Source of the DNA: an uncultured Gammaproteobacteria bacterium | GTDB taxonomy: Bacteria > Pseudomonadota > Gammaproteobacteria > Pseudomonadales > Pseudohongiellaceae | Assembly (NCBI GenBank): GCA_913054495.1 | Contig: CAJXIY010000001.1 | Coordinates: 62,001 to 126,000, forward strand | Reading direction: 5' to 3' | Length of the DNA stretch: 64,000 nucleotides | In this document: in pieces, positions 1 through 64,000 of the stretch | Layout: each line of letters opens with the position of its first letter | How positions within the stretch are numbered: position 1 is the first letter of the stretch | Translations under genes and position numbers: made by a program | The notes under the pieces: generated by a model | Databases searched by the model: none | The model's input: the letters and a program-made list of their open reading frames with translations, nothing else | Told to the model about the DNA's origin: nothing

Positions 1-1
1 G

Positions 2-1114
2 CTTACTCTGGCGAAGTTGGGTATCGGCATGAAGATGCTCGGCAAGGCAGATATGCGTGATCTGATTCGGTTGGCGTTGATCAATATCTACGATGTCATG
101 GAAGAGAATTTCGATAATGAGCTGCTGAAAGCGGCTATTAGCATGGACGGGGTATTGGGTTCACACATGGGGCCGCGCTCACCGAATACCGTGTTCGGTT
201 ATCTGTACCGGCGTCTGGGTGATGTCTATGGCTACCGGGGACCGGCGGTAGTAAAAGGTGGCATGGGAGCCGTCGGTGAGGCCATGGCCGCGTCCGCCAG
301 GGCCTGTGGTGTAGAGCTAAGAACTGAAGCCAGGGTAGAAAAAATCAACCTGGAACTGGATCGGGTCACCGGTGTCACGCTGGTGAGCGGGGAGGTCGTC
401 GATGCCCCTGTGGTGGTGTCCAATGCAGACCCGAAAACCACTCTGGAAAAATTGATAGGTTTTAGGAATATTGAAACCGGAGTGGCGCGGCGTGTGAGTA
501 ATATCCGCATGCAGGGCAATACGGCAAAATTACATGTTGCGCTCAAGGGATTACCGGATTTCAAGGGCCTCACCGACACAGAACAAGGTCAGCGACTCAT
601 TATCGCCCCGACCATGAACTATATAGAACTGGCCTTCAACGCTGCCAAGTATGGGGAGTATTCTCCGGCGCCGGCAATGGATATCAGCATTCCGACCCTG
701 CATGATAAGTCCTTGGCGCCAGCAGGCTGCCATGTGCTTTCTGCCATCGTGCAATTTGCTCCCCACGATTTGAAGCAGGGCTGGAAAGTCGCTAAAGCAC
801 CGTTCAAGAATCTGGTGATCGACTGCATAGCCCAATACGCCCCCGGTATTAAAGAACTAATTGTCGCCAGCGAATTGCTCACGCCTGAGGATTTGGCGAA
901 TGAATTTAATATGAGTGGTGGTCACTGGCATCATGGCGAACTCGCGGTCGATCAGATCATGATGATGCGTCCATTCCCTGGTGCAACACAGTACAGTGCT
1001 CCTGTGGACGGCTTGTTTCTTTGTGGTGCCGGTACCCATCCAGGCGGAGGCATCATGGGGCTGGCTGGTCATAACGCCGCGAAGGAAATAATTAAACGAG
1101 GAACTGCAGGATGA
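2..1114 (+). CDS. FAD-dependent oxidoreductase, CrtI/PYROXD2-like (5' end outside window)
   Basis: The reading frame is open from base 2, so the N-terminal FAD-binding Rossmann part lies upstream of the window and only the C-terminal 370 or so residues are seen. The visible part has a substrate-domain segment ending in VVKGGMGAVGEAM and the FAD-closing C-terminal motif GTHPGGGIMGLAGHNAA, both typical of the carotenoid desaturase/PYROXD2 branch of flavoprotein oxidoreductases. The family oxidises C-C or C-N bonds; the substrate cannot be read from sequence. The stop overlaps the start of the GcvT-like gene by 4 bp (ATGA), so the two are translationally coupled, which suggests a role in the same amine pathway rather than in carotenoid synthesis. 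No carotenoid genes are nearby. Confidence 0.85.
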   Translation, partial: LTLAKLGIGMKMLGKADMRDLIRLALINIYDVMEENFDNELLKAAISMDGVLGSHMGPRSPNTVFGYLYRRLGDVYGYRGPAVVKGGMGAVGEAMAASARACGVELRTEARVEKINLELDRVTGVTLVSGEVVDAPVVVSNADPKTTLEKLIGFRNIETGVARRVSNIRMQGNTAKLHVALKGLPDFKGLTDTEQGQRLIIAPTMNYIELAFNAAKYGEYSPAPAMDISIPTLHDKSLAPAGCHVLSAIVQFAPHDLKQGWKVAKAPFKNLVIDCIAQYAPGIKELIVASELLTPEDLANEFNMSGGHWHHGELAVDQIMMMRPFPGATQYSAPVDGLFLCGAGTHPGGGIMGLAGHNAAKEIIKRGTAG

Positions 1115-2292
1115 GACAACACGACGAAACTATGCTGTTGCAGACTCCGTTCCATTCGCGGATAGCCAAGGCCTGTGAACTCAATCAATGGGATGACTGG
1201 AAGGGTTACACCACGCCGCACGTCTATACCGAGGTTGAGCAGGAATATTTTGCCATTAGGAACAGCACCGGTGTCTTCGATCTCACTCCGATGATGAAGT
1301 ACCGCATCACCGGACCGGACGCCGAGGCCTATCTGAATAAATTGCTGACCCGTGATATCAGGAAAATCGGTGTGGGTCGTGTCGCCTATGCCGTATGGTG
1401 TGACGACGCCGGTCAGGTGATGGACGACGGTACGGTTTTTCATCTCGGGGAAAATGATTATCGCCTGTGTGCCTATAATCGGGTAATGGATTGGATGATG
1501 TGGTCGGCCATGGGATTCGATGTGACAATCGAGGACGAGACTGCCGATGTGGCTGCACTGGCGGTACAGGGACCCACGTCCTGTTCGGTCTTGAAGGCCA
1601 TGGGTTTCGAGGGAATTGAGAATCTCAAAGCTTTTGGAATCAGGACCTATGCCTTCGATGGCGTGATACTAATGGTCAGTCGCACCGGCTTTACCGGTGA
1701 TCTGGGATACGAGCTATGGATTGATCCAGACAAGGCAGAACTGCTATGGGACAGGCTTTTTGACGCCGGTAAAAACTTTGGCATCAGGGCTATCGGCGGT
1801 GCTGCGCTGGAACTGGCTCGAATCGAAGCAGGCTTTCTGCAGGCGGGAATAGATTTCGTTGCGGCGGAGCACGCGGTGCGGATGGGACGATCTCGATCGC
1901 CATTTGAGTTGGGCCTGGAATGGTTGGTAAGCTTCGATAAACCGATTTTCAACGGACGCCGGGCACTGCTGGAAGAGAAGAAAAATGGCTCCCGTTATCG
2001 CTTCGTGTATCTGGACGTGGAAGGCAACAAGCCCGCCGAACATTCGTTTATTATGAAGGGTAGTAAGGTGATAGGCACAGTTACCTCCGCAGCATGGTGT
2101 CCAACCGCCAAATCAAACCTTGCTTTTGCGCAAGTCGAATCCAAATATGGGAATGTTGGCGAGGTGCTAGTCGCGGAAATTTATTACCAGCGGGAACTAC
2201 AGTGGACCAGAGTGTTGGCTAGCTGCACGGTGATAGAGAAGGTCATATTCAATCCTCCCCGGCGCCGACAGACTCCCGCAGCCGATTTCTAA
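1111..2292 (+). CDS. GcvT-like folate-dependent aminomethyltransferase/demethylase
   Basis: 393 residues, the usual length for the glycine cleavage T-protein/DmdA/sarcosine demethylase group. It shows the folate-binding features of that fold: MDDGTVF near residue 110 holding the catalytic-type Asp, SRTGFTGDLGYELW near 190-205, and RIEAGF near 235. These proteins move a methyl or methylene group from an N-methyl (or S-methyl) substrate to tetrahydrofolate. It starts at the ATGA overlap with the upstream flavoprotein gene; a second ATG lies 7 codons in. The absence of gcvH and gcvP argues against a glycine cleavage role. With the downstream Rieske oxygenase and formate-THF ligase it probably demethylates an amine intermediate. 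Exact substrate unknown. Confidence 0.9.
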   Translation: MRQHDETMLLQTPFHSRIAKACELNQWDDWKGYTTPHVYTEVEQEYFAIRNSTGVFDLTPMMKYRITGPDAEAYLNKLLTRDIRKIGVGRVAYAVWCDDAGQVMDDGTVFHLGENDYRLCAYNRVMDWMMWSAMGFDVTIEDETADVAALAVQGPTSCSVLKAMGFEGIENLKAFGIRTYAFDGVILMVSRTGFTGDLGYELWIDPDKAELLWDRLFDAGKNFGIRAIGGAALELARIEAGFLQAGIDFVAAEHAVRMGRSRSPFELGLEWLVSFDKPIFNGRRALLEEKKNGSRYRFVYLDVEGNKPAEHSFIMKGSKVIGTVTSAAWCPTAKSNLAFAQVESKYGNVGEVLVAEIYYQRELQWTRVLASCTVIEKVIFNPPRRRQTPAADF

Positions 2293-2307
2293 TACTGAGA
2301 TAAAAAG

Positions 2308-3690
2308 ATGAACATTGCACAGCCCCAGGAACTGGAGGCATTTTTAGAATCCCATCCTGAGACGACGATGCTCGAGGTGATGTCGCCAGATATCAATGGC
2401 ATTCTACGTGGCAAACGCATACCCGTAGATGAGTTCGAAGTTCTCTTCAGTGAGGGCATAAAAGCTCCGGCTTCAATTTGTCTGTGTAATAGTCGCGGAG
2501 GATTTGCCGATGACGTTAAACTCGGTGCCCTGGAAGGGGACCCGGACAAGCTGATGCGGCCGATCGCAAATACTCTCGCCCCGATCAGTTGGTTAAAATC
2601 TGCAACGGCGCAGATTCTTGCTTCCTTTACCGAGCTAGACGGCAGTCCCACCTTCTTCGATCCACGCAATGTGCTCATCGAGGCGCTGCAGCCATTCTAT
2701 ACCATGGGGCTGCAAGCCATCGTCGCTACCGAATTGGAGTTTTACCTTATCGCGGAGGGTGATGCTGCGCTGCCGAAGTTGCAGTTGCCCAATGTTCCCG
2801 GCACCCGGCTCCCGCAACCGGGCTATCAATACGGCATGGCGGAAAACTTGTGGGACCACGATGATTTTCTCGAAGACGTGCGTCTAGCCAGTGTGGAGCA
2901 GGGTGTGCCAATGACCACGGTGCAATCGGAATTCGCGCCTGGCCAGTATGAGATCAATCTTCATCATATCGACGATCCGGTAGTCGCCTGCGATCATGCG
3001 GTGTTACTCAAGCGCATCGTCAAAGGCGTTGCGCGCACCCATGGTATGTCCGCCTGCTTTATGGCAAAGCCTTTCGAGGGCATCGCCGGTTGTGGCTTAC
3101 ATATTCATTTCAGCGCCTATGATCAGGAGGCCAACAATATTTTCGCCGGTAGTGACTCTGAACAGCTTCCTGCCATCTCGGCAAGGCTGCGCCATGCCAT
3201 CGGTGGGCTGGCGGAGACCATGGAAGATGCCATGGCGATCTTTGCCCCTAATGGGAATTCATACCGGCGCCTGATTCCAGGTAACTACGCACCCTTGACG
3301 CCAAATTGGGGCTATAACCACCGTGATGTGTCGCTACGAATTCCCGTCTCCAATGACCGCAATCGACGCCTGGAACATCGGGTGGCAGGTGCCGATGCCA
3401 ATCCCTATCTAGTGATGGCGGCCATAGCCGCGGGTATTCACCACGGTATCAGCAATGCTTGTGATCCGGGGGAGATGATTCCCGAAGGCTTCGAAATAAA
3501 AGAGGAAGTCATCACCCTGCCCAGGATCTGGTCCGTGGCCCTGGATAAATTCGAAGCCGGCTCAGTGCTGCCGGACTATCTTGGCGAGGAGTATTGCCGG
3601 CTGTTTGGCATGATGCGCCGCAGCGAGTGTGAAGAATTTTCCAGGCAGGTTTCAAATATCGACTACGACTGGTACCTGAGGTCGGTTTAG
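2308..3690 (+). CDS. glutamine synthetase family gamma-glutamylamide synthetase (PuuA/GMAS-like)
   Basis: 460 residues, with an N-terminal beta-grasp containing DINGILRGKRIP (about 29-40) that marks the PuuA-like rather than the nitrogen-assimilating GlnA group. The C-terminal catalytic barrel has NGNSYRRL, NWGYNHRD and RRLEHRVAGADANPYL (about 315-370), which carry the ATP and glutamate binding residues. Members ligate glutamate to putrescine, methylamine or ethanolamine using ATP, the first step of gamma-glutamylated amine catabolism. It begins 15 bp after the GcvT-like gene, in the same operon. A PuuB-like oxidase and PuuC-like aldehyde dehydrogenase follow in the cluster, supporting a gamma-glutamyl polyamine-type route. 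The choice between putrescine and a methylated amine is inference. Confidence 0.9.
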   Translation: MNIAQPQELEAFLESHPETTMLEVMSPDINGILRGKRIPVDEFEVLFSEGIKAPASICLCNSRGGFADDVKLGALEGDPDKLMRPIANTLAPISWLKSATAQILASFTELDGSPTFFDPRNVLIEALQPFYTMGLQAIVATELEFYLIAEGDAALPKLQLPNVPGTRLPQPGYQYGMAENLWDHDDFLEDVRLASVEQGVPMTTVQSEFAPGQYEINLHHIDDPVVACDHAVLLKRIVKGVARTHGMSACFMAKPFEGIAGCGLHIHFSAYDQEANNIFAGSDSEQLPAISARLRHAIGGLAETMEDAMAIFAPNGNSYRRLIPGNYAPLTPNWGYNHRDVSLRIPVSNDRNRRLEHRVAGADANPYLVMAAIAAGIHHGISNACDPGEMIPEGFEIKEEVITLPRIWSVALDKFEAGSVLPDYLGEEYCRLFGMMRRSECEEFSRQVSNIDYDWYLRSV

Positions 3691-3719
3691 CCCCTATCCT
3701 TAACTAGCTGATTAATCGA

Positions 3720-3802
3720 ATAAAAGCCCAGAAGCTGTGTCTAAAAATATCAATTGAATAGATAATTAAACGTCTATATGATCATTTAATGAGGCTTGAA
3801 CG
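3720..3802 (+). promoter_or_regulatory. AT-rich leader before Rieske gene with an operator-like half site
   Basis: The 112-bp gap between the synthetase gene and the Rieske gene is AT-rich, and the part from 3777 to 3784 reads TATGATCA. This resembles one arm of the palindrome found at 11543-11562 (GTATGATCG), but the other arm is not recognisable. A TCAATTGA palindrome is at 3750-3757. The Rieske gene may have its own promoter here; I see no convincing -35/-10 pair. Confidence 0.25.
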
Positions 3803-5065
3803 ATGAAACCTATAGCGACCGATGTCACCGATTCGACCACCAGGATGGCGGAGATGGTGACTGCCCAGATGGACAAACCTGGGTTCGCCATAGATGCCTA
3901 TTTTTACCGCTCCCATGTCATCTATCAGACCGAGTTGGAACAGATAGTCTTCAAGAGTTGGCTGTATGCCGGGCACGTCAGCCAGATCCCTGACAGCGGC
4001 GATTATTTCCTGTTCGAGTTGGGCGAGGACTCGATCATTGTCAGCCGTGACGACAAGGGCAAAGTTCAGGCTATGCACAATATTTGTCGTCACCGAGGAG
4101 CACGAGTCTGTGAAGACATGAGCGGCAATCGCGGGAGTTTTGTCTGCCCCTATCACGGCTGGGTCTACAACATCGATGGTTCCTTAAGGGCAGCCCGTGA
4201 CATGGAAATGCTGGAGGATTTTTCCTCTGACAACTATGGACTGAAACCTGTCAGGCTTGAAGTCTTCCAGGGTTTGATGTTTATTAACTGCGATCCTGAT
4301 GCGGCGGATTTCCGCGGGCCGCTGGAAAAAATGACGGTACAGCTCGGCGCCTATGATCTAGCCAACGCCAAGGTGGCTGATAGCAAGCTCTATGCGGTCG
4401 AGGCCAATTGGAAACTGTGTCTGGAGAACTATCTGGAATGTTATCACTGCGCCACCTCCCATCGCAGTTACGCCAGGATTCACACCCTCAAGGCACTGGC
4501 TCACAAAGTTAAACCGATCAACGAGGCGATGTGGGCTCGTGCCGATGAGGTAACCGGGGTGCCGGGTATAGCAGATGCTTTTTATGCATACTACGGTCTG
4601 GCCAGCGGTTTCGGAGCCTGTGCCTACCACAGTCGCTACGCCCTCTATGAAGGTTACCTGACCGGCAGCGAAGATGGTAAGCCTCTCGCTCCCTTGATGG
4701 GAAACATGCAGGGATACGATGGCGGTGCCGGCGATTTTCAGATGGGTCCCCTGAGCTTCATGTTGAACTATCCGGATCACTGTGTGCTGTATCGCTTTAT
4801 TCCGCGAGGAATAACCCAGACCGATATGGAGATAGTATGGTTCGTGAATGGAGATGCCGAGGAAGGCGTGGATTACGACAAGGGAAAACTCACCCGGCTA
4901 TGGCATTCCACCGCCCGGGAAGACGAGTTCATAATTCGTCGCAATAGTGCAGGCGTAAACTCCCATTTTTTCGAACCCGGGCCCTACCACCCGGAATTTG
5001 AACAGATGTCGATGAGTTTTATCAAGTGGTACCTCGATACCTTGCATCGAGTTTCCAGGCCATAG
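3803..5065 (+). CDS. Rieske non-heme iron oxygenase, GbcA-like amine demethylase alpha subunit
   Basis: 420 residues. The N-terminal Rieske [2Fe-2S] site is complete: C95-x-H97 and C115-x2-H118. The mononuclear iron site shows in N209-x2-E212 with H215 and H220. This layout is shared by glycine betaine (GbcA), stachydrine and carnitine/quaternary-amine oxygenases, which oxidatively remove an N-methyl group as formaldehyde or cleave C-N bonds. The start follows a GAGG at about 3790. No ferredoxin-type reductase (GbcB) gene is seen in the window, so electrons must come from elsewhere. It is followed one base later by the PuuB-like oxidase gene. It is probably the entry step that demethylates the imported substrate; the substrate is inferred only as a quaternary or methylated amine. 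Confidence 0.92.
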   Translation: MKPIATDVTDSTTRMAEMVTAQMDKPGFAIDAYFYRSHVIYQTELEQIVFKSWLYAGHVSQIPDSGDYFLFELGEDSIIVSRDDKGKVQAMHNICRHRGARVCEDMSGNRGSFVCPYHGWVYNIDGSLRAARDMEMLEDFSSDNYGLKPVRLEVFQGLMFINCDPDAADFRGPLEKMTVQLGAYDLANAKVADSKLYAVEANWKLCLENYLECYHCATSHRSYARIHTLKALAHKVKPINEAMWARADEVTGVPGIADAFYAYYGLASGFGACAYHSRYALYEGYLTGSEDGKPLAPLMGNMQGYDGGAGDFQMGPLSFMLNYPDHCVLYRFIPRGITQTDMEIVWFVNGDAEEGVDYDKGKLTRLWHSTAREDEFIIRRNSAGVNSHFFEPGPYHPEFEQMSMSFIKWYLDTLHRVSRP

Positions 5066-5066
5066 C

Positions 5067-6356
5067 ATGAATAGTCTATTCCTGAAAAAAACTGTCGAAA
5101 CCAGCGATCACCCGCGATCATACTATGCAGCATCTGCCAGTTGGCAGACCGACTATCCGCAGCTAGAGGGTGAACTCAATGTTGAAGTGGTTATTATCGG
5201 GGCAGGATTTAGCGGCGTCGCCACGGCGGTAGAACTCTGTGAGAAAGGCTTCAAGGTAGCCTTGGTGGAAGCCAATCGTATCAGTTGGGGTGCCAGTGGC
5301 CGCAACGGCGGACAGATCATCGGTGGTCTTGGTCACAATCCGCAAGCGTTCAGGCGAACTATTGGCAATGACGGTGTTAAGGCGATAGTTCAGATGGGTG
5401 CGGAATGCGTCGGCATTGTTCGCGAGCGCATCGAGAAGTACGACATCGACTGTGATCTGAAATGGGGCTACTGCGAAGCCGCATTGCGACCCCGACATCT
5501 GCAGGCCTATCGGCGCTGGGCAGCAGAAGACGAGGATATAGAATTATTGGACAAGAACCAACTGAAGGAATACATCAATTCAGATATTTATCTTGGCGGC
5601 TATGTTAAGCATAATTGGGGCCATCTGCATCCGTTGAATCTGTGCATTGGAGAAGCCCGCGTCGCAGAAAATCTGGGAGCGAAAATATTTGAACAGTCAC
5701 CGGTAAGCAAGATCACCTATGGCGATAATCCCGCGGTGCACACCGAGAAGGGTACCATCAGAGCGGACACCGTGGTTGTGTGCGGCAACGCCTATCTGGG
5801 CAAGCTGATTCCCTATCTGGATAATCGGGTGCTGCCCTCCACCAGTTGTATCATCGCCACGCAACCATTGAATGAGCAACAACTCGATCAAACCCTGCGC
5901 AGGGACGTGGCGGTCTGTGATTCCAGAACCGCGCTGGACTACTATAGACTGTCAAATGACAAACGCCTCTTGTTTGGAGGCTTGTCGAACTACACGGGTC
6001 TTGAGCCGACGAATGTCCTCGATATCATGCGTGCCAAGATGGCCAATGTTTTTCCTAGCCTGAAGAATGTAGGCATCGACTACCAATGGAGCGGGCAGAT
6101 GGCTATCAGTCTCCGCCGCATTCCCCAAATGGGTCGCCTCGACGGCAATGTCTTATACCTCAGTGGTTACTCGGGTCATGGTTTGGCGCCGACGCATATA
6201 ATGGGCCGCGTTATCGCCGAAGCGATCGCGGGTAACTCGGAAAGATTTGACATCCTGTCGAAGATAACTCACTACCCTTGGCCCGGCGGCAAATTGCTGC
6301 GGCGTCCGGCGATGGCGGCTGGCATGATGTTCTACAAGATGATGGATTTGTTGTAA
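5067..6356 (+). CDS. FAD-dependent amine oxidase, PuuB/OrdL-like
   Basis: 429 residues of the D-amino acid oxidase (DAO) fold. The dinucleotide motif GAGFSG sits at 45-50, the conserved GASGRNGGQ follows, and the C-terminal GYSGHGLAPTH closes the FAD site. PuuB oxidises gamma-glutamylputrescine to the aldehyde; relatives oxidise other N-substituted glutamyl amines, sarcosine or dimethylglycine. It starts 1 bp after the Rieske gene, so it is in the same operon. Placement between a PuuA-like synthetase and a PuuC-like dehydrogenase favours oxidation of a gamma-glutamyl amine. A sarcosine/dimethylglycine-type activity coupled to the GcvT-like protein is a fair alternative. Confidence 0.9.
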   Translation: MNSLFLKKTVETSDHPRSYYAASASWQTDYPQLEGELNVEVVIIGAGFSGVATAVELCEKGFKVALVEANRISWGASGRNGGQIIGGLGHNPQAFRRTIGNDGVKAIVQMGAECVGIVRERIEKYDIDCDLKWGYCEAALRPRHLQAYRRWAAEDEDIELLDKNQLKEYINSDIYLGGYVKHNWGHLHPLNLCIGEARVAENLGAKIFEQSPVSKITYGDNPAVHTEKGTIRADTVVVCGNAYLGKLIPYLDNRVLPSTSCIIATQPLNEQQLDQTLRRDVAVCDSRTALDYYRLSNDKRLLFGGLSNYTGLEPTNVLDIMRAKMANVFPSLKNVGIDYQWSGQMAISLRRIPQMGRLDGNVLYLSGYSGHGLAPTHIMGRVIAEAIAGNSERFDILSKITHYPWPGGKLLRRPAMAAGMMFYKMMDLL

Positions 6357-6485
6357 GCGGCGCAAGAGCAAAGAAGTACTGATTTTATCGCACATGGATG
6401 ATGAACATCCTGGAGCTTATCTAACTGGTGGCGTCGCAGCATGGGAGTTAGCCGCAGAAGTGAAAACTGAAATTCCCCGGGTTGC

Positions 6486-6980
6486 TTAGCGATTAGCGAT
6501 CTTCGTCAAGTCTTCGAATTGCGTGGGTTCGAAAAACAACAACTCTATAATTATTTCGTTAGTGTTTTGAAGATTCATGCCAAGAATTAGTACATTGACC
6601 TGATCATCGATTCGCAGTACCGCCGGGATGTTAATCATATATCGTCGGCCTTGCTGTTCTTGCCGCAATGGAATGTCACGGGGATCTTCCACTGCCTTGG
6701 CAACAATGCTGACTAGCTGGGAAAGGAATTTTTTAAATTTCTTGAAAAATAGTTTACCCCGAAATTCACTGTAATCCAGGCTGAGCATGACTCTGACTTC
6801 CGAGCCGTCTTGCAAGGTAATTTCGGTGACGAACTGTGATTCACTCTCCAGTAATTTTTTAAACCTTTTCCGTGCCTGCTTCTTGCCGGGCACGATCAGG
6901 TGATTGTCGAGCACGCTGAGGGCAGTCTTCAGCAAGTCTCTGCTTTCGATCGGGCTTTCATCGTGGGCCGATGTGTTCAT
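6486..6980 (-). CDS. hypothetical protein coupled to the TetR-GNAT gene
   Basis: 164 residues, no signal peptide or membrane span. The N-terminal half is rich in basic residues and has a KKFKKF stretch; the C-terminal half is hydrophobic beta-like (VLRIDDQVNVLILGMNL). I do not recognise the family. Its start overlaps the stop of the TetR-GNAT gene by 4 bp (6977-6980), so it is translated from the same message and may help the regulator or be controlled by it. Confidence 0.7.
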   Translation of the reverse strand: MNTSAHDESPIESRDLLKTALSVLDNHLIVPGKKQARKRFKKLLESESQFVTEITLQDGSEVRVMLSLDYSEFRGKLFFKKFKKFLSQLVSIVAKAVEDPRDIPLRQEQQGRRYMINIPAVLRIDDQVNVLILGMNLQNTNEIIIELLFFEPTQFEDLTKIANR

Positions 6981-8095
6981 TGTGGTATTGCCGATAGATC
7001 GAGGGAGTATTTGTAAAATTCAGTCTCCTTTTCGTATCCCAAAGATTCATATAGTGCCTGCGCCGCGAAATTGTCGATTGCAGTTTCCAGATCGATCCGG
7101 GAGGCGCCAGTTTCCTGAGCTAACAGCAATGCTCGATTCATCAGCGCCTTGGCAACGCCATTATTTCTGGCATCTGAATCCACATAAAGATCATAGAGTA
7201 TCCAAATAGGCGCCGCTGCGACGCTGCAGTAACTCGGATAGAGTTGGGTGAAGCCCAATGGGTTTTTGTTGGTATCTAAGGCTAGAAATATGACTGAACT
7301 GCCCCTCGCCAGCCTCTCGCCAATATATTCCTTTGCCAGCGCCAGGCTTGCCTTCTGACTATAGAATTGCCGATAGAGGTCAAACAGTGCAGACACTTGA
7401 TCAAGTTCGGCTGCGCTCGCTTGAATAATACTAATTGGGCCAGCCACCGTGTTTTGCGACCTCTCATTACTGTTGCCTGGCATTTCATAGCACCAGGGAA
7501 AAATGCTGGCGAGAAAACGCATGCACACTCGTCTCGCCTCTTCCCGATCATAGCTTTCGCCGGCAAACAATATCTCCTTCCAAAGCTCGTCTGTGAGGCC
7601 ACAGATGGCATTGGCAACGGCGCGAGCATCGATCTCTTCCTCCTTTCTATCTTGACGAATAATCTGTTGGCAGAGCTTGAGAATAATCTTAAAGTTCTGT
7701 CTATCCCGGGCGCCGCAGATGAGTTGGTAATCTTCTCGGGCGCGACTCTCAGAATCGAAGGCATGCCAGACCGCCATCTTTCGATGCTCGGTAATATCCG
7801 GGTCGAGGCTGGCGTTGATGATCGCCGCCAGACGCTGGGATGGATTGGGCCCGCTCTGTTCTAATGCCAGGGCAATGCTCTGGTCGAATTCTTCAGAAAC
7901 AAAATTCAGCGTTTCCAGCAAAAGGGATTCCTTGCTGTCGAAATGAAAGTTAACGGTGCCTGCGGTAAGGCCGGCAATCGAGCTGATTTTGGCCAGGGTC
8001 AGCTTGGACAGCCCGAATTCTGCGATGGCGGTGATAGTGGCGTCAATCAACAATTTACGCCGTTCTCGCTGAATAGTTTGATTGCTTGTTGGCAT
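6977..8095 (-). CDS. TetR family regulator fused to a GNAT acetyltransferase domain
   Basis: 372 residues in two parts. Residues 1-70 form a TetR helix-turn-helix (LAKISSIAGLTAGTVNFHF) close to BetI, the choline/betaine regulator; residues to about 210 are the ligand-binding helical part. Residues from about 225 to 370 are a GNAT domain with the acetyl-CoA loop motif RNNGVA inside LYVDSDARNNGVAKAL and the C-terminal ALYESLGYEKE. A TetR normally ends near 200 residues, so this is a true fusion. The acetyltransferase may modify an amine substrate or sense acetyl-CoA. It is divergent from the aminotransferase gene, and a palindrome with ATAC-N2-GTAT lies 48 bp upstream of its start, consistent with autoregulation. 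Confidence 0.9.
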   Translation of the reverse strand: MPTSNQTIQRERRKLLIDATITAIAEFGLSKLTLAKISSIAGLTAGTVNFHFDSKESLLLETLNFVSEEFDQSIALALEQSGPNPSQRLAAIINASLDPDITEHRKMAVWHAFDSESRAREDYQLICGARDRQNFKIILKLCQQIIRQDRKEEEIDARAVANAICGLTDELWKEILFAGESYDREEARRVCMRFLASIFPWCYEMPGNSNERSQNTVAGPISIIQASAAELDQVSALFDLYRQFYSQKASLALAKEYIGERLARGSSVIFLALDTNKNPLGFTQLYPSYCSVAAAPIWILYDLYVDSDARNNGVAKALMNRALLLAQETGASRIDLETAIDNFAAQALYESLGYEKETEFYKYSLDLSAIPQ

Positions 8096-8138
8096 ACAGA
8101 ATCACCCTGGGGGAGCAAATTAAATAGCTGTTCAAAAT

Positions 8139-8158
8139 TCTATATACTCGTATAATGA
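8139..8158. promoter_or_regulatory. operator-like site upstream of the TetR-GNAT gene
   Basis: The core TATAC-TC-GTATA (8143-8154) is a perfect 5-bp inverted repeat with a 2-base spacer, the same ATAC-N2-GTAT core as the 20-bp palindrome at 11543-11562. Outer arm positions match only partly. It lies just upstream of the regulator start, where a TetR autoregulatory site is expected. Confidence 0.5.
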
Positions 8159-8395
8159 CTCCTAATCAATGACTTAGCAAGCCTGTAGAACTCTTAGACA
8201 ATACTCACCGCACAGAAATATTATGGCACCTGTATCATCGAACTGCGCTTCCTATTATGTCGCAGGCGTCAATCAGCAGCTGCAATTCCCGCTGCTGCAG
8301 GGAGAGTAGCAGGCGGATGTTTGCAGTGTGGGCGGCGGTTTTACCGATGAGCCGAAATTGATCACGCACGACCGAATAAATGGACTTGCGACAAA

Positions 8396-8415
8396 TTTAT
8401 TTACTTGAATAATCG
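8396..8415. promoter_or_regulatory. degenerate operator-like site upstream of the aminotransferase gene
   Basis: The sequence TAC-TT-GAATAATCG keeps the TACTTG centre and 7 of 9 positions of the right arm of the 11543-11562 palindrome; the left arm is weak (3 of 9). It lies 10 bp upstream of the ATG at 8425, so a bound protein would block transcription or initiation. Confidence 0.4.
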
Positions 8416-8424
8416 GGAATCCCT

Positions 8425-9840
8425 ATGAAAAATCAACTACCCGGTGACAGCACCAAATCTCTGCTGCAATCTGGACAGCGTTTATTCCGCAACGGACTGC
8501 GCTATGAATCCCTGGCCAAACTGGCGCAGGCCAAAGGCTTCGAAGCGCCCTTGCAACTGATCGTTGGCAGGGCCGAGGGAGACTTTGTTTGGGACCTGGA
8601 GGGTCGTCGCTACATCGATTTTCAGAATGGTTGGGCAACCAATCCACTGGGTAATTGTCACCCGGAAATTATCGAGGCGGTGCATGCTGCACACCGTCGC
8701 TATGGCTACCACTGGGAGCATCCCCTTCGTTTCGAGTTGGCAGAGAAGCTGGCGCAGATAATGCCCGCTCAGCAGTTGCCCCGCTTCAGTTTCGAAGTAT
8801 CCGGGACCGAGGCAGCGGAGTCAGCAGTGCATCTGGCACTCTGTCATACACAGCGCCGTCACATCATCAGCTTCACTTCCTCCTACCACGGTGAAGGTCT
8901 GGGCACTAAGATGCTCAGTGCCTATTCCAGTGCTAACAACTTATATATGGAAGCCTGGGGTGGTGGTGTCATCAAGGCGCCCTATCCTTATTCGGAAAAT
9001 ATCCCAGCCGACATGAGTTCGGCGCAGTACGTGGATTATTGTTTGTGGTATCTCGAATCCCATATTCCCGAATTTATTGTGCCGCCAGAAAATATTGCCG
9101 GTGTCTTGATCGAGCCAGGCCTGGCGGAGGGAGGAAATTGGATTCCCTCGGTAGAGTTTATGCAGGGCATTCGTCGCATCTGTGATCGCCACGATTGGCT
9201 GATGATAGCCGATGAGGTATTAACCGGTCTGGGCAGAACCGGATGCATGTGGAGTGTAGAGCATTTCGATGTGGTGCCGGACATCCTGGTGGTGGGGAAA
9301 AACTTATCCGGTGGTATCGAGCCCTGTGCCGGGGTTGCGGCTAGAGACGAGATACTGGGGGACAATCCCAGGGCGAGCGGCGGTAGTACATTCGCTGGCA
9401 CGCCAGCAGGCTGTGCTGCGGGATTAAAAACCCTGGAGATCTATGAGCGTGATGATATCCTCGGCAAGGCGCAGCATTTATCCGAGCTGGCCGCGGAGCG
9501 TATGCAGGGCTGGGCGGAAAAGTATGCCATCGTCAGCGAAGTCCGTCAGTTGGGATTGCTGATAGGGATATCTTTTTGCAATCCGGCATTACAGGTGAAG
9601 GAAAACCCACTGGCCAACATCTATATGGCGCGATCGGTACGCAACGAATTGCTGCGAAACGGGGTATGGGCTATTTGTGAAATGGAGGCAAACATTAGAA
9701 TGTACCCGGCCTTGAACATGGAGGCGCAGCAGCTATTGCAGGGCTTGGAAATCACCGAGGCCGCTATTGCCAGTATCGAGGAGAGCGGTAACACAGTGGG
9801 TGACTATCCGGCACTGCCAAGCGGAGTAGTGGGTTTTTAG
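8425..9840 (+). CDS. class III PLP-dependent aminotransferase
   Basis: 471 residues, typical of the omega-amino acid/polyamine and glutamate-1-semialdehyde-like group. The PLP phosphate motif SSYHG is at 152-156, the Asp binding the pyridine nitrogen is D263 in IADEV, and the Schiff-base Lys is K292 in GKNLSGG. These enzymes move the terminal amine of diamines or omega-amino acids to an oxo-acid. In this cluster it may act on 4-aminobutyrate or a related product after the PuuA-B-C-like steps (the PuuE role), or directly on a diamine. It is transcribed away from the regulator and followed 111 bp later by a transporter gene. Confidence 0.92.
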   Translation: MKNQLPGDSTKSLLQSGQRLFRNGLRYESLAKLAQAKGFEAPLQLIVGRAEGDFVWDLEGRRYIDFQNGWATNPLGNCHPEIIEAVHAAHRRYGYHWEHPLRFELAEKLAQIMPAQQLPRFSFEVSGTEAAESAVHLALCHTQRRHIISFTSSYHGEGLGTKMLSAYSSANNLYMEAWGGGVIKAPYPYSENIPADMSSAQYVDYCLWYLESHIPEFIVPPENIAGVLIEPGLAEGGNWIPSVEFMQGIRRICDRHDWLMIADEVLTGLGRTGCMWSVEHFDVVPDILVVGKNLSGGIEPCAGVAARDEILGDNPRASGGSTFAGTPAGCAAGLKTLEIYERDDILGKAQHLSELAAERMQGWAEKYAIVSEVRQLGLLIGISFCNPALQVKENPLANIYMARSVRNELLRNGVWAICEMEANIRMYPALNMEAQQLLQGLEITEAAIASIEESGNTVGDYPALPSGVVGF

Positions 9841-9951
9841 TTGTGCTCTACACAGTGCGTCCCTATAGGCGGCGAATGTCGACCCGGTATCCATGGGTAT
9901 ACTGATCGCTAATCTGGGTGTGGTCTCCGGCTAAATAAGAAAAAACTAGCA

Positions 9952-11427
9952 ATGAGTAGTGAAACAATCATCTTCATCGGCGTTGCCTGCTATCTGGTGA
10001 TCATGCTGGTTATCGGCATCTACGCCTCGAAGCGCGCCGGCGCGTCTTCCTCGTCTTTCATCGTGGCCGGGCGCAACATGCCGATCTGGCTATGTAGTAC
10101 CACCATAGTGGCGACCTGGTTCGGTGGCGGCACCATGTTGGGTGGGGCCGGTGCCTCCTATGAGGGCGGCTTGCTGGGTGTCATCGCCGATCCCTTCGGT
10201 GGCGCCCTGTGTCTTTTCCTGGTGGGTTTCTTCTTCGTGCGTATTTTTCGGCGCCTGCGGCTGCTCACATTTATTGAATTTATGGAAAACCGCTACGGCC
10301 GGGTGGCGGCCACCATTGCGGCGATCGGATCGATCTCATCCAATGTGGGTTGGACCGGCGCCTTGCTGGTTGCATTCGGGGTGGTGTTCCAAACCTTGAC
10401 TGGTATTCCCTTGGAAATAGGTATTATCGGTGGCGCCGTGGTGGTATTTATCTATACTGCTGCCGGCGGCATGTGGGCGGTGGCGATGACGGATTTCGTG
10501 CAGATGGTGGTCATTGCGGTCGGCTTGATCTGCCTGCTGATTGTAGTGCTCATCGATGTGGGCGGTTGGGGCAATATCGGACCCCAATTGCCGGCGGATA
10601 CTTTTCGCATGACCCCGCGCGATGCCAGTGCCTCGGTGTGGCTGAATTATCTTCGTGCCTGGTTGATCTTTGGACTGGCGGATGTGTCGGCGCAGACCCT
10701 GATGCAGCGTGCATTCTCTGCCAAGAATGAGCAGGTTGCACAAAACTCATTCTATCTGGCAGGGTTCGGCCATCTATCCATCGGAATGATTCCAGTAACA
10801 TTGGGCATTATCGCCAGTGTTACCATGCCGGGTCTGACCGATCCGGAGACGGTGATACCGGCACTGGCTCTGGCGCATCTGCACCCGGTGGCGATCGCCA
10901 TCTTTGTCGGTGCCATACTGGCGGCGATCATGAGCAGCGCCGACAGTGCATTGCTGGCCGCGGCAAGCGTCTTCAGTGTCAACATCCTGCCCCTGTTCAA
11001 ACGCCAGGTGTCAGACCGGCAACGGCTGCTGGCAACCCGTATCGCCATACCAGTATTTGGATCCATAGCCGTCTATGTCGCGATTCGGGTACAGGTTGTC
11101 TACAATCTAATACTCGACGCGAACTCGGTGATACTGGTTTGCGTAACCATACCCTTTATCGTCGGTATCTGGTGGCCCAAGGCGAACCGCAGCGGTGCGT
11201 TAGCCTCTATGGCGACTGGATTCCTGGTGTGGTTTATATGCATTATTTACGCGCCGGAACTCCCGGGTGATCTGATGGGATTGTTGGCCGGTCTGGTGGT
11301 TTTCCTCATCGTCGCTCCCCTTACCCAGAAGCTGGATCCACCCCGGCCTCTGCTCAATAGTGATGGCGAAGAGGTGGAATTTAAGAATCGTCTTGGGGTG
11401 TTGCCGCTATTTCGACGCGTGACCTAG
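9952..11427 (+). CDS. sodium:solute symporter (SSS family)
   Basis: 491 residues with about 13 hydrophobic spans, starting with one near residues 4-24, and the SSS segment ATWFGGGTMLGGAGASYEGG near 55-75. The family (PutP, PanF, SglT) imports small organic solutes with sodium at the inner membrane. A conserved IMSSADSALLAAASVFSVN segment near 325-343 matches the sodium site region of the family. Its place between the aminotransferase and the C1 gene makes it the likely importer of the amine substrate. Specificity cannot be read from sequence. Confidence 0.92.
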   Translation: MSSETIIFIGVACYLVIMLVIGIYASKRAGASSSSFIVAGRNMPIWLCSTTIVATWFGGGTMLGGAGASYEGGLLGVIADPFGGALCLFLVGFFFVRIFRRLRLLTFIEFMENRYGRVAATIAAIGSISSNVGWTGALLVAFGVVFQTLTGIPLEIGIIGGAVVVFIYTAAGGMWAVAMTDFVQMVVIAVGLICLLIVVLIDVGGWGNIGPQLPADTFRMTPRDASASVWLNYLRAWLIFGLADVSAQTLMQRAFSAKNEQVAQNSFYLAGFGHLSIGMIPVTLGIIASVTMPGLTDPETVIPALALAHLHPVAIAIFVGAILAAIMSSADSALLAAASVFSVNILPLFKRQVSDRQRLLATRIAIPVFGSIAVYVAIRVQVVYNLILDANSVILVCVTIPFIVGIWWPKANRSGALASMATGFLVWFICIIYAPELPGDLMGLLAGLVVFLIVAPLTQKLDPPRPLLNSDGEEVEFKNRLGVLPLFRRVT

Positions 11428-11820
11428 CCTGCGATAAACCGCAGAATCCATTCGGCGAATACATCACCTTGGATTTCCTGTTGCGGACTCTCGACCCGGT
11501 TCCAGTATATCTCTTTGCGAAGCATGTATTTTTTTGTTTGAACGATCATACTTGTATGATCGCCTGCTCCCCAACTAGTGGCTGCGATTTTGCTATGACA
11601 ACCCAGCGCCAGGGTAGCCTACAATTCTGTGAGCACAGTATCGACCTGTAGTACGCCAATTTTAATTGCAAGCGCTCTTATGAATAGCCCATCGAGCAGG
11701 AAGAAATATTCTGATTGCGGATTGCGGCGATACTACCCTATAGGCAGCGAGTCTATACTACTAATATGCAGGTATTCTTTAGACCAATTCAATAGTGACT
11801 ACAGAACAGGCCAGGTCAGC
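11428..11820. promoter_or_regulatory. 393-bp control region upstream of fhs
   Basis: No supported gene. It contains the perfect 20-bp palindrome at 11543-11562. Short open stretches exist, but lack ribosome sites and family resemblance. The frame of the ligase stays open upstream of 11821, yet that extension matches nothing in the family, so I treat it as leader. Confidence 0.45.
11543..11562. promoter_or_regulatory. perfect 20-bp palindrome, predicted operator of the TetR-GNAT regulator
   Basis: CGATCATAC-TT-GTATGATCG is a perfect 9-bp inverted repeat around a 2-base spacer, the size and symmetry of TetR/BetI operators. Related sites are in front of the regulator (8139-8158) and the aminotransferase (8396-8415). 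It lies about 260 bp before the ligase start. That this regulator binds it is inference from the shared core. Confidence 0.65.
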
Positions 11821-13491
11821 ATGCACAAACCCGATATTGAAATTGCCCGTGAGGCGGAGCTTGAAGCTATCATGAAGATTGGTGAAAGACTGGGTGTGCC
11901 AGAGTCCGCTATCCACTGCTACGGCCATCACAAGGCGAAGATCGACTATCGATTTATCAATTCTCTGAGTGAAAAACCCGATGGTAAACTCATCTTGGTA
12001 ACCGCTATCTCTCCGACTCCGGCAGGCGAAGGCAAGACCACCACCACGGTTGGATTAGGCGATGCACTTAACTCGATTGGGCAACAGACTATGATCTGTT
12101 TGCGTGAGCCCAGCCTCGGTCCCTGCTTTGGCATGAAGGGTGGCGCCGCGGGAGGAGGCCTGGCACAAGTGGTGCCGATGGAAGATATCAATCTGCATTT
12201 CACCGGTGACTTGCATGCAATTACCTCGGCCCATAATTTATTGGCGGCCCTGATCGACAACCATATACATTGGCATAACAATAATGGCTTCGACTCACGA
12301 CTTGTTACCTGGCGGCGAGTGCTCGACATTAATGATCGCACATTGCGAAAAATCACCACCGGACTCGGCGGTGCTGTTAACGGTGTACCACGTGAGTCCG
12401 GATTTGATATCACTGTCGCCTCAGAGGTCATGGCTATTTTCTGTCTGGCAGAAAACCTGCAGGATCTGCAGCGCCGTCTGGGAAATATCACCGTTGGCTA
12501 TACCCGGGACAAACAGTCGATTACCGCACGGGATATGAAAGCCGATGGTCCCATGGCAGCACTGCTAAGAGATGCCTTCATGCCCAATCTGGTACAGACC
12601 CTGGAGAATAATCCGGCGCTGATCCATGGCGGACCCTTTGCCAATATAGCGCATGGTTGTAGTTCCGTAATTGCTACCAAGACCGCGTTGAAACTATCCG
12701 ACTACGTGGTCACGGAAGCGGGTTTTGGTGCCGACTTAGGGGCGGAGAAATTTTTTAACATCAAGTGTCGCAAAGCCGGCTTGAATCCCGATGCCGCCGT
12801 CATCGTTGCCACTATTCGTGCACTGAAGATGCATGGCGGCGTTGCTAAAGACAAACTTGCCAATCCCAATACCGATGCTGTCAGCGCTGGCCTCGATAAT
12901 CTCGATCGGCATATTCAAAATGTCTCTCACTTCGGTGTACCTGCCATCGTCGCCATAAATCGTTTCCCTGCCGATACCGACGAGGAGATAGAGATAGTCA
13001 GAAACTTCTGTAACGAACAAAATATGCAGGCCATTGAGTGTAATCACTGGTCAGAGGGAAGTTCTGGCGCAGAAGATCTGGCCAAAAGTGTAGTCAAGCT
13101 TGTGGATGCAGACCAGGCTCAGTTTCGATTTCTTTATGACGATTCACTGAGCCTGTGGGAAAAAATAGAAAAGATAGCGAAGACTATCTATGGTGCCGAG
13201 GAAGTAATTGCAGATAAGAAGGTACGGCAACAAATCAGGCAGTATCAACAGCACTACGGCCACTTTCAAATTTGTATGGCGAAGACCCAGTACAGTTTTT
13301 CAACAGATCCCAACTTGATGGGTGCTCCCAGCCACCATGTGGTGCCTGTGAGAGAAGTCAGGTTGGCTACGGGAGCGGAATTTCTGGTGGTGATATGCGG
13401 CGATGTGATGACCATGCCGGGATTGCCGGTTAATCCCAGCGCGCACGATATTCATTTGAATGAGTTGGGTCAAATTGAGGGGCTGTTTTAG
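11821..13491 (+). CDS. fhs: formate-tetrahydrofolate ligase
   Basis: From the ATG at 11821 the protein is 556 residues, the family length (about 557). The ATP-binding signature [15 protein letters not shown] is at 66-80 and the second signature region [14 protein letters not shown] follows. It interconverts formate, ATP and THF with 10-formyl-THF. In methylated-amine catabolism the reaction runs so that methyl carbon leaves as formate with ATP gain, or formate is captured for biosynthesis. The longer open frame back to 11629 is rejected because its extra N-terminus is non-homologous and an AGG-like site precedes 11821. It sits in an amine cluster and not with purine genes, which supports the C1 salvage role. 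Confidence 0.95.
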
Positions 13492-13529
13492 GCGCGCAGA
13501 TTATCCGGCCATAAACTGCGCGTACGCAG

Positions 13530-15038
13530 TCATTCGAACTCGATCCAGGTGGTCTTGAGTTCGGTATAGTCCGCAAAAGCATGCATGGATTTATCGCGGC
13601 CATTGCCGCTTTGTTTAAAGCCGCCAAAAGGCACCGTGATGTCGCCACCGAAGTAGTTGTTGATGCCCATGGTGCCGACCCGAACTGCTGCCGCTACCTT
13701 GTGCGCCGTGTTGATGTCACGGCTCCAGACTGCTCCGGCTAAACCGTAAATAGAGTCATTGGCAATCTCCACGGCCTGGTCGGCGCCCCTGAACGGGATG
13801 ACGGAGAGCACCGGTCCGAATATTTCCTCCTGGGCAATACGCATCTGGTTGTTTACTCCAGCGAAAATTGTCGGCTCGTGATAGAACCCACCGGATTGCC
13901 CATAGACAGTGTTGCCGCCGAATACTAATTCTGCGCCTTCTTCGACGCCTATGGTGACGTAGTCACAGACTGTCTGACATTGGCTCGAGTCGATCAACGG
14001 CCCCATCACCGTGGCGGGGTCCAGAGGGTCACCGGGTATCCACGCCTTGGAATGCTCAATAACCATGGCAAGAAAATCCTCCATGATAGATTCTTCCACA
14101 ATCAGCCGGGTTCCTGCGGTGCAGGTCTGACCCCCATTATAGAAGACCGCGAGCGCCGCGCTGGCCGCTGCTTTTTCCAGGTTGCCATCGGCAAAGACGA
14201 TATTCGGGCCCTTGCCGCCCAACTCCAGAAACGTGCGTTTTAGATTCGACTGGCCGGAATATTCCATGAGCTGCTTACCGACTGGTGTCGAGCCGGTAAA
14301 TGTTAAACCGTCGATATCCATGTGCAGCGCCAGGTGTTGGCCGAGGCTGCTGCCTGAACCGGGTAAGACCTGGAGTGCACCAGCAGGTAGTCCGGCCTCC
14401 GTGGCCAGGTCTGCAATGCGTAGTGCAGACAGGGGGGTATTGGATGCTGGTTTCAATATCACCGAGTTGCCGGTAGCCAGGGACGGCGCCAACTTCCACG
14501 CGGTGGTTGACAGTGGGAAGTTCCAAGGAACGATAGCGGCCACCACACCTAAGGGAAGCCGGGTCACCAGCGCCAGGCAGTCCGAAGGGGTGGGGGTGAT
14601 TTCATCGTACACCTTATCGATCGCCTCACCGCTCCAGCGAATCGTCCGTATCGCCGCGCCTACATCTATGCCCAGCGTGTCTGCGATGGGTTTGCCAACG
14701 TCTAGTGTTTCCAGCAGTGCAATTTCATCGCTATGGCTGTCGATCAACTCAGCCCAGCGCACCAGTACCATCTTGCGGTCGCTCGGCGCCATGGATGACC
14801 ACACTCCGGATTCGAATGTTGACCTGGCAATTTTTACAGCCCGATCGGCATCGTCGGCGTTGCAGTAGGCCACTTGCGCGATTTCATCGCCATTTGCCGG
14901 GTTGCTGGTTGCACGAGTCTCTCCAGACAGAGCATCCACGCGTGCTCCATCGATAAATGCACGACCGTCGATTTGAATCTCGGCTGCGGCAGCTTGCCAT
15001 CCACGAAGGGTGTTTTCAGCTTGGATCTGCTCAGCCAT
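13530..15038 (-). CDS. NAD(P)-dependent aldehyde dehydrogenase, PuuC-like
   Basis: 502 residues, full-length ALDH superfamily. Catalytic residues are visible: C306 in GGQTCTAG, general base E272 in FLELGGK, N173 in PWNFP and K196 in LKPAS. The N-terminal style and length match gamma-glutamyl-gamma-aminobutyraldehyde/4-guanidinobutyraldehyde dehydrogenases. It would oxidise the aldehyde made by the PuuB-like or the spermidine-dehydrogenase-like oxidase. It is convergent with fhs (38 bp apart) and lies downstream of the flavoprotein gene at 15146, in the same direction with a 107-bp gap. Confidence 0.93.
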   Translation of the reverse strand: MAEQIQAENTLRGWQAAAAEIQIDGRAFIDGARVDALSGETRATSNPANGDEIAQVAYCNADDADRAVKIARSTFESGVWSSMAPSDRKMVLVRWAELIDSHSDEIALLETLDVGKPIADTLGIDVGAAIRTIRWSGEAIDKVYDEITPTPSDCLALVTRLPLGVVAAIVPWNFPLSTTAWKLAPSLATGNSVILKPASNTPLSALRIADLATEAGLPAGALQVLPGSGSSLGQHLALHMDIDGLTFTGSTPVGKQLMEYSGQSNLKRTFLELGGKGPNIVFADGNLEKAAASAALAVFYNGGQTCTAGTRLIVEESIMEDFLAMVIEHSKAWIPGDPLDPATVMGPLIDSSQCQTVCDYVTIGVEEGAELVFGGNTVYGQSGGFYHEPTIFAGVNNQMRIAQEEIFGPVLSVIPFRGADQAVEIANDSIYGLAGAVWSRDINTAHKVAAAVRVGTMGINNYFGGDITVPFGGFKQSGNGRDKSMHAFADYTELKTTWIEFE

Positions 15039-15145
15039 ATTTTTCTCCCAGATTAACCGATTGAGTTTAGGGTCACATCGAGTGGCTGTCTTTTGAGCGG
15101 ATAGGGCAGGAAGTCAGACCCCCGGGGCCAGGGCGTCTATCGAGG

Positions 15146-17071
15146 CTAGCCCAACTCGCTCACCGCGCGGTGGGCTTCTTGAATCGCGGACTCGGTCATA
15201 GCATTGGAAGCTGAATCGGTCGAGGCGATGCTGATGTTGCCGAAGGGTCGGCTGCCTTGGGTCCATACCCGTTTGTCAGCAGGCCAGGTATCCGGATCGA
15301 AGGCGATGCGATCCAACTCCGGGTCATAGCCATAGGCATAACCATGGGGCCATCGGTTTACGGTGATGGCGGCGATATCCCGCGCCGCATCGAAACCACC
15401 GGGCCCCAGTAACCGATTCAGTTGATCGCGAATATTTCTCTCGAAAGTTGTGAAGGGGGTGGCGAGTAATTCTCGCTGGCCAGCAATAAACTGTTGCAGA
15501 GCGCTACGGCCCGGCGCCCCGGGAATCCTGGTCAGATGCAATACCACAGGTTGATCCGGAGATTGGGAAAACTTGTAATCACCCATGCTAACCGGGTAGT
15601 CCAGTACTACGCTATGATGATAGCTGCCCGGACACACGGCGCGATGAATGCCCAGGTTCACGAAACTGTGCCAGTTGCGAATCAGCACATTGGTGTAGAC
15701 CAGAGGTGCCCTGACGCAATTCGACAATGCCGATCTTTGTGCCTGGGGCAGCTCTGGGCAGAGGCGGGGGATGATCTGGTTATAGCAGGCCATGATGACC
15801 TGCGCGGATTCTACGCTATAAGTCTTACCCCCTTGGACGTACTGGGTTGTTACTGGATTGGATAGGTCGTTATCGACGTGCTGAACCCGCACGACGGTAC
15901 TGTTTAAGCGAATTTTCACTCGCGAGCTAGATTCATCCAGGCGACTATAATCGAATTTTGCAGTGACGATGTCTTCCATACTGTCGCCGCTGGCGATTGC
16001 CGGAATCATCTTGCGCACCAACAGTCTAGCCAGGGAGGCATTGCCATCGGGGAAATGGAAGATGAAAGGTTCTTCCCGATCGCCATCTCTATCATAGGAT
16101 TCGAAGCCAAGATCGAGATTTCCGAATCCAGGATAGCCTGAACTCCACGCGTCACTGGCTGGAAAGGCGTCGATATTAATGGCCCAGACGCCGCGCGCGT
16201 GCGACTGCATGACATCTAAAACAGCCTCGTCCAAGCCGGCGTGATCTCTGAGATAGCTGCGGTAATCTATATTCTGCAAGAATTCACTGTATTCATTTGC
16301 TGGTATGTCCGGCAGATAATGCCGATCATCTTTAAACAGCCGCACCAGATCAGCTTTTGCCTTTGCCGATAGCGGGGCCTGTTCGAGTACCGCCAGATCA
16401 CCGATATCACCGACCGTCAGATGATCAGAGCCAAAGGTTTCCGCATCGAAGAAGTAGCCTCCCCTCAAGCCCATCGAGGCATAAAGGTCCTGGTCGAAAT
16501 AGCGGTAAAAGCGCTGGGTGTCTACCCCCAGATCGCTTATCAGTTGCTTGGCAATGGCAGGGTAGCCAGCGGGAGCCGAAATGCCCATGGTGCCGCCGTA
16601 GCCGATCACCTTGCTGCCGTTTATCTGAAATTCGTTACGTTTAGCATGACCGCCGAAATCGTCATGATTGTCGAGTATCAGGATTCTGGCATCGGCGCCC
16701 TTCATCTGTCGGTAGAAATGCGCCGCGGACAGACCGCTGAGGCCGCCACCGACAATCACCAGGTCGTAGCGCTCGCCGCTATCTGAACTGGTAAAAGACG
16801 CGCCATCGCGGATCATGTGTGCCGTATCGAAGGAGCCGGGATGAGAACCGCGCATGCCGGTGAGTTCGGGAGGGTAGTAGCCTGGGACATTCTGGGCGCT
16901 CAGGTCCTGCGCTAATGTGGTACTGGGCAGCATGGAAGCGCCAACCACAATGCCGACACCATTGAGAAAATCTCGACGACTAATTTCCTTATTCATGCCC
17001 AAGGTCTGATCGGTTTTTTTCATTTTCTTGCTTTGACCATTTTTTCTGTCTATAGAGTATCGAGTGCCCAT
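15146..17071 (-). CDS. Tat-exported FAD amine dehydrogenase, spermidine dehydrogenase-like
   Basis: Up to 641 residues. A twin-arginine signal SRRDFLNG is followed by a hydrophobic run and a cleavage-like TTLAQD; after it come GMRGSHPGS and the FAD motif GGGLSG (108-113 in this numbering). This combination of Tat leader, GMRGSHPGSF and Rossmann site recalls SpdH-type spermidine dehydrogenases, which cleave spermidine in the periplasm to an aminoaldehyde plus a diamine. I know the resemblance from memory only. The start is uncertain: in-frame ATGs at 17071, 17023 and 16996 place the RR pair at about 32, 16 and 7; the shorter ones look more natural for a Tat leader. It lies upstream of the aldehyde dehydrogenase gene, which could use its product. 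Confidence 0.85.
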   Translation of the reverse strand: MGTRYSIDRKNGQSKKMKKTDQTLGMNKEISRRDFLNGVGIVVGASMLPSTTLAQDLSAQNVPGYYPPELTGMRGSHPGSFDTAHMIRDGASFTSSDSGERYDLVIVGGGLSGLSAAHFYRQMKGADARILILDNHDDFGGHAKRNEFQINGSKVIGYGGTMGISAPAGYPAIAKQLISDLGVDTQRFYRYFDQDLYASMGLRGGYFFDAETFGSDHLTVGDIGDLAVLEQAPLSAKAKADLVRLFKDDRHYLPDIPANEYSEFLQNIDYRSYLRDHAGLDEAVLDVMQSHARGVWAINIDAFPASDAWSSGYPGFGNLDLGFESYDRDGDREEPFIFHFPDGNASLARLLVRKMIPAIASGDSMEDIVTAKFDYSRLDESSSRVKIRLNSTVVRVQHVDNDLSNPVTTQYVQGGKTYSVESAQVIMACYNQIIPRLCPELPQAQRSALSNCVRAPLVYTNVLIRNWHSFVNLGIHRAVCPGSYHHSVVLDYPVSMGDYKFSQSPDQPVVLHLTRIPGAPGRSALQQFIAGQRELLATPFTTFERNIRDQLNRLLGPGGFDAARDIAAITVNRWPHGYAYGYDPELDRIAFDPDTWPADKRVWTQGSRPFGNISIASTDSASNAMTESAIQEAHRAVSELG

Positions 17072-17164
17072 GGTCCCAGATGAAATCTGGAAACATCAAG
17101 TTCTTGACTTAAATCAGCGTCGCCGTTTACCGCTTCAGTTTCAATAGCGCCTTGAGGAGTCACT

Positions 17165-17323
17165 ATGGAATTTACCATATCGACGCGGGGGAAACCGGCT
17201 GCAATGCCTATTCAGCAGCTGATGAATCAACATTTAACAGCTAGTGACAATCCTTCTAGTTCCCGCGATCAGTGTGCTATCCCTTCAACTTTTACCATGT
17301 GTTCCTCAGTTCCCGCAGTTTGA
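17165..17323 (+). CDS. possible 52-residue small protein
   Basis: An ATG at 17165 is preceded by GAGGAG six bases upstream, an unusually good ribosome site in an otherwise empty gap, and the frame runs 52 codons. The end overlaps the last 32 bp of the GloB-like gene on the other strand. No family resemblance, no signal peptide. It could be a small protein or a chance frame. Confidence 0.2.
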   Translation: MEFTISTRGKPAAMPIQQLMNQHLTASDNPSSSRDQCAIPSTFTMCSSVPAV

Positions 17324-18083
17324 GAAACACAATTTGTGGATCGGGATCATCGGGCATGTCGGGGAATTCCGCCTTCAGTGTCGCGATCACAGTCGGATTC
17401 TGTAATCTGAAGAAAGTGTTGATCTCTCTTTCCAGGCCGACCGTCGAAACCAGTGCGGCGGCAGGATCCTGATCCTTGATTTCTGCGAGCAGGGATTTTG
17501 CGCGCGCGTTATCGGGTTCACGGGCCAGGGTAAATTCCAGATTGTTGGTGATGTAATCGTGACCCGGATAGATTTTGGTATTGTCCGCCAGTTTCGAAAG
17601 CTGGCTGGCGAAGGTTTCATAAAGTTCTATAGGATGGCCGCCGTTGTGGCAATTACCGGCACCGGCGTTGAACAGGGTGTCGCCACTGAATAATCCAGGC
17701 TCATCCGTCTGTGCCAGCAGGCAAATGTGGGACATGGTGTGGCCGGGTGTGTCCAACACCAGCAGCTCCACCGTCTTACCAACCTTGACCACATCTCCCG
17801 CGAATAAACCCACATCCATATCGGGAATACTGTCGCTGGCGTTTTGATGAGCCAGTAATCTGGCACCGGTGGCAGCGATCACTTTCTTGTTGCCGCCGAT
17901 GTGATCTCCATGTTCATGGGTATTGAGGACCTGGGTGATGGTCCAGCCATTTTCTGCTGCCGCGTTCAGACACTTCTCGTGATCCAGGGGATCTATCGCC
18001 AGCGCCTCGCCGGTTTCCGGGCACACCACCAGATAGTTAAAATTTCGATAGTCATTACCCGTCCAGATTTGTTCGACGATCAT
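17292..18083 (-). CDS. gloB: hydroxyacylglutathione hydrolase (glyoxalase II)-like metallo-beta-lactamase fold protein
   Basis: 263 residues with the metal-binding motif T55-H-E-H-G-D-H61 (H56, H58, D60, H61), then GHT and SGDTLFNAG, and the late PGHDYITNNLEFTL segment typical of GloB. Glyoxalase II hydrolyses S-lactoylglutathione; relatives hydrolyse S-formylglutathione-like or other thioesters. Since the cluster produces aldehydes it may have a detoxification role, but it could equally be housekeeping. It is cytoplasmic with no signal. Confidence 0.9.
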   Translation of the reverse strand: MIVEQIWTGNDYRNFNYLVVCPETGEALAIDPLDHEKCLNAAAENGWTITQVLNTHEHGDHIGGNKKVIAATGARLLAHQNASDSIPDMDVGLFAGDVVKVGKTVELLVLDTPGHTMSHICLLAQTDEPGLFSGDTLFNAGAGNCHNGGHPIELYETFASQLSKLADNTKIYPGHDYITNNLEFTLAREPDNARAKSLLAEIKDQDPAAALVSTVGLEREINTFFRLQNPTVIATLKAEFPDMPDDPDPQIVFLKLRELRNTW

Positions 18084-18154
18084 GGTTTTCTCCCAATTTT
18101 CACCCCAATTTTGATGTTCTCAAGGATAGGGGGGTACGGCAAGGATCATAGCGC

Positions 18155-18385
18155 CTAGCTTCGTAAGCGTGTATCCAGTTGATCCACCAGTACCACCCAG
18201 TCGGCATCATCGAGCAAGGCTTCCCGTAAAAACGCTACTTGGGCAACCGTCCAAAATTCGGCAGCGGTCAGTTCACGATCGTGTTCGATCCGGTGTTGCC
18301 CAATGAACCGATCGATATCCTCGTCGCTGGCCCCTAAGCCGAGTTGGGCGAACAAGGTATTCAGGGTACGGGCCGATAAATCCAA
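18155..18385 (-). CDS. small hypothetical protein, TTG start
   Basis: I choose a TTG start at 18385 giving 76 residues, because GAGGGG (18392-18397 on the other strand) sits six bases before it and overlaps the TGA stop of the upstream small gene. The ATG at 18445 would give 96 residues but overlaps that gene by 50 bp and has no ribosome site. The protein is acidic, helical (TAAEFWTVAQVAFLREALL) and of unknown family. Tight coupling implies it works with its upstream partner. Confidence 0.55.
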   Translation of the reverse strand: MDLSARTLNTLFAQLGLGASDEDIDRFIGQHRIEHDRELTAAEFWTVAQVAFLREALLDDADWVVLVDQLDTRLRS

Positions 18386-18395
18386 GCGTGTCCCC

Positions 18396-18602
18396 TCAGT
18401 CCTGGTTTGAAGTATCGCCACAATGGTTGCAGCGAATATTTTCAAATACGGTAGATTGCTCGGCCTCTTCCATCACGTAGTCGAGGACGACTCGCAGGGC
18501 CTTGTCTTCATCAAACAGGCCATACTTTTCAGTCATCTCCTGCAACCAGGCGACGTGGTCGTCATTGAGTTCAAACTTCTGTTGTGTCTTTCTTCCCCCC
18601 AT
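18396..18602 (-). CDS. small helical protein with a C-terminal CxxC
   Basis: 68 residues: a basic start, an amphipathic helical middle (DEDKALRVVLDYVMEEAEQ) and a C-terminal CNHC pair that could bind metal or form a disulfide. The N-terminal half looks like a ribbon-helix-helix-like or oligomerising element, but I cannot name the family. It is the first gene of a two-gene unit with the TTG-started gene at 18155-18385. Confidence 0.6.
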   Translation of the reverse strand: MGGRKTQQKFELNDDHVAWLQEMTEKYGLFDEDKALRVVLDYVMEEAEQSTVFENIRCNHCGDTSNQD

Positions 18603-18902
18603 AATTCACCTCTGTCTGTGAGTTAGTGTCGGGAGTTGGATTGTAGGCACCGCCTGCAACCGCCCCCCATGTTGCTGTGTGTACCCCCAAAATGCCAGCG
18701 CCCTCTAAGCTGTCCTTGCTCACAGAGCGGCATCGACATCATGGCGGATGTGGACTATATTTTGTGCCTCGATGCTGGCATTTTACAAGCTGATTTTCAG
18801 TTAATTAGCTCCACCCCGTCTTCGAGGCTATGCTTCGGTTCAGCCGGCCGTGGGGCGTCTAACTTTCCACTACTCAAAGCCTATTGGCAGGGAGAAACAG
18901 CG

Positions 18903-21080
18903 ATGGGAATACAACTACATTGGCGGCGCGGATTCAGAGGCGCGATGGCGCTGCTTCTCGGCAGTCTGTTTTGGCTTGCACCCGGGCTTAATGCCCAGGT
19001 AGCGATCGATAATGACGACATCGGTGGCGTGGTGAGCGGCATCAACGGTCCGGAAGCTGGGGTCTGGGTTATTGCCGAAACTGACGATTTCGACAGCCTC
19101 TTCCGTAAGATCGTGGTGACTGATGACGATGGTCGCTATGTGCTGCCGGACCTGCCCAGTGCCGACTACTTTGTCTGGGTCCGTGGCTACGGACTGAGGG
19201 ATTCGGAGCCAGTGCGGAGTACACCGGGGTCCACTCTCGAGCTCAGGGCAGTGCAGGCAGCGAATCCCCGAGAGGCCGCCCAGGTCTACCCGGCCAACTA
19301 CTGGTATTCGCTGGTGGAGGTACCGCCGGCGAGCGAGTTCCCAGGTACCGGAGACGCTGGCAATGGCATCTCACCGGCTATGCGCAGCCAGGCTAACTGG
19401 ATCGACGGTATCAAGCAGGGCTGTCAACTCTGTCACCAACTTGGCAATCTGGCCACTCGGGAGGTCGCCAATCTTGCCGAGTTCGAGACTACTGAGGCGG
19501 CGTGGATTCATCGCACCCGTGCTGGTCAACGGGGAGGCCTGATGAGTGCCGGGCTGCGCCGTTTCGGCGCCGATCACGTGATCGACATGTATGCCGACTG
19601 GACTGACCGCATCATGGATGGCGAAGTACCGCCCATGCCGCCGCGACCCCAGGGCCTGGAGCGCAACGTGGTTCTGACCATGTGGGGGTGGGGTGGCGAG
19701 ACCGGCTATATTCATGATGAGGTCTCCAGTGACAAACGCGATCCCAGTGTCAACGCCGGTGGCCCGATTTACGGCGTCGGCTTCGCCAACGACAAACTGG
19801 TCTGGGTCGACCCGGTCACGAACGTGACACGGGATATAACGATCCCCGTGAGGGACAAGCCCGGCGAAGGCGATTTCAGATCTTATATCGACCAGAGCAA
19901 CCTGGAGCCCTCCTTGGTCTGGGGCGATGAACTGGTCTGGAACAACCCGGGCAACCCACACAACCCGATGATGGACGGCAAGGGCCGAGTGTGGATGACC
20001 CACCAGATTCGCGGACCGGGCAATCCGGATTGGTGCAGGCAGGGCTCGAGTAATCCCTATGCCCGGTACTATCCCCTCAACCGCGCCGCTCGTCATATAG
20101 CCTTCTATGACCCCACCGAAGAGAAAGTGGAGTTGATCGATAGCTGTTTCAACACCCACCATCTGCAGTTCGGCTTCGAGGACAGTGAACGGCTGTATTT
20201 CAGCTCCGTGGGGCCGGTCATCGGCTGGCTCGATGTCGAGGTCTACGAGCGCACCGGTGATGCGCAGGCGGCTCAAGGCTGGTGTCCGCTGATCGTCGAC
20301 ACCAACGGCGACGGCCGCATCACCGAGTGGGTGAGTCGCAGCGGCGAGTTTGACCCCAGCAAGGACAAGGAGATGGGTGCCGGCTGGTACGGCATCGTGC
20401 CGGATCCCACCGCGGACCACGTGGTATGGGCCGCCGCCGGCGGCGTGCCGGGACAGATCGTACGCCTCGATCTTGGCAATAACCCGCCACGCACCTGCAT
20501 AGCCGAATACTACCAGCCGCCCTTCGATAACCCTGATGCGCCGATTCAGGGCTACTCACCCCGCGGCATCGACATCACCTCCGACGGCATCATCTGGACT
20601 GCGCTCTCCGGCAGCGGCCACCTGGCCAGCTTCGATCGGAGCAAGTGCAGTGTCCTCAATGGTCCTACTGCCACCGGCCAGCACTGTGCCGCCGGCTGGA
20701 CCTTGCATGCGACTCCGGGGCCGCAGATGAAGGGAGTCACCGACAACGGCAGTGCCGACTTCCACTATTACAGTTGGGTAGACCAGCACGACACCCTCGG
20801 TCTCGGCCGCAACATACCGATCGCCACCGGTAGCACATCGGATTCGCTATTGGCATTCCTGCCGGAAGAGGATGACTTCGTCATCATGCGTGTTCCCTAC
20901 CCGCTGGGGTTCTACTCCCGGGGTATGGACGGGCGCATCGACGACCCCGACGCGGGTTGGAAGGGCCGTGGCGTCTGGGCCGACTACGGCACCAATGCGG
21001 TGTGGCATAACGAAGGCGGCAAGGGTACCCAGGGCAACCTGGTGAAATTCCAGATTCGGCCAAATCCCCTGGCGCACTAA
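18903..21080 (+). CDS. exported carboxypeptidase-regulatory-like / propeller-like protein with one heme motif
   Basis: 725 residues from the ATG at 18903, chosen because AGGGAGA precedes it and a signal peptide (hydrophobic MALLLGSLFWLAPG, then LNAQ) follows at once; the frame is open further upstream without either. After the signal there is a beta-sandwich like the carboxypeptidase regulatory domain (about 40-120), then a C174-x-x-C177-H178 heme c site, then a long region with repeated W-D and asymmetric beta motifs like virginiamycin-lyase or NHL propellers. It probably acts in the periplasm as an electron-carrying or sensor/lyase protein; function unknown. Base composition is richer in G+C than the flanks. 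It ends in a strong hairpin shared with the convergent ABC genes. Confidence 0.85.
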   Translation: MGIQLHWRRGFRGAMALLLGSLFWLAPGLNAQVAIDNDDIGGVVSGINGPEAGVWVIAETDDFDSLFRKIVVTDDDGRYVLPDLPSADYFVWVRGYGLRDSEPVRSTPGSTLELRAVQAANPREAAQVYPANYWYSLVEVPPASEFPGTGDAGNGISPAMRSQANWIDGIKQGCQLCHQLGNLATREVANLAEFETTEAAWIHRTRAGQRGGLMSAGLRRFGADHVIDMYADWTDRIMDGEVPPMPPRPQGLERNVVLTMWGWGGETGYIHDEVSSDKRDPSVNAGGPIYGVGFANDKLVWVDPVTNVTRDITIPVRDKPGEGDFRSYIDQSNLEPSLVWGDELVWNNPGNPHNPMMDGKGRVWMTHQIRGPGNPDWCRQGSSNPYARYYPLNRAARHIAFYDPTEEKVELIDSCFNTHHLQFGFEDSERLYFSSVGPVIGWLDVEVYERTGDAQAAQGWCPLIVDTNGDGRITEWVSRSGEFDPSKDKEMGAGWYGIVPDPTADHVVWAAAGGVPGQIVRLDLGNNPPRTCIAEYYQPPFDNPDAPIQGYSPRGIDITSDGIIWTALSGSGHLASFDRSKCSVLNGPTATGQHCAAGWTLHATPGPQMKGVTDNGSADFHYYSWVDQHDTLGLGRNIPIATGSTSDSLLAFLPEEDDFVIMRVPYPLGFYSRGMDGRIDDPDAGWKGRGVWADYGTNAVWHNEGGKGTQGNLVKFQIRPNPLAH

Positions 21081-21131
21081 TAAATGGGGTCAGAGTAAAA
21101 CTACTGTATTTTTACTCTGACCCCATTTATT
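21079..21131. terminator. perfect 22-bp hairpin between convergent genes, REP-like
   Basis: 21079-21100 (AATAAATGGGGTCAGAG...) pairs perfectly with 21110-21131 around a 9-base loop. It has A/T-rich flanks on both strands and overlaps the stop codons of both convergent genes, so it should end transcription in either direction. The GGGGTCAG arm recurs at 38204 and 56311. Confidence 0.75.
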
Positions 21132-22005
21132 CGTCGGTGTACTTCACCTCGAGACGTTTCAGCAGGAAAATAGTGACCATCACGGTGAGCAGGCAGAGCC
21201 CGAACATCCCGAATATTGAGACCCAGACAGGTGGTGGTGCGACGATGATCGCCAGTGGCCCTTCGTCCAGGGGAATCGGGAGCAGGCCCTTGAGGTAGTA
21301 GATGATGCTGAATATCTTGAGTGCCGGCGGCAGAATAAAATGCATCGTTTCCCAGCCCGCAATTACCACAATCGGGATCAGCGGATTACGAAACAATAAA
21401 TCGGTGGCCATGAATACCGAACCGTAGCCCATGGATGCCAGTATAGTGATGCCCAAGTATTGACCGAGTTGCGCAGTGGCGATGCCGTTGGTCAGATCGG
21501 AAACCAGTTGCGTCATGCCAAAGGGCAGGTACAGCAACAGGAAACTAATAAGGGTGCAGAGCCCGAATAGAACAAAGGCGCAGGGCAGTCCAGCCAGAAA
21601 TTTCGCTGTCACCAATATCTCCCGACGCACCGGGGTTAACAGATAGTAATGGATGCTACGGTCAAGAATTTCACCTCGGAACAAGGTGGTGAATATCGAA
21701 GCGCTGCCAAGAAACACCACGGCACCGATAATTAATACAGAGAAAATATAGCCAAATATCCGACGAGCATTCTCAATCGTCTCAAATACCGGCTCGCCTA
21801 GAGCATCCCCCTCTTCAAAAGCCGCGACTGCAAAGATCAGGATAGGAAGCCCAGCCAGTGCGTAGCAGGCCAATGCCCGCCGGGAAAACAAGGCCTTGCC
21901 GAATTCGATGCGGAAAATAGCCAGTAACTGGCGCAACCACAGGTTCAGCCCCGGTGTCAGGTAGGGAGCCTTGGCATAGTCTGCTGCGAATCCCCCCGTG
22001 TTCAT
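21127..22005 (-). CDS. ABC-2 type transporter permease
   Basis: 292 residues with six or so hydrophobic spans, the first near residues 38-62. The segments RREILVTAKFLAGLP and LDRSIHYYLLTPV are typical of ABC-2 exporters (NatB/CcmB-like). It overlaps the ATPase gene by 4 bp (22002-22005). The substrate is unknown. It stays intact while its neighbour permease is truncated. Confidence 0.88.
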   Translation of the reverse strand: MNTGGFAADYAKAPYLTPGLNLWLRQLLAIFRIEFGKALFSRRALACYALAGLPILIFAVAAFEEGDALGEPVFETIENARRIFGYIFSVLIIGAVVFLGSASIFTTLFRGEILDRSIHYYLLTPVRREILVTAKFLAGLPCAFVLFGLCTLISFLLLYLPFGMTQLVSDLTNGIATAQLGQYLGITILASMGYGSVFMATDLLFRNPLIPIVVIAGWETMHFILPPALKIFSIIYYLKGLLPIPLDEGPLAIIVAPPPVWVSIFGMFGLCLLTVMVTIFLLKRLEVKYTDE

Positions 22006-22973
22006 GTGGCCACCTGTTGTTCGACAATGAGGTGTTGGTAGATCGCTTCGACAGTCTCATCGGCGGGGCCCATGGACTCAATCGCCCAACCCTCGCTGAT
22101 CACCTTTCTATTAAAGGCCAGAAAGAATGCATTGGCGTCACTGGAGCGCACGAACACTCCGCCGCCGTCATAGTGGAGTTGGGCTTCCACCACGTGCTCG
22201 AGATCGAAAACACTTGCTGCAATGGCGCTGGCGTCCCGGCTGCGAATGAATATCTTCATCGGTTCCCCGGTTTCGCTCTGAATGTTGCTGAGGGCACTCG
22301 CCGCCACCAGGTAGCCGCTGTTAAGCAGCACCACTCGATCGGATATCAGATCCACTTCGTGCAGTATCGGACTGGAAATCAACACGATCTTGCCTGTATC
22401 AGCAAACTCTCGAAACATGGCGATGATTTGCGCGCGTGCCATCGGATTCAGGCCGTTCAAGGGCTCATCGAGTATCAGCACGTCCGGCTGATGGCAGATG
22501 GCCTGCGCCAGTTTAATGCGTTGCCGCATGCCCTTGCTGTAAGCCTCTACGGATTTTTTGGCGGCCTTCACCAGATCCACCTGTTGGAGAGCCTGTAGAG
22601 TCAATGCCTCGGCAGTTGTCCTGTCATGGCCATGAATCAGTAAGGTGTTGCGAATGAACTCGTAGCCATTGACGCCGACTGGAAAGGAATCATATTGGGA
22701 GCAGTAGCCGAGCTGGCGGAAAAATGTTCCGGGTTGTGAAGGGGTCACACCTCTCACTTCGATGTTACCCCGAGTGGATGGTATCAATCCGGCGATCAGG
22801 TTCATCAGTGTGGACTTGCCGGATCCATTGGGTCCCACCAGACCGGTAATGCCGGGTTCGATCTCTAAACTGATGCGATTAACCCCGAGAATGTCACCGT
22901 AGAATTTTGACACGTCATGCAGCGCTATTTTTTCGCGGTCATTTTCCACATCGATAGCCTCGGCCCTATTCAT
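22002..22973 (-). CDS. ABC transporter ATP-binding protein
   Basis: 323 residues. Walker A GPNGSGKS is near 51-58, the signature SKGMRQRIKLAQ near 145-156, and Walker B LILDEP near 166-171, followed by an extra C-terminal domain of about 100 residues often seen in drug or lipid exporters. It powers the ABC-2 permease(s) beside it. The upstream permease partner is a remnant, so the full complex may not form. Confidence 0.92.
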   Translation of the reverse strand: MNRAEAIDVENDREKIALHDVSKFYGDILGVNRISLEIEPGITGLVGPNGSGKSTLMNLIAGLIPSTRGNIEVRGVTPSQPGTFFRQLGYCSQYDSFPVGVNGYEFIRNTLLIHGHDRTTAEALTLQALQQVDLVKAAKKSVEAYSKGMRQRIKLAQAICHQPDVLILDEPLNGLNPMARAQIIAMFREFADTGKIVLISSPILHEVDLISDRVVLLNSGYLVAASALSNIQSETGEPMKIFIRSRDASAIAASVFDLEHVVEAQLHYDGGGVFVRSSDANAFFLAFNRKVISEGWAIESMGPADETVEAIYQHLIVEQQVAT

Positions 22974-22982
22974 GAAACCAAC

Positions 22983-23489
22983 TCATGATACAACCTGAAA
23001 GGCGCGAATCCGCCGGGTAAGTACAACCAGCGCTATCAGCGAAAAGACAAGGAATTGCATTACCGCGACCTCGACGTCCATCTGCGGGACAAAACCGAGT
23101 AGATCAGTGTCGGCGTTGTACAGGGCTGCCGTCAACACCTCCAGGCCGGCGTAGATGTTGATGATATAGCCACCCACGCTGCCAAATACCTCTTCGATTA
23201 CCTCGCCGGTGATGGACCCGAGTAGCACTATTCCAAAGAATGCCATACGGGCTACGGATTTCCATTTCACAAAGGCGGAGACGGCGAATGCTACCAGTGT
23301 CAGGCAGACTATCCAGCTCAGCGACGTCAGGATAGACGCCACCGGTATGTGCAGGTTATCACTCAACCAACTACCGCCTGCCAGGTACGCCTGCAGGATA
23401 ATGAGTAGCAAGCCAGGTACCCAACTGATCAGTGACCCCAGAAAGATCAGCACCAGTAATTTGCCGAAGATATAACTGGCTGTATCCCG
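22983..23489 (-). pseudogene. C-terminal remnant of a second ABC-2 permease
   Basis: The frame encodes a permease-like C-terminal half with about four hydrophobic spans. It remains open upstream of the GTG at 23453 through [12 protein letters not shown], which looks like an internal ABC-2 permease segment, to a TGA at 23490-23492. The N-terminal half is therefore missing. DNA immediately upstream belongs to an IS3-like remnant, which explains the loss. It might still be translated from GTG as a 156-residue membrane protein. Confidence 0.7.
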
Positions 23490-23492
23490 TCA

Positions 23493-23628
23493 GCCCTAGT
23501 TGGACATAATCCCCTAATTGCCTAAGAGACAGTATTGGCTCATCGTTAACTCCAAGAGGAAGTGATGATGAGAAAGAAAAGCAGTGCCCAGAAGACTATT
23601 CGAGATATTCGTCGGGCCACCCGCAAAT
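23493..23628 (+). mobile_element. left end remnant of an IS3-family insertion sequence
   Basis: A good ribosome site (AAGAGGAAG) leads into MRKKSSAQ-KTIRDIRRATRK. From memory this matches the N-terminus of IS3-group OrfA proteins, which normally continue into an EEKIRIVLEGLRGE-type helix-turn-helix. Here the match stops after about 22 residues. The left boundary is set by where the permease remnant stops; I cannot identify the exact inverted repeat. Confidence 0.5.
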
Positions 23629-25184
23629 CTGCCAACTTCGCCTACCAGGCGCTGCTGTTTCAGGGCTACCGGCGGGAAAATATCTACTACCTCAATCCGG
23701 ATATGACAATCGATGCTGATGGCGACGGCATACTTAATGATATTGATGCCATCGCCAGCTCGGCAAACCTGGAAGATGCCATCCTCAACTGGGCCACCGA
23801 TCCACAAGCGCCGGCCTATGAGTTGGTGCTTTATATCGTCGATCATGGCGGGGATTCCCAGTTCCGCCTGAATGAAACCGAGTTACTGTCGGCAACTCAG
23901 TTGGATGCGTGGCTGGATGAGTTGCAAGAAGAATTGCCGGGGAAACTGGTGGTGATCTACGATGCCTGCCAATCCGGCACTTTCATTCCACAGTTATTAC
24001 CACCAGCAGGGAAAGAACGCATCGTCATGACCAGCGCCGGCGATGAAAATGCTTTCTTCATCAACCAGGATTGCTTGTCTTTCTCATTTCAGTTCTGGTC
24101 GTCGATATTTTCCGGTGGCAGCCTGTACGACTCTTTCGTGTTTGGGAAACGCATGATGCAGGAGTTTCAGACTGCACAGATCGATTCCAACGGCAACGGC
24201 ATAGCGGGGGAAAAAGCTGATAAGACACTGGCCCAGGACCTGGTGCTTGGGCGCGGTTATGTGCCGGCATCGGACAAGCCCTTCATCTCCGCAGTTTCGG
24301 CTCCCCAGATTCTGACCGATACCACAACCGCCACAATTTCTGCCTCGGGGATCATCGATGCAACGTGGATAAGTCGAGTCTGGGGAGTAATTTCCCACCC
24401 CGATTTTTCATTGGGAGATAAAGATGTTCCGGTGCTGGATGCGCCGGAGATCGAACTAACCGATGCCGATGGGGACAACACCTGGACTGGAAGCTATGAT
24501 CAATTCACTCTGGCCGGCACTTACACGATTACCATCTATGCCCTGAACAACAATGGCTTTTATTCTGCGTCGACCGACCTGCAAAGCAACACCACTACGG
24601 TGCAACAGCTAATCGGTAGCGGGGATTCCGATGGCGACGGTATCGCCGATGATATCGATGCCTTTCCATCCGACCCCAGTGAGTCTGTTGACACCGACGG
24701 CGATGGCATCGGCAACAATGCCGACTCCGACGATGACAACGATGGTGTGCCCGATTTCAACGATGCCTTTCCGCTCGATAGCACCCGGTCGAGTCATATC
24801 GGAGGCATCTCCGGCACGGGGGAAGTTACCTATACCGATGCAAGCGGCGAGATGCTGGTGCCACCGCTGCAGGCAATACTGCCCGGAGAAGAAATTACCA
24901 GCTATGGTCCCGTAACCATGAGTTATTCCCCGTCATGTGAGGGCGTCGTCTTCACCTTGACCGGTGCAGCACAAGCGGATGCCGCCTTGCTGGCAGATAT
25001 GACCGTCACCGCCGCGATTTTTGACGGCACCACCGGTGAACTTGTCATACCGCTGATAGAGGTGATCACCAGAGATATTTTTGGCACCAGCATCATATCA
25101 ATCTACACTAACGTGATAATGGAGCTGGCGCCTGACTGCCCGGGCACGTCCCTCAGAGTAACCGCAGCGACCGTGGTTGAATAG
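23565..25184 (+). CDS. chimeric ORF: IS3 OrfA start fused to C13 (legumain-like) peptidase with Ca-binding repeats
   Basis: 539 residues from the ATG at 23565 (GTG at 23562 and ATG at 23568 are alternatives). Residues 1-22 look like an IS3 OrfA start. From about 24 the chain enters mid-domain in a caspase-like C13 peptidase (NFAYQALLFQGY), with catalytic H95 in VDHGG and C136 in YDACQSG (counted from the GTG). After a beta-rich region come thrombospondin-type-3-like calcium loops (SDGDGIADD, TDGDGIGNN, DDDNDGVPD, about 350-400). The real N-terminus and any signal peptide are missing, so although the catalytic pair survives the protein is unlikely to be exported as its family is. Confidence 0.7.
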   Translation: MMRKKSSAQKTIRDIRRATRKSANFAYQALLFQGYRRENIYYLNPDMTIDADGDGILNDIDAIASSANLEDAILNWATDPQAPAYELVLYIVDHGGDSQFRLNETELLSATQLDAWLDELQEELPGKLVVIYDACQSGTFIPQLLPPAGKERIVMTSAGDENAFFINQDCLSFSFQFWSSIFSGGSLYDSFVFGKRMMQEFQTAQIDSNGNGIAGEKADKTLAQDLVLGRGYVPASDKPFISAVSAPQILTDTTTATISASGIIDATWISRVWGVISHPDFSLGDKDVPVLDAPEIELTDADGDNTWTGSYDQFTLAGTYTITIYALNNNGFYSASTDLQSNTTTVQQLIGSGDSDGDGIADDIDAFPSDPSESVDTDGDGIGNNADSDDDNDGVPDFNDAFPLDSTRSSHIGGISGTGEVTYTDASGEMLVPPLQAILPGEEITSYGPVTMSYSPSCEGVVFTLTGAAQADAALLADMTVTAAIFDGTTGELVIPLIEVITRDIFGTSIISIYTNVIMELAPDCPGTSLRVTAATVVE

Positions 25185-25202
25185 TTGGGACTGCCGCCAC
25201 CT

Positions 25203-25222
25203 GGCAAGCTAAGATACTTGCC
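25203..25222. repeat. GGCAAG/CTTGCC inverted repeat upstream of the UGSC unit
   Basis: A perfect 6-bp inverted repeat with an 8-base spacer lies just after the C13 remnant and 60 bp before the next gene. It could be a weak terminator or an operator; no T run follows. Confidence 0.25.
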
Positions 25223-25282
25223 TGTATTTACGATGTGCTACATTCCGAGGCCAGTTTTAAATAGACGGACCTGAAAGAATTC

Positions 25283-26341
25283 ATGAATAAGCTCTCGAAA
25301 TATTATGAACTCAGTGCTTCTGCTGATGTCCAGGAGTTTTACCACAGTCGTGGCTGGACCGATGGCTTCCCGATCGTGCCCCCAACTCCCGATGCCGTAG
25401 CAGCCTGTCTGGACTGGGTGAATATGTCAGCCGATGAGTTGATCGGTATTGAGCCGGTTAGAGAACGCCCCGTCATAGCAGAAAAGTTGGCAATCAACGC
25501 GGTAATGGCTGGTTGTTTGCCAGTGCATTTCCCGGCTGTGGTCACGGCATGGTCGGCGATGCTGAAGCCAGAGTTTCTATTACATGGCGCTACTGCAAGT
25601 ACGGGCGGTTGTGCAATATTAGTCATTCTCAACGGGCCAGTAAGAAAAGAGATAGCTGCCCGTAGCGACTTCAATGTTCTGGGAAGCAGCGATAGAGCCA
25701 CTTCGGTCATCGGCAGGGCTATTCGCTTGGCGCTTATTAATCTATTGGAAGTGAGTCCTGGCGCTATTGATAGATCAACCCTCGGCCACCCTGGCAAGAT
25801 AAGTTACTGCATCGCGGAAGATGAAGAAGGCACCCAGTGGCAATCCGTCGCTGAGACCAGAGATATTCCAGGCGACGTCTCAGCCGTTACCGTCTTTGCC
25901 GCAGGAGCACCGCGACAAATCATGAATGAATGGACAACGAAACCGGAAGAAATTCTCGATACCTACGCCGCAGAAATGCGAGCCAATATGCGCAATTATT
26001 CGATTTGGTCAGGCAACTATGTGGTGGTAATTCCCAAACAACATCGTGACCACCTTCAGAGTGCCGGCTGGAGCAAATCAGACGTTGCGGAATACTTATA
26101 TCGTACCGCCAGAATTAAGCGAGGCGAATGGTCTAGCGTCGGTAAGGGATCAGTAGTTCGGGGAAAGGGAGATCTCGAATACACAGCACTACCTTCTCCC
26201 GATCATCTGTTAGTAGTCGCTGCCGGCGGGCCCGCGGGTGGTTTCGGTGTGATTATTCCACCATGGCTTGGCACCAAGAGCCTGGCCGTCACGGTAGCCA
26301 TCGGTGCCTGTGTTGATTGTGCGCCGCCCGGAAACGCTTGA
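25283..26341 (+). CDS. conserved protein of unknown function, partner of the UGSC selenoprotein
   Basis: 352 residues, no clear signal peptide. Notable segments are WTDGFPIVPPT near 25-36, GATASTGGCAILVILNGP near 109-126, GSSDRATSVIGRAIRLALIN near 138-157 and a C-terminal CVDC near 344-347 that could be redox active. I do not recognise a named enzyme family. It is co-directional with the selenoprotein gene 40 bp downstream, so the two likely form a redox or thiol/selenol-handling pair. There is a hydrophobic glycine-rich stretch near the C-terminus (VVAAGGPAGGFGVIIPP). Confidence 0.8.
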   Translation: MNKLSKYYELSASADVQEFYHSRGWTDGFPIVPPTPDAVAACLDWVNMSADELIGIEPVRERPVIAEKLAINAVMAGCLPVHFPAVVTAWSAMLKPEFLLHGATASTGGCAILVILNGPVRKEIAARSDFNVLGSSDRATSVIGRAIRLALINLLEVSPGAIDRSTLGHPGKISYCIAEDEEGTQWQSVAETRDIPGDVSAVTVFAAGAPRQIMNEWTTKPEEILDTYAAEMRANMRNYSIWSGNYVVVIPKQHRDHLQSAGWSKSDVAEYLYRTARIKRGEWSSVGKGSVVRGKGDLEYTALPSPDHLLVVAAGGPAGGFGVIIPPWLGTKSLAVTVAIGACVDCAPPGNA

Positions 26342-26381
26342 GCATGGCATATGCCATGAGATAACTAATTGGAGCATGTTG

Positions 26382-26918
26382 ATGACAATTCGCGTACTTA
26401 ACCCTACCAGTGAAGCCAATCCACAAGAGATAAAACCGGCTGTGCGGCTGACAACCTTAAGAGGGAAAACTGTCGGTTTTATATCCAACGGTAAAGAAGG
26501 AACGGCTGGATTTTTTGCTCACCTGGACAGACTGTTGCGAGAGCGATATGAAGTTGCCAACGTCGTGCTGCACATGAAATCAAACTACAGTGCGCCCGCA
26601 GAACAGTCGATTATCGACGAAGTGAAAAACTGGGACCTGGCCATTACCGGGCTCGGTGACTGAGGCAGCTGTTCGTCGTGCAGTTTGCATGACGCTATTA
26701 GCAGCGAACGAATAGGCACCCCTGCGTTGGCTATAATGACCACCAATTTTGTCGGCGCTGCCGAACTCATGGCCAAGGTTCTGGGTATGCCAGACTACAA
26801 ATTTGCAGTTATAGATCACCCGGTAAGCAGCGCATCAGATGCAGAACTTGAGACGCGCGCCCGCTCTGCACTCGACTCAATTCGGGATCTGATCCTGGTG
26901 AACTCGCCGAAAACCTGA
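26382..26918 (+). CDS. UGSC-family selenoprotein (in-frame TGA at 26661-26663 read as selenocysteine)
   Basis: Reading from ATG 26382 (GGAG seven bases upstream) the frame meets TGA at 26661-26663 after GLGD and continues in the same frame as GSCSSCSLHDAIS up to TGA at 26916-26918. The TGA thus forms the U-G-S-C motif that names this family, with Sec94 and Cys97 in a 178-residue protein. Sequence on both sides of the TGA is coherent. A stem-loop that fits bacterial SECIS rules sits at the right distance (26674-26694). The family is presumed redox-active; the reaction is not known to me. Without selenocysteine machinery the gene would give only a 93-residue fragment. An ATG at 26376 is in frame but too close to the ribosome site. 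Confidence 0.85.
26674..26694 (+). promoter_or_regulatory. bacterial SECIS element of the UGSC selenoprotein mRNA
   Basis: CGTCGTGCA (26674-26682) pairs with TGCATGACG (26686-26694) over 9 bp including one G-U, with apical loop GTT. The loop begins with G and starts 19 bases after the TGA, within the roughly 16-37 base spacing known for bacterial SECIS elements that bind SelB. It lies within the coding sequence, as expected in bacteria. Confidence 0.75.
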
Positions 26919-26941
26919 CCCCAAAGGAGTTGACTTGTTGG

Positions 26942-27394
26942 TCAATTCTGCTCGGTGGCATCGCGGCCGTCATGAGGCGCGCCGGTGCCGGATGAACCCA
27001 TGAAGAACTTGCGGCCGTCCGCGAAGGTAATATCACGCCCGTTGGCGCGAGCACTGCGGTCCTTGCTCTGGTAGCCGTCGACGATGATCATCGCGCCTAT
27101 GGGAATCGAGCCGCGGGAGAGACCTCGCCGCAATAGTGTGTTCGGCGTGCCGCCTTCGACCATCCAAATCGTTTTGCTGCCGTCCTCGTTGGTAACCTCG
27201 AGGTGGATCCAGGTGTGGGGATTCACCCATTCCACCCTCACCACCGGTCCTCGCAGCACCACCGGGCGATTCGGATCGAATTCGGCGCTGAAGGCGTGAT
27301 GGGCGATAGCCGGTACGTAAGCGGCTAAAACCAGGCCCGCCAGGGCCAGCGTCGCCACACCGATTCTAAACATCACAGGGGTTTGCTTGCCCAT
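26942..27394 (-). CDS. exported DUF6152 family protein
   Basis: 150 residues: a signal peptide (hydrophobic ATLALAGLVLAAYVPAIA), then HHAFSAEFDPNRPV and VVRVEWVNPHTWIHLEV, the hallmark of DUF6152 proteins, and a late ITFADGRKFFMGSSGTG. Periplasmic; the fold is an OB-like beta-barrel in my view. The function is unknown. It is the last gene of a three-gene unit with two EYACHE-family genes, an arrangement I recall as common in environmental Proteobacteria and Acidobacteria. Confidence 0.88.
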   Translation of the reverse strand: MGKQTPVMFRIGVATLALAGLVLAAYVPAIAHHAFSAEFDPNRPVVLRGPVVRVEWVNPHTWIHLEVTNEDGSKTIWMVEGGTPNTLLRRGLSRGSIPIGAMIIVDGYQSKDRSARANGRDITFADGRKFFMGSSGTGAPHDGRDATEQN

Positions 27395-27440
27395 GCTATT
27401 TCTCCTGACGTTGTTGATATTGGCCTTTCCTGCACGCCGC

Positions 27441-28577
27441 TTAGCGAGTCGGGTTCGGCACCCCTCCGGGATCCTCGCCGCGGAACACCGCCTCCAGCAG
27501 GCGCGCGCCCTTCATGATGCCCTCGAGCGCGTAATTCGCCTCGTGGCAGGCATACTCGAACACCTTGTTAGGGCTGCGTGGCCAGGCATACTCACCGGTG
27601 AACGGCGCGGTCCACACCGATGGGTCCTCGACCGTGAAGCTGTAAATCAGCTGGTCCGCGCTCTCCATGCGGAAACGCTCGGTTACCTTCATGTTTCTGG
27701 AGCCTTGACTGAACGCCGGTGTGTCATTGAAGTTGATGGTCTCGACCACCAGGGTGTCGCCCTCCCACCAACCGATGGAATCACCCAGCCATTTGCGGAT
27801 GACTGCGGGATCGTGCTCGGCGTTCATTCTCACAATCCTCGCCTCGTGTACCATCTCGATCTGGATAAGCACGGTATCCTCGCTCTGTACGATTCTCTTG
27901 TAGTTGTTGTAGAGCGTCGGCAGCATGGGCGGTCCCGAAGTCGAACCGAAAGTCAGCAGGCAGCGCTCGGCGAAGGATCGCTGTTCCATGTTGTCATAGG
28001 GCCCGCGTGCATCCAGACCGGCGTTCAGCCAGTAGGCGGTACCATCGTTTTGGCCTCCCTCGCGCCGAGGGGCGGCGCCCTCGCCAGCACTAAACCTGGC
28101 GCGGCGTGCCGCACGGGCTTCATCGGTGGCCGCCGGCATGCGGCCATCTGGCGGGTCAATCAGTATCGAAGTACGCCACTGACCGTCGATCTGATAGGCG
28201 CCGGTGCCGCGATCGATCCAGAAGGTGTTGTAGCCACCGACATTGCCGGAAGCGCCGGTGGAACCATCGCCGCCCTGTGGCGGGGCGCTTCGATTGGGAT
28301 CGCTGTCCTGCTGGCGATCGGTGTTGCGTTGAAATTCATCAGCGGCGATGACGGCCGCCTCATCGTTAGTCAGAAACTGTTTGTCGCCAAATGCTGTTGG
28401 CCGCTGCATCGGGGTCAGGGTTGACACATCGTAAGTGCCGGACAGGTCCGGATGACCACTGGGCGTACGGGGAATGCCTGCGCCCTGGGCCATGACGATC
28501 GGCGCTAACACCATGCCGACGCAAGTCAGCAGGCCTAGGCTTAAGGTCTTAATTTCGGTCTTGATTTGATTGCGCAT
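27441..28577 (-). CDS. exported EYACHE-family protein (unknown function)
   Basis: 378 residues from the ATG at 28577, chosen for a GAGGAG eight bases upstream and the signal peptide (LLTCVGMVLAPIVMAQ) that follows; the frame is open 60 bp further upstream. Features: GHPDLSGTYD after the signal, FLTNDEAA, IDPPDGRMP, RCLLTFGSTSGPP, WEGDTLVVETINF, and EYACHEANYALEGIM before a divergent C-terminus. These define a beta-rich periplasmic family shared with the genes at 28603 and 44481. No catalytic motif is known to me. It is in an operon with the paralogue upstream (25 bp) and DUF6152 downstream. Confidence 0.85.
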   Translation of the reverse strand: MRNQIKTEIKTLSLGLLTCVGMVLAPIVMAQGAGIPRTPSGHPDLSGTYDVSTLTPMQRPTAFGDKQFLTNDEAAVIAADEFQRNTDRQQDSDPNRSAPPQGGDGSTGASGNVGGYNTFWIDRGTGAYQIDGQWRTSILIDPPDGRMPAATDEARAARRARFSAGEGAAPRREGGQNDGTAYWLNAGLDARGPYDNMEQRSFAERCLLTFGSTSGPPMLPTLYNNYKRIVQSEDTVLIQIEMVHEARIVRMNAEHDPAVIRKWLGDSIGWWEGDTLVVETINFNDTPAFSQGSRNMKVTERFRMESADQLIYSFTVEDPSVWTAPFTGEYAWPRSPNKVFEYACHEANYALEGIMKGARLLEAVFRGEDPGGVPNPTR

Positions 28578-28602
28578 TTTCAAGCTCCTCAAACTCACTT
28601 GT

Positions 28603-29442
28603 TTAGCGTGGCAGCGGATATCTGCGTGCCTCGCCATATATTAACTCTTCCACGAATTCCACACAGCGGAAATCCATTATCCGGGCGTTTTCCTCGATGC
28701 GACGATAGATTGGCATCTTGATGGTAAACGGCTCGGTCAGTACACCGGGGTCTTCGATGGTGGCCTCATAGTCGATATGGTTTGGGCCGATCATCGTGTA
28801 CCGCTCTATTACGTGCAGCTGATAACTGTGATGGCTGCCCGCCCGATCCAGCCAGGACCCATCGTGTAGACCGGTCACATCGACCACCAGGGTGTCGCCC
28901 TCCCAGCTGCCTACCGACCATCCCATCCACGAATCGACTTGCGAGGGCCCGGGATTGTCCAGGTAAATATCGCGTACCGCACCCGCGAACTGGTAGGCGA
29001 TGAAGAAATCCTCTTCGCTCTGAACGATCTGGAACGGCATGGGAATATAGGTAGCACGCGGCACTCCCGGCAGGAAACACTTCACTTCAGGGTCGCGGTC
29101 GATCCAGTTCGCCCTGTTCTCTTCTTTAAGAGCCCGCGCTGCCGGCGTGTATGGAATTTCGCCACCACCGACGATGACCCCCATCCCACCAGGCACGGCA
29201 CCGACCGCCCCGAGACGCAAGGTGGGAATCGCCGGCACCGGGTTCACCGGCCCTTCGCGCATCTGCATCGAGTGACGGGCGATGTGGGGTTCGAGATCGT
29301 AGTTGGCCTCATTCAACACCTGCCAGATGCCGCTCATGTCGGGGCGTCCGTTGGACAGCCGCGGCAAATCCTGCGCCGTAACCGGAGTCACGGCGACTAA
29401 CAGTGCCAGAATCTGGGCGATTACTCCGACCAAGGCCTTCAT
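28603..29442 (-). CDS. exported EYACHE-family relative, short form
   Basis: 279 residues with signal peptide (IAQILALLVAVTPVTAQ), then GRPDMSGIWQV, VKCFLPGVPRATY, SWEGDTLVVDVTGL and a C-terminal RIMDFRCVEFVEE in place of EYACHE. It is clearly the same fold as the next gene, shorter by about 100 residues. It is the first gene of the three-gene unit. Periplasmic, unknown function; could bind a ligand in a beta-propeller or lipocalin-like fold. Confidence 0.82.
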   Translation of the reverse strand: MKALVGVIAQILALLVAVTPVTAQDLPRLSNGRPDMSGIWQVLNEANYDLEPHIARHSMQMREGPVNPVPAIPTLRLGAVGAVPGGMGVIVGGGEIPYTPAARALKEENRANWIDRDPEVKCFLPGVPRATYIPMPFQIVQSEEDFFIAYQFAGAVRDIYLDNPGPSQVDSWMGWSVGSWEGDTLVVDVTGLHDGSWLDRAGSHHSYQLHVIERYTMIGPNHIDYEATIEDPGVLTEPFTIKMPIYRRIEENARIMDFRCVEFVEELIYGEARRYPLPR

Positions 29443-29713
29443 TCGATACTCCCTATATTAAGTGCCAGAAGCAGCGCACGGGCCATCGCTTCTAACAACG
29501 AACTCAACTTGTTACGTGAGCCCCAATATTAGCCCGAGTCGAGGGAAAAGGGGATAGATTTATTTGCTGGCCACTACCAAGGGCCTATTGGATGATGCAC
29601 AATCAGAGCCGCGATGCCTGGAGCCATGAAATGGATATATGCCCCGTGGAGAAAAATTCTAAAGTTGGCAGGGCTACAAATTTAACCAGGCAAGATGTGA
29701 GAGGGATTGAACA
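29443..29713. other. 271-bp intergenic gap between divergent genes
   Basis: Nothing coding is supported. A GGGAAAAGGGGATAG stretch near 29548 resembles one arm of the REP-like hairpins but lacks its partner. It should contain promoters for both directions; I see no clear boxes. Confidence 0.3.
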
Positions 29714-30322
29714 ATGTCAGTAAGCGTCGAGTTTCACTTCGATTTTGGCAGCCCCAACAGCTACTACTCACACCGGGTAATTCCAGCCATCGAAGAGCGC
29801 ACCGGCGTCAAGTTCCAGTACTACCCAATTCTGCTTGGCGGCGTATTCAAAGCCACCAACAACAAATCACCGATGGAGCAACTTGCAGGCGTCCGCAATA
29901 AGCCCGAATACAATGCACTGGAAACAAAACGATTCGTGGCAAGACACAAACTCGACAATTTCAGATTCAACCCCTACTTCCCGATTAACACCCTCTCCAT
30001 TATGCGTGGTGCGATATACACTCTTAATAATGGAAACGGGGACGATTACATCGAGGCCATGTACCGGTGCATGTGGGAACAGGAATTGAACATGGCTGAT
30101 GCCTCAGTAATTCAGCAGGCACTGGTCGATGCGGGCCTGCCTGCAGAAGAAATTATTGTTGGCACAACCGATCCGGAGATCAAACAGCAGCTAATCCGAA
30201 ACACCACTGATTCAGTTGAGCGTGGGACTTTTGGCTCGCCCACATTCTTTGTTGGCAAGGAAATATTTTTCGGTAAAGACAAACTCAGAGATGTTGAAGA
30301 AGAGATTCTGGAGTGCCTCTGA
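29714..30322 (+). CDS. DsbA-family 2-hydroxychromene-2-carboxylate isomerase / kappa GST-like protein
   Basis: 202 residues of the thioredoxin-like kappa GST/HCCA isomerase family: HFDFGSPNSYYSHR near 7-20 holds the Ser that replaces the DsbA Cys and binds glutathione, YYPILLGGVFKATNN near 36-50 and GTFGSPTFFV with a cis-Pro near 174-184. Members isomerise aromatic catabolic intermediates using glutathione; others act as general glutathione transferases. Cytoplasmic. No naphthalene-type genes are near, so the substrate is open. Confidence 0.9.
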   Translation: MSVSVEFHFDFGSPNSYYSHRVIPAIEERTGVKFQYYPILLGGVFKATNNKSPMEQLAGVRNKPEYNALETKRFVARHKLDNFRFNPYFPINTLSIMRGAIYTLNNGNGDDYIEAMYRCMWEQELNMADASVIQQALVDAGLPAEEIIVGTTDPEIKQQLIRNTTDSVERGTFGSPTFFVGKEIFFGKDKLRDVEEEILECL

Positions 30323-30378
30323 TTAACGCAGCTGAAGATTTTCGTCATACGAGATGACGGGTCGACGACGGGGATTCT

Positions 30379-31104
30379 ATGCTCGCAAAGAAGTGGAAAT
30401 CACGGCTCGATATGAGTCAGACAGAATACTTGTCATTAATTGCCAGCTGTCTGCTCGGCGTGCAAATCCTTGCCACAGTTCGCGATGTTGGCATTATTGG
30501 ATTAGACATGCCCACCTGGTTGGCTTGGTTTAATGTTTTTCTCATAGCGTTGATGATTTCGATGGTCATCTGCGTGCAAACAAGAGAAATCCCCAATCGA
30601 TTTAGCCACAACATCGTCATGGCCGCCATGCTTTCTACTGGGGCCAAAGCCATCGCCGTTATCGTAGTACAGGCAGAACCTCTGCCTTTTTACATGGCCA
30701 TACTATTATTCAGCTGTTCCCTGTGTTTTCTTTCCTACCGAATCTTGCTGTTAACTTCGGGCATCGTAACATTGGCCTGGGCAGTGATCGTACCGTATGT
30801 CCTGACACCGGCCGAGATCATCTCGACATTTGTCGCCATGGTCATGGCGGCCGTATTAAGTGTTGTGGTACTCCGTCGCAGAATACTCTCTCTCGTGCAC
30901 CTGTACGAATTGCAATAACGCGTTGAAGCGCTGGAGACGATCCTGCCGATGTGCTCGAATTGCAAGAAGACGCGAGACCATCTTGGCAACTGGAAAAGAA
31001 TCGAAGAATATGTAGAGGAGCAGAAAGCCGGCCTGCTGGTAAGTCACGGCATTTGTCCTGAGTGTTCTAAAGAACTCTATGGAGAATATTTGGACGCTCG
31101 CTGA
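30379..31104 (+). pseudogene. integral membrane protein with zinc-ribbon-like tail, split by a nonsense codon
   Basis: The first part (30379-30918, 179 residues) has about five hydrophobic spans and ends VHLYELQ-stop. In the same frame directly after the TAA (30916-30918) comes RVEALETILPMCSNCKK, then GNWKRIEEYV, then HGICPECSKELYGEYL and TGA at 31102-31104. This CxxC...CxxC tail is a familiar end of bacterial sensor proteins, where it follows a 7-residue helix reading ELQ-E-RVEAL. A GAA to TAA change explains the break. The membrane part alone may still be made. A role in signalling is inference. Confidence 0.65.
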
Positions 31105-31269
31105 GACGGCTGGTCGCCCGGATTATATTGAGAAATTCCTCCTCCAGTTTAATTCTCCTATTGATCTGAAACCCCATTCTCCGATCGCCTTTAATCCGCT
31201 CTAATAAACGAATAGTCCAGGACCGCCAAAAAGTTTCATCTTGGCCATGCTCTAAGCTTGTCACTATGG

Positions 31270-33660
31270 TCAGGAGCCAAACCGGTAGCGTAGTTTAATA
31301 GCCACCGAATCCACGATTCGATCGTTCCAGGATTGCTCAAGTAGGTCTTGAAATGTGGCAAAACTGTCGCCGGGCAAATTGCCACCCCGGGTGTACACCA
31401 CGAACAGATCAGACAGCGGCGCGATCTCCCAGCGATATCGTGCCTGGAACGTCAGCCGGCTGATGACGAAGTCATCGGGCGTCGTGTCTGGATTGGCAAC
31501 CGGGCGTAAATGTTTCCGCCGCTTGGGATCGACTTGCCAAAATCGATCCTCGAAGGCTTTCAATGCCGTCCACTGGGTACTGAATCGCAACTGCTGCCTG
31601 GCAGTAATGAAGTAATTCACCTCCAGTCGCGGCGCCCACTGATGGGATTCGAAGCTGGTGTAGCGACCATCACCGCGATGCACCAGTAAGGCTTCCCTGT
31701 CGTTGTAGCTTAGTGACATGTCAATGGAAAAGCTATCGTTGGGCCGCCAGGCCACGCCGGCACTAGTAGTGATATCGCTGGGTCCAAGATCGTCCTGGGT
31801 GGCGCTGAGTCCGATGTTGTAAGCGATAGTTTTGGCCAGATCTGTTCTGTAATCGATGCTGAGACTCCAACGTTCCGGGATCTTGAAGTCGCCCGTGCCA
31901 CGACCGAGTCGATCATCGATTCGCGCCGGGAAAAATCTGAGGCCGAAAGTGAGATCGTTGCTTTCGAGACTGGTATAGCCGCGACTAAAAATGACACCCA
32001 TCTGCACCGGCAGACCGTCGGTGTTCCACTGGTTGACGAGGCTGAAGCTGGTAGAGCGTTGACGCAAACCCGGCACATCAGACTCAGTCAGCGAATAGCC
32101 ATAATCGAGGTTCATCTGGTCATTTCGCGTCAGGAAGCCGAGGTTATTCAATTCGAGTTGGTCATCGATATAGGTGGCGGCAAGCGTGTGCTGCACGCCG
32201 CGGCGCGGGGTATAGCCCACATCGCCGAGGAAACCGCTACCGGTGATACCGTTAACATCGCTATGCATAACTTGCCCGTCTATGACCCACTTGTTGTCTG
32301 CCGAAAAAAAATGCAGGTCTATGGCGTTTACGGTGGCGTCGATGTCAGGATGTTCGACCTTGGTTCCCATCCAGCCGACGGATCGTCTGCCGCCGCTGCT
32401 GGTGTCTTCATACAGGAGCCGGAAGATAGAAAAGTCCCTGCCCCGGGCTCGCAGATTTACCTGCGTACCATCGTCGAGGCTGCCACGCAGTTGGGAATCA
32501 TCCTCGGAAGCCAGCAGTGTGCCGTAACGTAGATTACCCCTCTGACCAGTAAACTTTATGGCGCCAAGCAGATCGGTTGGTCGGCTGAGGTCCGTGGGGA
32601 CGACGCCGATGTCGTCGCTAACGTCGAAGCGGGCTGCACCACCTATGCGGCGGGTGTTCAGTAATGAGATAGGTCCCCTAGGCCCACCGCCGCCCGTGAA
32701 AGCGGAACGGGGAGAAGTATTGAATATGTCCTGGCCTTCGAGGAAGAAGGTTCGCTTTTCTGGAAAGAACGTTTCAAAAGCCGTGAGGTTAACCTCAACA
32801 TCATCGGACTCGACGGTGCCGAAATCGGGATTCAGGGTCGCCGATAGCAATGTATTGGTGGTGGGTCGCCAGTAAATGTCGGTGCCGACCTTGTTTTCCA
32901 CATCATCCTTGATGCCGTCGAATACGGTTGAGGCGAAGGGATAAATAGTCAGCTGTCGGCGCGGCTCGATATCTCGTAGCTCGTATATTTCAGTGCCGGA
33001 GAGATACGCGTTGGCGGTGGCCGGAAGCGGCGGGGTGCTCCACCGTTCTCCTCCCAAATGTCCCACCTGGCGCTCGAATGCCAGGCCAATGCGACGCACT
33101 GCTTCGACCCTAGGCAGGGCCATCATCGACCAGGGAATAAAAATTTCTGCGCTCCAGCCCCCATCGATGACCTGCGTCCGACCCTCCCAGGAACCATCCC
33201 ATTCCACGTTCATCTGTCGTTCGGGCAGAATTGACATGTCAGACACCGAGTCGCCCAGATTCAGCTTAACCCTGTATCCGTACAAGCCTTCGCCGGATGC
33301 ATCCAGCAATATTGACAAGCCATCCCGGGGCAGGGAGATGTCACGTGGGGTCATGCGCGCAACCAGTGTTCCCGGTGGCTGGTAATTAATGACGCCGGCA
33401 TAGATCCCATCTTCGGTATAGAAAACCCGAATATGGGTTTCATAGGGTGCATCGGCCAAGGTGTCGGGCTCGATCACCTTCATGCGGTCGAACACAGGGA
33501 TTCGATCCCAAACCGCTTCGTCGATAAAACCGTCGAGGCGGATATTGGCCTCTCCTTCTTCTATCCGGGTGAGTTGTGGCAAGGATTGCTGAGCGATTAA
33601 GGGCAAGGACAGAGCCCATAGAAAACAACAGGTCATACCGTGGCGCAGGGGATTAGCCAT
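31270..33660 (-). CDS. DUF5916 outer-membrane-type protein with CBM9-like N-terminus
   Basis: 796 residues with a signal peptide (CCFLWALSLPLIAQQ). Residues 35-230 show the carbohydrate-binding module 9-like pattern (RLDGFIDEAVWDRIPVFD, VFYTEDGIYAGV). The rest is the DUF5916 region with LNPDFGTVESDD, FFPEKRTFFLEGQDIF and many alternating beta strands ending in an aromatic/charged strand (IKLRYRFGS), as in an outer-membrane barrel. It probably sits in the outer membrane and binds or passes an oligosaccharide or other ligand; the role is unproven in the family. It stands alone, transcribed away from the SRPBCC gene. Confidence 0.88.
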   Translation of the reverse strand: MANPLRHGMTCCFLWALSLPLIAQQSLPQLTRIEEGEANIRLDGFIDEAVWDRIPVFDRMKVIEPDTLADAPYETHIRVFYTEDGIYAGVINYQPPGTLVARMTPRDISLPRDGLSILLDASGEGLYGYRVKLNLGDSVSDMSILPERQMNVEWDGSWEGRTQVIDGGWSAEIFIPWSMMALPRVEAVRRIGLAFERQVGHLGGERWSTPPLPATANAYLSGTEIYELRDIEPRRQLTIYPFASTVFDGIKDDVENKVGTDIYWRPTTNTLLSATLNPDFGTVESDDVEVNLTAFETFFPEKRTFFLEGQDIFNTSPRSAFTGGGGPRGPISLLNTRRIGGAARFDVSDDIGVVPTDLSRPTDLLGAIKFTGQRGNLRYGTLLASEDDSQLRGSLDDGTQVNLRARGRDFSIFRLLYEDTSSGGRRSVGWMGTKVEHPDIDATVNAIDLHFFSADNKWVIDGQVMHSDVNGITGSGFLGDVGYTPRRGVQHTLAATYIDDQLELNNLGFLTRNDQMNLDYGYSLTESDVPGLRQRSTSFSLVNQWNTDGLPVQMGVIFSRGYTSLESNDLTFGLRFFPARIDDRLGRGTGDFKIPERWSLSIDYRTDLAKTIAYNIGLSATQDDLGPSDITTSAGVAWRPNDSFSIDMSLSYNDREALLVHRGDGRYTSFESHQWAPRLEVNYFITARQQLRFSTQWTALKAFEDRFWQVDPKRRKHLRPVANPDTTPDDFVISRLTFQARYRWEIAPLSDLFVVYTRGGNLPGDSFATFQDLLEQSWNDRIVDSVAIKLRYRFGS

Positions 33661-33909
33661 AACAAATTTTTACCAGATTGGGATTATTCGATGTTACCAA
33701 AGGACCCGGGCCACAGCGCAGTTCTTGGCTTTTCATGATCTGGCACTATAGCCGAATATATCATAAGCTGCCTGCCCAGAAACAAATAGTTGCAAACTGG
33801 GGCGTGAGGAAAGGGGACAAATTCAGTTGCTTCTGGTTAAATCAATCCGGCACTATTTGTCTAATTCAGAAGTGCCCAAAGTCAGTACATAACAAATAAG
33901 GACAATTAC

Positions 33910-34404
33910 ATGAAACGCATTTTACTTGGTTTTTTCGCTATACCGGCGCTATTGGCCTCGGCTGCAGCTATCTCTCAGCCAGAATATGTCACCATAGAGA
34001 TGGAAATCGACGTCGCCAAACCGGCCGCAGAGGTGTGGGCCATGGTCGGGGGCTACTGTGATATCAGTGAGTGGCTTGGTATTGACTGCGAGCTCACTTC
34101 CGGAGCCGGTGACATGGGGTCGGTACGGGCGCTGGCGGGTGGGCGTATACTGGAAATCATGGTCGCCCAAACCGAACTCTCCTATGGTTATACCCAACCG
34201 GCAACCGAAGGGGCATTCTATAATCTCTACCATGGTTTCATGGAAGCCATGCATGTCAGTGCCACCAGCTCAAAACTTTTTTACACGCTAGTTTTAGACG
34301 TCTCAAATCTGGACGATCAGGCCGCCAAGGATGCCGACATCGCCAGGCGCCGTGCGACTTTCGAAAGGGCCCTCGGGGCCATGAAGGATCTTGCTGAAAA
34401 GTAA
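33910..34404 (+). CDS. exported SRPBCC (START-like) ligand-binding protein
   Basis: 164 residues: a signal peptide (LGFFAIPALLASAAAIS) precedes a SRPBCC fold starting VTIEMEIDVAKPAAEVWAMVG, with SEWLGIDCELTSGAGDMGSVRAL following as in polyketide cyclase/dehydrase relatives. These bind hydrophobic small molecules in a deep pocket. Export of such a fold is uncommon and suggests a periplasmic binding or cyclase role. It is followed by a GCCAGG-type hairpin that separates it from the convergent NHL gene. Confidence 0.85.
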   Translation: MKRILLGFFAIPALLASAAAISQPEYVTIEMEIDVAKPAAEVWAMVGGYCDISEWLGIDCELTSGAGDMGSVRALAGGRILEIMVAQTELSYGYTQPATEGAFYNLYHGFMEAMHVSATSSKLFYTLVLDVSNLDDQAAKDADIARRRATFERALGAMKDLAEK

Positions 34405-34452
34405 TATAAGGGCCAGGCCTCGCTCCGTAGCTGGAGGTAGGGTAAGGAAGTG

Positions 34453-34491
34453 GCCAGGTCTCTATCTGTCACCTGCTGATGGAGACCTGGC
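34453..34491. repeat. GCCAGGTCTC hairpin between convergent genes
   Basis: 34453-34462 pairs perfectly with 34482-34491 (10 bp) around a 19-base loop; a partial copy of the arm (GGCCAGGC) is at 34411. It lies between two converging genes and probably ends transcription. The arm is akin to the one at 61444-61476. Confidence 0.55.
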
Positions 34492-34511
34492 TCTCTACTC
34501 TGTTCTCTGCT

Positions 34512-35690
34512 CTACCGTACCGAGTACTTGGTAAAGGCACCACCCGCTGAGGCCAGCGAGTTCGGTCCTTCGGCGGCATAGACGTTACCGTCGGCGTCAA
34601 CTGCCACACCTTCACCGGCGGCGCCTTGGTAAACCCGGTTTTCCTGCTCGTGGGGCGGGACGAAACCGACGATGCGGTCCTCGTCTATGTGTCCGATACG
34701 GACGCCGTTCCTCCAGCCCACGTGGCCGGTTGGGCTAGACTCGGAGTCGATCGCATACACCATGTCATCGGCGGTGATGTAGAGACCGCTGATACGACCA
34801 TACATGTAGCGTGACTCTAGATAGTTGCCCTGCTGGTCGAAGATCTCGATGCGATGGTTGCCACGATCGGCGACCCAGAGGCGACCCTGGGAGTCGAATT
34901 CCATGGCATGGGGCGTGCGGAACTCACCGTGGCGTACGCCGATCTGTCCCCACTCCATGAGGCGGGTGCCGTCGGCAGAAAACTTGATAATCCGCGCGGT
35001 AGATCCTGCCGCTCGCCCTTCTTCCATGGCCGCATTACTGGTCATGCCCTGACCGTTGTGGCCATCGGAGACATAGATACTGCCGTCGGGTCCGACGATG
35101 ACATCGTTGGGCTGGTTAAACTGGTTCGGCCCGCTGCCCGCTTGTCCGGCGGTGCCGAGGCTCATGAGCAATTCACCGCTGGGGCTGAACTTGTGGACCT
35201 GCTGGCCCTTGGTGCCTGCCGCGTTATTGGCGAAGTCCGTCACCCAGACATTGCCATCGTCATCCACATGGATGCCGTGGGGCGTCATCATGATGCCGCC
35301 GCCGAAGTTCGCCAGCACCTCACCGGTGTTGCGGTCAAACTTGAAGATTGGATCGACAGGGTTACTGTCACAGTTGATGGGCACGCCACCACCAAAAGTG
35401 CCTGCGCCGCAGCGCTCGTAGGCCCAGATGTTGCCATCAATGGGGTCGATGTCGATGCCGGCGGTTGATCCCCACTCCCTTCCGGCGGGAAGATCGCCCC
35501 AGTTCTTGGTGACGATCGGCGCCGGATTCGGCATTCCTTCTCCGGAAATGGGATTGCCTGTGGCCATGGGCATCGATTCGGTCGATGTAGTGGAGGTTGT
35601 CGAAGTCGTGGTGTCGGCGTCCCCACATCCAGCCAGCAGGATCGGGACACAGGCAAACAGCGTGTAGAGGAAATTTCGTGATGAAGACAT
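34512..35690 (-). CDS. NHL-repeat beta-propeller lipoprotein
   Basis: 392 residues. A lipoprotein signal ends in LAGC (about 19-22), followed by a low-complexity T/S linker. The rest is an NHL/SMP-30-like propeller: repeats with F-x-N-x-G-x-V-W-V (DDDGNVWVTDF, PDGSIYVSDGHN, SQGRLWVADRGNHRIEIFD). NHL propellers of this kind include peptidylglycine amidating lyase relatives; binding alone is equally possible. Anchored in the inner or outer membrane facing the periplasm. Confidence 0.88.
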   Translation of the reverse strand: MSSSRNFLYTLFACVPILLAGCGDADTTTSTTSTTSTESMPMATGNPISGEGMPNPAPIVTKNWGDLPAGREWGSTAGIDIDPIDGNIWAYERCGAGTFGGGVPINCDSNPVDPIFKFDRNTGEVLANFGGGIMMTPHGIHVDDDGNVWVTDFANNAAGTKGQQVHKFSPSGELLMSLGTAGQAGSGPNQFNQPNDVIVGPDGSIYVSDGHNGQGMTSNAAMEEGRAAGSTARIIKFSADGTRLMEWGQIGVRHGEFRTPHAMEFDSQGRLWVADRGNHRIEIFDQQGNYLESRYMYGRISGLYITADDMVYAIDSESSPTGHVGWRNGVRIGHIDEDRIVGFVPPHEQENRVYQGAAGEGVAVDADGNVYAAEGPNSLASAGGAFTKYSVR

Positions 35691-36202
35691 GGAAGCTCCT
35701 TTGATTAGAATTGTTGTCGATAGGAAGTGTGCATTGGGAGAATAGAAGCAATCTCGACTTTAGTCCATGGCATATTACTTCCAATCCTCGTCTTTGCCGA
35801 CACAGATACAGAGTCAGAAACCGGCGGACTAGGGTGTTGAACGGTGATTTCGTGGGCGTCTCAATGGCCTATCCAGCGTAATGGCACAGCCGGCGGATTT
35901 TCAGCTTATTTGCTAGAATTTTTTGATTTATGAGTAAATTTGCCAAACTATTGGGTTTTTCACCAATCGTGATAGGATTTTCGTTGTCATCTCGATGAAC
36001 GGTCAAGAAATAGGGACAGAACTATTTTTCTCCAAGAACAGCAATCGAGGGGCCAGGGATACTTGATCGAGTAACCAGGCACTTTGTTCTGAGAGATTGT
36101 CAGATCAAGTGTCCCTGACCCTTTTGATTTTGGCTGCCTCATTGAGGACAAAAGGCACCGGCAGCATCAGTTTCATAGTCCCGCGAAAAGCTACGACCCC
36201 AA
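35691..36202. other. 512-bp intergenic gap with a long REP-like hairpin at its end
   Basis: No supported gene. The first part upstream of 35690 should hold the promoter of the NHL gene; none is clear. An AT-rich stretch runs from about 35910 to 35990. The hairpin at 36050-36121 is described separately. Confidence 0.35.
36050..36121. repeat. long imperfect hairpin GGCCAGGGA.../...TCCCTGACC
   Basis: GGCCAGGGATACTTGATC pairs with GATCAAGTGTCCCTGACC at 16 of 18 positions around a loop of about 37 bases, downstream of the quinoprotein gene at 36203. It belongs to the same loose class of hairpins found in other gaps here. Confidence 0.5.
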
Positions 36203-37993
36203 CTATTCTGGCAAGGCAAACACAAACAGCGTGTGACCAATCTCCTGCAGACCCACTGGTACCTGAATACCGAGCTGGCCAAGATGGGCCGCCGATCCCA
36301 GGGTGCCACCGGGAGAAATGACGGCGATATACTGCCTGCCATCGACACCGTAACTGATAGGTGCCATGTCGCTCAGTCCATTGAGGATGGTTTGCCATAA
36401 GATCTCGCCGCTCCATTGATCGATGGCATAGAAGCGTCGGTTGGTGTCGGCTGCAAACAATAATCCGCCCCCCGTGGTCAGCATGCCATACAGGGGTGCT
36501 TCGAGTTCTAGCTTCCACAGGGTTTCACCGGTCTCGACATTGATAGCCTCTGGCTGACCCAGGTTCGCCACCGGATTGGCTGCTGAGGCGATGGTTGAGG
36601 TGTTGTAGCCGGTGCGTACCGATGGGGTCAGCGAGGTCAGCTTGATGGTGACGCAGCGACCATTAAACGCCGGCACGTAATAGGCGTTTGTCAGCGGGCT
36701 GTACGCGCCCTGTGGCACCTGGCGATTTTCCTTGCACACCGTGGACTCATGATCTGGATCGCCGCTCATGATCGCATCGGGCTCGATGGTGTAGGCGCCC
36801 GTGCTGCCGTCGTAACTCTGAATGACATTCTGATAGGCGGTGGGTCGCGCATACATGAACTCGCCATCGGTTCTGTCGTAGGCATAGAAAATCGCGTCCT
36901 TGGAGAAAGAACCCACGACCAGTTGGCGGGTAGCCCCCGGCGTAATGTCTGGGTTGATGCCAAGCGCGTTCGATAGCGAGGGGCGCAGCGGGGAGTCCAC
37001 CAGGATATGGTCATAGACTGCATCGTTGTTCCACATATCGGTGTGATGCTGGGCCCACCAGAGAAGTTCGCCGGTTCGATGATCCAGCGCCACGGTGGAG
37101 CCCTGATAGAGTCGATCCGGCCAGTCGCCATTGGTTCCCGCAAGCGCCGGCTGCTGCGGCGCGCTGGAGCCGACGCCGAAGATAAACAGCCCTCGTTCAG
37201 TGTCCACGGCGGGGGTAACCCAGGGAGACATGTTGCGTCTTTCTTCCAGGGCATAGACTTGTGGATCATCGCCCCAGCTTCTGTGCATCGGGTCGGCTGG
37301 GGTCGGGCTGGTATACCAGCGCCACAGCAACTCACCGTCTTCCACAGAATAGGCCGACATATGGCAGGCAGCCAAGGAGGTGACTGCGGTGCAGTTCCAT
37401 GGCACGGCGATTGCCCCTCCGAAGGCTACCGGCGCGCCGCTGGGCTGATCGCCGCTGTGGTAGTCTGCCATCGCTGCCTCCCACAGAAGCGTCCCGTTTC
37501 GTGGGTCGAGCGCAAACAGGAAGCCATCGGTTGAGGTGGAGATCAGCTTATCGCTGTAGATGAAAACGCCTCTGCCGCGGTAGCGGGTGAGACCGGCGCC
37601 ATCGGCGAGAAATTCCGCGGACAGGGGGCGATAGTATTCCCAGATCAGGTCGCCGTTGCGGGCATCGTGGGCCGTATAACGTCCGTTGGGGTGGCGAATG
37701 TATAACACGCCGTCGTACACCGTGGGTTCTACCTGCATACCCATGCTGCCGTCGCCACCCGGTCCTATGGCATAGGACCAGACCATTCGAATATCACTAA
37801 CATTGTCTCTGTTGATCTGGTCGAGGGGGCTATAACCCCAGTTCTCATAGCCGCCTCGCCACATCAACCAGTCTTCGGGATCGGGATTATTCAGCTGGTC
37901 CTGGGTCAGGGCCCGAAAACTGCTCTGTTGGGAAAAAACACTCGATAAATTGAATGCAATAAAAAGCAATAATGCTGCAATTCTCATTTTCAA
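36203..37993 (-). CDS. PQQ-binding-like quinoprotein (alcohol/sugar dehydrogenase type), no heme domain
   Basis: 596 residues: a signal peptide (IAALLLFIAFNLSSVFSQ), then W-rich beta-propeller repeats (WGYSPLDQINRDN, GDLIWEYYRP, GTLLWEAAM, GELLWWAQHH, GEILWQTI), the blades of PQQ dehydrogenases. The usual C-terminal cytochrome c is absent, so electrons would go to a separate carrier. It acts in the periplasm. It shares the PLDQIN motif with three other genes in this window. The substrate is unknown; PQQ binding is inferred from the fold only. Confidence 0.88.
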   Translation of the reverse strand: MKMRIAALLLFIAFNLSSVFSQQSSFRALTQDQLNNPDPEDWLMWRGGYENWGYSPLDQINRDNVSDIRMVWSYAIGPGGDGSMGMQVEPTVYDGVLYIRHPNGRYTAHDARNGDLIWEYYRPLSAEFLADGAGLTRYRGRGVFIYSDKLISTSTDGFLFALDPRNGTLLWEAAMADYHSGDQPSGAPVAFGGAIAVPWNCTAVTSLAACHMSAYSVEDGELLWRWYTSPTPADPMHRSWGDDPQVYALEERRNMSPWVTPAVDTERGLFIFGVGSSAPQQPALAGTNGDWPDRLYQGSTVALDHRTGELLWWAQHHTDMWNNDAVYDHILVDSPLRPSLSNALGINPDITPGATRQLVVGSFSKDAIFYAYDRTDGEFMYARPTAYQNVIQSYDGSTGAYTIEPDAIMSGDPDHESTVCKENRQVPQGAYSPLTNAYYVPAFNGRCVTIKLTSLTPSVRTGYNTSTIASAANPVANLGQPEAINVETGETLWKLELEAPLYGMLTTGGGLLFAADTNRRFYAIDQWSGEILWQTILNGLSDMAPISYGVDGRQYIAVISPGGTLGSAAHLGQLGIQVPVGLQEIGHTLFVFALPE

Positions 37994-38199
37994 TATTTCT
38001 CTTAGACAAAAAAGCGGAAGGGGGCATTAATAACTTGATAACTTAAGGACAAGGCTTCTCATTGCACCTTGCTATAATCGACAGCAGTAGTGTGGGTGTG
38101 CGTACTCAAGGACTTCGAAAGTAGTTAAGTTATTAGTGTCCCCATCCAGCTTGTTATTTTCACTTTTTACCATCCGGAGATAGAAGCTATTTGCATAGT

Positions 38200-38253
38200 A
38201 AATGGGGTCAGGGTAAAAATACAATACAGAATCTTTGCTCCGACCCCTTTTTT
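38200..38253. repeat. imperfect GGGGTC hairpin upstream of the PHP-like gene
   Basis: AAATGGGGTCAGGG pairs partly with the CTCCGACCCCTTT near 38240 around a loop of about 20 bases, followed by a T run. It ends 16 bp before the next start codon, so it may act as an attenuator or simply be a REP-like insertion. Confidence 0.45.
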
Positions 38254-38269
38254 TACATCTGAGTTTGCC

Positions 38270-40387
38270 ATGAAAACTGCCATCACCCTGTGCGTCACTT
38301 TCGCTTCTGCATGCATCTGTGCCTCGATCTTCGCAGTCGAAATTCGGCTACAGAATTTCGATCCCGCTGCCGGCTTCGATCTGGACACCCGGGACGATGG
38401 CCTGATCATTAGCTGGGATTCACCGGAAGGCAGGGCGTTCATCGATCTGCAGGTCATACCACGGCGTGGCAACAATGCCGCCGCACCCCTGATTCGGGCC
38501 ATTGGCATCGATGGCGAGGCTGCACTGGAAGGCGTGGATCCCAACTATCTGCTGTGGGTGGGCGAAAGGGATCTGGGACTACGGGATGGTTGGTTGATTT
38601 TCTTCGATCGGGTACCGACGCGTCCTTATGCGGTCGAGAAAGCCTACCTGACGCCGGAAACTATCACCGTTTCCACCACAGGTGCCCGCGCCAGCATAGT
38701 ATTCGATGGCCTCGCCAGCACCCACTTCTCTGGCTCGTTGGCCTTCATTTTGTATCCCGACAGCCCCTTCGTACAGATGCAAGCGCGGGTATCCACCGAC
38801 AGACCCGCCACCGCATTCCTGTATCACGTCGGGCTCGCCAAGGCAGAGACAGCCGGTCACCGCATCGACTGGATCGACGCCAGGGGCGAATTCCAGTCCG
38901 CGCCGGTAATTAGCGAGACCGCCAAGGTTTACCAGAGCCGGTACCGTAGCATCGCCCTGTCTTCCGATACCGGTTCGCTGGTGATTTCCCCGTTCCCTCA
39001 CCAATACCTCTACCCCCTGGATTTTGCCGACAATTTTGGCTACAACTGGGCCGGCGAGGAATACCTGGACATGATCGATGGCTTCGCCTGGGGTGTGCGT
39101 CAGCCACCGATGGGAGACAGGCGTTTCGTGCCCTGGGTCAATGCTGAACCAGGCACAGAACAAAAACTCGGCGTCCTGCTGTTTGTTTCGAAAATCTCAG
39201 GCCGCGACAACCTGGAAGTGGTGAAGAGCTACACGCGCAACGACAGTTTCAAAGCGCTGCCCGGCTACAAGACCCTGTCCAGTCACTACCATCACGAGCA
39301 TTCCCTGGATTTTATCAATCAGCAGCGGCAGCAGAACACCCGTGGCATTCCCGAGGGACTGGAGGACCCCGACTTCGTCAAATTTTTCAAGCGCATGGGC
39401 GTGGATATGGTACACATGGCCGAATTTCACAACAGTCGTACACCGAATCTGGATACCGCCGAACGCCTGGCGCAGTTGGATGTAATGCACTCGGAATTCG
39501 CACGCCTGTCCGACGATGATTTTCTGTTGATCCCCGGCGAGGAACCCAACGTGCATTTCGGCAGTCACTGGCTCAGCATGTTTCCTAAGCCCGTCAACTG
39601 GGTGTTGAACCGCAATAAAGACCAAGCGTTCAAAAAACAAATAGACGGCTACGGCAGCGTCTACCATGTCGGCAGCAGCGCGGATATATTGGCCATGCTG
39701 GAAGCCGAATCGGCACTGGCCTGGACTGCCCATCCCCGGGTGAAGGGTTCTACCGGCTACCCGGACAAATACCGGCAGCAGGCGTTCTTCAAGAGTGATA
39801 GTTTTCTCGGCGGTGCCTGGAAGGCCATGCCGGCGGATTACTCGCGTGACACCCTGGGTTGGCGGGTGCTGGACCTGGAAGATGACATGGCAAACTGGGG
39901 AAACCGGAAATATATTCTGGGCGAAGTGGATATCTTCAAAATCTACGAAGATTACGAGCTGTTCGGCACCATGAATGTAAACTACCTGAAACTGGACAGC
40001 ATTCCAAAATTTGAAGAGGGCTGGCAACCGGTCGTCGATGCACTAAGCGCCGGCGCCTTCTTCGTCACCACCGGTGAAATTTTAATACCCGATTATACGG
40101 TGGCGGGGAAGGCCAGCGGTGAGACTATCGATGCCTCGGCGGGTCTGGCCAGTGTCACATTGAAGACAGGCATCGAGTGGACTTACCCCTTGTCACATAT
40201 GGTGGTTGTTAGTGGGGATGGTGCTGAGGTTTACAGACAGCGGGTTGATTTGTCGGATACCACGGAATTTGGCGCCCGTGAGATCGAATTGGAGATGAAT
40301 CTTGACGGGCGACTCTGGATTCGGATCGAGGTCTGGGATATTGCCAGGAATGGGGCGTTTACTCAGCCGGTTTGGATAAATAATTGA
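38270..40387 (+). CDS. exported PHP/CehA-like metallohydrolase
   Basis: 705 residues with a signal peptide (ITLCVTFASACICASIFA). The first 320 residues are beta-sandwich-like. The second half has spaced His/Glu motifs like a PHP metal site: HYHHEH at 339-344, EFHN at 385-388, IPGEE with H429 and H433, and AHPR near 488-490. CehA/McbA-type PHP proteins hydrolyse esters or carbamates with a metal cluster. The match is from pattern only. Downstream of it sits a small hairpin and the convergent quinoprotein gene. Confidence 0.75.
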   Translation: MKTAITLCVTFASACICASIFAVEIRLQNFDPAAGFDLDTRDDGLIISWDSPEGRAFIDLQVIPRRGNNAAAPLIRAIGIDGEAALEGVDPNYLLWVGERDLGLRDGWLIFFDRVPTRPYAVEKAYLTPETITVSTTGARASIVFDGLASTHFSGSLAFILYPDSPFVQMQARVSTDRPATAFLYHVGLAKAETAGHRIDWIDARGEFQSAPVISETAKVYQSRYRSIALSSDTGSLVISPFPHQYLYPLDFADNFGYNWAGEEYLDMIDGFAWGVRQPPMGDRRFVPWVNAEPGTEQKLGVLLFVSKISGRDNLEVVKSYTRNDSFKALPGYKTLSSHYHHEHSLDFINQQRQQNTRGIPEGLEDPDFVKFFKRMGVDMVHMAEFHNSRTPNLDTAERLAQLDVMHSEFARLSDDDFLLIPGEEPNVHFGSHWLSMFPKPVNWVLNRNKDQAFKKQIDGYGSVYHVGSSADILAMLEAESALAWTAHPRVKGSTGYPDKYRQQAFFKSDSFLGGAWKAMPADYSRDTLGWRVLDLEDDMANWGNRKYILGEVDIFKIYEDYELFGTMNVNYLKLDSIPKFEEGWQPVVDALSAGAFFVTTGEILIPDYTVAGKASGETIDASAGLASVTLKTGIEWTYPLSHMVVVSGDGAEVYRQRVDLSDTTEFGAREIELEMNLDGRLWIRIEVWDIARNGAFTQPVWINN

Positions 40388-40390
40388 GGA

Positions 40391-40422
40391 GGATTGATTT
40401 ACCTGAGTACGCAAATCAATCC
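40391..40422. terminator. GGATTGATTT hairpin between convergent genes
   Basis: 40391-40400 pairs perfectly with 40413-40422 (10 bp) around a 12-base loop in the 55-bp gap between converging stop codons. No T run, but the position suits a bidirectional terminator. Confidence 0.5.
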
Positions 40423-40442
40423 ACAGTTTCGACGAGGAATTG

Positions 40443-42929
40443 TCAAAGACCCTCTTGACTGTCAGAGCTGAGTTCCCGTTGCCCGGCAGGATACTCGTTT
40501 AGCCGCAGTACATAGGCAGTAACGTCCGCATACTCGGTAAGACTCAGGCTGTTCGGCGCACCATCGGGCATGGTCTGGCGTATCGTATCGAACAGGTTGG
40601 CCACGGGCAAACCGGCCCACCTGAAACTGAAAGTTTCCCCCAGCAACGAGGGTACAGCACCCTGACCTGCCACTTCACCAAGGTTCTCGGAGTGACAGAT
40701 CACACAGGATCGAGCGAACACCTGTTGACCCCGCGTGGCCTGGGCATCTGTGTAGAGGCCTTCCCCGGCAACTTGCTCGCGGCTGCGGTCGCCTTCTGCC
40801 AGGGCCAACGAGATCAGTTCTGGCGGGTTGCCGCCGATAGTCAGGGCGATGTATTGCCGGCCGTCGACCATGTATGTCATCGGTGTGCCGATGGCGCCCC
40901 GCGGCAGATCTACCGACCCCAACTCCTCACCGGTGGCCTTGTCGAAACCGACCAGGCGTGGCCCGCCATTAGTGCCGCCGGCGGACAGGGCGCTGAACAG
41001 CAGGGTCTTGGTGAGTAAAGGGCCGCCTCTGCCATCGCCGCCGAGAGGCGGCAGATCAAGATCTTTAAGCAGCGGATGATTGCGAATGCGGTCGCCGTTA
41101 CCCATAGGCGTCATCCACACATGTTCGCCGGTATTCATATCGATGGCTGTCATCCGCGAGTAGGGCGGCTTCAGCAGCGGCAATCCCATGGGCATTCTCG
41201 GTGTATTTTGATCGGCGCCACTGGCGAGCCTCTGCGTCTCCGGTGCACCATGGGTGTACCTGAGGGTCCCGTCCTGAGGTGAATAGAAGGACATTACCCC
41301 GGAACGATTGATCGAGGGCACGTACAAAATACCGGTCTCCGGATCATGCGCGGCACCAGTCCAGCTGGCGGCGCCACCGCCGGTGGGTCGAAACAGCAGC
41401 CCCCGTATATTTTCGTCGGCGATCATCATCGGTGTGTAGAGTGGACCGAGTCGGAAATCCTGCACCGCCTCGATAGCCATCTGCCGTATCTCCGGTGTGA
41501 AGTCCACCAGGTCATCTTCCACTACGCCCTGGTACTCGAACGGTGCCGGTTTGGTGGGGAAGGGCTGGGTTGGGGAAGGCACTTCACCGGGTATATTGCT
41601 GTCGGTGGCAACGGCACGCTCCTCGATGGGCCAGATGGGCTCCCCTGTGACCCGATCGAAGGCGTAGATAAAACCCTGCTTGCTGACCTGGGCCAGGGCC
41701 TTGATGGGTTTTCCGTCCACTACCACATCGAGCAGGTTAGGAGCGGTCGGAAAATCGTAGTCCCACAAGCCATGGTGAACTGCCTGGAAATGCCAGACCT
41801 TCTCTCCGGTTTCTGCGTTCACCGCGACGATGGTTTCTGCATACAGATTGTCTCCCGGCCGGTGACCGCCATAGTAGTCACCGGTGGCGGTGCCGGTTGG
41901 CAGGTAGACGATGCCCAATTCCTCATCGGCGCTGAGATAGGTCCAGACGTTGGCGTTGCCGGTGTATTCCCAGGAGTCGTCCTCCCAGGTTTCTACACCC
42001 TCCTCATTTTCCAGTGGCACGGTGTGAAAATCCCACTTGTGCTCCCCGCTGCGAACATCCCAGGCCCGCACCCAGCCCGGCACGGCTTCTTTATTAATGC
42101 GTCGGTCGGCGATGGATGAGCCGTGGATAACCACGTCGCCCACCACGATGGGCGGCGACTGCACCGAGTAGAGCATGGCGTTGAGATAGTCGCGCTGTTG
42201 GCGGTCGGCGCGGGGCAGGGTCGCCGTGAGATCGATGCGACCATTGCTGCCGAAACCCGCACAGGGATAACCGGTTTTGGCATCGACACAGATCAGATCG
42301 CCGCTGCCGGTGCCCCAGAATATCCGCTCTTCGAACGCGCCCGAGCTATCTGCTTCGGCACTGCGCCAGTAGGCCACGCCGCGTTGACGCCAGGTGACGG
42401 TCATGGCGGTGGTGCCCTCCTCGTAGCTCTTCGGGTTGTAGACCCAGAGCGTCTCACCGCTGCGAGCGTCCACCGCGACTCCCTGGGACAGCGGCGTATT
42501 AAAGTAGAGGACGCCACCAATCATCAAAGGGGTGGCCTGGAAGGCAGAGTAATTCGGGGTGTTCTGGGTGCGGTAAAGGTCGTCGGTCTGGTCCTGCAGT
42601 TTCTGTACGACGTTATCGACAGATGACCACCACTCACCACCGTCGGCGGTGCTCTTGCTGAGGAATCCGTCCACAGACTTCCAGCGCCAGGCGATCTCGA
42701 GATCGGTGAAGTTGTCCCGGTTGATCTGGTCCAGGGGGGAATACTTGCTGCCGGCCTTGTCGGCGCCGTAGGCCCGCCACTCGCCCATGGTATCGTCTGC
42801 ACGCGCCGAATTGCTCTGCTGGGCCACGGCGCTGGGAATCGAGAATTCACTAATATTCATCGACGCCACCAGGGCGACGATAGCGGCGAGTTTTAGCAGG
42901 AAGTGGCGCTTGCAGGACTGGAGTTTCAC
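40443..42929 (-). CDS. quinoprotein dehydrogenase with C-terminal cytochrome c domain
   Basis: 828 residues with a signal peptide (LKLAAIVALVASMN..AVAQQ). A large PQQ-type propeller (KYSPLDQINRDN, GETLWVYNP, GEKVWHFQ, GEPIWPIEERAV, GEHVWMTPMGNGDRIR) fits the soluble or membrane glucose dehydrogenase/pyrroloquinoline group. Residues beyond about 725 are a heme c domain with CVICH and an axial-type Met in TMPDGAPNSL. It oxidises a sugar or alcohol in the periplasm and passes electrons through the heme. It is co-directional with the serine hydrolase gene upstream. Confidence 0.92.
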   Translation of the reverse strand: MKLQSCKRHFLLKLAAIVALVASMNISEFSIPSAVAQQSNSARADDTMGEWRAYGADKAGSKYSPLDQINRDNFTDLEIAWRWKSVDGFLSKSTADGGEWWSSVDNVVQKLQDQTDDLYRTQNTPNYSAFQATPLMIGGVLYFNTPLSQGVAVDARSGETLWVYNPKSYEEGTTAMTVTWRQRGVAYWRSAEADSSGAFEERIFWGTGSGDLICVDAKTGYPCAGFGSNGRIDLTATLPRADRQQRDYLNAMLYSVQSPPIVVGDVVIHGSSIADRRINKEAVPGWVRAWDVRSGEHKWDFHTVPLENEEGVETWEDDSWEYTGNANVWTYLSADEELGIVYLPTGTATGDYYGGHRPGDNLYAETIVAVNAETGEKVWHFQAVHHGLWDYDFPTAPNLLDVVVDGKPIKALAQVSKQGFIYAFDRVTGEPIWPIEERAVATDSNIPGEVPSPTQPFPTKPAPFEYQGVVEDDLVDFTPEIRQMAIEAVQDFRLGPLYTPMMIADENIRGLLFRPTGGGAASWTGAAHDPETGILYVPSINRSGVMSFYSPQDGTLRYTHGAPETQRLASGADQNTPRMPMGLPLLKPPYSRMTAIDMNTGEHVWMTPMGNGDRIRNHPLLKDLDLPPLGGDGRGGPLLTKTLLFSALSAGGTNGGPRLVGFDKATGEELGSVDLPRGAIGTPMTYMVDGRQYIALTIGGNPPELISLALAEGDRSREQVAGEGLYTDAQATRGQQVFARSCVICHSENLGEVAGQGAVPSLLGETFSFRWAGLPVANLFDTIRQTMPDGAPNSLSLTEYADVTAYVLRLNEYPAGQRELSSDSQEGL

Positions 42930-43016
42930 GGCTTCTATGACCTCTCGATAAATGGGTTCAGCGTAAAACCACGGTGCTGTGTTGCTACGCTCACGCCCTT
43001 CTGTTGCCCTTACAGG

Positions 43017-44288
43017 CTAATCAATAATCGCCTGCTGAACCGCATTCTCAAAATCATACTGCGCCGGACCAAATGGCTGCTGCAACATGATCACGGCGGT
43101 CAGCTCTTCCTCGGGATCGGTCCAGGAGCGGGTGCCGAAGGCGCCGCCCCAACCGAATGCACCGGCGCTGCGTCGCGCATTTGAGGTGATGGGGTCGACG
43201 GTGACGCCGACGGTATAACCAAATCCCATACCCTCCTGGCTACGCGAAAATCCCCTGTACAGGTCCCCGATCTGGTTGCTCGACATCATTCTTACGGAGC
43301 GGGGACTCAGCAAGCGATTACCAAACAACTCGCCACCGTTGACCAGCATCTGCTCGAATTTCAAATAGTCCCCGGCGGTGCTTGATAAACCGCCCGATGC
43401 AGAGAAATAGGTGGTAGGTGGACCATCGAAAAATCGTGACATGTCGCGATCGGCGATAACCACGCGCCGGTTCTGATATTCCGGCGGCACATTGAAATAA
43501 GTGCTGTTCATATCCAGGGGCTGCAGGATTCGTTCACTGATAAACTGATCGAAAGGCATGCCCGAAACGATTTCGATAATGCGAGAAACCACATTCAGAC
43601 CAATGCCCGGGCTGTACTTCCAGCGCGCACCGGGTTGAAAGTCCAGCGCGACGGCACCGTACTTGGGGATTTCGCTGGCAATGGTGGCACCGGGGTCCCG
43701 GGGAAAGCGTCCGGCGATAGCCGTGCCCAGGCCGCCACTCGCCAGCCCGGAGGTGTGTGTCAGCAGGTCATGAATCATGATTTCTCGATTCGCCGGTACC
43801 AATCGATACTCGGGAATGTCGTCCGAGCTAACGGAATAGGGGCTGACGTTCGCGCTAGGATCGGCCAGTACCGCTACCTGCATGTCGGCAAATTCGGGGA
43901 TGTATTTCGAAACTGGATCCTCTGGTCGAATCAATCCCTCCTCGATCATCATCATCGCGGCTACCCCAAGCAGCGGCTTGGTGGAACTCATCATGATGAA
44001 AATTGCATCGTCCTGCATGGCTCGATCGTTCTCTACATCCATCAGGCCGTGGGTTTCGAAGTGAACGAGTTTGCCGCGCCTGGCCACCACGGTGACTGCA
44101 CCCTGGATGTCGCCCGCGTCGATGTGGCGCTGTATTGCCGTGTTGATTCGCTGCAGACGCTCAGACGACATGCCGACATCTTCGGGCGTAGCGGTTGGAA
44201 TTTCGGCGGCTATTGCCAGGTTTACGACGGCCAGGCAAAGCACGGTGATTATCGTGCTGAAGATTTTCTGCAATTTTGCTGTGATCAT
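43017..44288 (-). CDS. exported serine hydrolase, class C beta-lactamase/EstB-like
   Basis: 423 residues, signal peptide (FSTIITVLCLAVVNLAIAA). S101-S-T-K104 is the nucleophile motif, Y-S-P-G near 212-215 the second motif, and a late FGWGG-AFGTRSW the third region. These enzymes hydrolyse esters, D-peptides or occasionally beta-lactams; in environmental bacteria they are mostly esterases. It lies just upstream of, and in line with, the 828-residue quinoprotein gene (87 bp), which could oxidise an alcohol it releases. Confidence 0.9.
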   Translation of the reverse strand: MITAKLQKIFSTIITVLCLAVVNLAIAAEIPTATPEDVGMSSERLQRINTAIQRHIDAGDIQGAVTVVARRGKLVHFETHGLMDVENDRAMQDDAIFIMMSSTKPLLGVAAMMMIEEGLIRPEDPVSKYIPEFADMQVAVLADPSANVSPYSVSSDDIPEYRLVPANREIMIHDLLTHTSGLASGGLGTAIAGRFPRDPGATIASEIPKYGAVALDFQPGARWKYSPGIGLNVVSRIIEIVSGMPFDQFISERILQPLDMNSTYFNVPPEYQNRRVVIADRDMSRFFDGPPTTYFSASGGLSSTAGDYLKFEQMLVNGGELFGNRLLSPRSVRMMSSNQIGDLYRGFSRSQEGMGFGYTVGVTVDPITSNARRSAGAFGWGGAFGTRSWTDPEEELTAVIMLQQPFGPAQYDFENAVQQAIID

Positions 44289-44480
44289 AGTTAGTTCGCC
44301 TTTTTTATTTGCTCGGTTATTTCGTCAGCCTAGCGCAGGCAGCAGCAATGTTAAAGGGTAGACGGCCGCCAATTCAGCCCCGCAAGCAATCGGCAGTCCC
44401 ATTCAGGCAGTGAACAATCAAAGATTTTGAAACTCCGTGGACGCCACTGTCAGTGGTAGTGGAGCGTTCTTCCGCTGCAA

Positions 44481-45515
44481 TCATCGCTGCCGTGATTCTC
44501 TAATCCTCGCCGCCCGCAGTATCGAAGGCAGCGAATAGTTGCCCTCATGGCAGGCATACTCATAGATTTTTTGGCCGGGTGTCATTCTTCGTAATGGAAT
44601 CTCGGCGGTTACGGGTCGGCTGTAAATCTCTGGATCGCTGAGTGTATAACTGAATAACATCTCGTCTGCAGACAGGGGCGTGTAAATTTCAGTAATCTCC
44701 AGCTCGGCTGATGATCTCACGAAGAAGTTGGATTGTTCTGGCCTGAAATTCTTGCTGTGAATTACTAGAGACTCTCCCTCGTAGTGGGCGATGGAATCTC
44801 CCAGCCATTTATCACCCTGGTCTTCGATATGCTCGGTGCCGAGACGAATAACCCGAACCGCGCTGAAGTACTCGGACAGAATGACCACGTAATTCTCATT
44901 CTGAACAATTTGAATATTGCGTATGGGATTGTCACCATCGATAGCATTGGTGGCATCGAAGGTGAATAGCAGGGGCAGCTGCCCGCCGGAATTTAGACAG
45001 CGCTCCTGTCCGGGTCGAATCTCGGGCCCATCGTAGGGGCCAAATCCCTGGGCCCGCCAGTCGCCACGAATATCCCTGGCCCCTTCCAGGTAAGGCAGGC
45101 GCCCATTCGGGGGGTCGATAATCAGAGAGGTGCGGTACTCGCCGCGTACACGGGAGACCACGATCGGCCGGATTTCAAAATTCTGGTCGGCGAGGGCACC
45201 TACAATACCACCGCGGCGAGGCGCTGCCCTGTTGGGATCGATCGGCAGGGCTCTTAGATCATCGAGATCACGGGCAAGCTGTTGCAGGGACATCGCTTCG
45301 TCCGTGGTATAACTTCTCTTTCTACCCAGGGCCAGGGGACGTTGCAGCGGCGTTTGTGATGGATTAGTCCATAAACCCTGTAAGTCTGGATAGCTATGCT
45401 CAGTCCGGGGGCTTACCCAGCCATCGGCGGCAAATGATTTTGCAGCCAACAGGAGCAGCGCGGAAATAGCAACTATCTGCAAGTAGTCGAATCCAGATCC
45501 AGCGTGTAGCTTCAT
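44481..45515 (-). CDS. exported EYACHE-family protein
   Basis: 344 residues with a signal-like N-terminus (LQIVAISALLLLAAKSFA). It has YPDLQGLWTNP, TTDEAMSLQQLA, IDPPNGRLPYLEGARD, ERCLNSGGQLPLL, HYEGESLVIHSKNF and EYACHEGNYSLPSILRAAR. These match the gene at 27441-28577 in order and spacing. Periplasmic, function unknown. It is separated from the truncated VOC gene by one base. Confidence 0.83.
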   Translation of the reverse strand: MKLHAGSGFDYLQIVAISALLLLAAKSFAADGWVSPRTEHSYPDLQGLWTNPSQTPLQRPLALGRKRSYTTDEAMSLQQLARDLDDLRALPIDPNRAAPRRGGIVGALADQNFEIRPIVVSRVRGEYRTSLIIDPPNGRLPYLEGARDIRGDWRAQGFGPYDGPEIRPGQERCLNSGGQLPLLFTFDATNAIDGDNPIRNIQIVQNENYVVILSEYFSAVRVIRLGTEHIEDQGDKWLGDSIAHYEGESLVIHSKNFRPEQSNFFVRSSAELEITEIYTPLSADEMLFSYTLSDPEIYSRPVTAEIPLRRMTPGQKIYEYACHEGNYSLPSILRAARIRESRQR

Positions 45516-45516
45516 G

Positions 45517-45801
45517 CTAGCGTGGCCCGTATGGGATAAGAGGCAACAGATTTATCTTTAACAAATACTTCTCCGGTACATCCATAAGAATGTTGTTGGT
45601 ATCGCATTGATTGGATGGTCCCAGAAGATTTAGTACCACTCCCGATGGATGTCGCATGATTATTGGATGTCCATCTTCAAATCCGACATCGCTCTTGAAT
45701 TCAAAACCCAGCAGTTCGTAAAAAGCGACCGATTTCACTTTATCACTGCCCCTGATACCTACGTGATTTACATTTTTAAATTTCAACATTTTGTATACCA
45801 A
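45517..45801 (-). pseudogene. truncated VOC (glyoxalase/bleomycin resistance) protein
   Basis: 94 residues. The first 80 are a VOC half-domain (KFKNVNHVGIRGSDKVKSVAFYELLGFEF, GHPIIMRHPSGVVLNLL, NILMDVPEKY). A VOC protein normally goes on for another 45 or more residues after that segment; here the frame ends with LLKINLLPLIPYGPR against the start of the next gene. The second half of the metal-binding fold is thus gone. It looks like a deletion joining the EYACHE gene to a VOC remnant. Confidence 0.6.
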
Positions 45802-46040
45802 GTGATCCTAAATCAGGCCCCTGCACCTGACAGAAATCCTATTTGCTTCATCCTTAAACGTATCCAAGGTATCGACATGGCGTTGACAAAACGTACTCGA
45901 GAGTGATTTCTCTGTGCTGATACTTGGTTGCTAAGTTGCAGGCATCCATACTACTACAGCCACTGGCCCTGATTTCTTCTTTTCTTTACACCCTGGAATT
46001 GGCATATTAGCTCCAGTCAAACTGATACCAGAGGCAGATC

Positions 46041-46400
46041 ATGATTAGTCATACTGTAAAGCTTGTTACCCCGTTGCTAGCGGTGTTGTTGAGTGCATGT
46101 GGTGGGTTCGGATCGATGCATCAAAACGACGCGGCAGCTTTTTCCAACGATTTAGCCGATGCGGCTGTGATGGGTAAATGGGCACGCAGCTGTGCCCTCT
46201 GTCATATCAACGGCGAAGCGGGTGCGCCCGTAGTTGGCGATAGCGCGGAGTGGCAGCGCCGGCTGGCGCAAGGTGAAGCCTTGATACTTCGCCATGTGAT
46301 CGAGGGCTACAATTCCATGCCTCCTCTAGGTTACTGCATGGCCTGTGAAGAATCTGACTTCAGAGCGATGATAGGATTTATGGCGAGGACCAGCGAATGA
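46041..46400 (+). CDS. cytochrome c lipoprotein, c5-like
   Basis: 119 residues. Lipobox LLSAC ends at Cys20, so the mature protein is lipid-anchored. Heme motif C51-A-L-C54-H55, a likely axial Met in MPP (93-95) and a YCMAC disulfide pair (99, 102) resemble cytochrome c5. It overlaps the lactone oxidase gene by 4 bp (ATGA at 46397), so it very probably takes electrons from that enzyme. Confidence 0.9.
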   Translation: MISHTVKLVTPLLAVLLSACGGFGSMHQNDAAAFSNDLADAAVMGKWARSCALCHINGEAGAPVVGDSAEWQRRLAQGEALILRHVIEGYNSMPPLGYCMACEESDFRAMIGFMARTSE

Positions 46401-47758
46401 AAGAATTAACCCGCAGAAAATTTCTCGCATCCAGTGTAAGAGCCACCATGTTTGGCGCCTACGCACTGAACGAAACTGCTTTCGCACAGACCACGCGCTG
46501 GAGTAATTGGTCAGGCGGGCAGACTTGTCAACCCAGGGGTCGTTATGACATCAGCAGTGAAGACGAGCTAGCCCGATTGTTAAAAACCACCAGCGGTCCT
46601 ATTCGTCCGATCGGGTCAGGGCACTCCTTTAGTCCTCTGGTACCCACCGATGGACACTTGGTGGTAATCGATCAATTGAGTGGCATTCTCGATCATGACA
46701 ACGACACCCTGCAGGCAACAATCGGTGCCGGATCTCGCCTGGGCGATCTGGGAGAGCCATTGGAGTCCATCGGCCAGGGCATGTTTAACCTGCCTGATAT
46801 TGACCGCCAAACCCTTGCCGGTGCTACCGCAACAGGCACCCACGGTACTGGACTCGGTTTGCAATGCCTGTCGTCCTACATCACGTCTCTACGCCTGATC
46901 ACCGTGGCGGGAGATGTTATGGACATCGATGCCAGCGATGCTGACCTGTTCGATGCGGTACGCGTTAACGTCGGCGCGCTGGGTGTGGTAACTCAGATTC
47001 GCCTGCAGAATCGCAAATCCTACAAACTAAAGAAGCGAGAGTGGGCAGCACCCACCGAGGATATACTTGCCAACTTCGATGAATTAGCAGCAAGCCACCG
47101 GCACTTCGAAATTTTCCCACTGGTTTATTCAGACTACTCCCTGGTGCTAGCCATCGACGAAAGTGACGAGCCAATAGGACAAACTATCTTCCCGCCGGGA
47201 GAAGAAGTTTCCCTCGCCGCAGTGCGAGAACTGAATGCCGATGCAACGCCCCTGGAGCGACTGACTCGGAATAACGCGGTGGGGGCGAATATTCAAACAA
47301 CCGAAGCGGTAGATGTCTCCTACAAACTGTTATCCAATTTACGCAATAACAGATTTAACGAGATGGAGTATTCGGTGCCGATCACAGCAGGCGCCGAGTG
47401 TGTGCGTGAAATTCTCAAAACCATCTACGATCAGGCGATCGAAGTTGGGTTTCCACTGGAGTATCGCTATGTAAGCGGAGACGATCCCTGGTTGAGTATG
47501 GCCTACGGCACCGAGCCCCACGCCACCATCTCCATTCATCGAACCGCGAGTCAAGATTACAAGCCTTACTTCGATATCATCGAACCCATCTTCTGGAAAT
47601 ATGGCGGACGTCCCCACTGGGGAAAGTTACACAGCCTGGGCAATAAAGAGCTCGCGCAGTTGTATCCCCGCTTCCGGGATTTCATGGAAATTCGCGAATC
47701 GATGGATCCACGAGGAAGGATGGTTAACCAGCACCTGCGCAGGCTTTTTATTGGTTAG
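46397..47758 (+). CDS. Tat-exported FAD-linked lactone oxidase/dehydrogenase, D-arabinono-1,4-lactone oxidase family
   Basis: 453 residues. TRRKFLASS starts a Tat signal ending near TAFAQ. The FAD-binding PCMH-type domain has RPIGSGHSFSPL and ATATGTHGTGLGLQ; the C-terminal ALO domain ends GRPHWGKLHSL. Related enzymes oxidise aldonolactones or alditols. Coupling to a cytochrome c gene suggests it is a dehydrogenase using that cytochrome, not oxygen, as the acceptor. A sugar acid lactone made by a quinoprotein nearby would be a fitting substrate; this is inference. Confidence 0.92.
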   Translation: MKELTRRKFLASSVRATMFGAYALNETAFAQTTRWSNWSGGQTCQPRGRYDISSEDELARLLKTTSGPIRPIGSGHSFSPLVPTDGHLVVIDQLSGILDHDNDTLQATIGAGSRLGDLGEPLESIGQGMFNLPDIDRQTLAGATATGTHGTGLGLQCLSSYITSLRLITVAGDVMDIDASDADLFDAVRVNVGALGVVTQIRLQNRKSYKLKKREWAAPTEDILANFDELAASHRHFEIFPLVYSDYSLVLAIDESDEPIGQTIFPPGEEVSLAAVRELNADATPLERLTRNNAVGANIQTTEAVDVSYKLLSNLRNNRFNEMEYSVPITAGAECVREILKTIYDQAIEVGFPLEYRYVSGDDPWLSMAYGTEPHATISIHRTASQDYKPYFDIIEPIFWKYGGRPHWGKLHSLGNKELAQLYPRFRDFMEIRESMDPRGRMVNQHLRRLFIG

Positions 47759-47802
47759 CTTAACCCAGAGGCACCTGCAACCACGCGCACCTGGCGCCCC
47801 TA

Positions 47803-49569
47803 CTATTCCAGTGCAAACACCATCAGTGCCGGCCCGCTTCTGCGCAGTCGTCTTATAATGCTGTCACCCCCGACCGCAAAGTCGTTTACAAATCCTAACC
47901 AGATGTTCGCATTTACGGTAGGTGTGCCTATTGCCACGGCGATGTACTGTTTGCCATTGACACTATAACTCACCGGAAACGAGGTTGGCAGATCGCCGAG
48001 GTCTGTAACCCATAACACTTCTCCTGTGGAATCATCCAACGCTTTGAAGGATTCATCCAGTGCGCCGATAAAAACCAGTCCCCCCGCTGTTGCCAATGCC
48101 GCACTGGTGGGCGGCACAACTTCCCGATGCGCCCATACCAGTTCCCGGGTCTCCACATTAACTGCCTGCCAACGTCCAAACCTGCCATCGCTATCGGCTG
48201 TGGGGCTAATCTGCAAACTGACACCAGTGCTAAGCAGATTACCTCCGGCCCCGGTGGGTCCAGCCATCATGCAGACCTCGGCGATTGGCAGATACAGCAT
48301 CTTACTTCTTGGATTATAGGCTGCCGCCGGCCAGTTTCTGCCGCCATTAGCGAAGGGGCACAACAAGTGGGATAGTTCGGCGTTCGGAATGGCGTCAGGA
48401 CTAATTGTTTTAGCGCCCGTCTCGGAATCCACCGCGGTCACAATGTTTTGCAGACCCATATCCATGGAGAAAAGATATTCGCCGGTTGCCGCATCCACCG
48501 CGTCGTAAAGTGCCATCTTGCCGGCGGTCAGTACGAGCTTGCGCATGGCGCCGTCGACTTCCAACTCAATAATGTGTCGTTCGTACACCCAATCCAGGTC
48601 CCATTGGTCATTGGCGATATGCTGGTAATACCACACCAATTCGCCCGTCCCGGGGCGCAGTGCAACGGTAGCATTGGTGTAAAGCGCATCATTGCTCACA
48701 CCCGGCTTGTATATTGGATCTAACAACGGCGCCGTATTGTAGGTAGGTGCGAGCCCGAAATACACCAGGTCGAGCTCGGGATCGTAGCTGCCAGGCAGCC
48801 ACACCGAACCACCGCTTCGCTCTTCCAGGGGTATGTCGTTCCACGTGTTTCCACCGGGTGTTCCTGGCCGGGCTACCGAATGAAACCGCCACACTTCTTC
48901 ACCGGTCTCAAGATCTAGACCGATGATGAATCCCCCTTCCGGAATCATGGTAGCGGTCACACCCTGTATCAGCATGCCATTAGCTACCAGCGGGGTTCCC
49001 CTGAGTCTATGGCTGCGTGGACCCACTGCCAAGTCGGTGATCTCGCTATCCCAGATTGGAGCCCCGGTCCTGCTGTCCAAAGCAACTATGTGCATGTTGG
49101 CTGTAGGCATGAACAGCTTATCGCCATACAGGGCGATACCGATTTTCGCACTAGCTACCGCGTCCGATTCGTGTCGATAGCGCCATAGCTCTGCCCCAGA
49201 AACCGCATCCATGGCCAACATAGTATCGCCAGTACTGAGCAGGTACACAACCCCGTCATGGACAATCGGAGTGGGACTGTTCGGGCCAGGTTCCAGTTCG
49301 ACGCGCCAGGCCAACTCTAGCTCGGCAACATTCTGCCTGTTGATTTGGTCCAACGGGCTGAACCCGGAACTTGCATAGGTTCGGCGCCAAAGCAACCAGT
49401 CTTCTGCCGGCGGGTCAATCAACATCTCTTTCGTTACCGGAGTTAACTCCGACAGCAATGACGAATTATTACTTTGTGCCAAATTTGGGCCCGAATAAAT
49501 TCCAAGGACGCAGAGCGCCAGCCCTAACAGTTGAATCGTAGGTTTGGTAGCCACAATGCAACCCTCCAT
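47803..49569 (-). CDS. PQQ-binding-like quinoprotein dehydrogenase
   Basis: 588 residues with signal (TIQLLGLALCVLGIYSG..LAQ). Propeller motifs: GFSPLDQINRQN, GAELWRYRHESD, GAPIWDSEIT, GEEVWRFHSVA, GELVWYYQHIANDQW, RELVWAHREV, GEVLWVTDLG. No heme c domain. It sits convergent to the lactone oxidase and has its own upstream region. Same class as the gene at 36203-37993. Periplasmic; substrate not known. Confidence 0.88.
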   Translation of the reverse strand: MEGCIVATKPTIQLLGLALCVLGIYSGPNLAQSNNSSLLSELTPVTKEMLIDPPAEDWLLWRRTYASSGFSPLDQINRQNVAELELAWRVELEPGPNSPTPIVHDGVVYLLSTGDTMLAMDAVSGAELWRYRHESDAVASAKIGIALYGDKLFMPTANMHIVALDSRTGAPIWDSEITDLAVGPRSHRLRGTPLVANGMLIQGVTATMIPEGGFIIGLDLETGEEVWRFHSVARPGTPGGNTWNDIPLEERSGGSVWLPGSYDPELDLVYFGLAPTYNTAPLLDPIYKPGVSNDALYTNATVALRPGTGELVWYYQHIANDQWDLDWVYERHIIELEVDGAMRKLVLTAGKMALYDAVDAATGEYLFSMDMGLQNIVTAVDSETGAKTISPDAIPNAELSHLLCPFANGGRNWPAAAYNPRSKMLYLPIAEVCMMAGPTGAGGNLLSTGVSLQISPTADSDGRFGRWQAVNVETRELVWAHREVVPPTSAALATAGGLVFIGALDESFKALDDSTGEVLWVTDLGDLPTSFPVSYSVNGKQYIAVAIGTPTVNANIWLGFVNDFAVGGDSIIRRLRRSGPALMVFALE

Positions 49570-49854
49570 TTTTGCCAGTATAGGTAAAACAAACGCAAAG
49601 CAGCAAAGGCTTGAGCGTATGTTGAACCAAACCCAGGTCGCAGCACAAGTAAGAAATTATTTTTGACAATCATTCCATATTGATGACTCATGATCTGCAT
49701 TAGACCAGAGTCGATATCCTTGGTTTTCTGCAACAGCCGTAATTCTTTTCAATTCTCCGGAATAATGAAGCTATGCGGGTTCCTATGCTAGACTGGTCGT
49801 CGAATTCAGGGGGCAAATGCTGGATAATCAACAACGAAGAACCGGAATCCCGTT
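49570..49854. other. 285-bp gap between divergent genes
   Basis: No supported gene or strong site. It is AT-rich near 49640-49700 and should hold promoters for the quinoprotein gene and the DUF1592 unit. The G+C content rises clearly from about 49900 onward. Confidence 0.3.
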
Positions 49855-52281
49855 ATGGGTAATCTGTTTCAAGCGCTTCGACGCCGAAGAGTAATTCGAC
49901 TAGCTATCATCAACGCCATGTTGTTGGTCCAGGCAACGGCCTGGCTGTCCACTCACGTCAGCGCACAGACCCTCACCTCGACCGCGATCGAGTATCGCGC
50001 CTTGCTAGACCAATACTGCGTCACCTGCCACAACCGGTTGGTGGTAGATGCCCCCGATGCACCCCCCAATGCCCTGCTGTCACAACTGCGTGCGGTGGGT
50101 TTAAAACTCGACGCCCTCGACCTGTCGGCGGTGGCTACCAACGCCGCTCACTGGGAGCCGGTAGTACGCAAGCTGCGGGCCGGCTTGATGCCCCCCGCCG
50201 GGCTACCGCGGCCCGACCCAGCGACACTCGATGGGTTCCGCGTCTGGCTCGAGACCGCGCTCGATGGTGCCGCCGCAGCCCGTCCCAACCCGGGACGGAC
50301 GGCAAGCTTCCATCGCCTGAATCGGGCCGAATATGGGAACGCCATCCGCGATCTGTTGGCGTTGGAGATCGACATCGATGACTTCCTGCCGGCAGATGAC
50401 GCCGGCTATGGCTTCGACAACATCGGCGGTGTGTTGCGGATGTCACAGTCGTTGCTGGAGCGGTATCTGGATGCCAGCCGCACCATCAGTCGCCTCGCGG
50501 TGGGGAGCCCGCCTTCGGTGCCGTTCTCCGAGACTTTCCGCACCGCCCAGGACGGGCAGCAACACGAACGCGCCGTCGGCCTGCCGTTCGGAACCAGAGG
50601 CGGCATGCTGCTGTCCTACCTGTTTCCCCTCGATGCCGACTACGATCTAAGTATCCAGCTCAGTGGCACCCGCGGCCTGCGCGATGAGCATCGGCTTGAG
50701 GTGACAGTCGATGGCGAGCCCATCGAGCAGTTCACCATAGGCTCAGCTTCCACAATTGCGCTGCGGCTGCGAGTGGCGGCCGGGCCCCGGGACATCGGGG
50801 TCGCGTTCTATCGCAATCCGCCGGTGCTGGTGGAGCAGGTCCGGGAACGCTTCCAGAATCCGCGCACGGCAGGCAACAGCGGCGGACCGGGTGGCGCCAT
50901 GCCGTTCGTCAGCAGCGTCACCATCGCCGGTCCCTATAACGCCAGTGGCCCCGGTCAGACGCCGAGCCGTGACAGGATCTTCAGTTGCCAGCCGGCGACA
51001 GTCGATGAGGAACCGGCATGCGCCCGCAGCATCCTCTCCGATCTGGCTCGGCGGGCTTATCGTCGGCCGGTAAGCGACGATGATATCGAGGTCTTGTTGG
51101 AGTTCTATGCCATGGGCCGGGCCGGCGCCAGCGACCCCGAGAGTGCCTTCGAGAGGGGGATTGAACTGGCGCTGCGGCGCTTGCTGGTGAGCCCGGAATT
51201 CCTGGTCCGAATCGAGGTAGACCCGGCCGGCATTGCGCCCGATACACCCTATGTGATGACCGATCTGGAAGTGGCCTCTCGACTATCATTCTTTCTATGG
51301 AGCAGCATTCCAGATGAGGAGCTGCTGGCGCTGGCCGAACGCGGCGCGCTCAGCAACCCCGCGGAACTCGAGCGGCAGGTGCGGCGACTGCTCGCCGACC
51401 CACGCTCTAAGGCACTGACCATCAACTTCGCCGGCCAGTGGTTGCAGCTGCGCAACCTTGCCACCGTGGTGCGGCCGGGTGAACCCTATGCGGTTGCCTT
51501 CGACGAGACCCTACGCCAAGCCATGATTACCGAGACCGAACTGTTCTTCGACAGCGTGGTGCGCCAGGACCGCGGCGTGCTCGAACTGCTGACCGCCGAT
51601 TACACCTATCTGAACGCACGCCTGGCCGGACACTACGACATCCCCAATGTCCAGGGCGCTCACTTCCGGCGGGTGGGCCTGGCCGCCGACAGTCCCCGCG
51701 GCGGGCTGCTGGGACAGGGCAGCATCCTCACATTGACCTCACACGCGATCCGGACTTCACCGGTGCTGCGAGGTAAGTGGATACTCGACAACATCCTTGG
51801 CACGCCGCCCCCCGATCCGCCGCCGAACGTGCCGGCGCTGGAAGACAGCAAGACCAGCGCCAGGGTGGCGACGATGCGCGAGCGCATGTCTGCTCACCGG
51901 GACAACCCGGTGTGTGCGGCCTGCCACTCCATGATCGATCCGGCCGGTTTCGCCCTCGAGGGCTTCGACGCCATCGGCCGCTTCCGCGAGGTAGACGAGT
52001 GGTTCAACCCTATCGACACCTCCGGGGCGCTGCCCGACGGCACCGCTTTCGATGGCGCCGCGCAGCTGCGTGTAGCGCTGGTGCAGAAGCCGCAGCGATT
52101 CGTGGGCACCGTCACCGAGAAGCTGCTAACCTACGCCCTGGGTCGGGGCCTCGATTATTACGATATGCCGGCGGTGCGCCGCATCGTTCGCGAGTCGGCG
52201 GACGCCGACTACGGCATGCAAGCTATTATCGTCGGCATAGTGAACAGTTATCCGTTCCTGCACAGGAGATCTGGGTCATGA
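49855..52281 (+). CDS. exported DUF1592-type multidomain cytochrome (planctomycete-cytochrome family)
   Basis: 808 residues: a signal region (VIRLAIINAMLLVQATAW..VSAQ), heme motif C55-V-T-C58-H59, then the fixed order of the family: DUF1587 (HRLNRAEYGNAIRDLLAL, about 155-215), DUF1595 (LARRAYRRPVSDDDIEVLL), DUF1592 (SRLSFFLWSSIPDEELL), DUF1588 (LTSHAIRTSPVLRGKW) and DUF1585 (a C-terminal PAGFALEGFDAIGRFRE). A second CAACH is near 688. The family's function is unproven; redox coupling by heme is likely. It overlaps the DUF1552 gene by 4 bp. Confidence 0.93.
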   Translation: MGNLFQALRRRRVIRLAIINAMLLVQATAWLSTHVSAQTLTSTAIEYRALLDQYCVTCHNRLVVDAPDAPPNALLSQLRAVGLKLDALDLSAVATNAAHWEPVVRKLRAGLMPPAGLPRPDPATLDGFRVWLETALDGAAAARPNPGRTASFHRLNRAEYGNAIRDLLALEIDIDDFLPADDAGYGFDNIGGVLRMSQSLLERYLDASRTISRLAVGSPPSVPFSETFRTAQDGQQHERAVGLPFGTRGGMLLSYLFPLDADYDLSIQLSGTRGLRDEHRLEVTVDGEPIEQFTIGSASTIALRLRVAAGPRDIGVAFYRNPPVLVEQVRERFQNPRTAGNSGGPGGAMPFVSSVTIAGPYNASGPGQTPSRDRIFSCQPATVDEEPACARSILSDLARRAYRRPVSDDDIEVLLEFYAMGRAGASDPESAFERGIELALRRLLVSPEFLVRIEVDPAGIAPDTPYVMTDLEVASRLSFFLWSSIPDEELLALAERGALSNPAELERQVRRLLADPRSKALTINFAGQWLQLRNLATVVRPGEPYAVAFDETLRQAMITETELFFDSVVRQDRGVLELLTADYTYLNARLAGHYDIPNVQGAHFRRVGLAADSPRGGLLGQGSILTLTSHAIRTSPVLRGKWILDNILGTPPPDPPPNVPALEDSKTSARVATMRERMSAHRDNPVCAACHSMIDPAGFALEGFDAIGRFREVDEWFNPIDTSGALPDGTAFDGAAQLRVALVQKPQRFVGTVTEKLLTYALGRGLDYYDMPAVRRIVRESADADYGMQAIIVGIVNSYPFLHRRSGS

Positions 52282-53624
52282 ATATCATCACCAAGAAGGC
52301 ATTGTCGCGGCGAACAGTTCTACGTGGCATGGGGACCATGGTGGCTCTGCCCCTGCTGGGCGCGATGGTGCCGGCGCTAACCGCCACCGCGAAGACGGCA
52401 GCCGCTCCGATTCCCCGGCTGGGTTTTTTCTATGCACCGAACGGAATGTTCCTGCCGAACTTCCATCCCGCCGGTGACGGTGGCCGTGATTACGAGATCA
52501 CTCCGATCTTGCGTCCGCTGGAAGCCTATCGTGAGCAGATGGTGGTAGTCTCCGGCTTGAGTAACAACGGTATCGTCAGTCCTAACGAGGGCGGTGGTGT
52601 GCATACCCGCGCCCACGGCGGCTGGCTCAGCGGCGTGCTGCCGAAACGTACCGAGGGTGCCGACATCGAAGCCGGCAAGACCGTGGACCAGTATGCCGCC
52701 GACGTACTGGGCAGGGAGACCTCGCTGCGCTCACTGGAACTGACCACCGAGTCGAACTACACCGTCGGTAACTGTGAGAACGGCTATAGCTGCACCTACC
52801 AGAATTCCACCTCCTGGCGCTCTCCAACCACACCCCTGCCTCACGAACGCGACCCCCGTGTAGTGTTCCGGCGCCTGTTCGGCGACGGCGGCAGTGTGGC
52901 GGCGCGGTTGGCCCAGATGCAGACCGACCGCAGCATCCTCGACTCCGTCACCGACAGTATCAAGGGGCTCGAACGCCGCCTGGGGCCCGGTGACCGTGCC
53001 GTGGTGGAGGAATACTTAAGCGCGGTACGTGAGATTGAACGCCGGATTCAACGCACAGAGCAGAACGACGCCTCGACACCATTGCCGAGTGTGGGGCAAC
53101 CTGCCGGCGTACCCGATGACTACGACGAGCACGTGGAAATGTTGTTCGAGATGCTGGTGCTGGCGTACCAGGCCGACATCACTCGGGTGAGCTGCTTCCA
53201 GATGGCCCGCGAGCTGAGCGGCCGAACGTATCCCGACATCGGCGTGCCGGAGGCGCACCACAGTGTGTCCCATCACCAGCTCAACCCCCATAACATTCAG
53301 CAGTATACGAAGATCAACGCCCACCAGGTCTCGCTGTTCAGCAAGCTGATCGAGCGCCTGCACAACACGGCGGACGGTGACGGCACGCTGTTAGACCACA
53401 GCATCATGCTGTATGGCACCGGCATGGGGGATGGCGATCATCACACCCCTTACAACCTGCCGGTGATCCTGGCCGGTGGTGGTTGCGGACAGCTGGCCGG
53501 CGGTCGCCATATGAAGTATGAGATGCACACGCCGTTCATGAATCTCGGACTGACCCTGCTCGACAAGGTCGGCGTCCATGTCGATAGCATTGCAGACAGC
53601 ACCGGGCGATTGACGGACCTGTGA
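52278..53624 (+). CDS. Tat-exported DUF1552 protein
   Basis: 448 residues from ATG 52278 (AGGAG 10 bases upstream). SRRTVLRGMG starts a Tat signal. After it come PRLGFFYAPNGMFLPNF, VVSGLSNNG and a late HHTPYNLPVILAGGG, the pattern of DUF1552 proteins, which share the fold of sulfatase/phosphoesterase-like (DUF1501-like) enzymes. Tat export suggests a cofactor or folded complex. The frame is open to 51777 inside the DUF1592 gene, but that is not coding. The pair DUF1592-DUF1552 is a recurrent one. Confidence 0.92.
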   Translation: MNIITKKALSRRTVLRGMGTMVALPLLGAMVPALTATAKTAAAPIPRLGFFYAPNGMFLPNFHPAGDGGRDYEITPILRPLEAYREQMVVVSGLSNNGIVSPNEGGGVHTRAHGGWLSGVLPKRTEGADIEAGKTVDQYAADVLGRETSLRSLELTTESNYTVGNCENGYSCTYQNSTSWRSPTTPLPHERDPRVVFRRLFGDGGSVAARLAQMQTDRSILDSVTDSIKGLERRLGPGDRAVVEEYLSAVREIERRIQRTEQNDASTPLPSVGQPAGVPDDYDEHVEMLFEMLVLAYQADITRVSCFQMARELSGRTYPDIGVPEAHHSVSHHQLNPHNIQQYTKINAHQVSLFSKLIERLHNTADGDGTLLDHSIMLYGTGMGDGDHHTPYNLPVILAGGGCGQLAGGRHMKYEMHTPFMNLGLTLLDKVGVHVDSIADSTGRLTDL

Positions 53625-55324
53625 TGATGCAAGCTAGCCAGGCTGATACCAGGACATACATAAGAAGGACGAAGGCGAGCACAGTGACGGCTGTGATCTG
53701 GATTGCCGTGCTCGCTCTGCTGTGTAGCGGCGCTACCTTCGCCGCGGCACCGGCGCTGCTGGATGCGGTACGCCGGGGTGACCTCGATACGGTGCGCTCC
53801 CTACTAGAGCGCGGCGCCGAAGTAGACGCTATGACGGCGGACGGCGCCACCGCGTTGCAGTGGGCGGTGCACAACGACCAGCTTGCGTTGGTAGACTTAC
53901 TACTCGAGGCCGGGGCCAATGCAAATACTGCGAACCGCTACGGCGTTGCTGCGGCATCGCTGGCGGCCGAGAATGGCAGCGCCGCGATTCTCGAGCGTCT
54001 GCTACAGTCCGGTGTAGATCCCAATCAAAGCCTGCCCGGTGGTGAGACGTTGCTGATGACTGCCGCTCGCACCGGCGCGGCGTCGACGCTGCGGACCCTG
54101 CTTGCCTATGGCGCCGATCCGAATTGGCGGGAGACCACCCGCGGTCAGACCGCGCTGATGTGGGCCGCGGCCAACAACAATGCCGAGGCGATCCAGGTGT
54201 TGGCCGAGCATGGTGTGGACATCAACGCGAACACGGACAAGCCGTCGCGGAACGCAGATCGCACCTTCTCCTATGCGCCTCCTACCGGTTTCTCGGCATT
54301 AATGTTCGCCGTCCGCGCCGGCCATATCGAGGCCGTGGGCGCCTTGCTCGATGCCGGCGCCAATGTTAACGACGCCGTGTCGGACGGCCAGAGTGTACTG
54401 GTGGTAGCGGCGGCCAATGCCAACTGGGAACTGGCGGCCTACCTGCTAGACCGCGGCGCCGATGTGACCGCGGCCGACGCCGGCTGGAACGCCCTGCACC
54501 AGACCGTACGCACTCGGCGGATGAACCTGGCTTTTGGCACCCCGGGGCCGTTCTCGTCCGGGACGCTCGACAGCATGGAGTTGATACGGAAACTGCTGGA
54601 CGCCGGCGCCGACGTCAACGCCCGCATGACCCGCAACGGCATGCGTGATGGACAACGCAACCGCTTTAACCGGCTCGGGGCCACCGCGTTAATGCTGGCG
54701 GCTAAGGTGACCGACGTCGAAGCGATGCGACTATTGCTGGAGGCAGGCGCCGACGCCACAATTCCAACGGCCGACGGTACTACCCCATTGATGGTCGCCG
54801 CCGGACTGCATATCTGGAACCCGGGTGAGGATGGTGGCTCGTTTACCGGACAGGAACGGGAGGTACTCGAGGCCGTGCGGATTTGTCTTGAAGGCGGGAA
54901 CGACGTCAACGCGCGCAACTATCGTGGCGAGACCGCCCTCCACGGCGTCGGTTTCCGGGGCGTAAATATCGTGCTCGACTACCTGGTGCAACAGGGTGCT
55001 GACCTGCAAGCCCTGACCGAGGATGGCTGGTCGGCACTGGCGATCGCCCGCGGGCTCAGTTACACGGACTTCTACAAGGCCCAGGTGCACACCGCGGCCC
55101 GACTGGAGGAAATGATGCACTCCCGCCAGCTCGACACCGAGGGCGATGCGCACCGGGTACCGGGGTCCGTCTGCTACGACTGCTTGCAGACCCGCAGCGA
55201 CCAGATCCTTGCGGTGGCGATGCGCGATGAGTGGATGGAAGCCAATTTCGACCCCGCCAGTAATGCCGTCCAGATGCTGCCCTTTTGGAGCTGGCTGCCG
55301 TTTCCGCCGCCTACGCCACAGTAG
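53624..55324 (+). CDS. exported ankyrin-repeat protein with C-terminal CxxC segment
   Basis: 566 residues, start ATG 53624 overlapping the previous stop by one base (GTG 53621 and ATG 53627 are alternatives). A signal anchor (VTAVIWIAVLALLCSGATFA) precedes about ten ankyrin repeats (G-x-T-x-L-x-x-A pattern, e.g. GATALQWAVHNDQLALVDLLLEAG). The end carries VCYDC near 510-515 and PFWSWLPFPPP. It probably scaffolds proteins of this unit in the periplasm. Ankyrin proteins are more usual in the cytoplasm. Confidence 0.9.
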   Translation: MMQASQADTRTYIRRTKASTVTAVIWIAVLALLCSGATFAAAPALLDAVRRGDLDTVRSLLERGAEVDAMTADGATALQWAVHNDQLALVDLLLEAGANANTANRYGVAAASLAAENGSAAILERLLQSGVDPNQSLPGGETLLMTAARTGAASTLRTLLAYGADPNWRETTRGQTALMWAAANNNAEAIQVLAEHGVDINANTDKPSRNADRTFSYAPPTGFSALMFAVRAGHIEAVGALLDAGANVNDAVSDGQSVLVVAAANANWELAAYLLDRGADVTAADAGWNALHQTVRTRRMNLAFGTPGPFSSGTLDSMELIRKLLDAGADVNARMTRNGMRDGQRNRFNRLGATALMLAAKVTDVEAMRLLLEAGADATIPTADGTTPLMVAAGLHIWNPGEDGGSFTGQEREVLEAVRICLEGGNDVNARNYRGETALHGVGFRGVNIVLDYLVQQGADLQALTEDGWSALAIARGLSYTDFYKAQVHTAARLEEMMHSRQLDTEGDAHRVPGSVCYDCLQTRSDQILAVAMRDEWMEANFDPASNAVQMLPFWSWLPFPPPTPQ

Positions 55325-55450
55325 TGGGGGTAAGGAACAGACTACATTCTATAGAGATAGGCTGCGGCAGCATTACGGCTTCAGAGCCAGGCGTCTATGT
55401 CATCGCAGCCCTATTGACCATATGACCCAATTTGTTAAGCGAGAATCCCT

Positions 55451-56332
55451 GTGCGACCCCTGTACCCAATAAGCCTCGTTTCCGCACTCATCTTCCCCAT
55501 CCTTGCGGTATTGCCAACTGTGTCCTGCGCACAAGCTGGGGCACCGGTCAATCGTGTCATCGAGCAGTTGCGACAGGATCGCCCCGTCATCGGCACGTTC
55601 ACACGCAACCCTCGAGTAGACCTGGACTTTGTCATCATCGACGAGCAGTACGGGGAGTTCGATATCGACGCAGTGCGTGCGGCCCTCACCAATATGTACA
55701 CCGGCAACGGTGCGGCCGCGGCACCGATCGTTCGGATTCCGCTGAACCTGCGCGACGCGCCGCAGGCCGTGGTCAAGCAGCTCCTGGACGCCGGTGTGTT
55801 CGGTATAATGTTCCCCGACATCGAGACCAGGCAACAGGCCCTGACCGCAATCGGCTCGATGCGCTTCGCCGAGGCGAAGGCGGCAGGAGATGGAGCACCG
55901 GCAGGACTGCGTGGATCGGGCACCGGATCGGCACCGGCGTACTGGGGACTCAGCGCGGACGATTACCGCGTAGCTGCCGATGTCTGGCCCCTGACACCGG
56001 CCGGGAAGCTGGTGGCAATGATTCAGATAGAATCCCTGGCCGGGATCGAGCACCTCGATGAGATTCTCGAGGTGCCGGGGATTGGCGTTATTTTTCTCGG
56101 GCCCACCGACATTGCCACCTCGATCGGTGCCGAGGGTCCTGACGCCGCAAGCGTCGAAGTGCTAGTACAGGAGGTGCTCGCGGCCTGCCTGGCGAAGAAC
56201 ATTCCCTGCGGTTATCCGATCGTGGCGCCTACGCCAGAAGCCGCCGAACGTGAGACGGCGAGACGGCTGGCAGAGGGCTTCAAGGTGCTTGCGGTCATGA
56301 CCAGAACATCGGGGTCAGGTCTTTCCCGTTAG
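55451..56332 (+). CDS. HpcH/HpaI-family aldolase with signal peptide
   Basis: 293 residues from GTG 55451. A signal peptide (LVSALIFPILAVLPTVSCAQ) precedes the TIM-barrel of the HpaI aldolase/citrate-lyase-beta family (IIDEQYGEFDID, LLDAGVFGIMFPDIE with the metal Asp/Glu context, MIQIESLAGIEHLDEIL, GVIFLGPTDIATSIG). HpaI cleaves 4-hydroxy-2-oxo acids with a metal in the cytoplasm; export is unusual. The last eight residues are encoded by one arm of a REP-like hairpin (56310-56353). Confidence 0.88.
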   Translation: MRPLYPISLVSALIFPILAVLPTVSCAQAGAPVNRVIEQLRQDRPVIGTFTRNPRVDLDFVIIDEQYGEFDIDAVRAALTNMYTGNGAAAAPIVRIPLNLRDAPQAVVKQLLDAGVFGIMFPDIETRQQALTAIGSMRFAEAKAAGDGAPAGLRGSGTGSAPAYWGLSADDYRVAADVWPLTPAGKLVAMIQIESLAGIEHLDEILEVPGIGVIFLGPTDIATSIGAEGPDAASVEVLVQEVLAACLAKNIPCGYPIVAPTPEAAERETARRLAEGFKVLAVMTRTSGSGLSR

Positions 56333-56353
56333 CGCCAGGAAGACCTGACCCCG
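56310..56353. repeat. CGGGGTCAGGTCTT hairpin overlapping the aldolase stop codon
   Basis: 56310-56323 pairs perfectly over 14 bp with 56340-56353 around a 16-base loop; the stop codon TAG (56330-56332) is in the loop. The GGGGTCAG end is shared with 21084-21091 and 38204. Confidence 0.65.
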
Positions 56354-56468
56354 AAATCCTTGCTAGACAGCGTAGGCCGTAAGAGCGACACTTCCGATGA
56401 GTCAGATTGGGAAAGGCAATTCCTTATTCTGGTGTGATTCTAAAAAAGTAGTCTGTGAGGAATGTAGT

Positions 56469-57344
56469 ATGGCTAACGGGAACAAGGGAGCCGCCATGGG
56501 CAAGACAGCGGTGGCCACCGCAGCGGGCAGCGTGGTGATCGGCACCCTCCTGTTGGCGACGCTGGCGACTGCGCAGAATAATCTGGTGGATGCGCCGATC
56601 CCCCACGCCACCGGGCAGAGTGTGTCGGCGTCGTTCGAGGGCTGGTATCCTAACCCGGACGGCAGTCGTAGCCTTGTATTTGGCTATTTCAATCGCAACT
56701 ACGATGAGCATATCGACCTGCCCCTCGGAGCAAGCAACCACTTTGAGCCGGGTCCCGCGGACCGTGGTCAGCCCACTTATTTTTATCCGAGGCGTCAGAC
56801 CGGTGTATTCGCTGTGGTGGTGCCGGCTGATTTCGGCGAGCAACAATTGACCTGGACCCTGACCGCAAACGGGGTGACGATCGCGATTCCGGGTCACCTG
56901 AACCCGGCGTGGGAAATCACTGCGCTGGAGGAAGTGACTAGCGGCAACACACCGCCGGTGCTTCGGTTCGGCGGGCCGGAAGGCCGGCCCGGGCAGGGTC
57001 CACTAGGCATTCACACGGACGCCATGACGGCGGTCGTGGGAGAACCGACAACGGTCACGGTCTGGGCCAGCGACGACGGCGTGCGCAAGTCCAGGGCAGC
57101 GGCGCGACCGGCGCGCTCCGGCTTGGTGTGGACTAAGTATCGTGGCCCCGGCGCCGTCAGTTTCGACAAGCCGAGACCGGCGATCGAGGACGGCAAGGCA
57201 GTCACCACTGTCACCTTTAGCGAGACGGGAGAATACGTACTGCGGGTGTTGGCCTGGGACGATTCTGGTGGACAGAGCGCCGTCATGGCTGGTGGTTTCT
57301 TCTGCTGTTGGACCAACGGTTTCGTCACGGTGCTGGTAGACTAG
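56469..57344 (+). CDS. exported beta-rich protein of unknown function
   Basis: 291 residues from ATG 56469 (GAGGA 8 bases upstream; the frame is open from 56397). A signal peptide (VVIGTLLLATLATAQ) leads into a beta-sandwich-like protein with FGYFNRNYDEHIDLPLG, RQTGVFAVVVPADFG, LRFGGPEGRPGQGPLG and a final GFFCCWTNGFV with paired Cys. I do not know the family; it has an Ig-like or cadherin-like look (TVTFSETGEYVLRVLAWDD). It lies between the aldolase and the copper-site gene in the same direction. Confidence 0.78.
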   Translation: MANGNKGAAMGKTAVATAAGSVVIGTLLLATLATAQNNLVDAPIPHATGQSVSASFEGWYPNPDGSRSLVFGYFNRNYDEHIDLPLGASNHFEPGPADRGQPTYFYPRRQTGVFAVVVPADFGEQQLTWTLTANGVTIAIPGHLNPAWEITALEEVTSGNTPPVLRFGGPEGRPGQGPLGIHTDAMTAVVGEPTTVTVWASDDGVRKSRAAARPARSGLVWTKYRGPGAVSFDKPRPAIEDGKAVTTVTFSETGEYVLRVLAWDDSGGQSAVMAGGFFCCWTNGFVTVLVD

Positions 57345-57396
57345 GAGACTGGATATCGGTGCCAGGCGCGCCGATGGACAAATTGGGAGAAAAGAG

Positions 57397-58737
57397 ATGG
57401 TGATGACAAAGACAAGCAAAGCCAATATGACGTGGGTTGGCCTGACCATGGCAGCGATCCTGCTGACAGGCGCGGGAACCACATTTGCCCAGAGCGATGA
57501 CGTCACCTTCAGCCGTGACATCGTGCCGATTCTGCAGCAGAACTGTCAGGAGTGTCACCGCCAGGGGCAGATGGGGCCGATGTCGCTGATGACCTATGAC
57601 GAGGTTCGACCCTGGGCGCCTGTGATCCGAACGAAGGTGCTCGAGCGGGTGATGCCACCGTGGCATCTCGACAAGACCGTCGGCATCCAGGAGTTCGAGA
57701 ATGACCGGTCACTGACCGACGCGGAGATCGACACTATCGTACGTTGGGTCGATGCCGGTGCGCCCCCTGGCAATCTCGACCAACTGCCGGTGGCGATCGA
57801 CTGGCCCGACGACGAGACCTGGCGGATGGCCGAGCGTTATGGTCGAGAGCCGGATCTCATCGTGCGTTCAACGTGGTGGACCCAGAGTGCTCAGGGCCAG
57901 GACCAGTGGTGGACACCGATCATCGATACCGGGCTCACCGAGGACCGCTGGGTGACCGGCATGGAGGTGCGACCGACACTGGTGGGTCGTCGTGTGACCC
58001 ATCACGCGGTCTTGTATCTACAGCAGGAGGAGGAGCCCGGTGACTTCGAACCTGTGGTCGACGTACCGGGACGCGGCAGCTACCTGACCGAGTTTGCCGT
58101 CGGCAAGATCGGCGATGTGTTTCGTGACAACACCGGCAAGCTGATGAAGGCCGGGTCACGTATTGCCTTCGACAACCACTATCACTCGGTTGGCGAGGAG
58201 ATCACGACGCAGACAGAACTGGGCATCTGGTTCCATCCGCGCGGCTACGTACCGAAGTATCGAGTCTACGCCAGTGCGTTGGGTGTACAGCAGGCGATGA
58301 CCACACTGGACATTCCGCCGGGGAAGGTGACCACCCACCATGCCTACATTCCGCTACGGGCCCCGGCGCGGCTGGAGAACTACCAGCCGCATATGCATAT
58401 TCGCGGCAAGGCGATGTCGATGGAAGCGATCCTTCCCAACGGCCAGGTGCGGATGCTGAGCCACGTGGCGAACTTCGATTTCAACTGGCATGTGAACTAC
58501 GTCTACACCGACGATTCGGCCCCGGTGCTGCCCGCCGGCACGGTCCTGCATATCACCGCCTGGCACGACAATAGCGCAGCCAACCCCGCCAACCCGGATC
58601 CGACACAGTGGGTGGGCTGGGGACAGCGCAGTTACGACGAGATGTATCACGCCCATGTGAACATGACGTATCTGACCGACGAGGACTATCGACAAATCAT
58701 CGCCGAGCAGCGAGCGCGGGAGCCTAGAGGGGACTAA
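57397..58737 (+). CDS. exported cytochrome c plus copper type II monooxygenase-like protein
   Basis: 446 residues, RBS GGGAGA upstream of ATG 57397. Signal (GLTMAAILLTGAGTTFAQ), heme motif C50-Q-E-C53-H54, then a two-domain region with HH and HMH spaced motifs (VTHHAVLYL, DNHYHSVGEE, TTHHAYIPL, QPHMHIRGK) like the copper ligands of peptidylglycine/dopamine monooxygenases. The family (often labelled ascorbate-dependent monooxygenase-like) may hydroxylate a substrate in the periplasm with electrons via the heme. Its stop lies 14 bp inside the convergent CoA-transferase gene. Confidence 0.88.
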   Translation: MVMTKTSKANMTWVGLTMAAILLTGAGTTFAQSDDVTFSRDIVPILQQNCQECHRQGQMGPMSLMTYDEVRPWAPVIRTKVLERVMPPWHLDKTVGIQEFENDRSLTDAEIDTIVRWVDAGAPPGNLDQLPVAIDWPDDETWRMAERYGREPDLIVRSTWWTQSAQGQDQWWTPIIDTGLTEDRWVTGMEVRPTLVGRRVTHHAVLYLQQEEEPGDFEPVVDVPGRGSYLTEFAVGKIGDVFRDNTGKLMKAGSRIAFDNHYHSVGEEITTQTELGIWFHPRGYVPKYRVYASALGVQQAMTTLDIPPGKVTTHHAYIPLRAPARLENYQPHMHIRGKAMSMEAILPNGQVRMLSHVANFDFNWHVNYVYTDDSAPVLPAGTVLHITAWHDNSAANPANPDPTQWVGWGQRSYDEMYHAHVNMTYLTDEDYRQIIAEQRAREPRGD

Positions 58738-59917
58738 TCACACCTTTTTCTGCCAATTGCCTTATCTCCTCGGCGTCGAGGCCCAGCTCTTTCAGTAGGC
58801 TCATGTTTGCCTCGCCGAGGCTTGGTGTTGGAATGTCATCGCTCTGCTCTATTCCGTGTATCGTATAAGGCGATCTAATGCGGCGCATCGAGCCTTCGGT
58901 GGGGTGCTCGTATTCTTCAAAAAATTTGACCGCCCGAAGGTGCTCGTTCGTCAATAAATCATCCAGGCGATTGACCCGGGTATGAGGAATGTCAGTGCTA
59001 CCCAGAAGTTCACACCATTCATCGGTGGTTTTCGACGGCGTGAATTCCATGATTTTCTCATACAGTTGATCGATGTTTTCGCTGCGTTTCACCGGGTCAG
59101 ACACCAAGTCCCATTTTGTGAGTTCAGGGTGGCCTACCAAATTGAAGAACTCGATCCAGTGTTTGGTGCTATAGGGGAGTAAGGCGATAAACCCATCTTT
59201 GGTCGGATACGGTCGACGGTAGGGAGAGTTCATGCGTTGGTAGCCAGTACCGCCTGTGGTCGGCACGAAGCTCTGATTGGAAAATTGCTCGACCATGATA
59301 AATGACACCAGCCCTTCGAACATTGGCGCCTCTATGCAGCAGCCTTTTCCGGTGCGAAACTTGTGGATCAGGCCCCCCATGACGGCGAATGCGAGTTGCT
59401 GTGCCGCTACTTTGTCGGCGAGGATGGTGGGAGCGTAGCGTGGGTTGCCCTCGGCATCGGCGTTGAGGTCGGCAAAGCCGGAAGCCGCCTGAATAATATC
59501 GTCGTAAGCCGGTGCATCTGCGAGCGGCCCCGCTTCTCCATAGCCTTGCGCAGCACAATAAACAATCTCTGCATTGTGCACCTTGATATCTTCATAGCCG
59601 ATGCCCAGCTTGATTGCGGTCTTGTTGCGCATATTGTGCACCACCACATCGGCTGTTTTTACCAACCGGTAGAATAGCTGCCTGCCTTCGTCAGTTTTTA
59701 GATTGAGGGTTAAGGATCTCTTATTGCGATTGCTGTTGATAAAACCAGCGCCCATTTTTGCGGAGCGCCCGGGACGCACGGTACGAAACAAGTCTCCATC
59801 GAGGTTCTCAATCTTGATGATTTCGGCACCGAAGTCACCCAACATCTGAGTTGCATAAGGGCCGAGAACAATCGTGCTGAAGTCAAGGATTCTCACGCCG
59901 TTTAATATGGCAAACAT
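58724..59917 (-). CDS. class III CoA-transferase (CaiB/BaiF family)
   Basis: 397 residues: GVRILDFSTIVLGPYATQMLGDFGAEIIKIE at the N-terminus, NRNKRSLTLNLK near 63-75, APAYDDIIQAASG with the catalytic-type Asp near 147-153, and the late LGEANMSLLKELGLDAEEI. The family moves CoA from a CoA-thioester to a carboxylic acid, e.g. L-carnitine, oxalate, or bile acids. Cytoplasmic. It faces away from the Tat aminotransferase genes and does not form an operon with anything in the window. Confidence 0.93.
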   Translation of the reverse strand: MFAILNGVRILDFSTIVLGPYATQMLGDFGAEIIKIENLDGDLFRTVRPGRSAKMGAGFINSNRNKRSLTLNLKTDEGRQLFYRLVKTADVVVHNMRNKTAIKLGIGYEDIKVHNAEIVYCAAQGYGEAGPLADAPAYDDIIQAASGFADLNADAEGNPRYAPTILADKVAAQQLAFAVMGGLIHKFRTGKGCCIEAPMFEGLVSFIMVEQFSNQSFVPTTGGTGYQRMNSPYRRPYPTKDGFIALLPYSTKHWIEFFNLVGHPELTKWDLVSDPVKRSENIDQLYEKIMEFTPSKTTDEWCELLGSTDIPHTRVNRLDDLLTNEHLRAVKFFEEYEHPTEGSMRRIRSPYTIHGIEQSDDIPTPSLGEANMSLLKELGLDAEEIRQLAEKGVISPL

Positions 59918-60278
59918 TCTATACTTCCTTTGTTAGTCTACTGATTCAATGGCATCTTCCGACTCGAAAGCAGTAGATGTCCTGATTTGCAATCTTCTCG
60001 AAAGAAATTGATGTAGCGCCCGCGCAAACTGAAGTCGCAACGGCCGGGCAATATTGCAGCCTCCGCGGTTAAACGCAAGTTTAACTTATCGCGCCTGTAA
60101 TGGGGACGTCTGCTAGATGCCTACTGCTTGTCCTGCCACGTAAATTGCATTGTATTTTGCAGCGGGCTGGCGTTAAACTGCATGAATCCTGCATATGACC
60201 ACTGCACACAAAACCAGCGGTCAATAACAAGAACACGAAGTCTAGGCAGGGTACCGTACATGGCTATTGGAGAATCTC
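59918..60278. promoter_or_regulatory. 361-bp divergent control region
   Basis: No supported gene. A perfect 7-bp inverted repeat GTTAAAC-GCAA-GTTTAAC at 60068-60085 is the only conspicuous site; it is roughly mid-way between the divergent starts and could bind a dimeric regulator. Confidence 0.45.
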
Positions 60279-61427
60279 ATGAAAACAACACGTCGCGGAT
60301 TTGTAGGAACAATCGCGCTCGGCACTGCTGCCAGCGTACTGGCTGGCACATCTCTCTTTAACAAGAGTGCCATGGCTCAAACCCGGGCTGCAGATAAGTC
60401 GGGCATTTACGACAATGGCATCATGCAACTCAGCTCCAACGAGAGCGCTCGTGGCCCTGGCCCGAAAACCATAGCGGCCCTGCATTCCCACGTCACCAAG
60501 CGGGTCGGAATGGGTTATGCGCCGGACCACGTCAATGAGCTGAGAGACGGCATCGCCAATTATTACAAACTGACAAGCGCCAACGTGCAACTGGCAACCG
60601 GCTCCACGCCGTTGTTACAGGGATCGGTAAGGGCCTTCTGTTCTGCCGATAAAAAGTTTGTGACACCCATGCCTACCTACTCAACCAGCTTGAGCACCGC
60701 CCGCCAAATCGGCGCAGGAGTTGAGGTGCAGTCACTCGATAGTTCATTAGGTGTCGATCTCGATGCCCTGGCTGCCGCCGCGCCAGGAGCAGGAATGTTA
60801 TATCTGTGTAATCCCAATAATCCCACCGGCACCGTACATGGCCCTGGCGCCGTCGAGCGCTTTGTACGTCGCGTCATGCGGGAAGTGCCCGGCACCATGA
60901 TTCATATCGACGAGGCCTACATCAACTACGCCAAAGCCGGCGCGATGGAAACGGCAGTGCCGCTGGCGATGGAGTTTGAAAATGTTTTCATTACCCGCTC
61001 TTTCTCCAAGGCCCACGGTCTAGCGGGGCTGCGCATCGGTTATGCACTGGGTCAGGAGCAGACCCTGGCTAAAATCCGCGACGCCTGGGGCATGGGAGAT
61101 GTGAACATGCTGGGTGCCATCGCCGCATTAACAGCGCTGGAGGACAAAGAACACATAGCATGGGAAGCACAGGAGAACGCCGAAATTCGTGACATGGTTG
61201 TCGGTGCTTTTCGTGAGATGGGCTTCGAAGTTGGGGATTCCCACACCAACCATATTTTTGTGAATCTCAGGCGTCCGGCACGAGAGTTCCGCGAAGCCTG
61301 TCTACAACACAAGATACTGGTGGGCCGGGACTTCCCGCCGATGGAACAAACCCACTGCCGCATTTCTCTCGGCAGCAGAGAACAGATGGAAACCGCAGTA
61401 GAGGTTTTTAGAAAAGTTTTAGCTTGA
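60279..61427 (+). CDS. Tat-exported class I/II aminotransferase (HisC-like fold)
   Basis: 382 residues from ATG 60279, chosen for GGAG seven bases upstream and the immediate Tat motif KTTRRGFVGT. After it, the PLP fold: SSNESARGPGP, ATGSTPLLQGSV, CNPNNPTGTV near 188-198, DEAYINY near 216-222, and SFSKAHGLAGLRIGY carrying the Schiff-base Lys near 246. Most relatives (histidinol-phosphate aminotransferase) are cytoplasmic; Tat export would carry the folded, PLP-loaded enzyme to the periplasm. The substrate is unknown. The next gene, 94 bp on, is a similar exported enzyme. Confidence 0.88.
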   Translation: MKTTRRGFVGTIALGTAASVLAGTSLFNKSAMAQTRAADKSGIYDNGIMQLSSNESARGPGPKTIAALHSHVTKRVGMGYAPDHVNELRDGIANYYKLTSANVQLATGSTPLLQGSVRAFCSADKKFVTPMPTYSTSLSTARQIGAGVEVQSLDSSLGVDLDALAAAAPGAGMLYLCNPNNPTGTVHGPGAVERFVRRVMREVPGTMIHIDEAYINYAKAGAMETAVPLAMEFENVFITRSFSKAHGLAGLRIGYALGQEQTLAKIRDAWGMGDVNMLGAIAALTALEDKEHIAWEAQENAEIRDMVVGAFREMGFEVGDSHTNHIFVNLRRPAREFREACLQHKILVGRDFPPMEQTHCRISLGSREQMETAVEVFRKVLA

Positions 61428-61443
61428 GACTAACAACAACGGA

Positions 61444-61476
61444 GCCAGGTTCGTCGCGCAAAGAAGAAAACCTGGC
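61444..61476. repeat. GCCAGGTT hairpin between the two aminotransferase genes
   Basis: 61444-61451 pairs with 61469-61476 (8 bp) around a 17-base loop. The arm is similar to that at 34453-34462. It could act as a partial terminator or mRNA processing/stability element between the two genes. Confidence 0.4.
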
Positions 61477-61521
61477 ACTTCATTGAATTCACAATGAGTG
61501 AGATACCCAAAGGGGATAACG

Positions 61522-62877
61522 ATGTCAAAGATCGTCGGAATGAATAGAAGAACCTTTATCAGGAACGCCGGCGTGACTGCGCTGGCCGGGGCCGCGGGAA
61601 CCGTTGCCACGGTTTCCAGCACTGCCTCCGCACAAAGCTCGAGCAGTATTCCAAAACTCGCAGGCGGCAGATACGACTTTGATACGCCCTACAATCGTGT
61701 GGGTACGAATTGCTCGCGTTGGGATTCCCCTGCGCTCAAATATGGGGACGGTGTTTTTAAGTATGGAATGGGTGTGGCATCGATAGATTTCGAATGTGCG
61801 CCCTGTATTACCGAGGCACTGGCGGAACGCGTTGCGCATCACAACTGGGGCTACCTCAGCACCACCGAACCGCTGCGAGATGGCATCGTCAAGTGGAACG
61901 GTGAGCGCCACGGCGTCGATCTGGATCCTGCATCAATCACGCTCTCCGACGGCGTCTATCCGGGCATTATCGCCGCGTTGCGATCCTTCGTCCCGATCGG
62001 TAATAAAGTATTGATGAACTCACCTGTCTACTCCGGTTTCTACTCCATGGCCCGTGCCGCCCGTGTGGAGGCCGTGGACAGCCAATTACGCTACGTAAAC
62101 GGTCGCTACGAAATCGATTGGGATGATCTGGAGTCGAAGATGACTGCAGACGTGAGAGCGATGCTCGTCTGCAACCCACAGAACCCGACCGGCAATGTCT
62201 GGACCAAAGACGAGCTGTTGCGTATTGGCCGTCTGTGCCTGGAGCACAATATTGTGGTGTTGGCTGATGAGATTCATTCCGACGTGATTCGTGCCGGGCA
62301 TAAGTATGTGCCCTTCGGCAGCCTGCCGGATGCAGCCGTCGTCAATAATTCCGTATCCTTCAACGCCATCAGCAAGACCTTTAACCTGGCCGGCATGAAG
62401 AACGCCTATTATTACTCCAAGAATCCCAGGCTGTTGGCACAGGTGAATCAATTCCACCGCGCCGAACTCAGCACCCTGGGTGTAGTGGCCAACGAGGCGG
62501 CCTATCACCACGGCGGGGAGTGGTTCGACCAGGCCAATGCCTACATGGATGACAACCATACCTTCGTCGAAAACTATATCAAGGAGCACATGCCCAACGT
62601 CGGCTACACCCGTAACGAAGGGACTTTCATGACGTTTCTGAACTTCAGCAAGGTGTTGGATGCTATCGGCGCAGAAGAAATGGCCAAGGCTCACGGCAAA
62701 GATACGGCGGAAGCCTACTTCCAGGATTGGCTGACCGAGAAGTCCGGTGTCTACCTGAATCCGGGCACCATTTACGGTGCTGGCGGTGAAGGACATATGC
62801 GCATGAACATCGCCTCGTCACGACGCGTGTTGCAAGAAGTGCTTGATGCGATGGCGGCTGCTGTTCGCAACGTCTAA
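61522..62877 (+). CDS. Tat-exported MalY/PatB-like PLP aminotransferase or beta-lyase
   Basis: 451 residues from ATG 61522 (AAGGGG upstream). NRRTFIRNAG starts a Tat signal ending TASAQ. PLP-fold motifs: VYSGFY, CNPQNPTGNVW, LADEIHSDVI and FNAISKTFNLAGMKN carrying the likely Schiff-base Lys. The order and the aromatic VYSGFY recall MalY/PatB cystathionine beta-lyases, which release thiols from cysteine conjugates. Export is again unusual. It is co-directional with the first PLP gene; the two may share a promoter. It ends in a strong terminator. Confidence 0.88.
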   Translation: MSKIVGMNRRTFIRNAGVTALAGAAGTVATVSSTASAQSSSSIPKLAGGRYDFDTPYNRVGTNCSRWDSPALKYGDGVFKYGMGVASIDFECAPCITEALAERVAHHNWGYLSTTEPLRDGIVKWNGERHGVDLDPASITLSDGVYPGIIAALRSFVPIGNKVLMNSPVYSGFYSMARAARVEAVDSQLRYVNGRYEIDWDDLESKMTADVRAMLVCNPQNPTGNVWTKDELLRIGRLCLEHNIVVLADEIHSDVIRAGHKYVPFGSLPDAAVVNNSVSFNAISKTFNLAGMKNAYYYSKNPRLLAQVNQFHRAELSTLGVVANEAAYHHGGEWFDQANAYMDDNHTFVENYIKEHMPNVGYTRNEGTFMTFLNFSKVLDAIGAEEMAKAHGKDTAEAYFQDWLTEKSGVYLNPGTIYGAGGEGHMRMNIASSRRVLQEVLDAMAAAVRNV

Positions 62878-62891
62878 TGGTTCTGTACAGT

Positions 62892-62934
62892 AAAGGGGAC
62901 GGAGGGATTAAAGCTTAATCTCTCCGTCCCCTTT
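62892..62934 (+). terminator. 20-bp hairpin with T-rich tail after the PLP enzyme genes
   Basis: 62892-62911 (AAAGGGGACGGAGGGATTAA) pairs with 62915-62934 with a single G-U pair and a 3-base loop, followed by a TTTCTTT run. This fits an intrinsic terminator; the GGGGAC arm resembles the REP-like hairpins elsewhere. Confidence 0.8.
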
Positions 62935-62975
62935 TTCTTTCCCTTGTTTCCTTTTTGTACACCGGTGCCTGTCCC

Positions 62976-64000
62976 ATGACAAAAATTGACTCCGTTGCTG
63001 GCTGCTCCCAACCCACGAGCATAGAGAAGCTACTCCAGGCCTGCATTAGTCGCCTGCTTATTGCCGCCCTGTCTATGCCGGTTTCCGTCTTCGCTCAGCT
63101 AGCTGGCGTGGAACAGGGTGAATGGCGATACCTTGGGGGCGATGCCGGGCACACCCGTTCATCACCACAACTGAATCAAATCAACGCAGCAAACTTTTCC
63201 GATCTGGAGACCGCATGGATCTGGCGCGGTGATAATTTTGGACCGAATGTTGAATATACGGCCAGGTCTACACCGGTCTTCGTGGACGGCATTCTTTACA
63301 CCGTGTCGGGTCAGCGGCGCCAGGTGGTGGCGATCGACGCCGCCACCGGCGAAACCCTGTGGACATTTCGCGAACCGGAAACCATGCGCTATCTGCGCTC
63401 ACCGCGAACCGATTTCGGTAAGGGTGTCGCCTATGCAGAGGTCGATGGCAGGGGCGTGATTTTCATCACGTCGCCGGCCTATTTCCTGTGGGCACTGGAT
63501 GCCAAGAGCGGACGTCCCCTGGAAAATTGGGGTGCCGCGACCGGGGTGGACAGCTTTTCGGACACCGGCGTAGTGGATCTCATCCCTGATCTGGTGAGTG
63601 ACTGGCAGCGCTGGTTAGAGCGGGAAGGTCCCTATGATCCAGACCACGGCATTCCCAGGCGGTTGGGCATGGTCACGGCTTCGTCGCCACCAATTGTGGT
63701 GAACGGTGTCGTGGTTGTGCTTGTGGGTCATGAACCCAGCTACGACCAGACCCGCATCGAAAACGTGCCAGGGGACATCATGGGCTACGATGCCAGGACC
63801 GGACAGCGGCTGTGGAAGTTTCATGTCATCCCCCGGCCTGGCGAATTCGGTCATGAAACCTGGGAGAACGATGCCTGGCGCTTCTCCGGGGACATGTCAT
63901 CCTGGGCCCCCGCTGCCGCCGATCCTGAATTGGGACTGGTTTACATCGTCACTAATGCCTCCACCGTGCAGTCCTATGCCGGCCATCGACCCGGGCATAA
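62976..64000 (+). CDS. quinoprotein (PQQ glucose/alcohol dehydrogenase-like), 3' end outside window
   Basis: The frame from ATG 62976 stays open to the window edge (341 residues seen). It has a signal-like stretch ([14 protein letters not shown]), then a PQQ propeller start ([23 protein letters not shown]) and blades ([30 protein letters not shown]). A downstream ATG near 63075 is an alternative, but would cut the signal. It is the fourth quinoprotein gene in the window. The heme content cannot be seen because the C-terminus is missing. Confidence 0.85.

Follow-up and report, generated by a model that had tools for sequence, protein, structure and literature searches.

The UGSC gene of the window, as we call the whole 64,000-nucleotide stretch of DNA analysed here, is directly preceded by a partner gene which accompanies UGSC genes in nearly all loci studied, and we consider it rather probable that the two encode a thioredoxin-fed selenol reductase acting like proline or glycine reductase. 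This reading is by analogy, and it builds on gene linkage and fusion, the co-occurrence of UGSC with selenocysteine (Sec) machinery, CxxC modules, a conserved SECIS hairpin and a distant similarity to PrdB. The initial annotation of this DNA had stopped at the UGSC gene, leaving the partner gene immediately upstream unmentioned. The features of the locus are collected in Table 1.

Table 1. Features of the UGSC-partner locus, in window positions.
Feature	Position	Strand	Basis
Terminator-like hairpin between preceding gene and partner gene	25203..25222	+	Consensus match only
Partner gene, 352 aa	25283..26341	+	No Pfam or NCBIfam match; beside UGSC in 58/62 loci
CVDC, C-terminal CxxC tail of partner (Cys343, Cys346)	26309..26320	+	Sequence; alignment
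GGAG, likely ribosome-binding site of UGSC gene	26371..26374	+	Sequence; inferred
UGSC family selenoprotein gene, 178 residues, predicted Sec at residue 94	26382..26918	+	Frame reading; PF24696 and NF041046 scores
In-frame TGA, presumably decoded as Sec94, motif UGSCSSC	26661..26663	+	Homologues align Cys (TGC/TGT) there
Bacterial SECIS hairpin, 9-bp stem 26674-26682/26686-26694, loop GTT 26683-26685	26674..26694	+	Fold, conservation, covariation, synonymous control

The UGSC gene, its SECIS hairpin and the Sec machinery

The UGSC frame starts with an ATG at 26382, 7 nt downstream of the GGAG, runs through the TGA, continues as GSCSSC and ends with the stop at 26916-26918. In this the sequence agrees in every detail with the initial annotation, which had also expected a plain gene caller to split the gene; the ORF list indeed cuts it into 26304-26663 and 26685-26918. 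The joined protein reaches 163.8 bits with PF24696 (cut-off 25) in an alignment that covers residues 5-171 and spans the TGA, while its score with NF041046 lies barely above the cut-off (126 versus 125 bits). The family motif, Sec or Cys followed by GSC, is present. Thus the UGA is flanked by homology on both sides, and homologues with Cys at the place of Sec94 exist: among 65 distinct loci this codon is TGA in 61 and TGC in four. The Cys form of genome G277 (L052) looks broken, as its two halves are out of frame with each other and a further in-frame TGA follows the motif, and the UGSC gene of L046 is spread over two frames; both cases may be due to assembly error or decay. Protein alignments of UGSC were made without L046 and without L045, which is cut by the contig end.

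The hairpin behind the TGA has the geometry described initially, with a 9-bp stem that begins 11 bases after the TGA, the loop GTT, and 19 bases between TGA and loop. It conforms to the definition of a bacterial SECIS used there and here (a stem-loop 16-37 nt after the UGA with a G in the apical loop). The RNA downstream of the TGA also folds as described: in the minimum of 26661-26712 (-19.1 kcal/mol) the hairpin is part of a longer stem, and 4 of 200 shuffled sequences fold as well. Within the hairpin zone the native fold is equalled or surpassed by 223 of 20,000 synonymous recodings, and of the 1,959 TGAs counted on the two strands of the window 20 are followed by a stem of at least 9 bp in the same zone; therefore the hairpin taken alone is only an event of about 1%. 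The Rfam search gave no SECIS match and one unrelated match below its threshold.

Codon 101, which provides the loop G, is AGT in all 58 Sec forms that code for Ser there. Three Sec forms with Thr at this residue (L072, L075, L076) lack the shared hairpin, and so do all four Cys homologues examined, in which codon 101 is TCG (three) or GCG (one). Base pairs were counted in two alignments, A7 (36 rows plus the window) and A8 (31 rows plus the window, L123 and L130), after removal of near copies and of L072, L075 and L076, the divergent Sec rows. The six inner pairs (columns 17-22/26-31) are formed in 34 out of 34 chosen rows, and the outer two are disrupted, one in 15 rows and the other in 12. 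Pair 18/30 occurs as G-U, G-C and A-U, and pair 21/27, a C-G, is inverted to G-C in L055, L123 and L130, where the protein has Trp for Cys. The covariation score of the 34 rows (0.128) is reached by none of 500 shuffles. In their number of pair types the rows do not stand out, since 77 of 500 shuffles do as well, and two-sided pair changes are only mildly unusual (32 of 500). Judged by these alignments, the window hairpin is a conserved bacterial SECIS element with a covarying core stem.

Because the homology to PF24696 crosses the TGA and the hairpin is conserved, we regard the gene as settled: by its sequence it is a gene that reads a stop signal as selenocysteine, and its protein would carry Sec at residue 94.

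The source genome contains selA (L009, 572.7 bits), selD (L010, 274.9 bits), selB in two pieces (model positions 2-342 on contig C143 and 329-580 on C151) and a tRNA-Sec with the anticodon tca, so the search proposed with the initial annotation found all four. Together with homology, RNA fold and Cys homologues this machinery supports its call of a UGSC selenoprotein gene, and neither of the two outcomes that it had named as speaking against the call was observed. In a set of 58 genomes including the source genome, 33 have both UGSC and selA, 19 have neither, three have UGSC only (G405, G414, G421) and three selA only (Fisher p 2e-9, a signal that lies mostly between genera). The window's genus contributes 32 genomes with both, three with UGSC only, none with selA only and two with neither; the corresponding numbers for the other genera are 1, 0, 3 and 17. 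The UGSC genes of G405, G414 and G421, where selA was not found, contain the TGA, and G421 is listed as 99% complete. Four further UGSC genomes came from a sample of 398 genomes of the phylum. Two of them (G139, G311) have TGA forms and selA; in the other two (G143, G277), with TGC forms, no selA exceeded the cut-off and there was one match far below it.

The partner gene and its CxxC modules

Of 62 loci, some of which are copies of one another across two genome collections, 58 have a partner homologue no more than 300 nt from UGSC and on its strand; it is upstream in 53 and downstream in five. The four loci with no adjacent partner are close relatives (L035, L036, L067, L068), and in L036 the partner is found 2.2 kb away. 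A second UGSC-partner pair is located on contig C101 of the source genome. The second UGSC copy of G139 (L094/L055) has two partner-like copies, a crotonase-like frame, a rhodanese and a weak TrxB-like match nearby. Family searches with 36 aligned partner homologues gave only stray matches, and a PDB sequence search nothing usable.

In four plasmid records UGSC and partner are fused in one frame. The Acidovorax sp. T1 fusion reads through a TGA and, by eye, continues into transposase-like sequence; that of Variovorax boronicumulans has Cys at the place of Sec; and those of Sporomusa termitida and Vibrio europaeus have Met-Gly-Thr-Ser replacing Sec-Gly-Ser-Cys, while the conserved Cys of the partner are retained. 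By their sequences, the latter two fusions suggest that the partner may be able to work without this redox centre. Fusions of UGSC are also mentioned in the part of the GOS survey considered here (PMC2398784), with an uncharacterised conserved domain named Unknown_1, which may be the partner family.

Four partner residues, Cys78, Cys176, Arg145 and Glu179, are conserved in all 43 aligned partners, including two that are fused to a UGSC domain lacking the motif Sec or Cys. The predicted partner structure (pLDDT 86.9) has no clear match in fold comparisons; its resemblance to chorismate mutase, cyclic amide hydrolases and class I fumarase is weak and gave no decisive relative. We think it unlikely that the partner itself is the catalyst, of hydro-lyase or hydrolase type, and UGSC its redox switch or activation subunit: the invariant residues, the weak resemblance to class I fumarase and cyclic amide hydrolases and the aconitase X genes adjoining both Met-Gly-Thr-Ser fusions (L128, 9317-11041; L129, 9392-11077) are in line with this, but the query-normalised TM values of the listed fold matches are 0.27 or less with a best Z of 6.9, and the Variovorax boronicumulans fusion, which is not among the 43, by eye seems to lack an equivalent of Cys176.

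As far as sequences can tell, the UGSC-partner pair carries a CxxC module in a clade-specific form, namely a C-terminal tail, a fused domain, or trxA/trxB genes nearby. The tail is present on 31 of 32 window-type partners; in the remaining one (L040) assembly error or decay has split the partner between two frames, the second of which has the tail, and three further loci of this type, outside the 32, showed no partner. Partners of a second type, to which the paralogue in the source genome belongs, have an N-terminal thioredoxin-like domain with C-P/E/H-T-C (18/18) and no tail, and the window copy is without this domain. A profile built from 17 of these domains has thioredoxins as its best matches among PDB sequences (best E 3.4e-5), and single domains match by Pfam only weakly. 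Both types form separate, supported groups in the UGSC tree (99/99 for the tail-bearing and 100/99 for the thioredoxin-fused group), which was calculated from 56 of 71 rows kept after thinning at 90% identity and in which several plasmid rows on long branches have unsure positions.

Neither module is found in 18 loci, and six of these have trxA and/or trxB nearby (L047, L048, L124, L125, L127, L130), ten no trx gene and two only a weak TrxB-like match; this tally was made after the first cases had been seen, and flank lengths differ among the loci. The gene order is trxB-trxA-partner-UGSC in Arthrobacter, and trxB-trxA is also present in a Nocardioidaceae MAG; trxA lies near the Nonomuraea copy, and trxB near the copies of Roseovarius, Variovorax SRS16 and Paracoccus. 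G143 (L096) has the fused domain plus trxB. L097, the longer of the copies of the broken locus in G277, was dropped from the module count, as its UGSC piece is short. The actinobacterial UGSC form tested has a NifU-like C-terminal extension with a CxxC (PF01106, E 2.6e-4, below the cut-off).

On plasmid pFER4 of Paracoccus ferrooxidans (L130), selA and selB stand beside the UGSC-partner pair, together with trxB and sulphur-transfer genes. In the plasmid record its UGSC gene appears as a pair of hypothetical proteins divided at the TGA.

The terminator-like hairpin upstream of the partner gene is consistent with a separate partner-UGSC unit, as judged from sequence; such matches number five on both strands of 25100-27100 versus 1.6 expected, and a sigma-70 promoter was sought at the locus and none found. 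A perfect 16-base palindrome (CATGGCATATGCCATG, 26343-26358) lies between the partner stop and the UGSC start. The ORF upstream (23562-25184, 540 aa) resembles by eye a caspase/C13-type peptidase with repeats of a calcium-binding type.

Neighbour clusters from 38 loci include crotonase-like genes in nine and CoA-transferase-like genes in six, with two members of each cluster confirmed by Pfam. A thiolase adjoins the paralogous pair of the source genome, and several plasmid copies, one of which in this neighbour reading has the partner only, lie near genes for CoA transferase, enoyl-CoA hydratase or TRAP/tricarboxylate transporters. As raw counts, these neighbours give no more than a hint of small organic acids or CoA thioesters as substrate.

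Probable relationship to PrdB, predicted fold and proposed mechanism

A HMMER scan of 35 UGSC proteins left GRDB (PF07355) unmatched at E values up to 10, and the source genome has no GRDB match. A first profile comparison with seven GRDB-type rows from Pseudomonadota was unconvincing (probability 1.5%, P 0.034). With a set enlarged from plasmid records by Bacillota PrdB proteins and one more GRDB-type protein, hhalign aligned the 43 UGSC rows with P 4.9e-5 and a probability of 68%, placing Sec on Sec and UGSC on the UGTC of PrdB. The reversed profile gave P 0.2 and two unrelated profiles 0.11 and 0.53; none of 150 column shuffles scored as high (best 31.4 versus 39.3), and with all Cys masked P was 4.2e-4 and none of 100 shuffles was as good. 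From these sequence profiles it is probable that UGSC and PrdB are remotely homologous, in a comparison that on the GRDB side covers PrdB and other GRDB-type proteins. The partner had also been considered as a PrdA-like pyruvoyl subunit. This was dropped after profile comparison, in which the partner appears unrelated to the C-terminal part of PrdA (P 0.37), to PrdD (0.19) and to PrdE (0.75).

The UGSC structure predicted from a 35-row alignment (pLDDT 91.6) is an alpha/beta model in which a strand-helix unit is repeated five times, and Sec94 sits where the third strand (86-92) gives way to helix 95-110. Such an alternating strand-helix chain differs from the thioredoxin strand order. Among the best 50 matches listed in each of two PDB fold comparisons there is neither a thioredoxin nor a selenoprotein B; the listed Foldseek matches have query-normalised TM values of 0.52 or less. 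It appears quite improbable to us that UGSC is a general antioxidant Trx-fold selenoprotein, reducing thiol-disulphides or peroxides with the partner as client or regulator: its UxxC motif occurs in many Trx-fold selenoproteins and some loci have trx genes nearby, yet the model lacks the Trx order, and a tight linkage to one partner of 350 aa would be unusual for a general antioxidant, although a Trx relative may lie beyond the matches listed.

The top match of VIA-align is a chain of the MCR activation complex (8s7v_H, Z 11.0, rmsd 3.6, 135 aligned), a complex described in PMC12176620, of which parts were considered; kinship to it was dropped, as the next match, a TIR domain, lies within one Z unit. 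This best match and the NifU-like CxxC extension of the actinobacterial form could be taken for signs of a subunit handling metal, iron-sulphur or selenium, which we regard as highly improbable in view of the TIR domain and of the listed loci, where an unsystematic look noticed no recurrent metal-handling neighbour. That the TGA is a genuine stop, a sequencing error or a decay mutation, with two short frames as the products, is hardly credible despite the short pieces called there by the annotators of two plasmid records, as in 61 distinct sequences the TGA occupies one and the same codon and is followed by a common frame, sel genes are in the genome and the hairpin is conserved.

In the thioredoxin-fed selenol reductase that we favour, SelB would decode the UGA as selenocysteine at the SECIS hairpin. 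UGSC and partner would form a complex, with UGSC as the selenol subunit, whose selenolate would attack a substrate that the partner holds or delivers. A nearby Cys of the UGSC motif would resolve the intermediate, giving a selenenyl sulphide, and the selenol would be restored by electrons passing from NADPH via thioredoxin reductase and a CxxC dithiol. In this genome the dithiol would be carried by the partner, as the CVDC tail here and, in the second copy, as the thioredoxin-like domain at the N-terminus. By analogy with proline and glycine reductase, the partner would serve as the subunit for the substrate, and electrons would enter through the CxxC module; the substrate is perhaps CoA-linked, from among small organic acids or CoA thioesters.

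A wider proposal is tentative, and we put it forward with some doubt: the selenoprotein-B reductases, known from anaerobes that ferment amino acids, may have a new branch in UGSC and its partner. The branch would be thioredoxin-driven, have small organic acids or CoA thioesters as substrates and occur in Pseudomonadota, Actinomycetota and haloarchaea, with the CxxC part (tail, fused domain, or separate trxA/trxB) exchanged between clades.

Comparison with known systems

The UGSC family has been known since at least 2008, and the window gene, being a further member, is in itself ordinary. It shares with the family as defined by PF24696 and NF041046 scores above both cut-offs, the predicted Sec in the UGSC motif and a bacterial SECIS, and no difference was found at the gene level. 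In the selenoprotein table of the GOS survey, as far as this source was covered, UGSC is the fifth most numerous family with 255 sequences (PMC2398784), and the part considered of a 2026 review counts it among selenoproteins with largely uncharacterised functions (PMC13188914). No report of the thioredoxin link, of the kinship to PrdB or, Unknown_1 possibly aside, of the partner was found in the literature considered, which consists mainly of open-access papers without supplements and includes parts of PMC2398784, PMC13188914, PMC7539508, PMC9312934 and PMC5029168. A near-constant partner, a thioredoxin link and a probable kinship to PrdB would turn an 'unknown redox protein' into a member of an assayable reaction class.

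Like the fusion to Unknown_1 in the GOS survey, the loci described here join UGSC to an uncharacterised conserved domain, a likeness in arrangement. The survey also suggested, in the part considered, a thioredoxin-like fold for UGSC (PMC2398784), from which the strand-helix repeats of our predicted model differ. Thioredoxin itself is resembled by the N-terminal domain of the second partner type, which has the CPTC and the VPT motif, whereas the window partner has its C-terminal CxxC tail instead.

With PrdB, a member of the GRDB family (PF07355) to which GrdB also belongs, UGSC appears to share the arrangement strand-Sec-x-x-Cys-helix, but UGSC proteins are missed by the GRDB HMM and the partner is unlike PrdA, PrdD and PrdE. 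In D-proline reductase, according to the part of PMC3091704 considered, the substrate is held by the pyruvoyl subunit and attacked by the PrdB selenolate, after which the mixed selenide-sulphide is re-reduced. Glycine reductase, in the same source, receives its electrons from thioredoxin reductase and thioredoxin (PMC3091704), and the CxxC/thioredoxin link at the UGSC loci may correspond to this thioredoxin feed.
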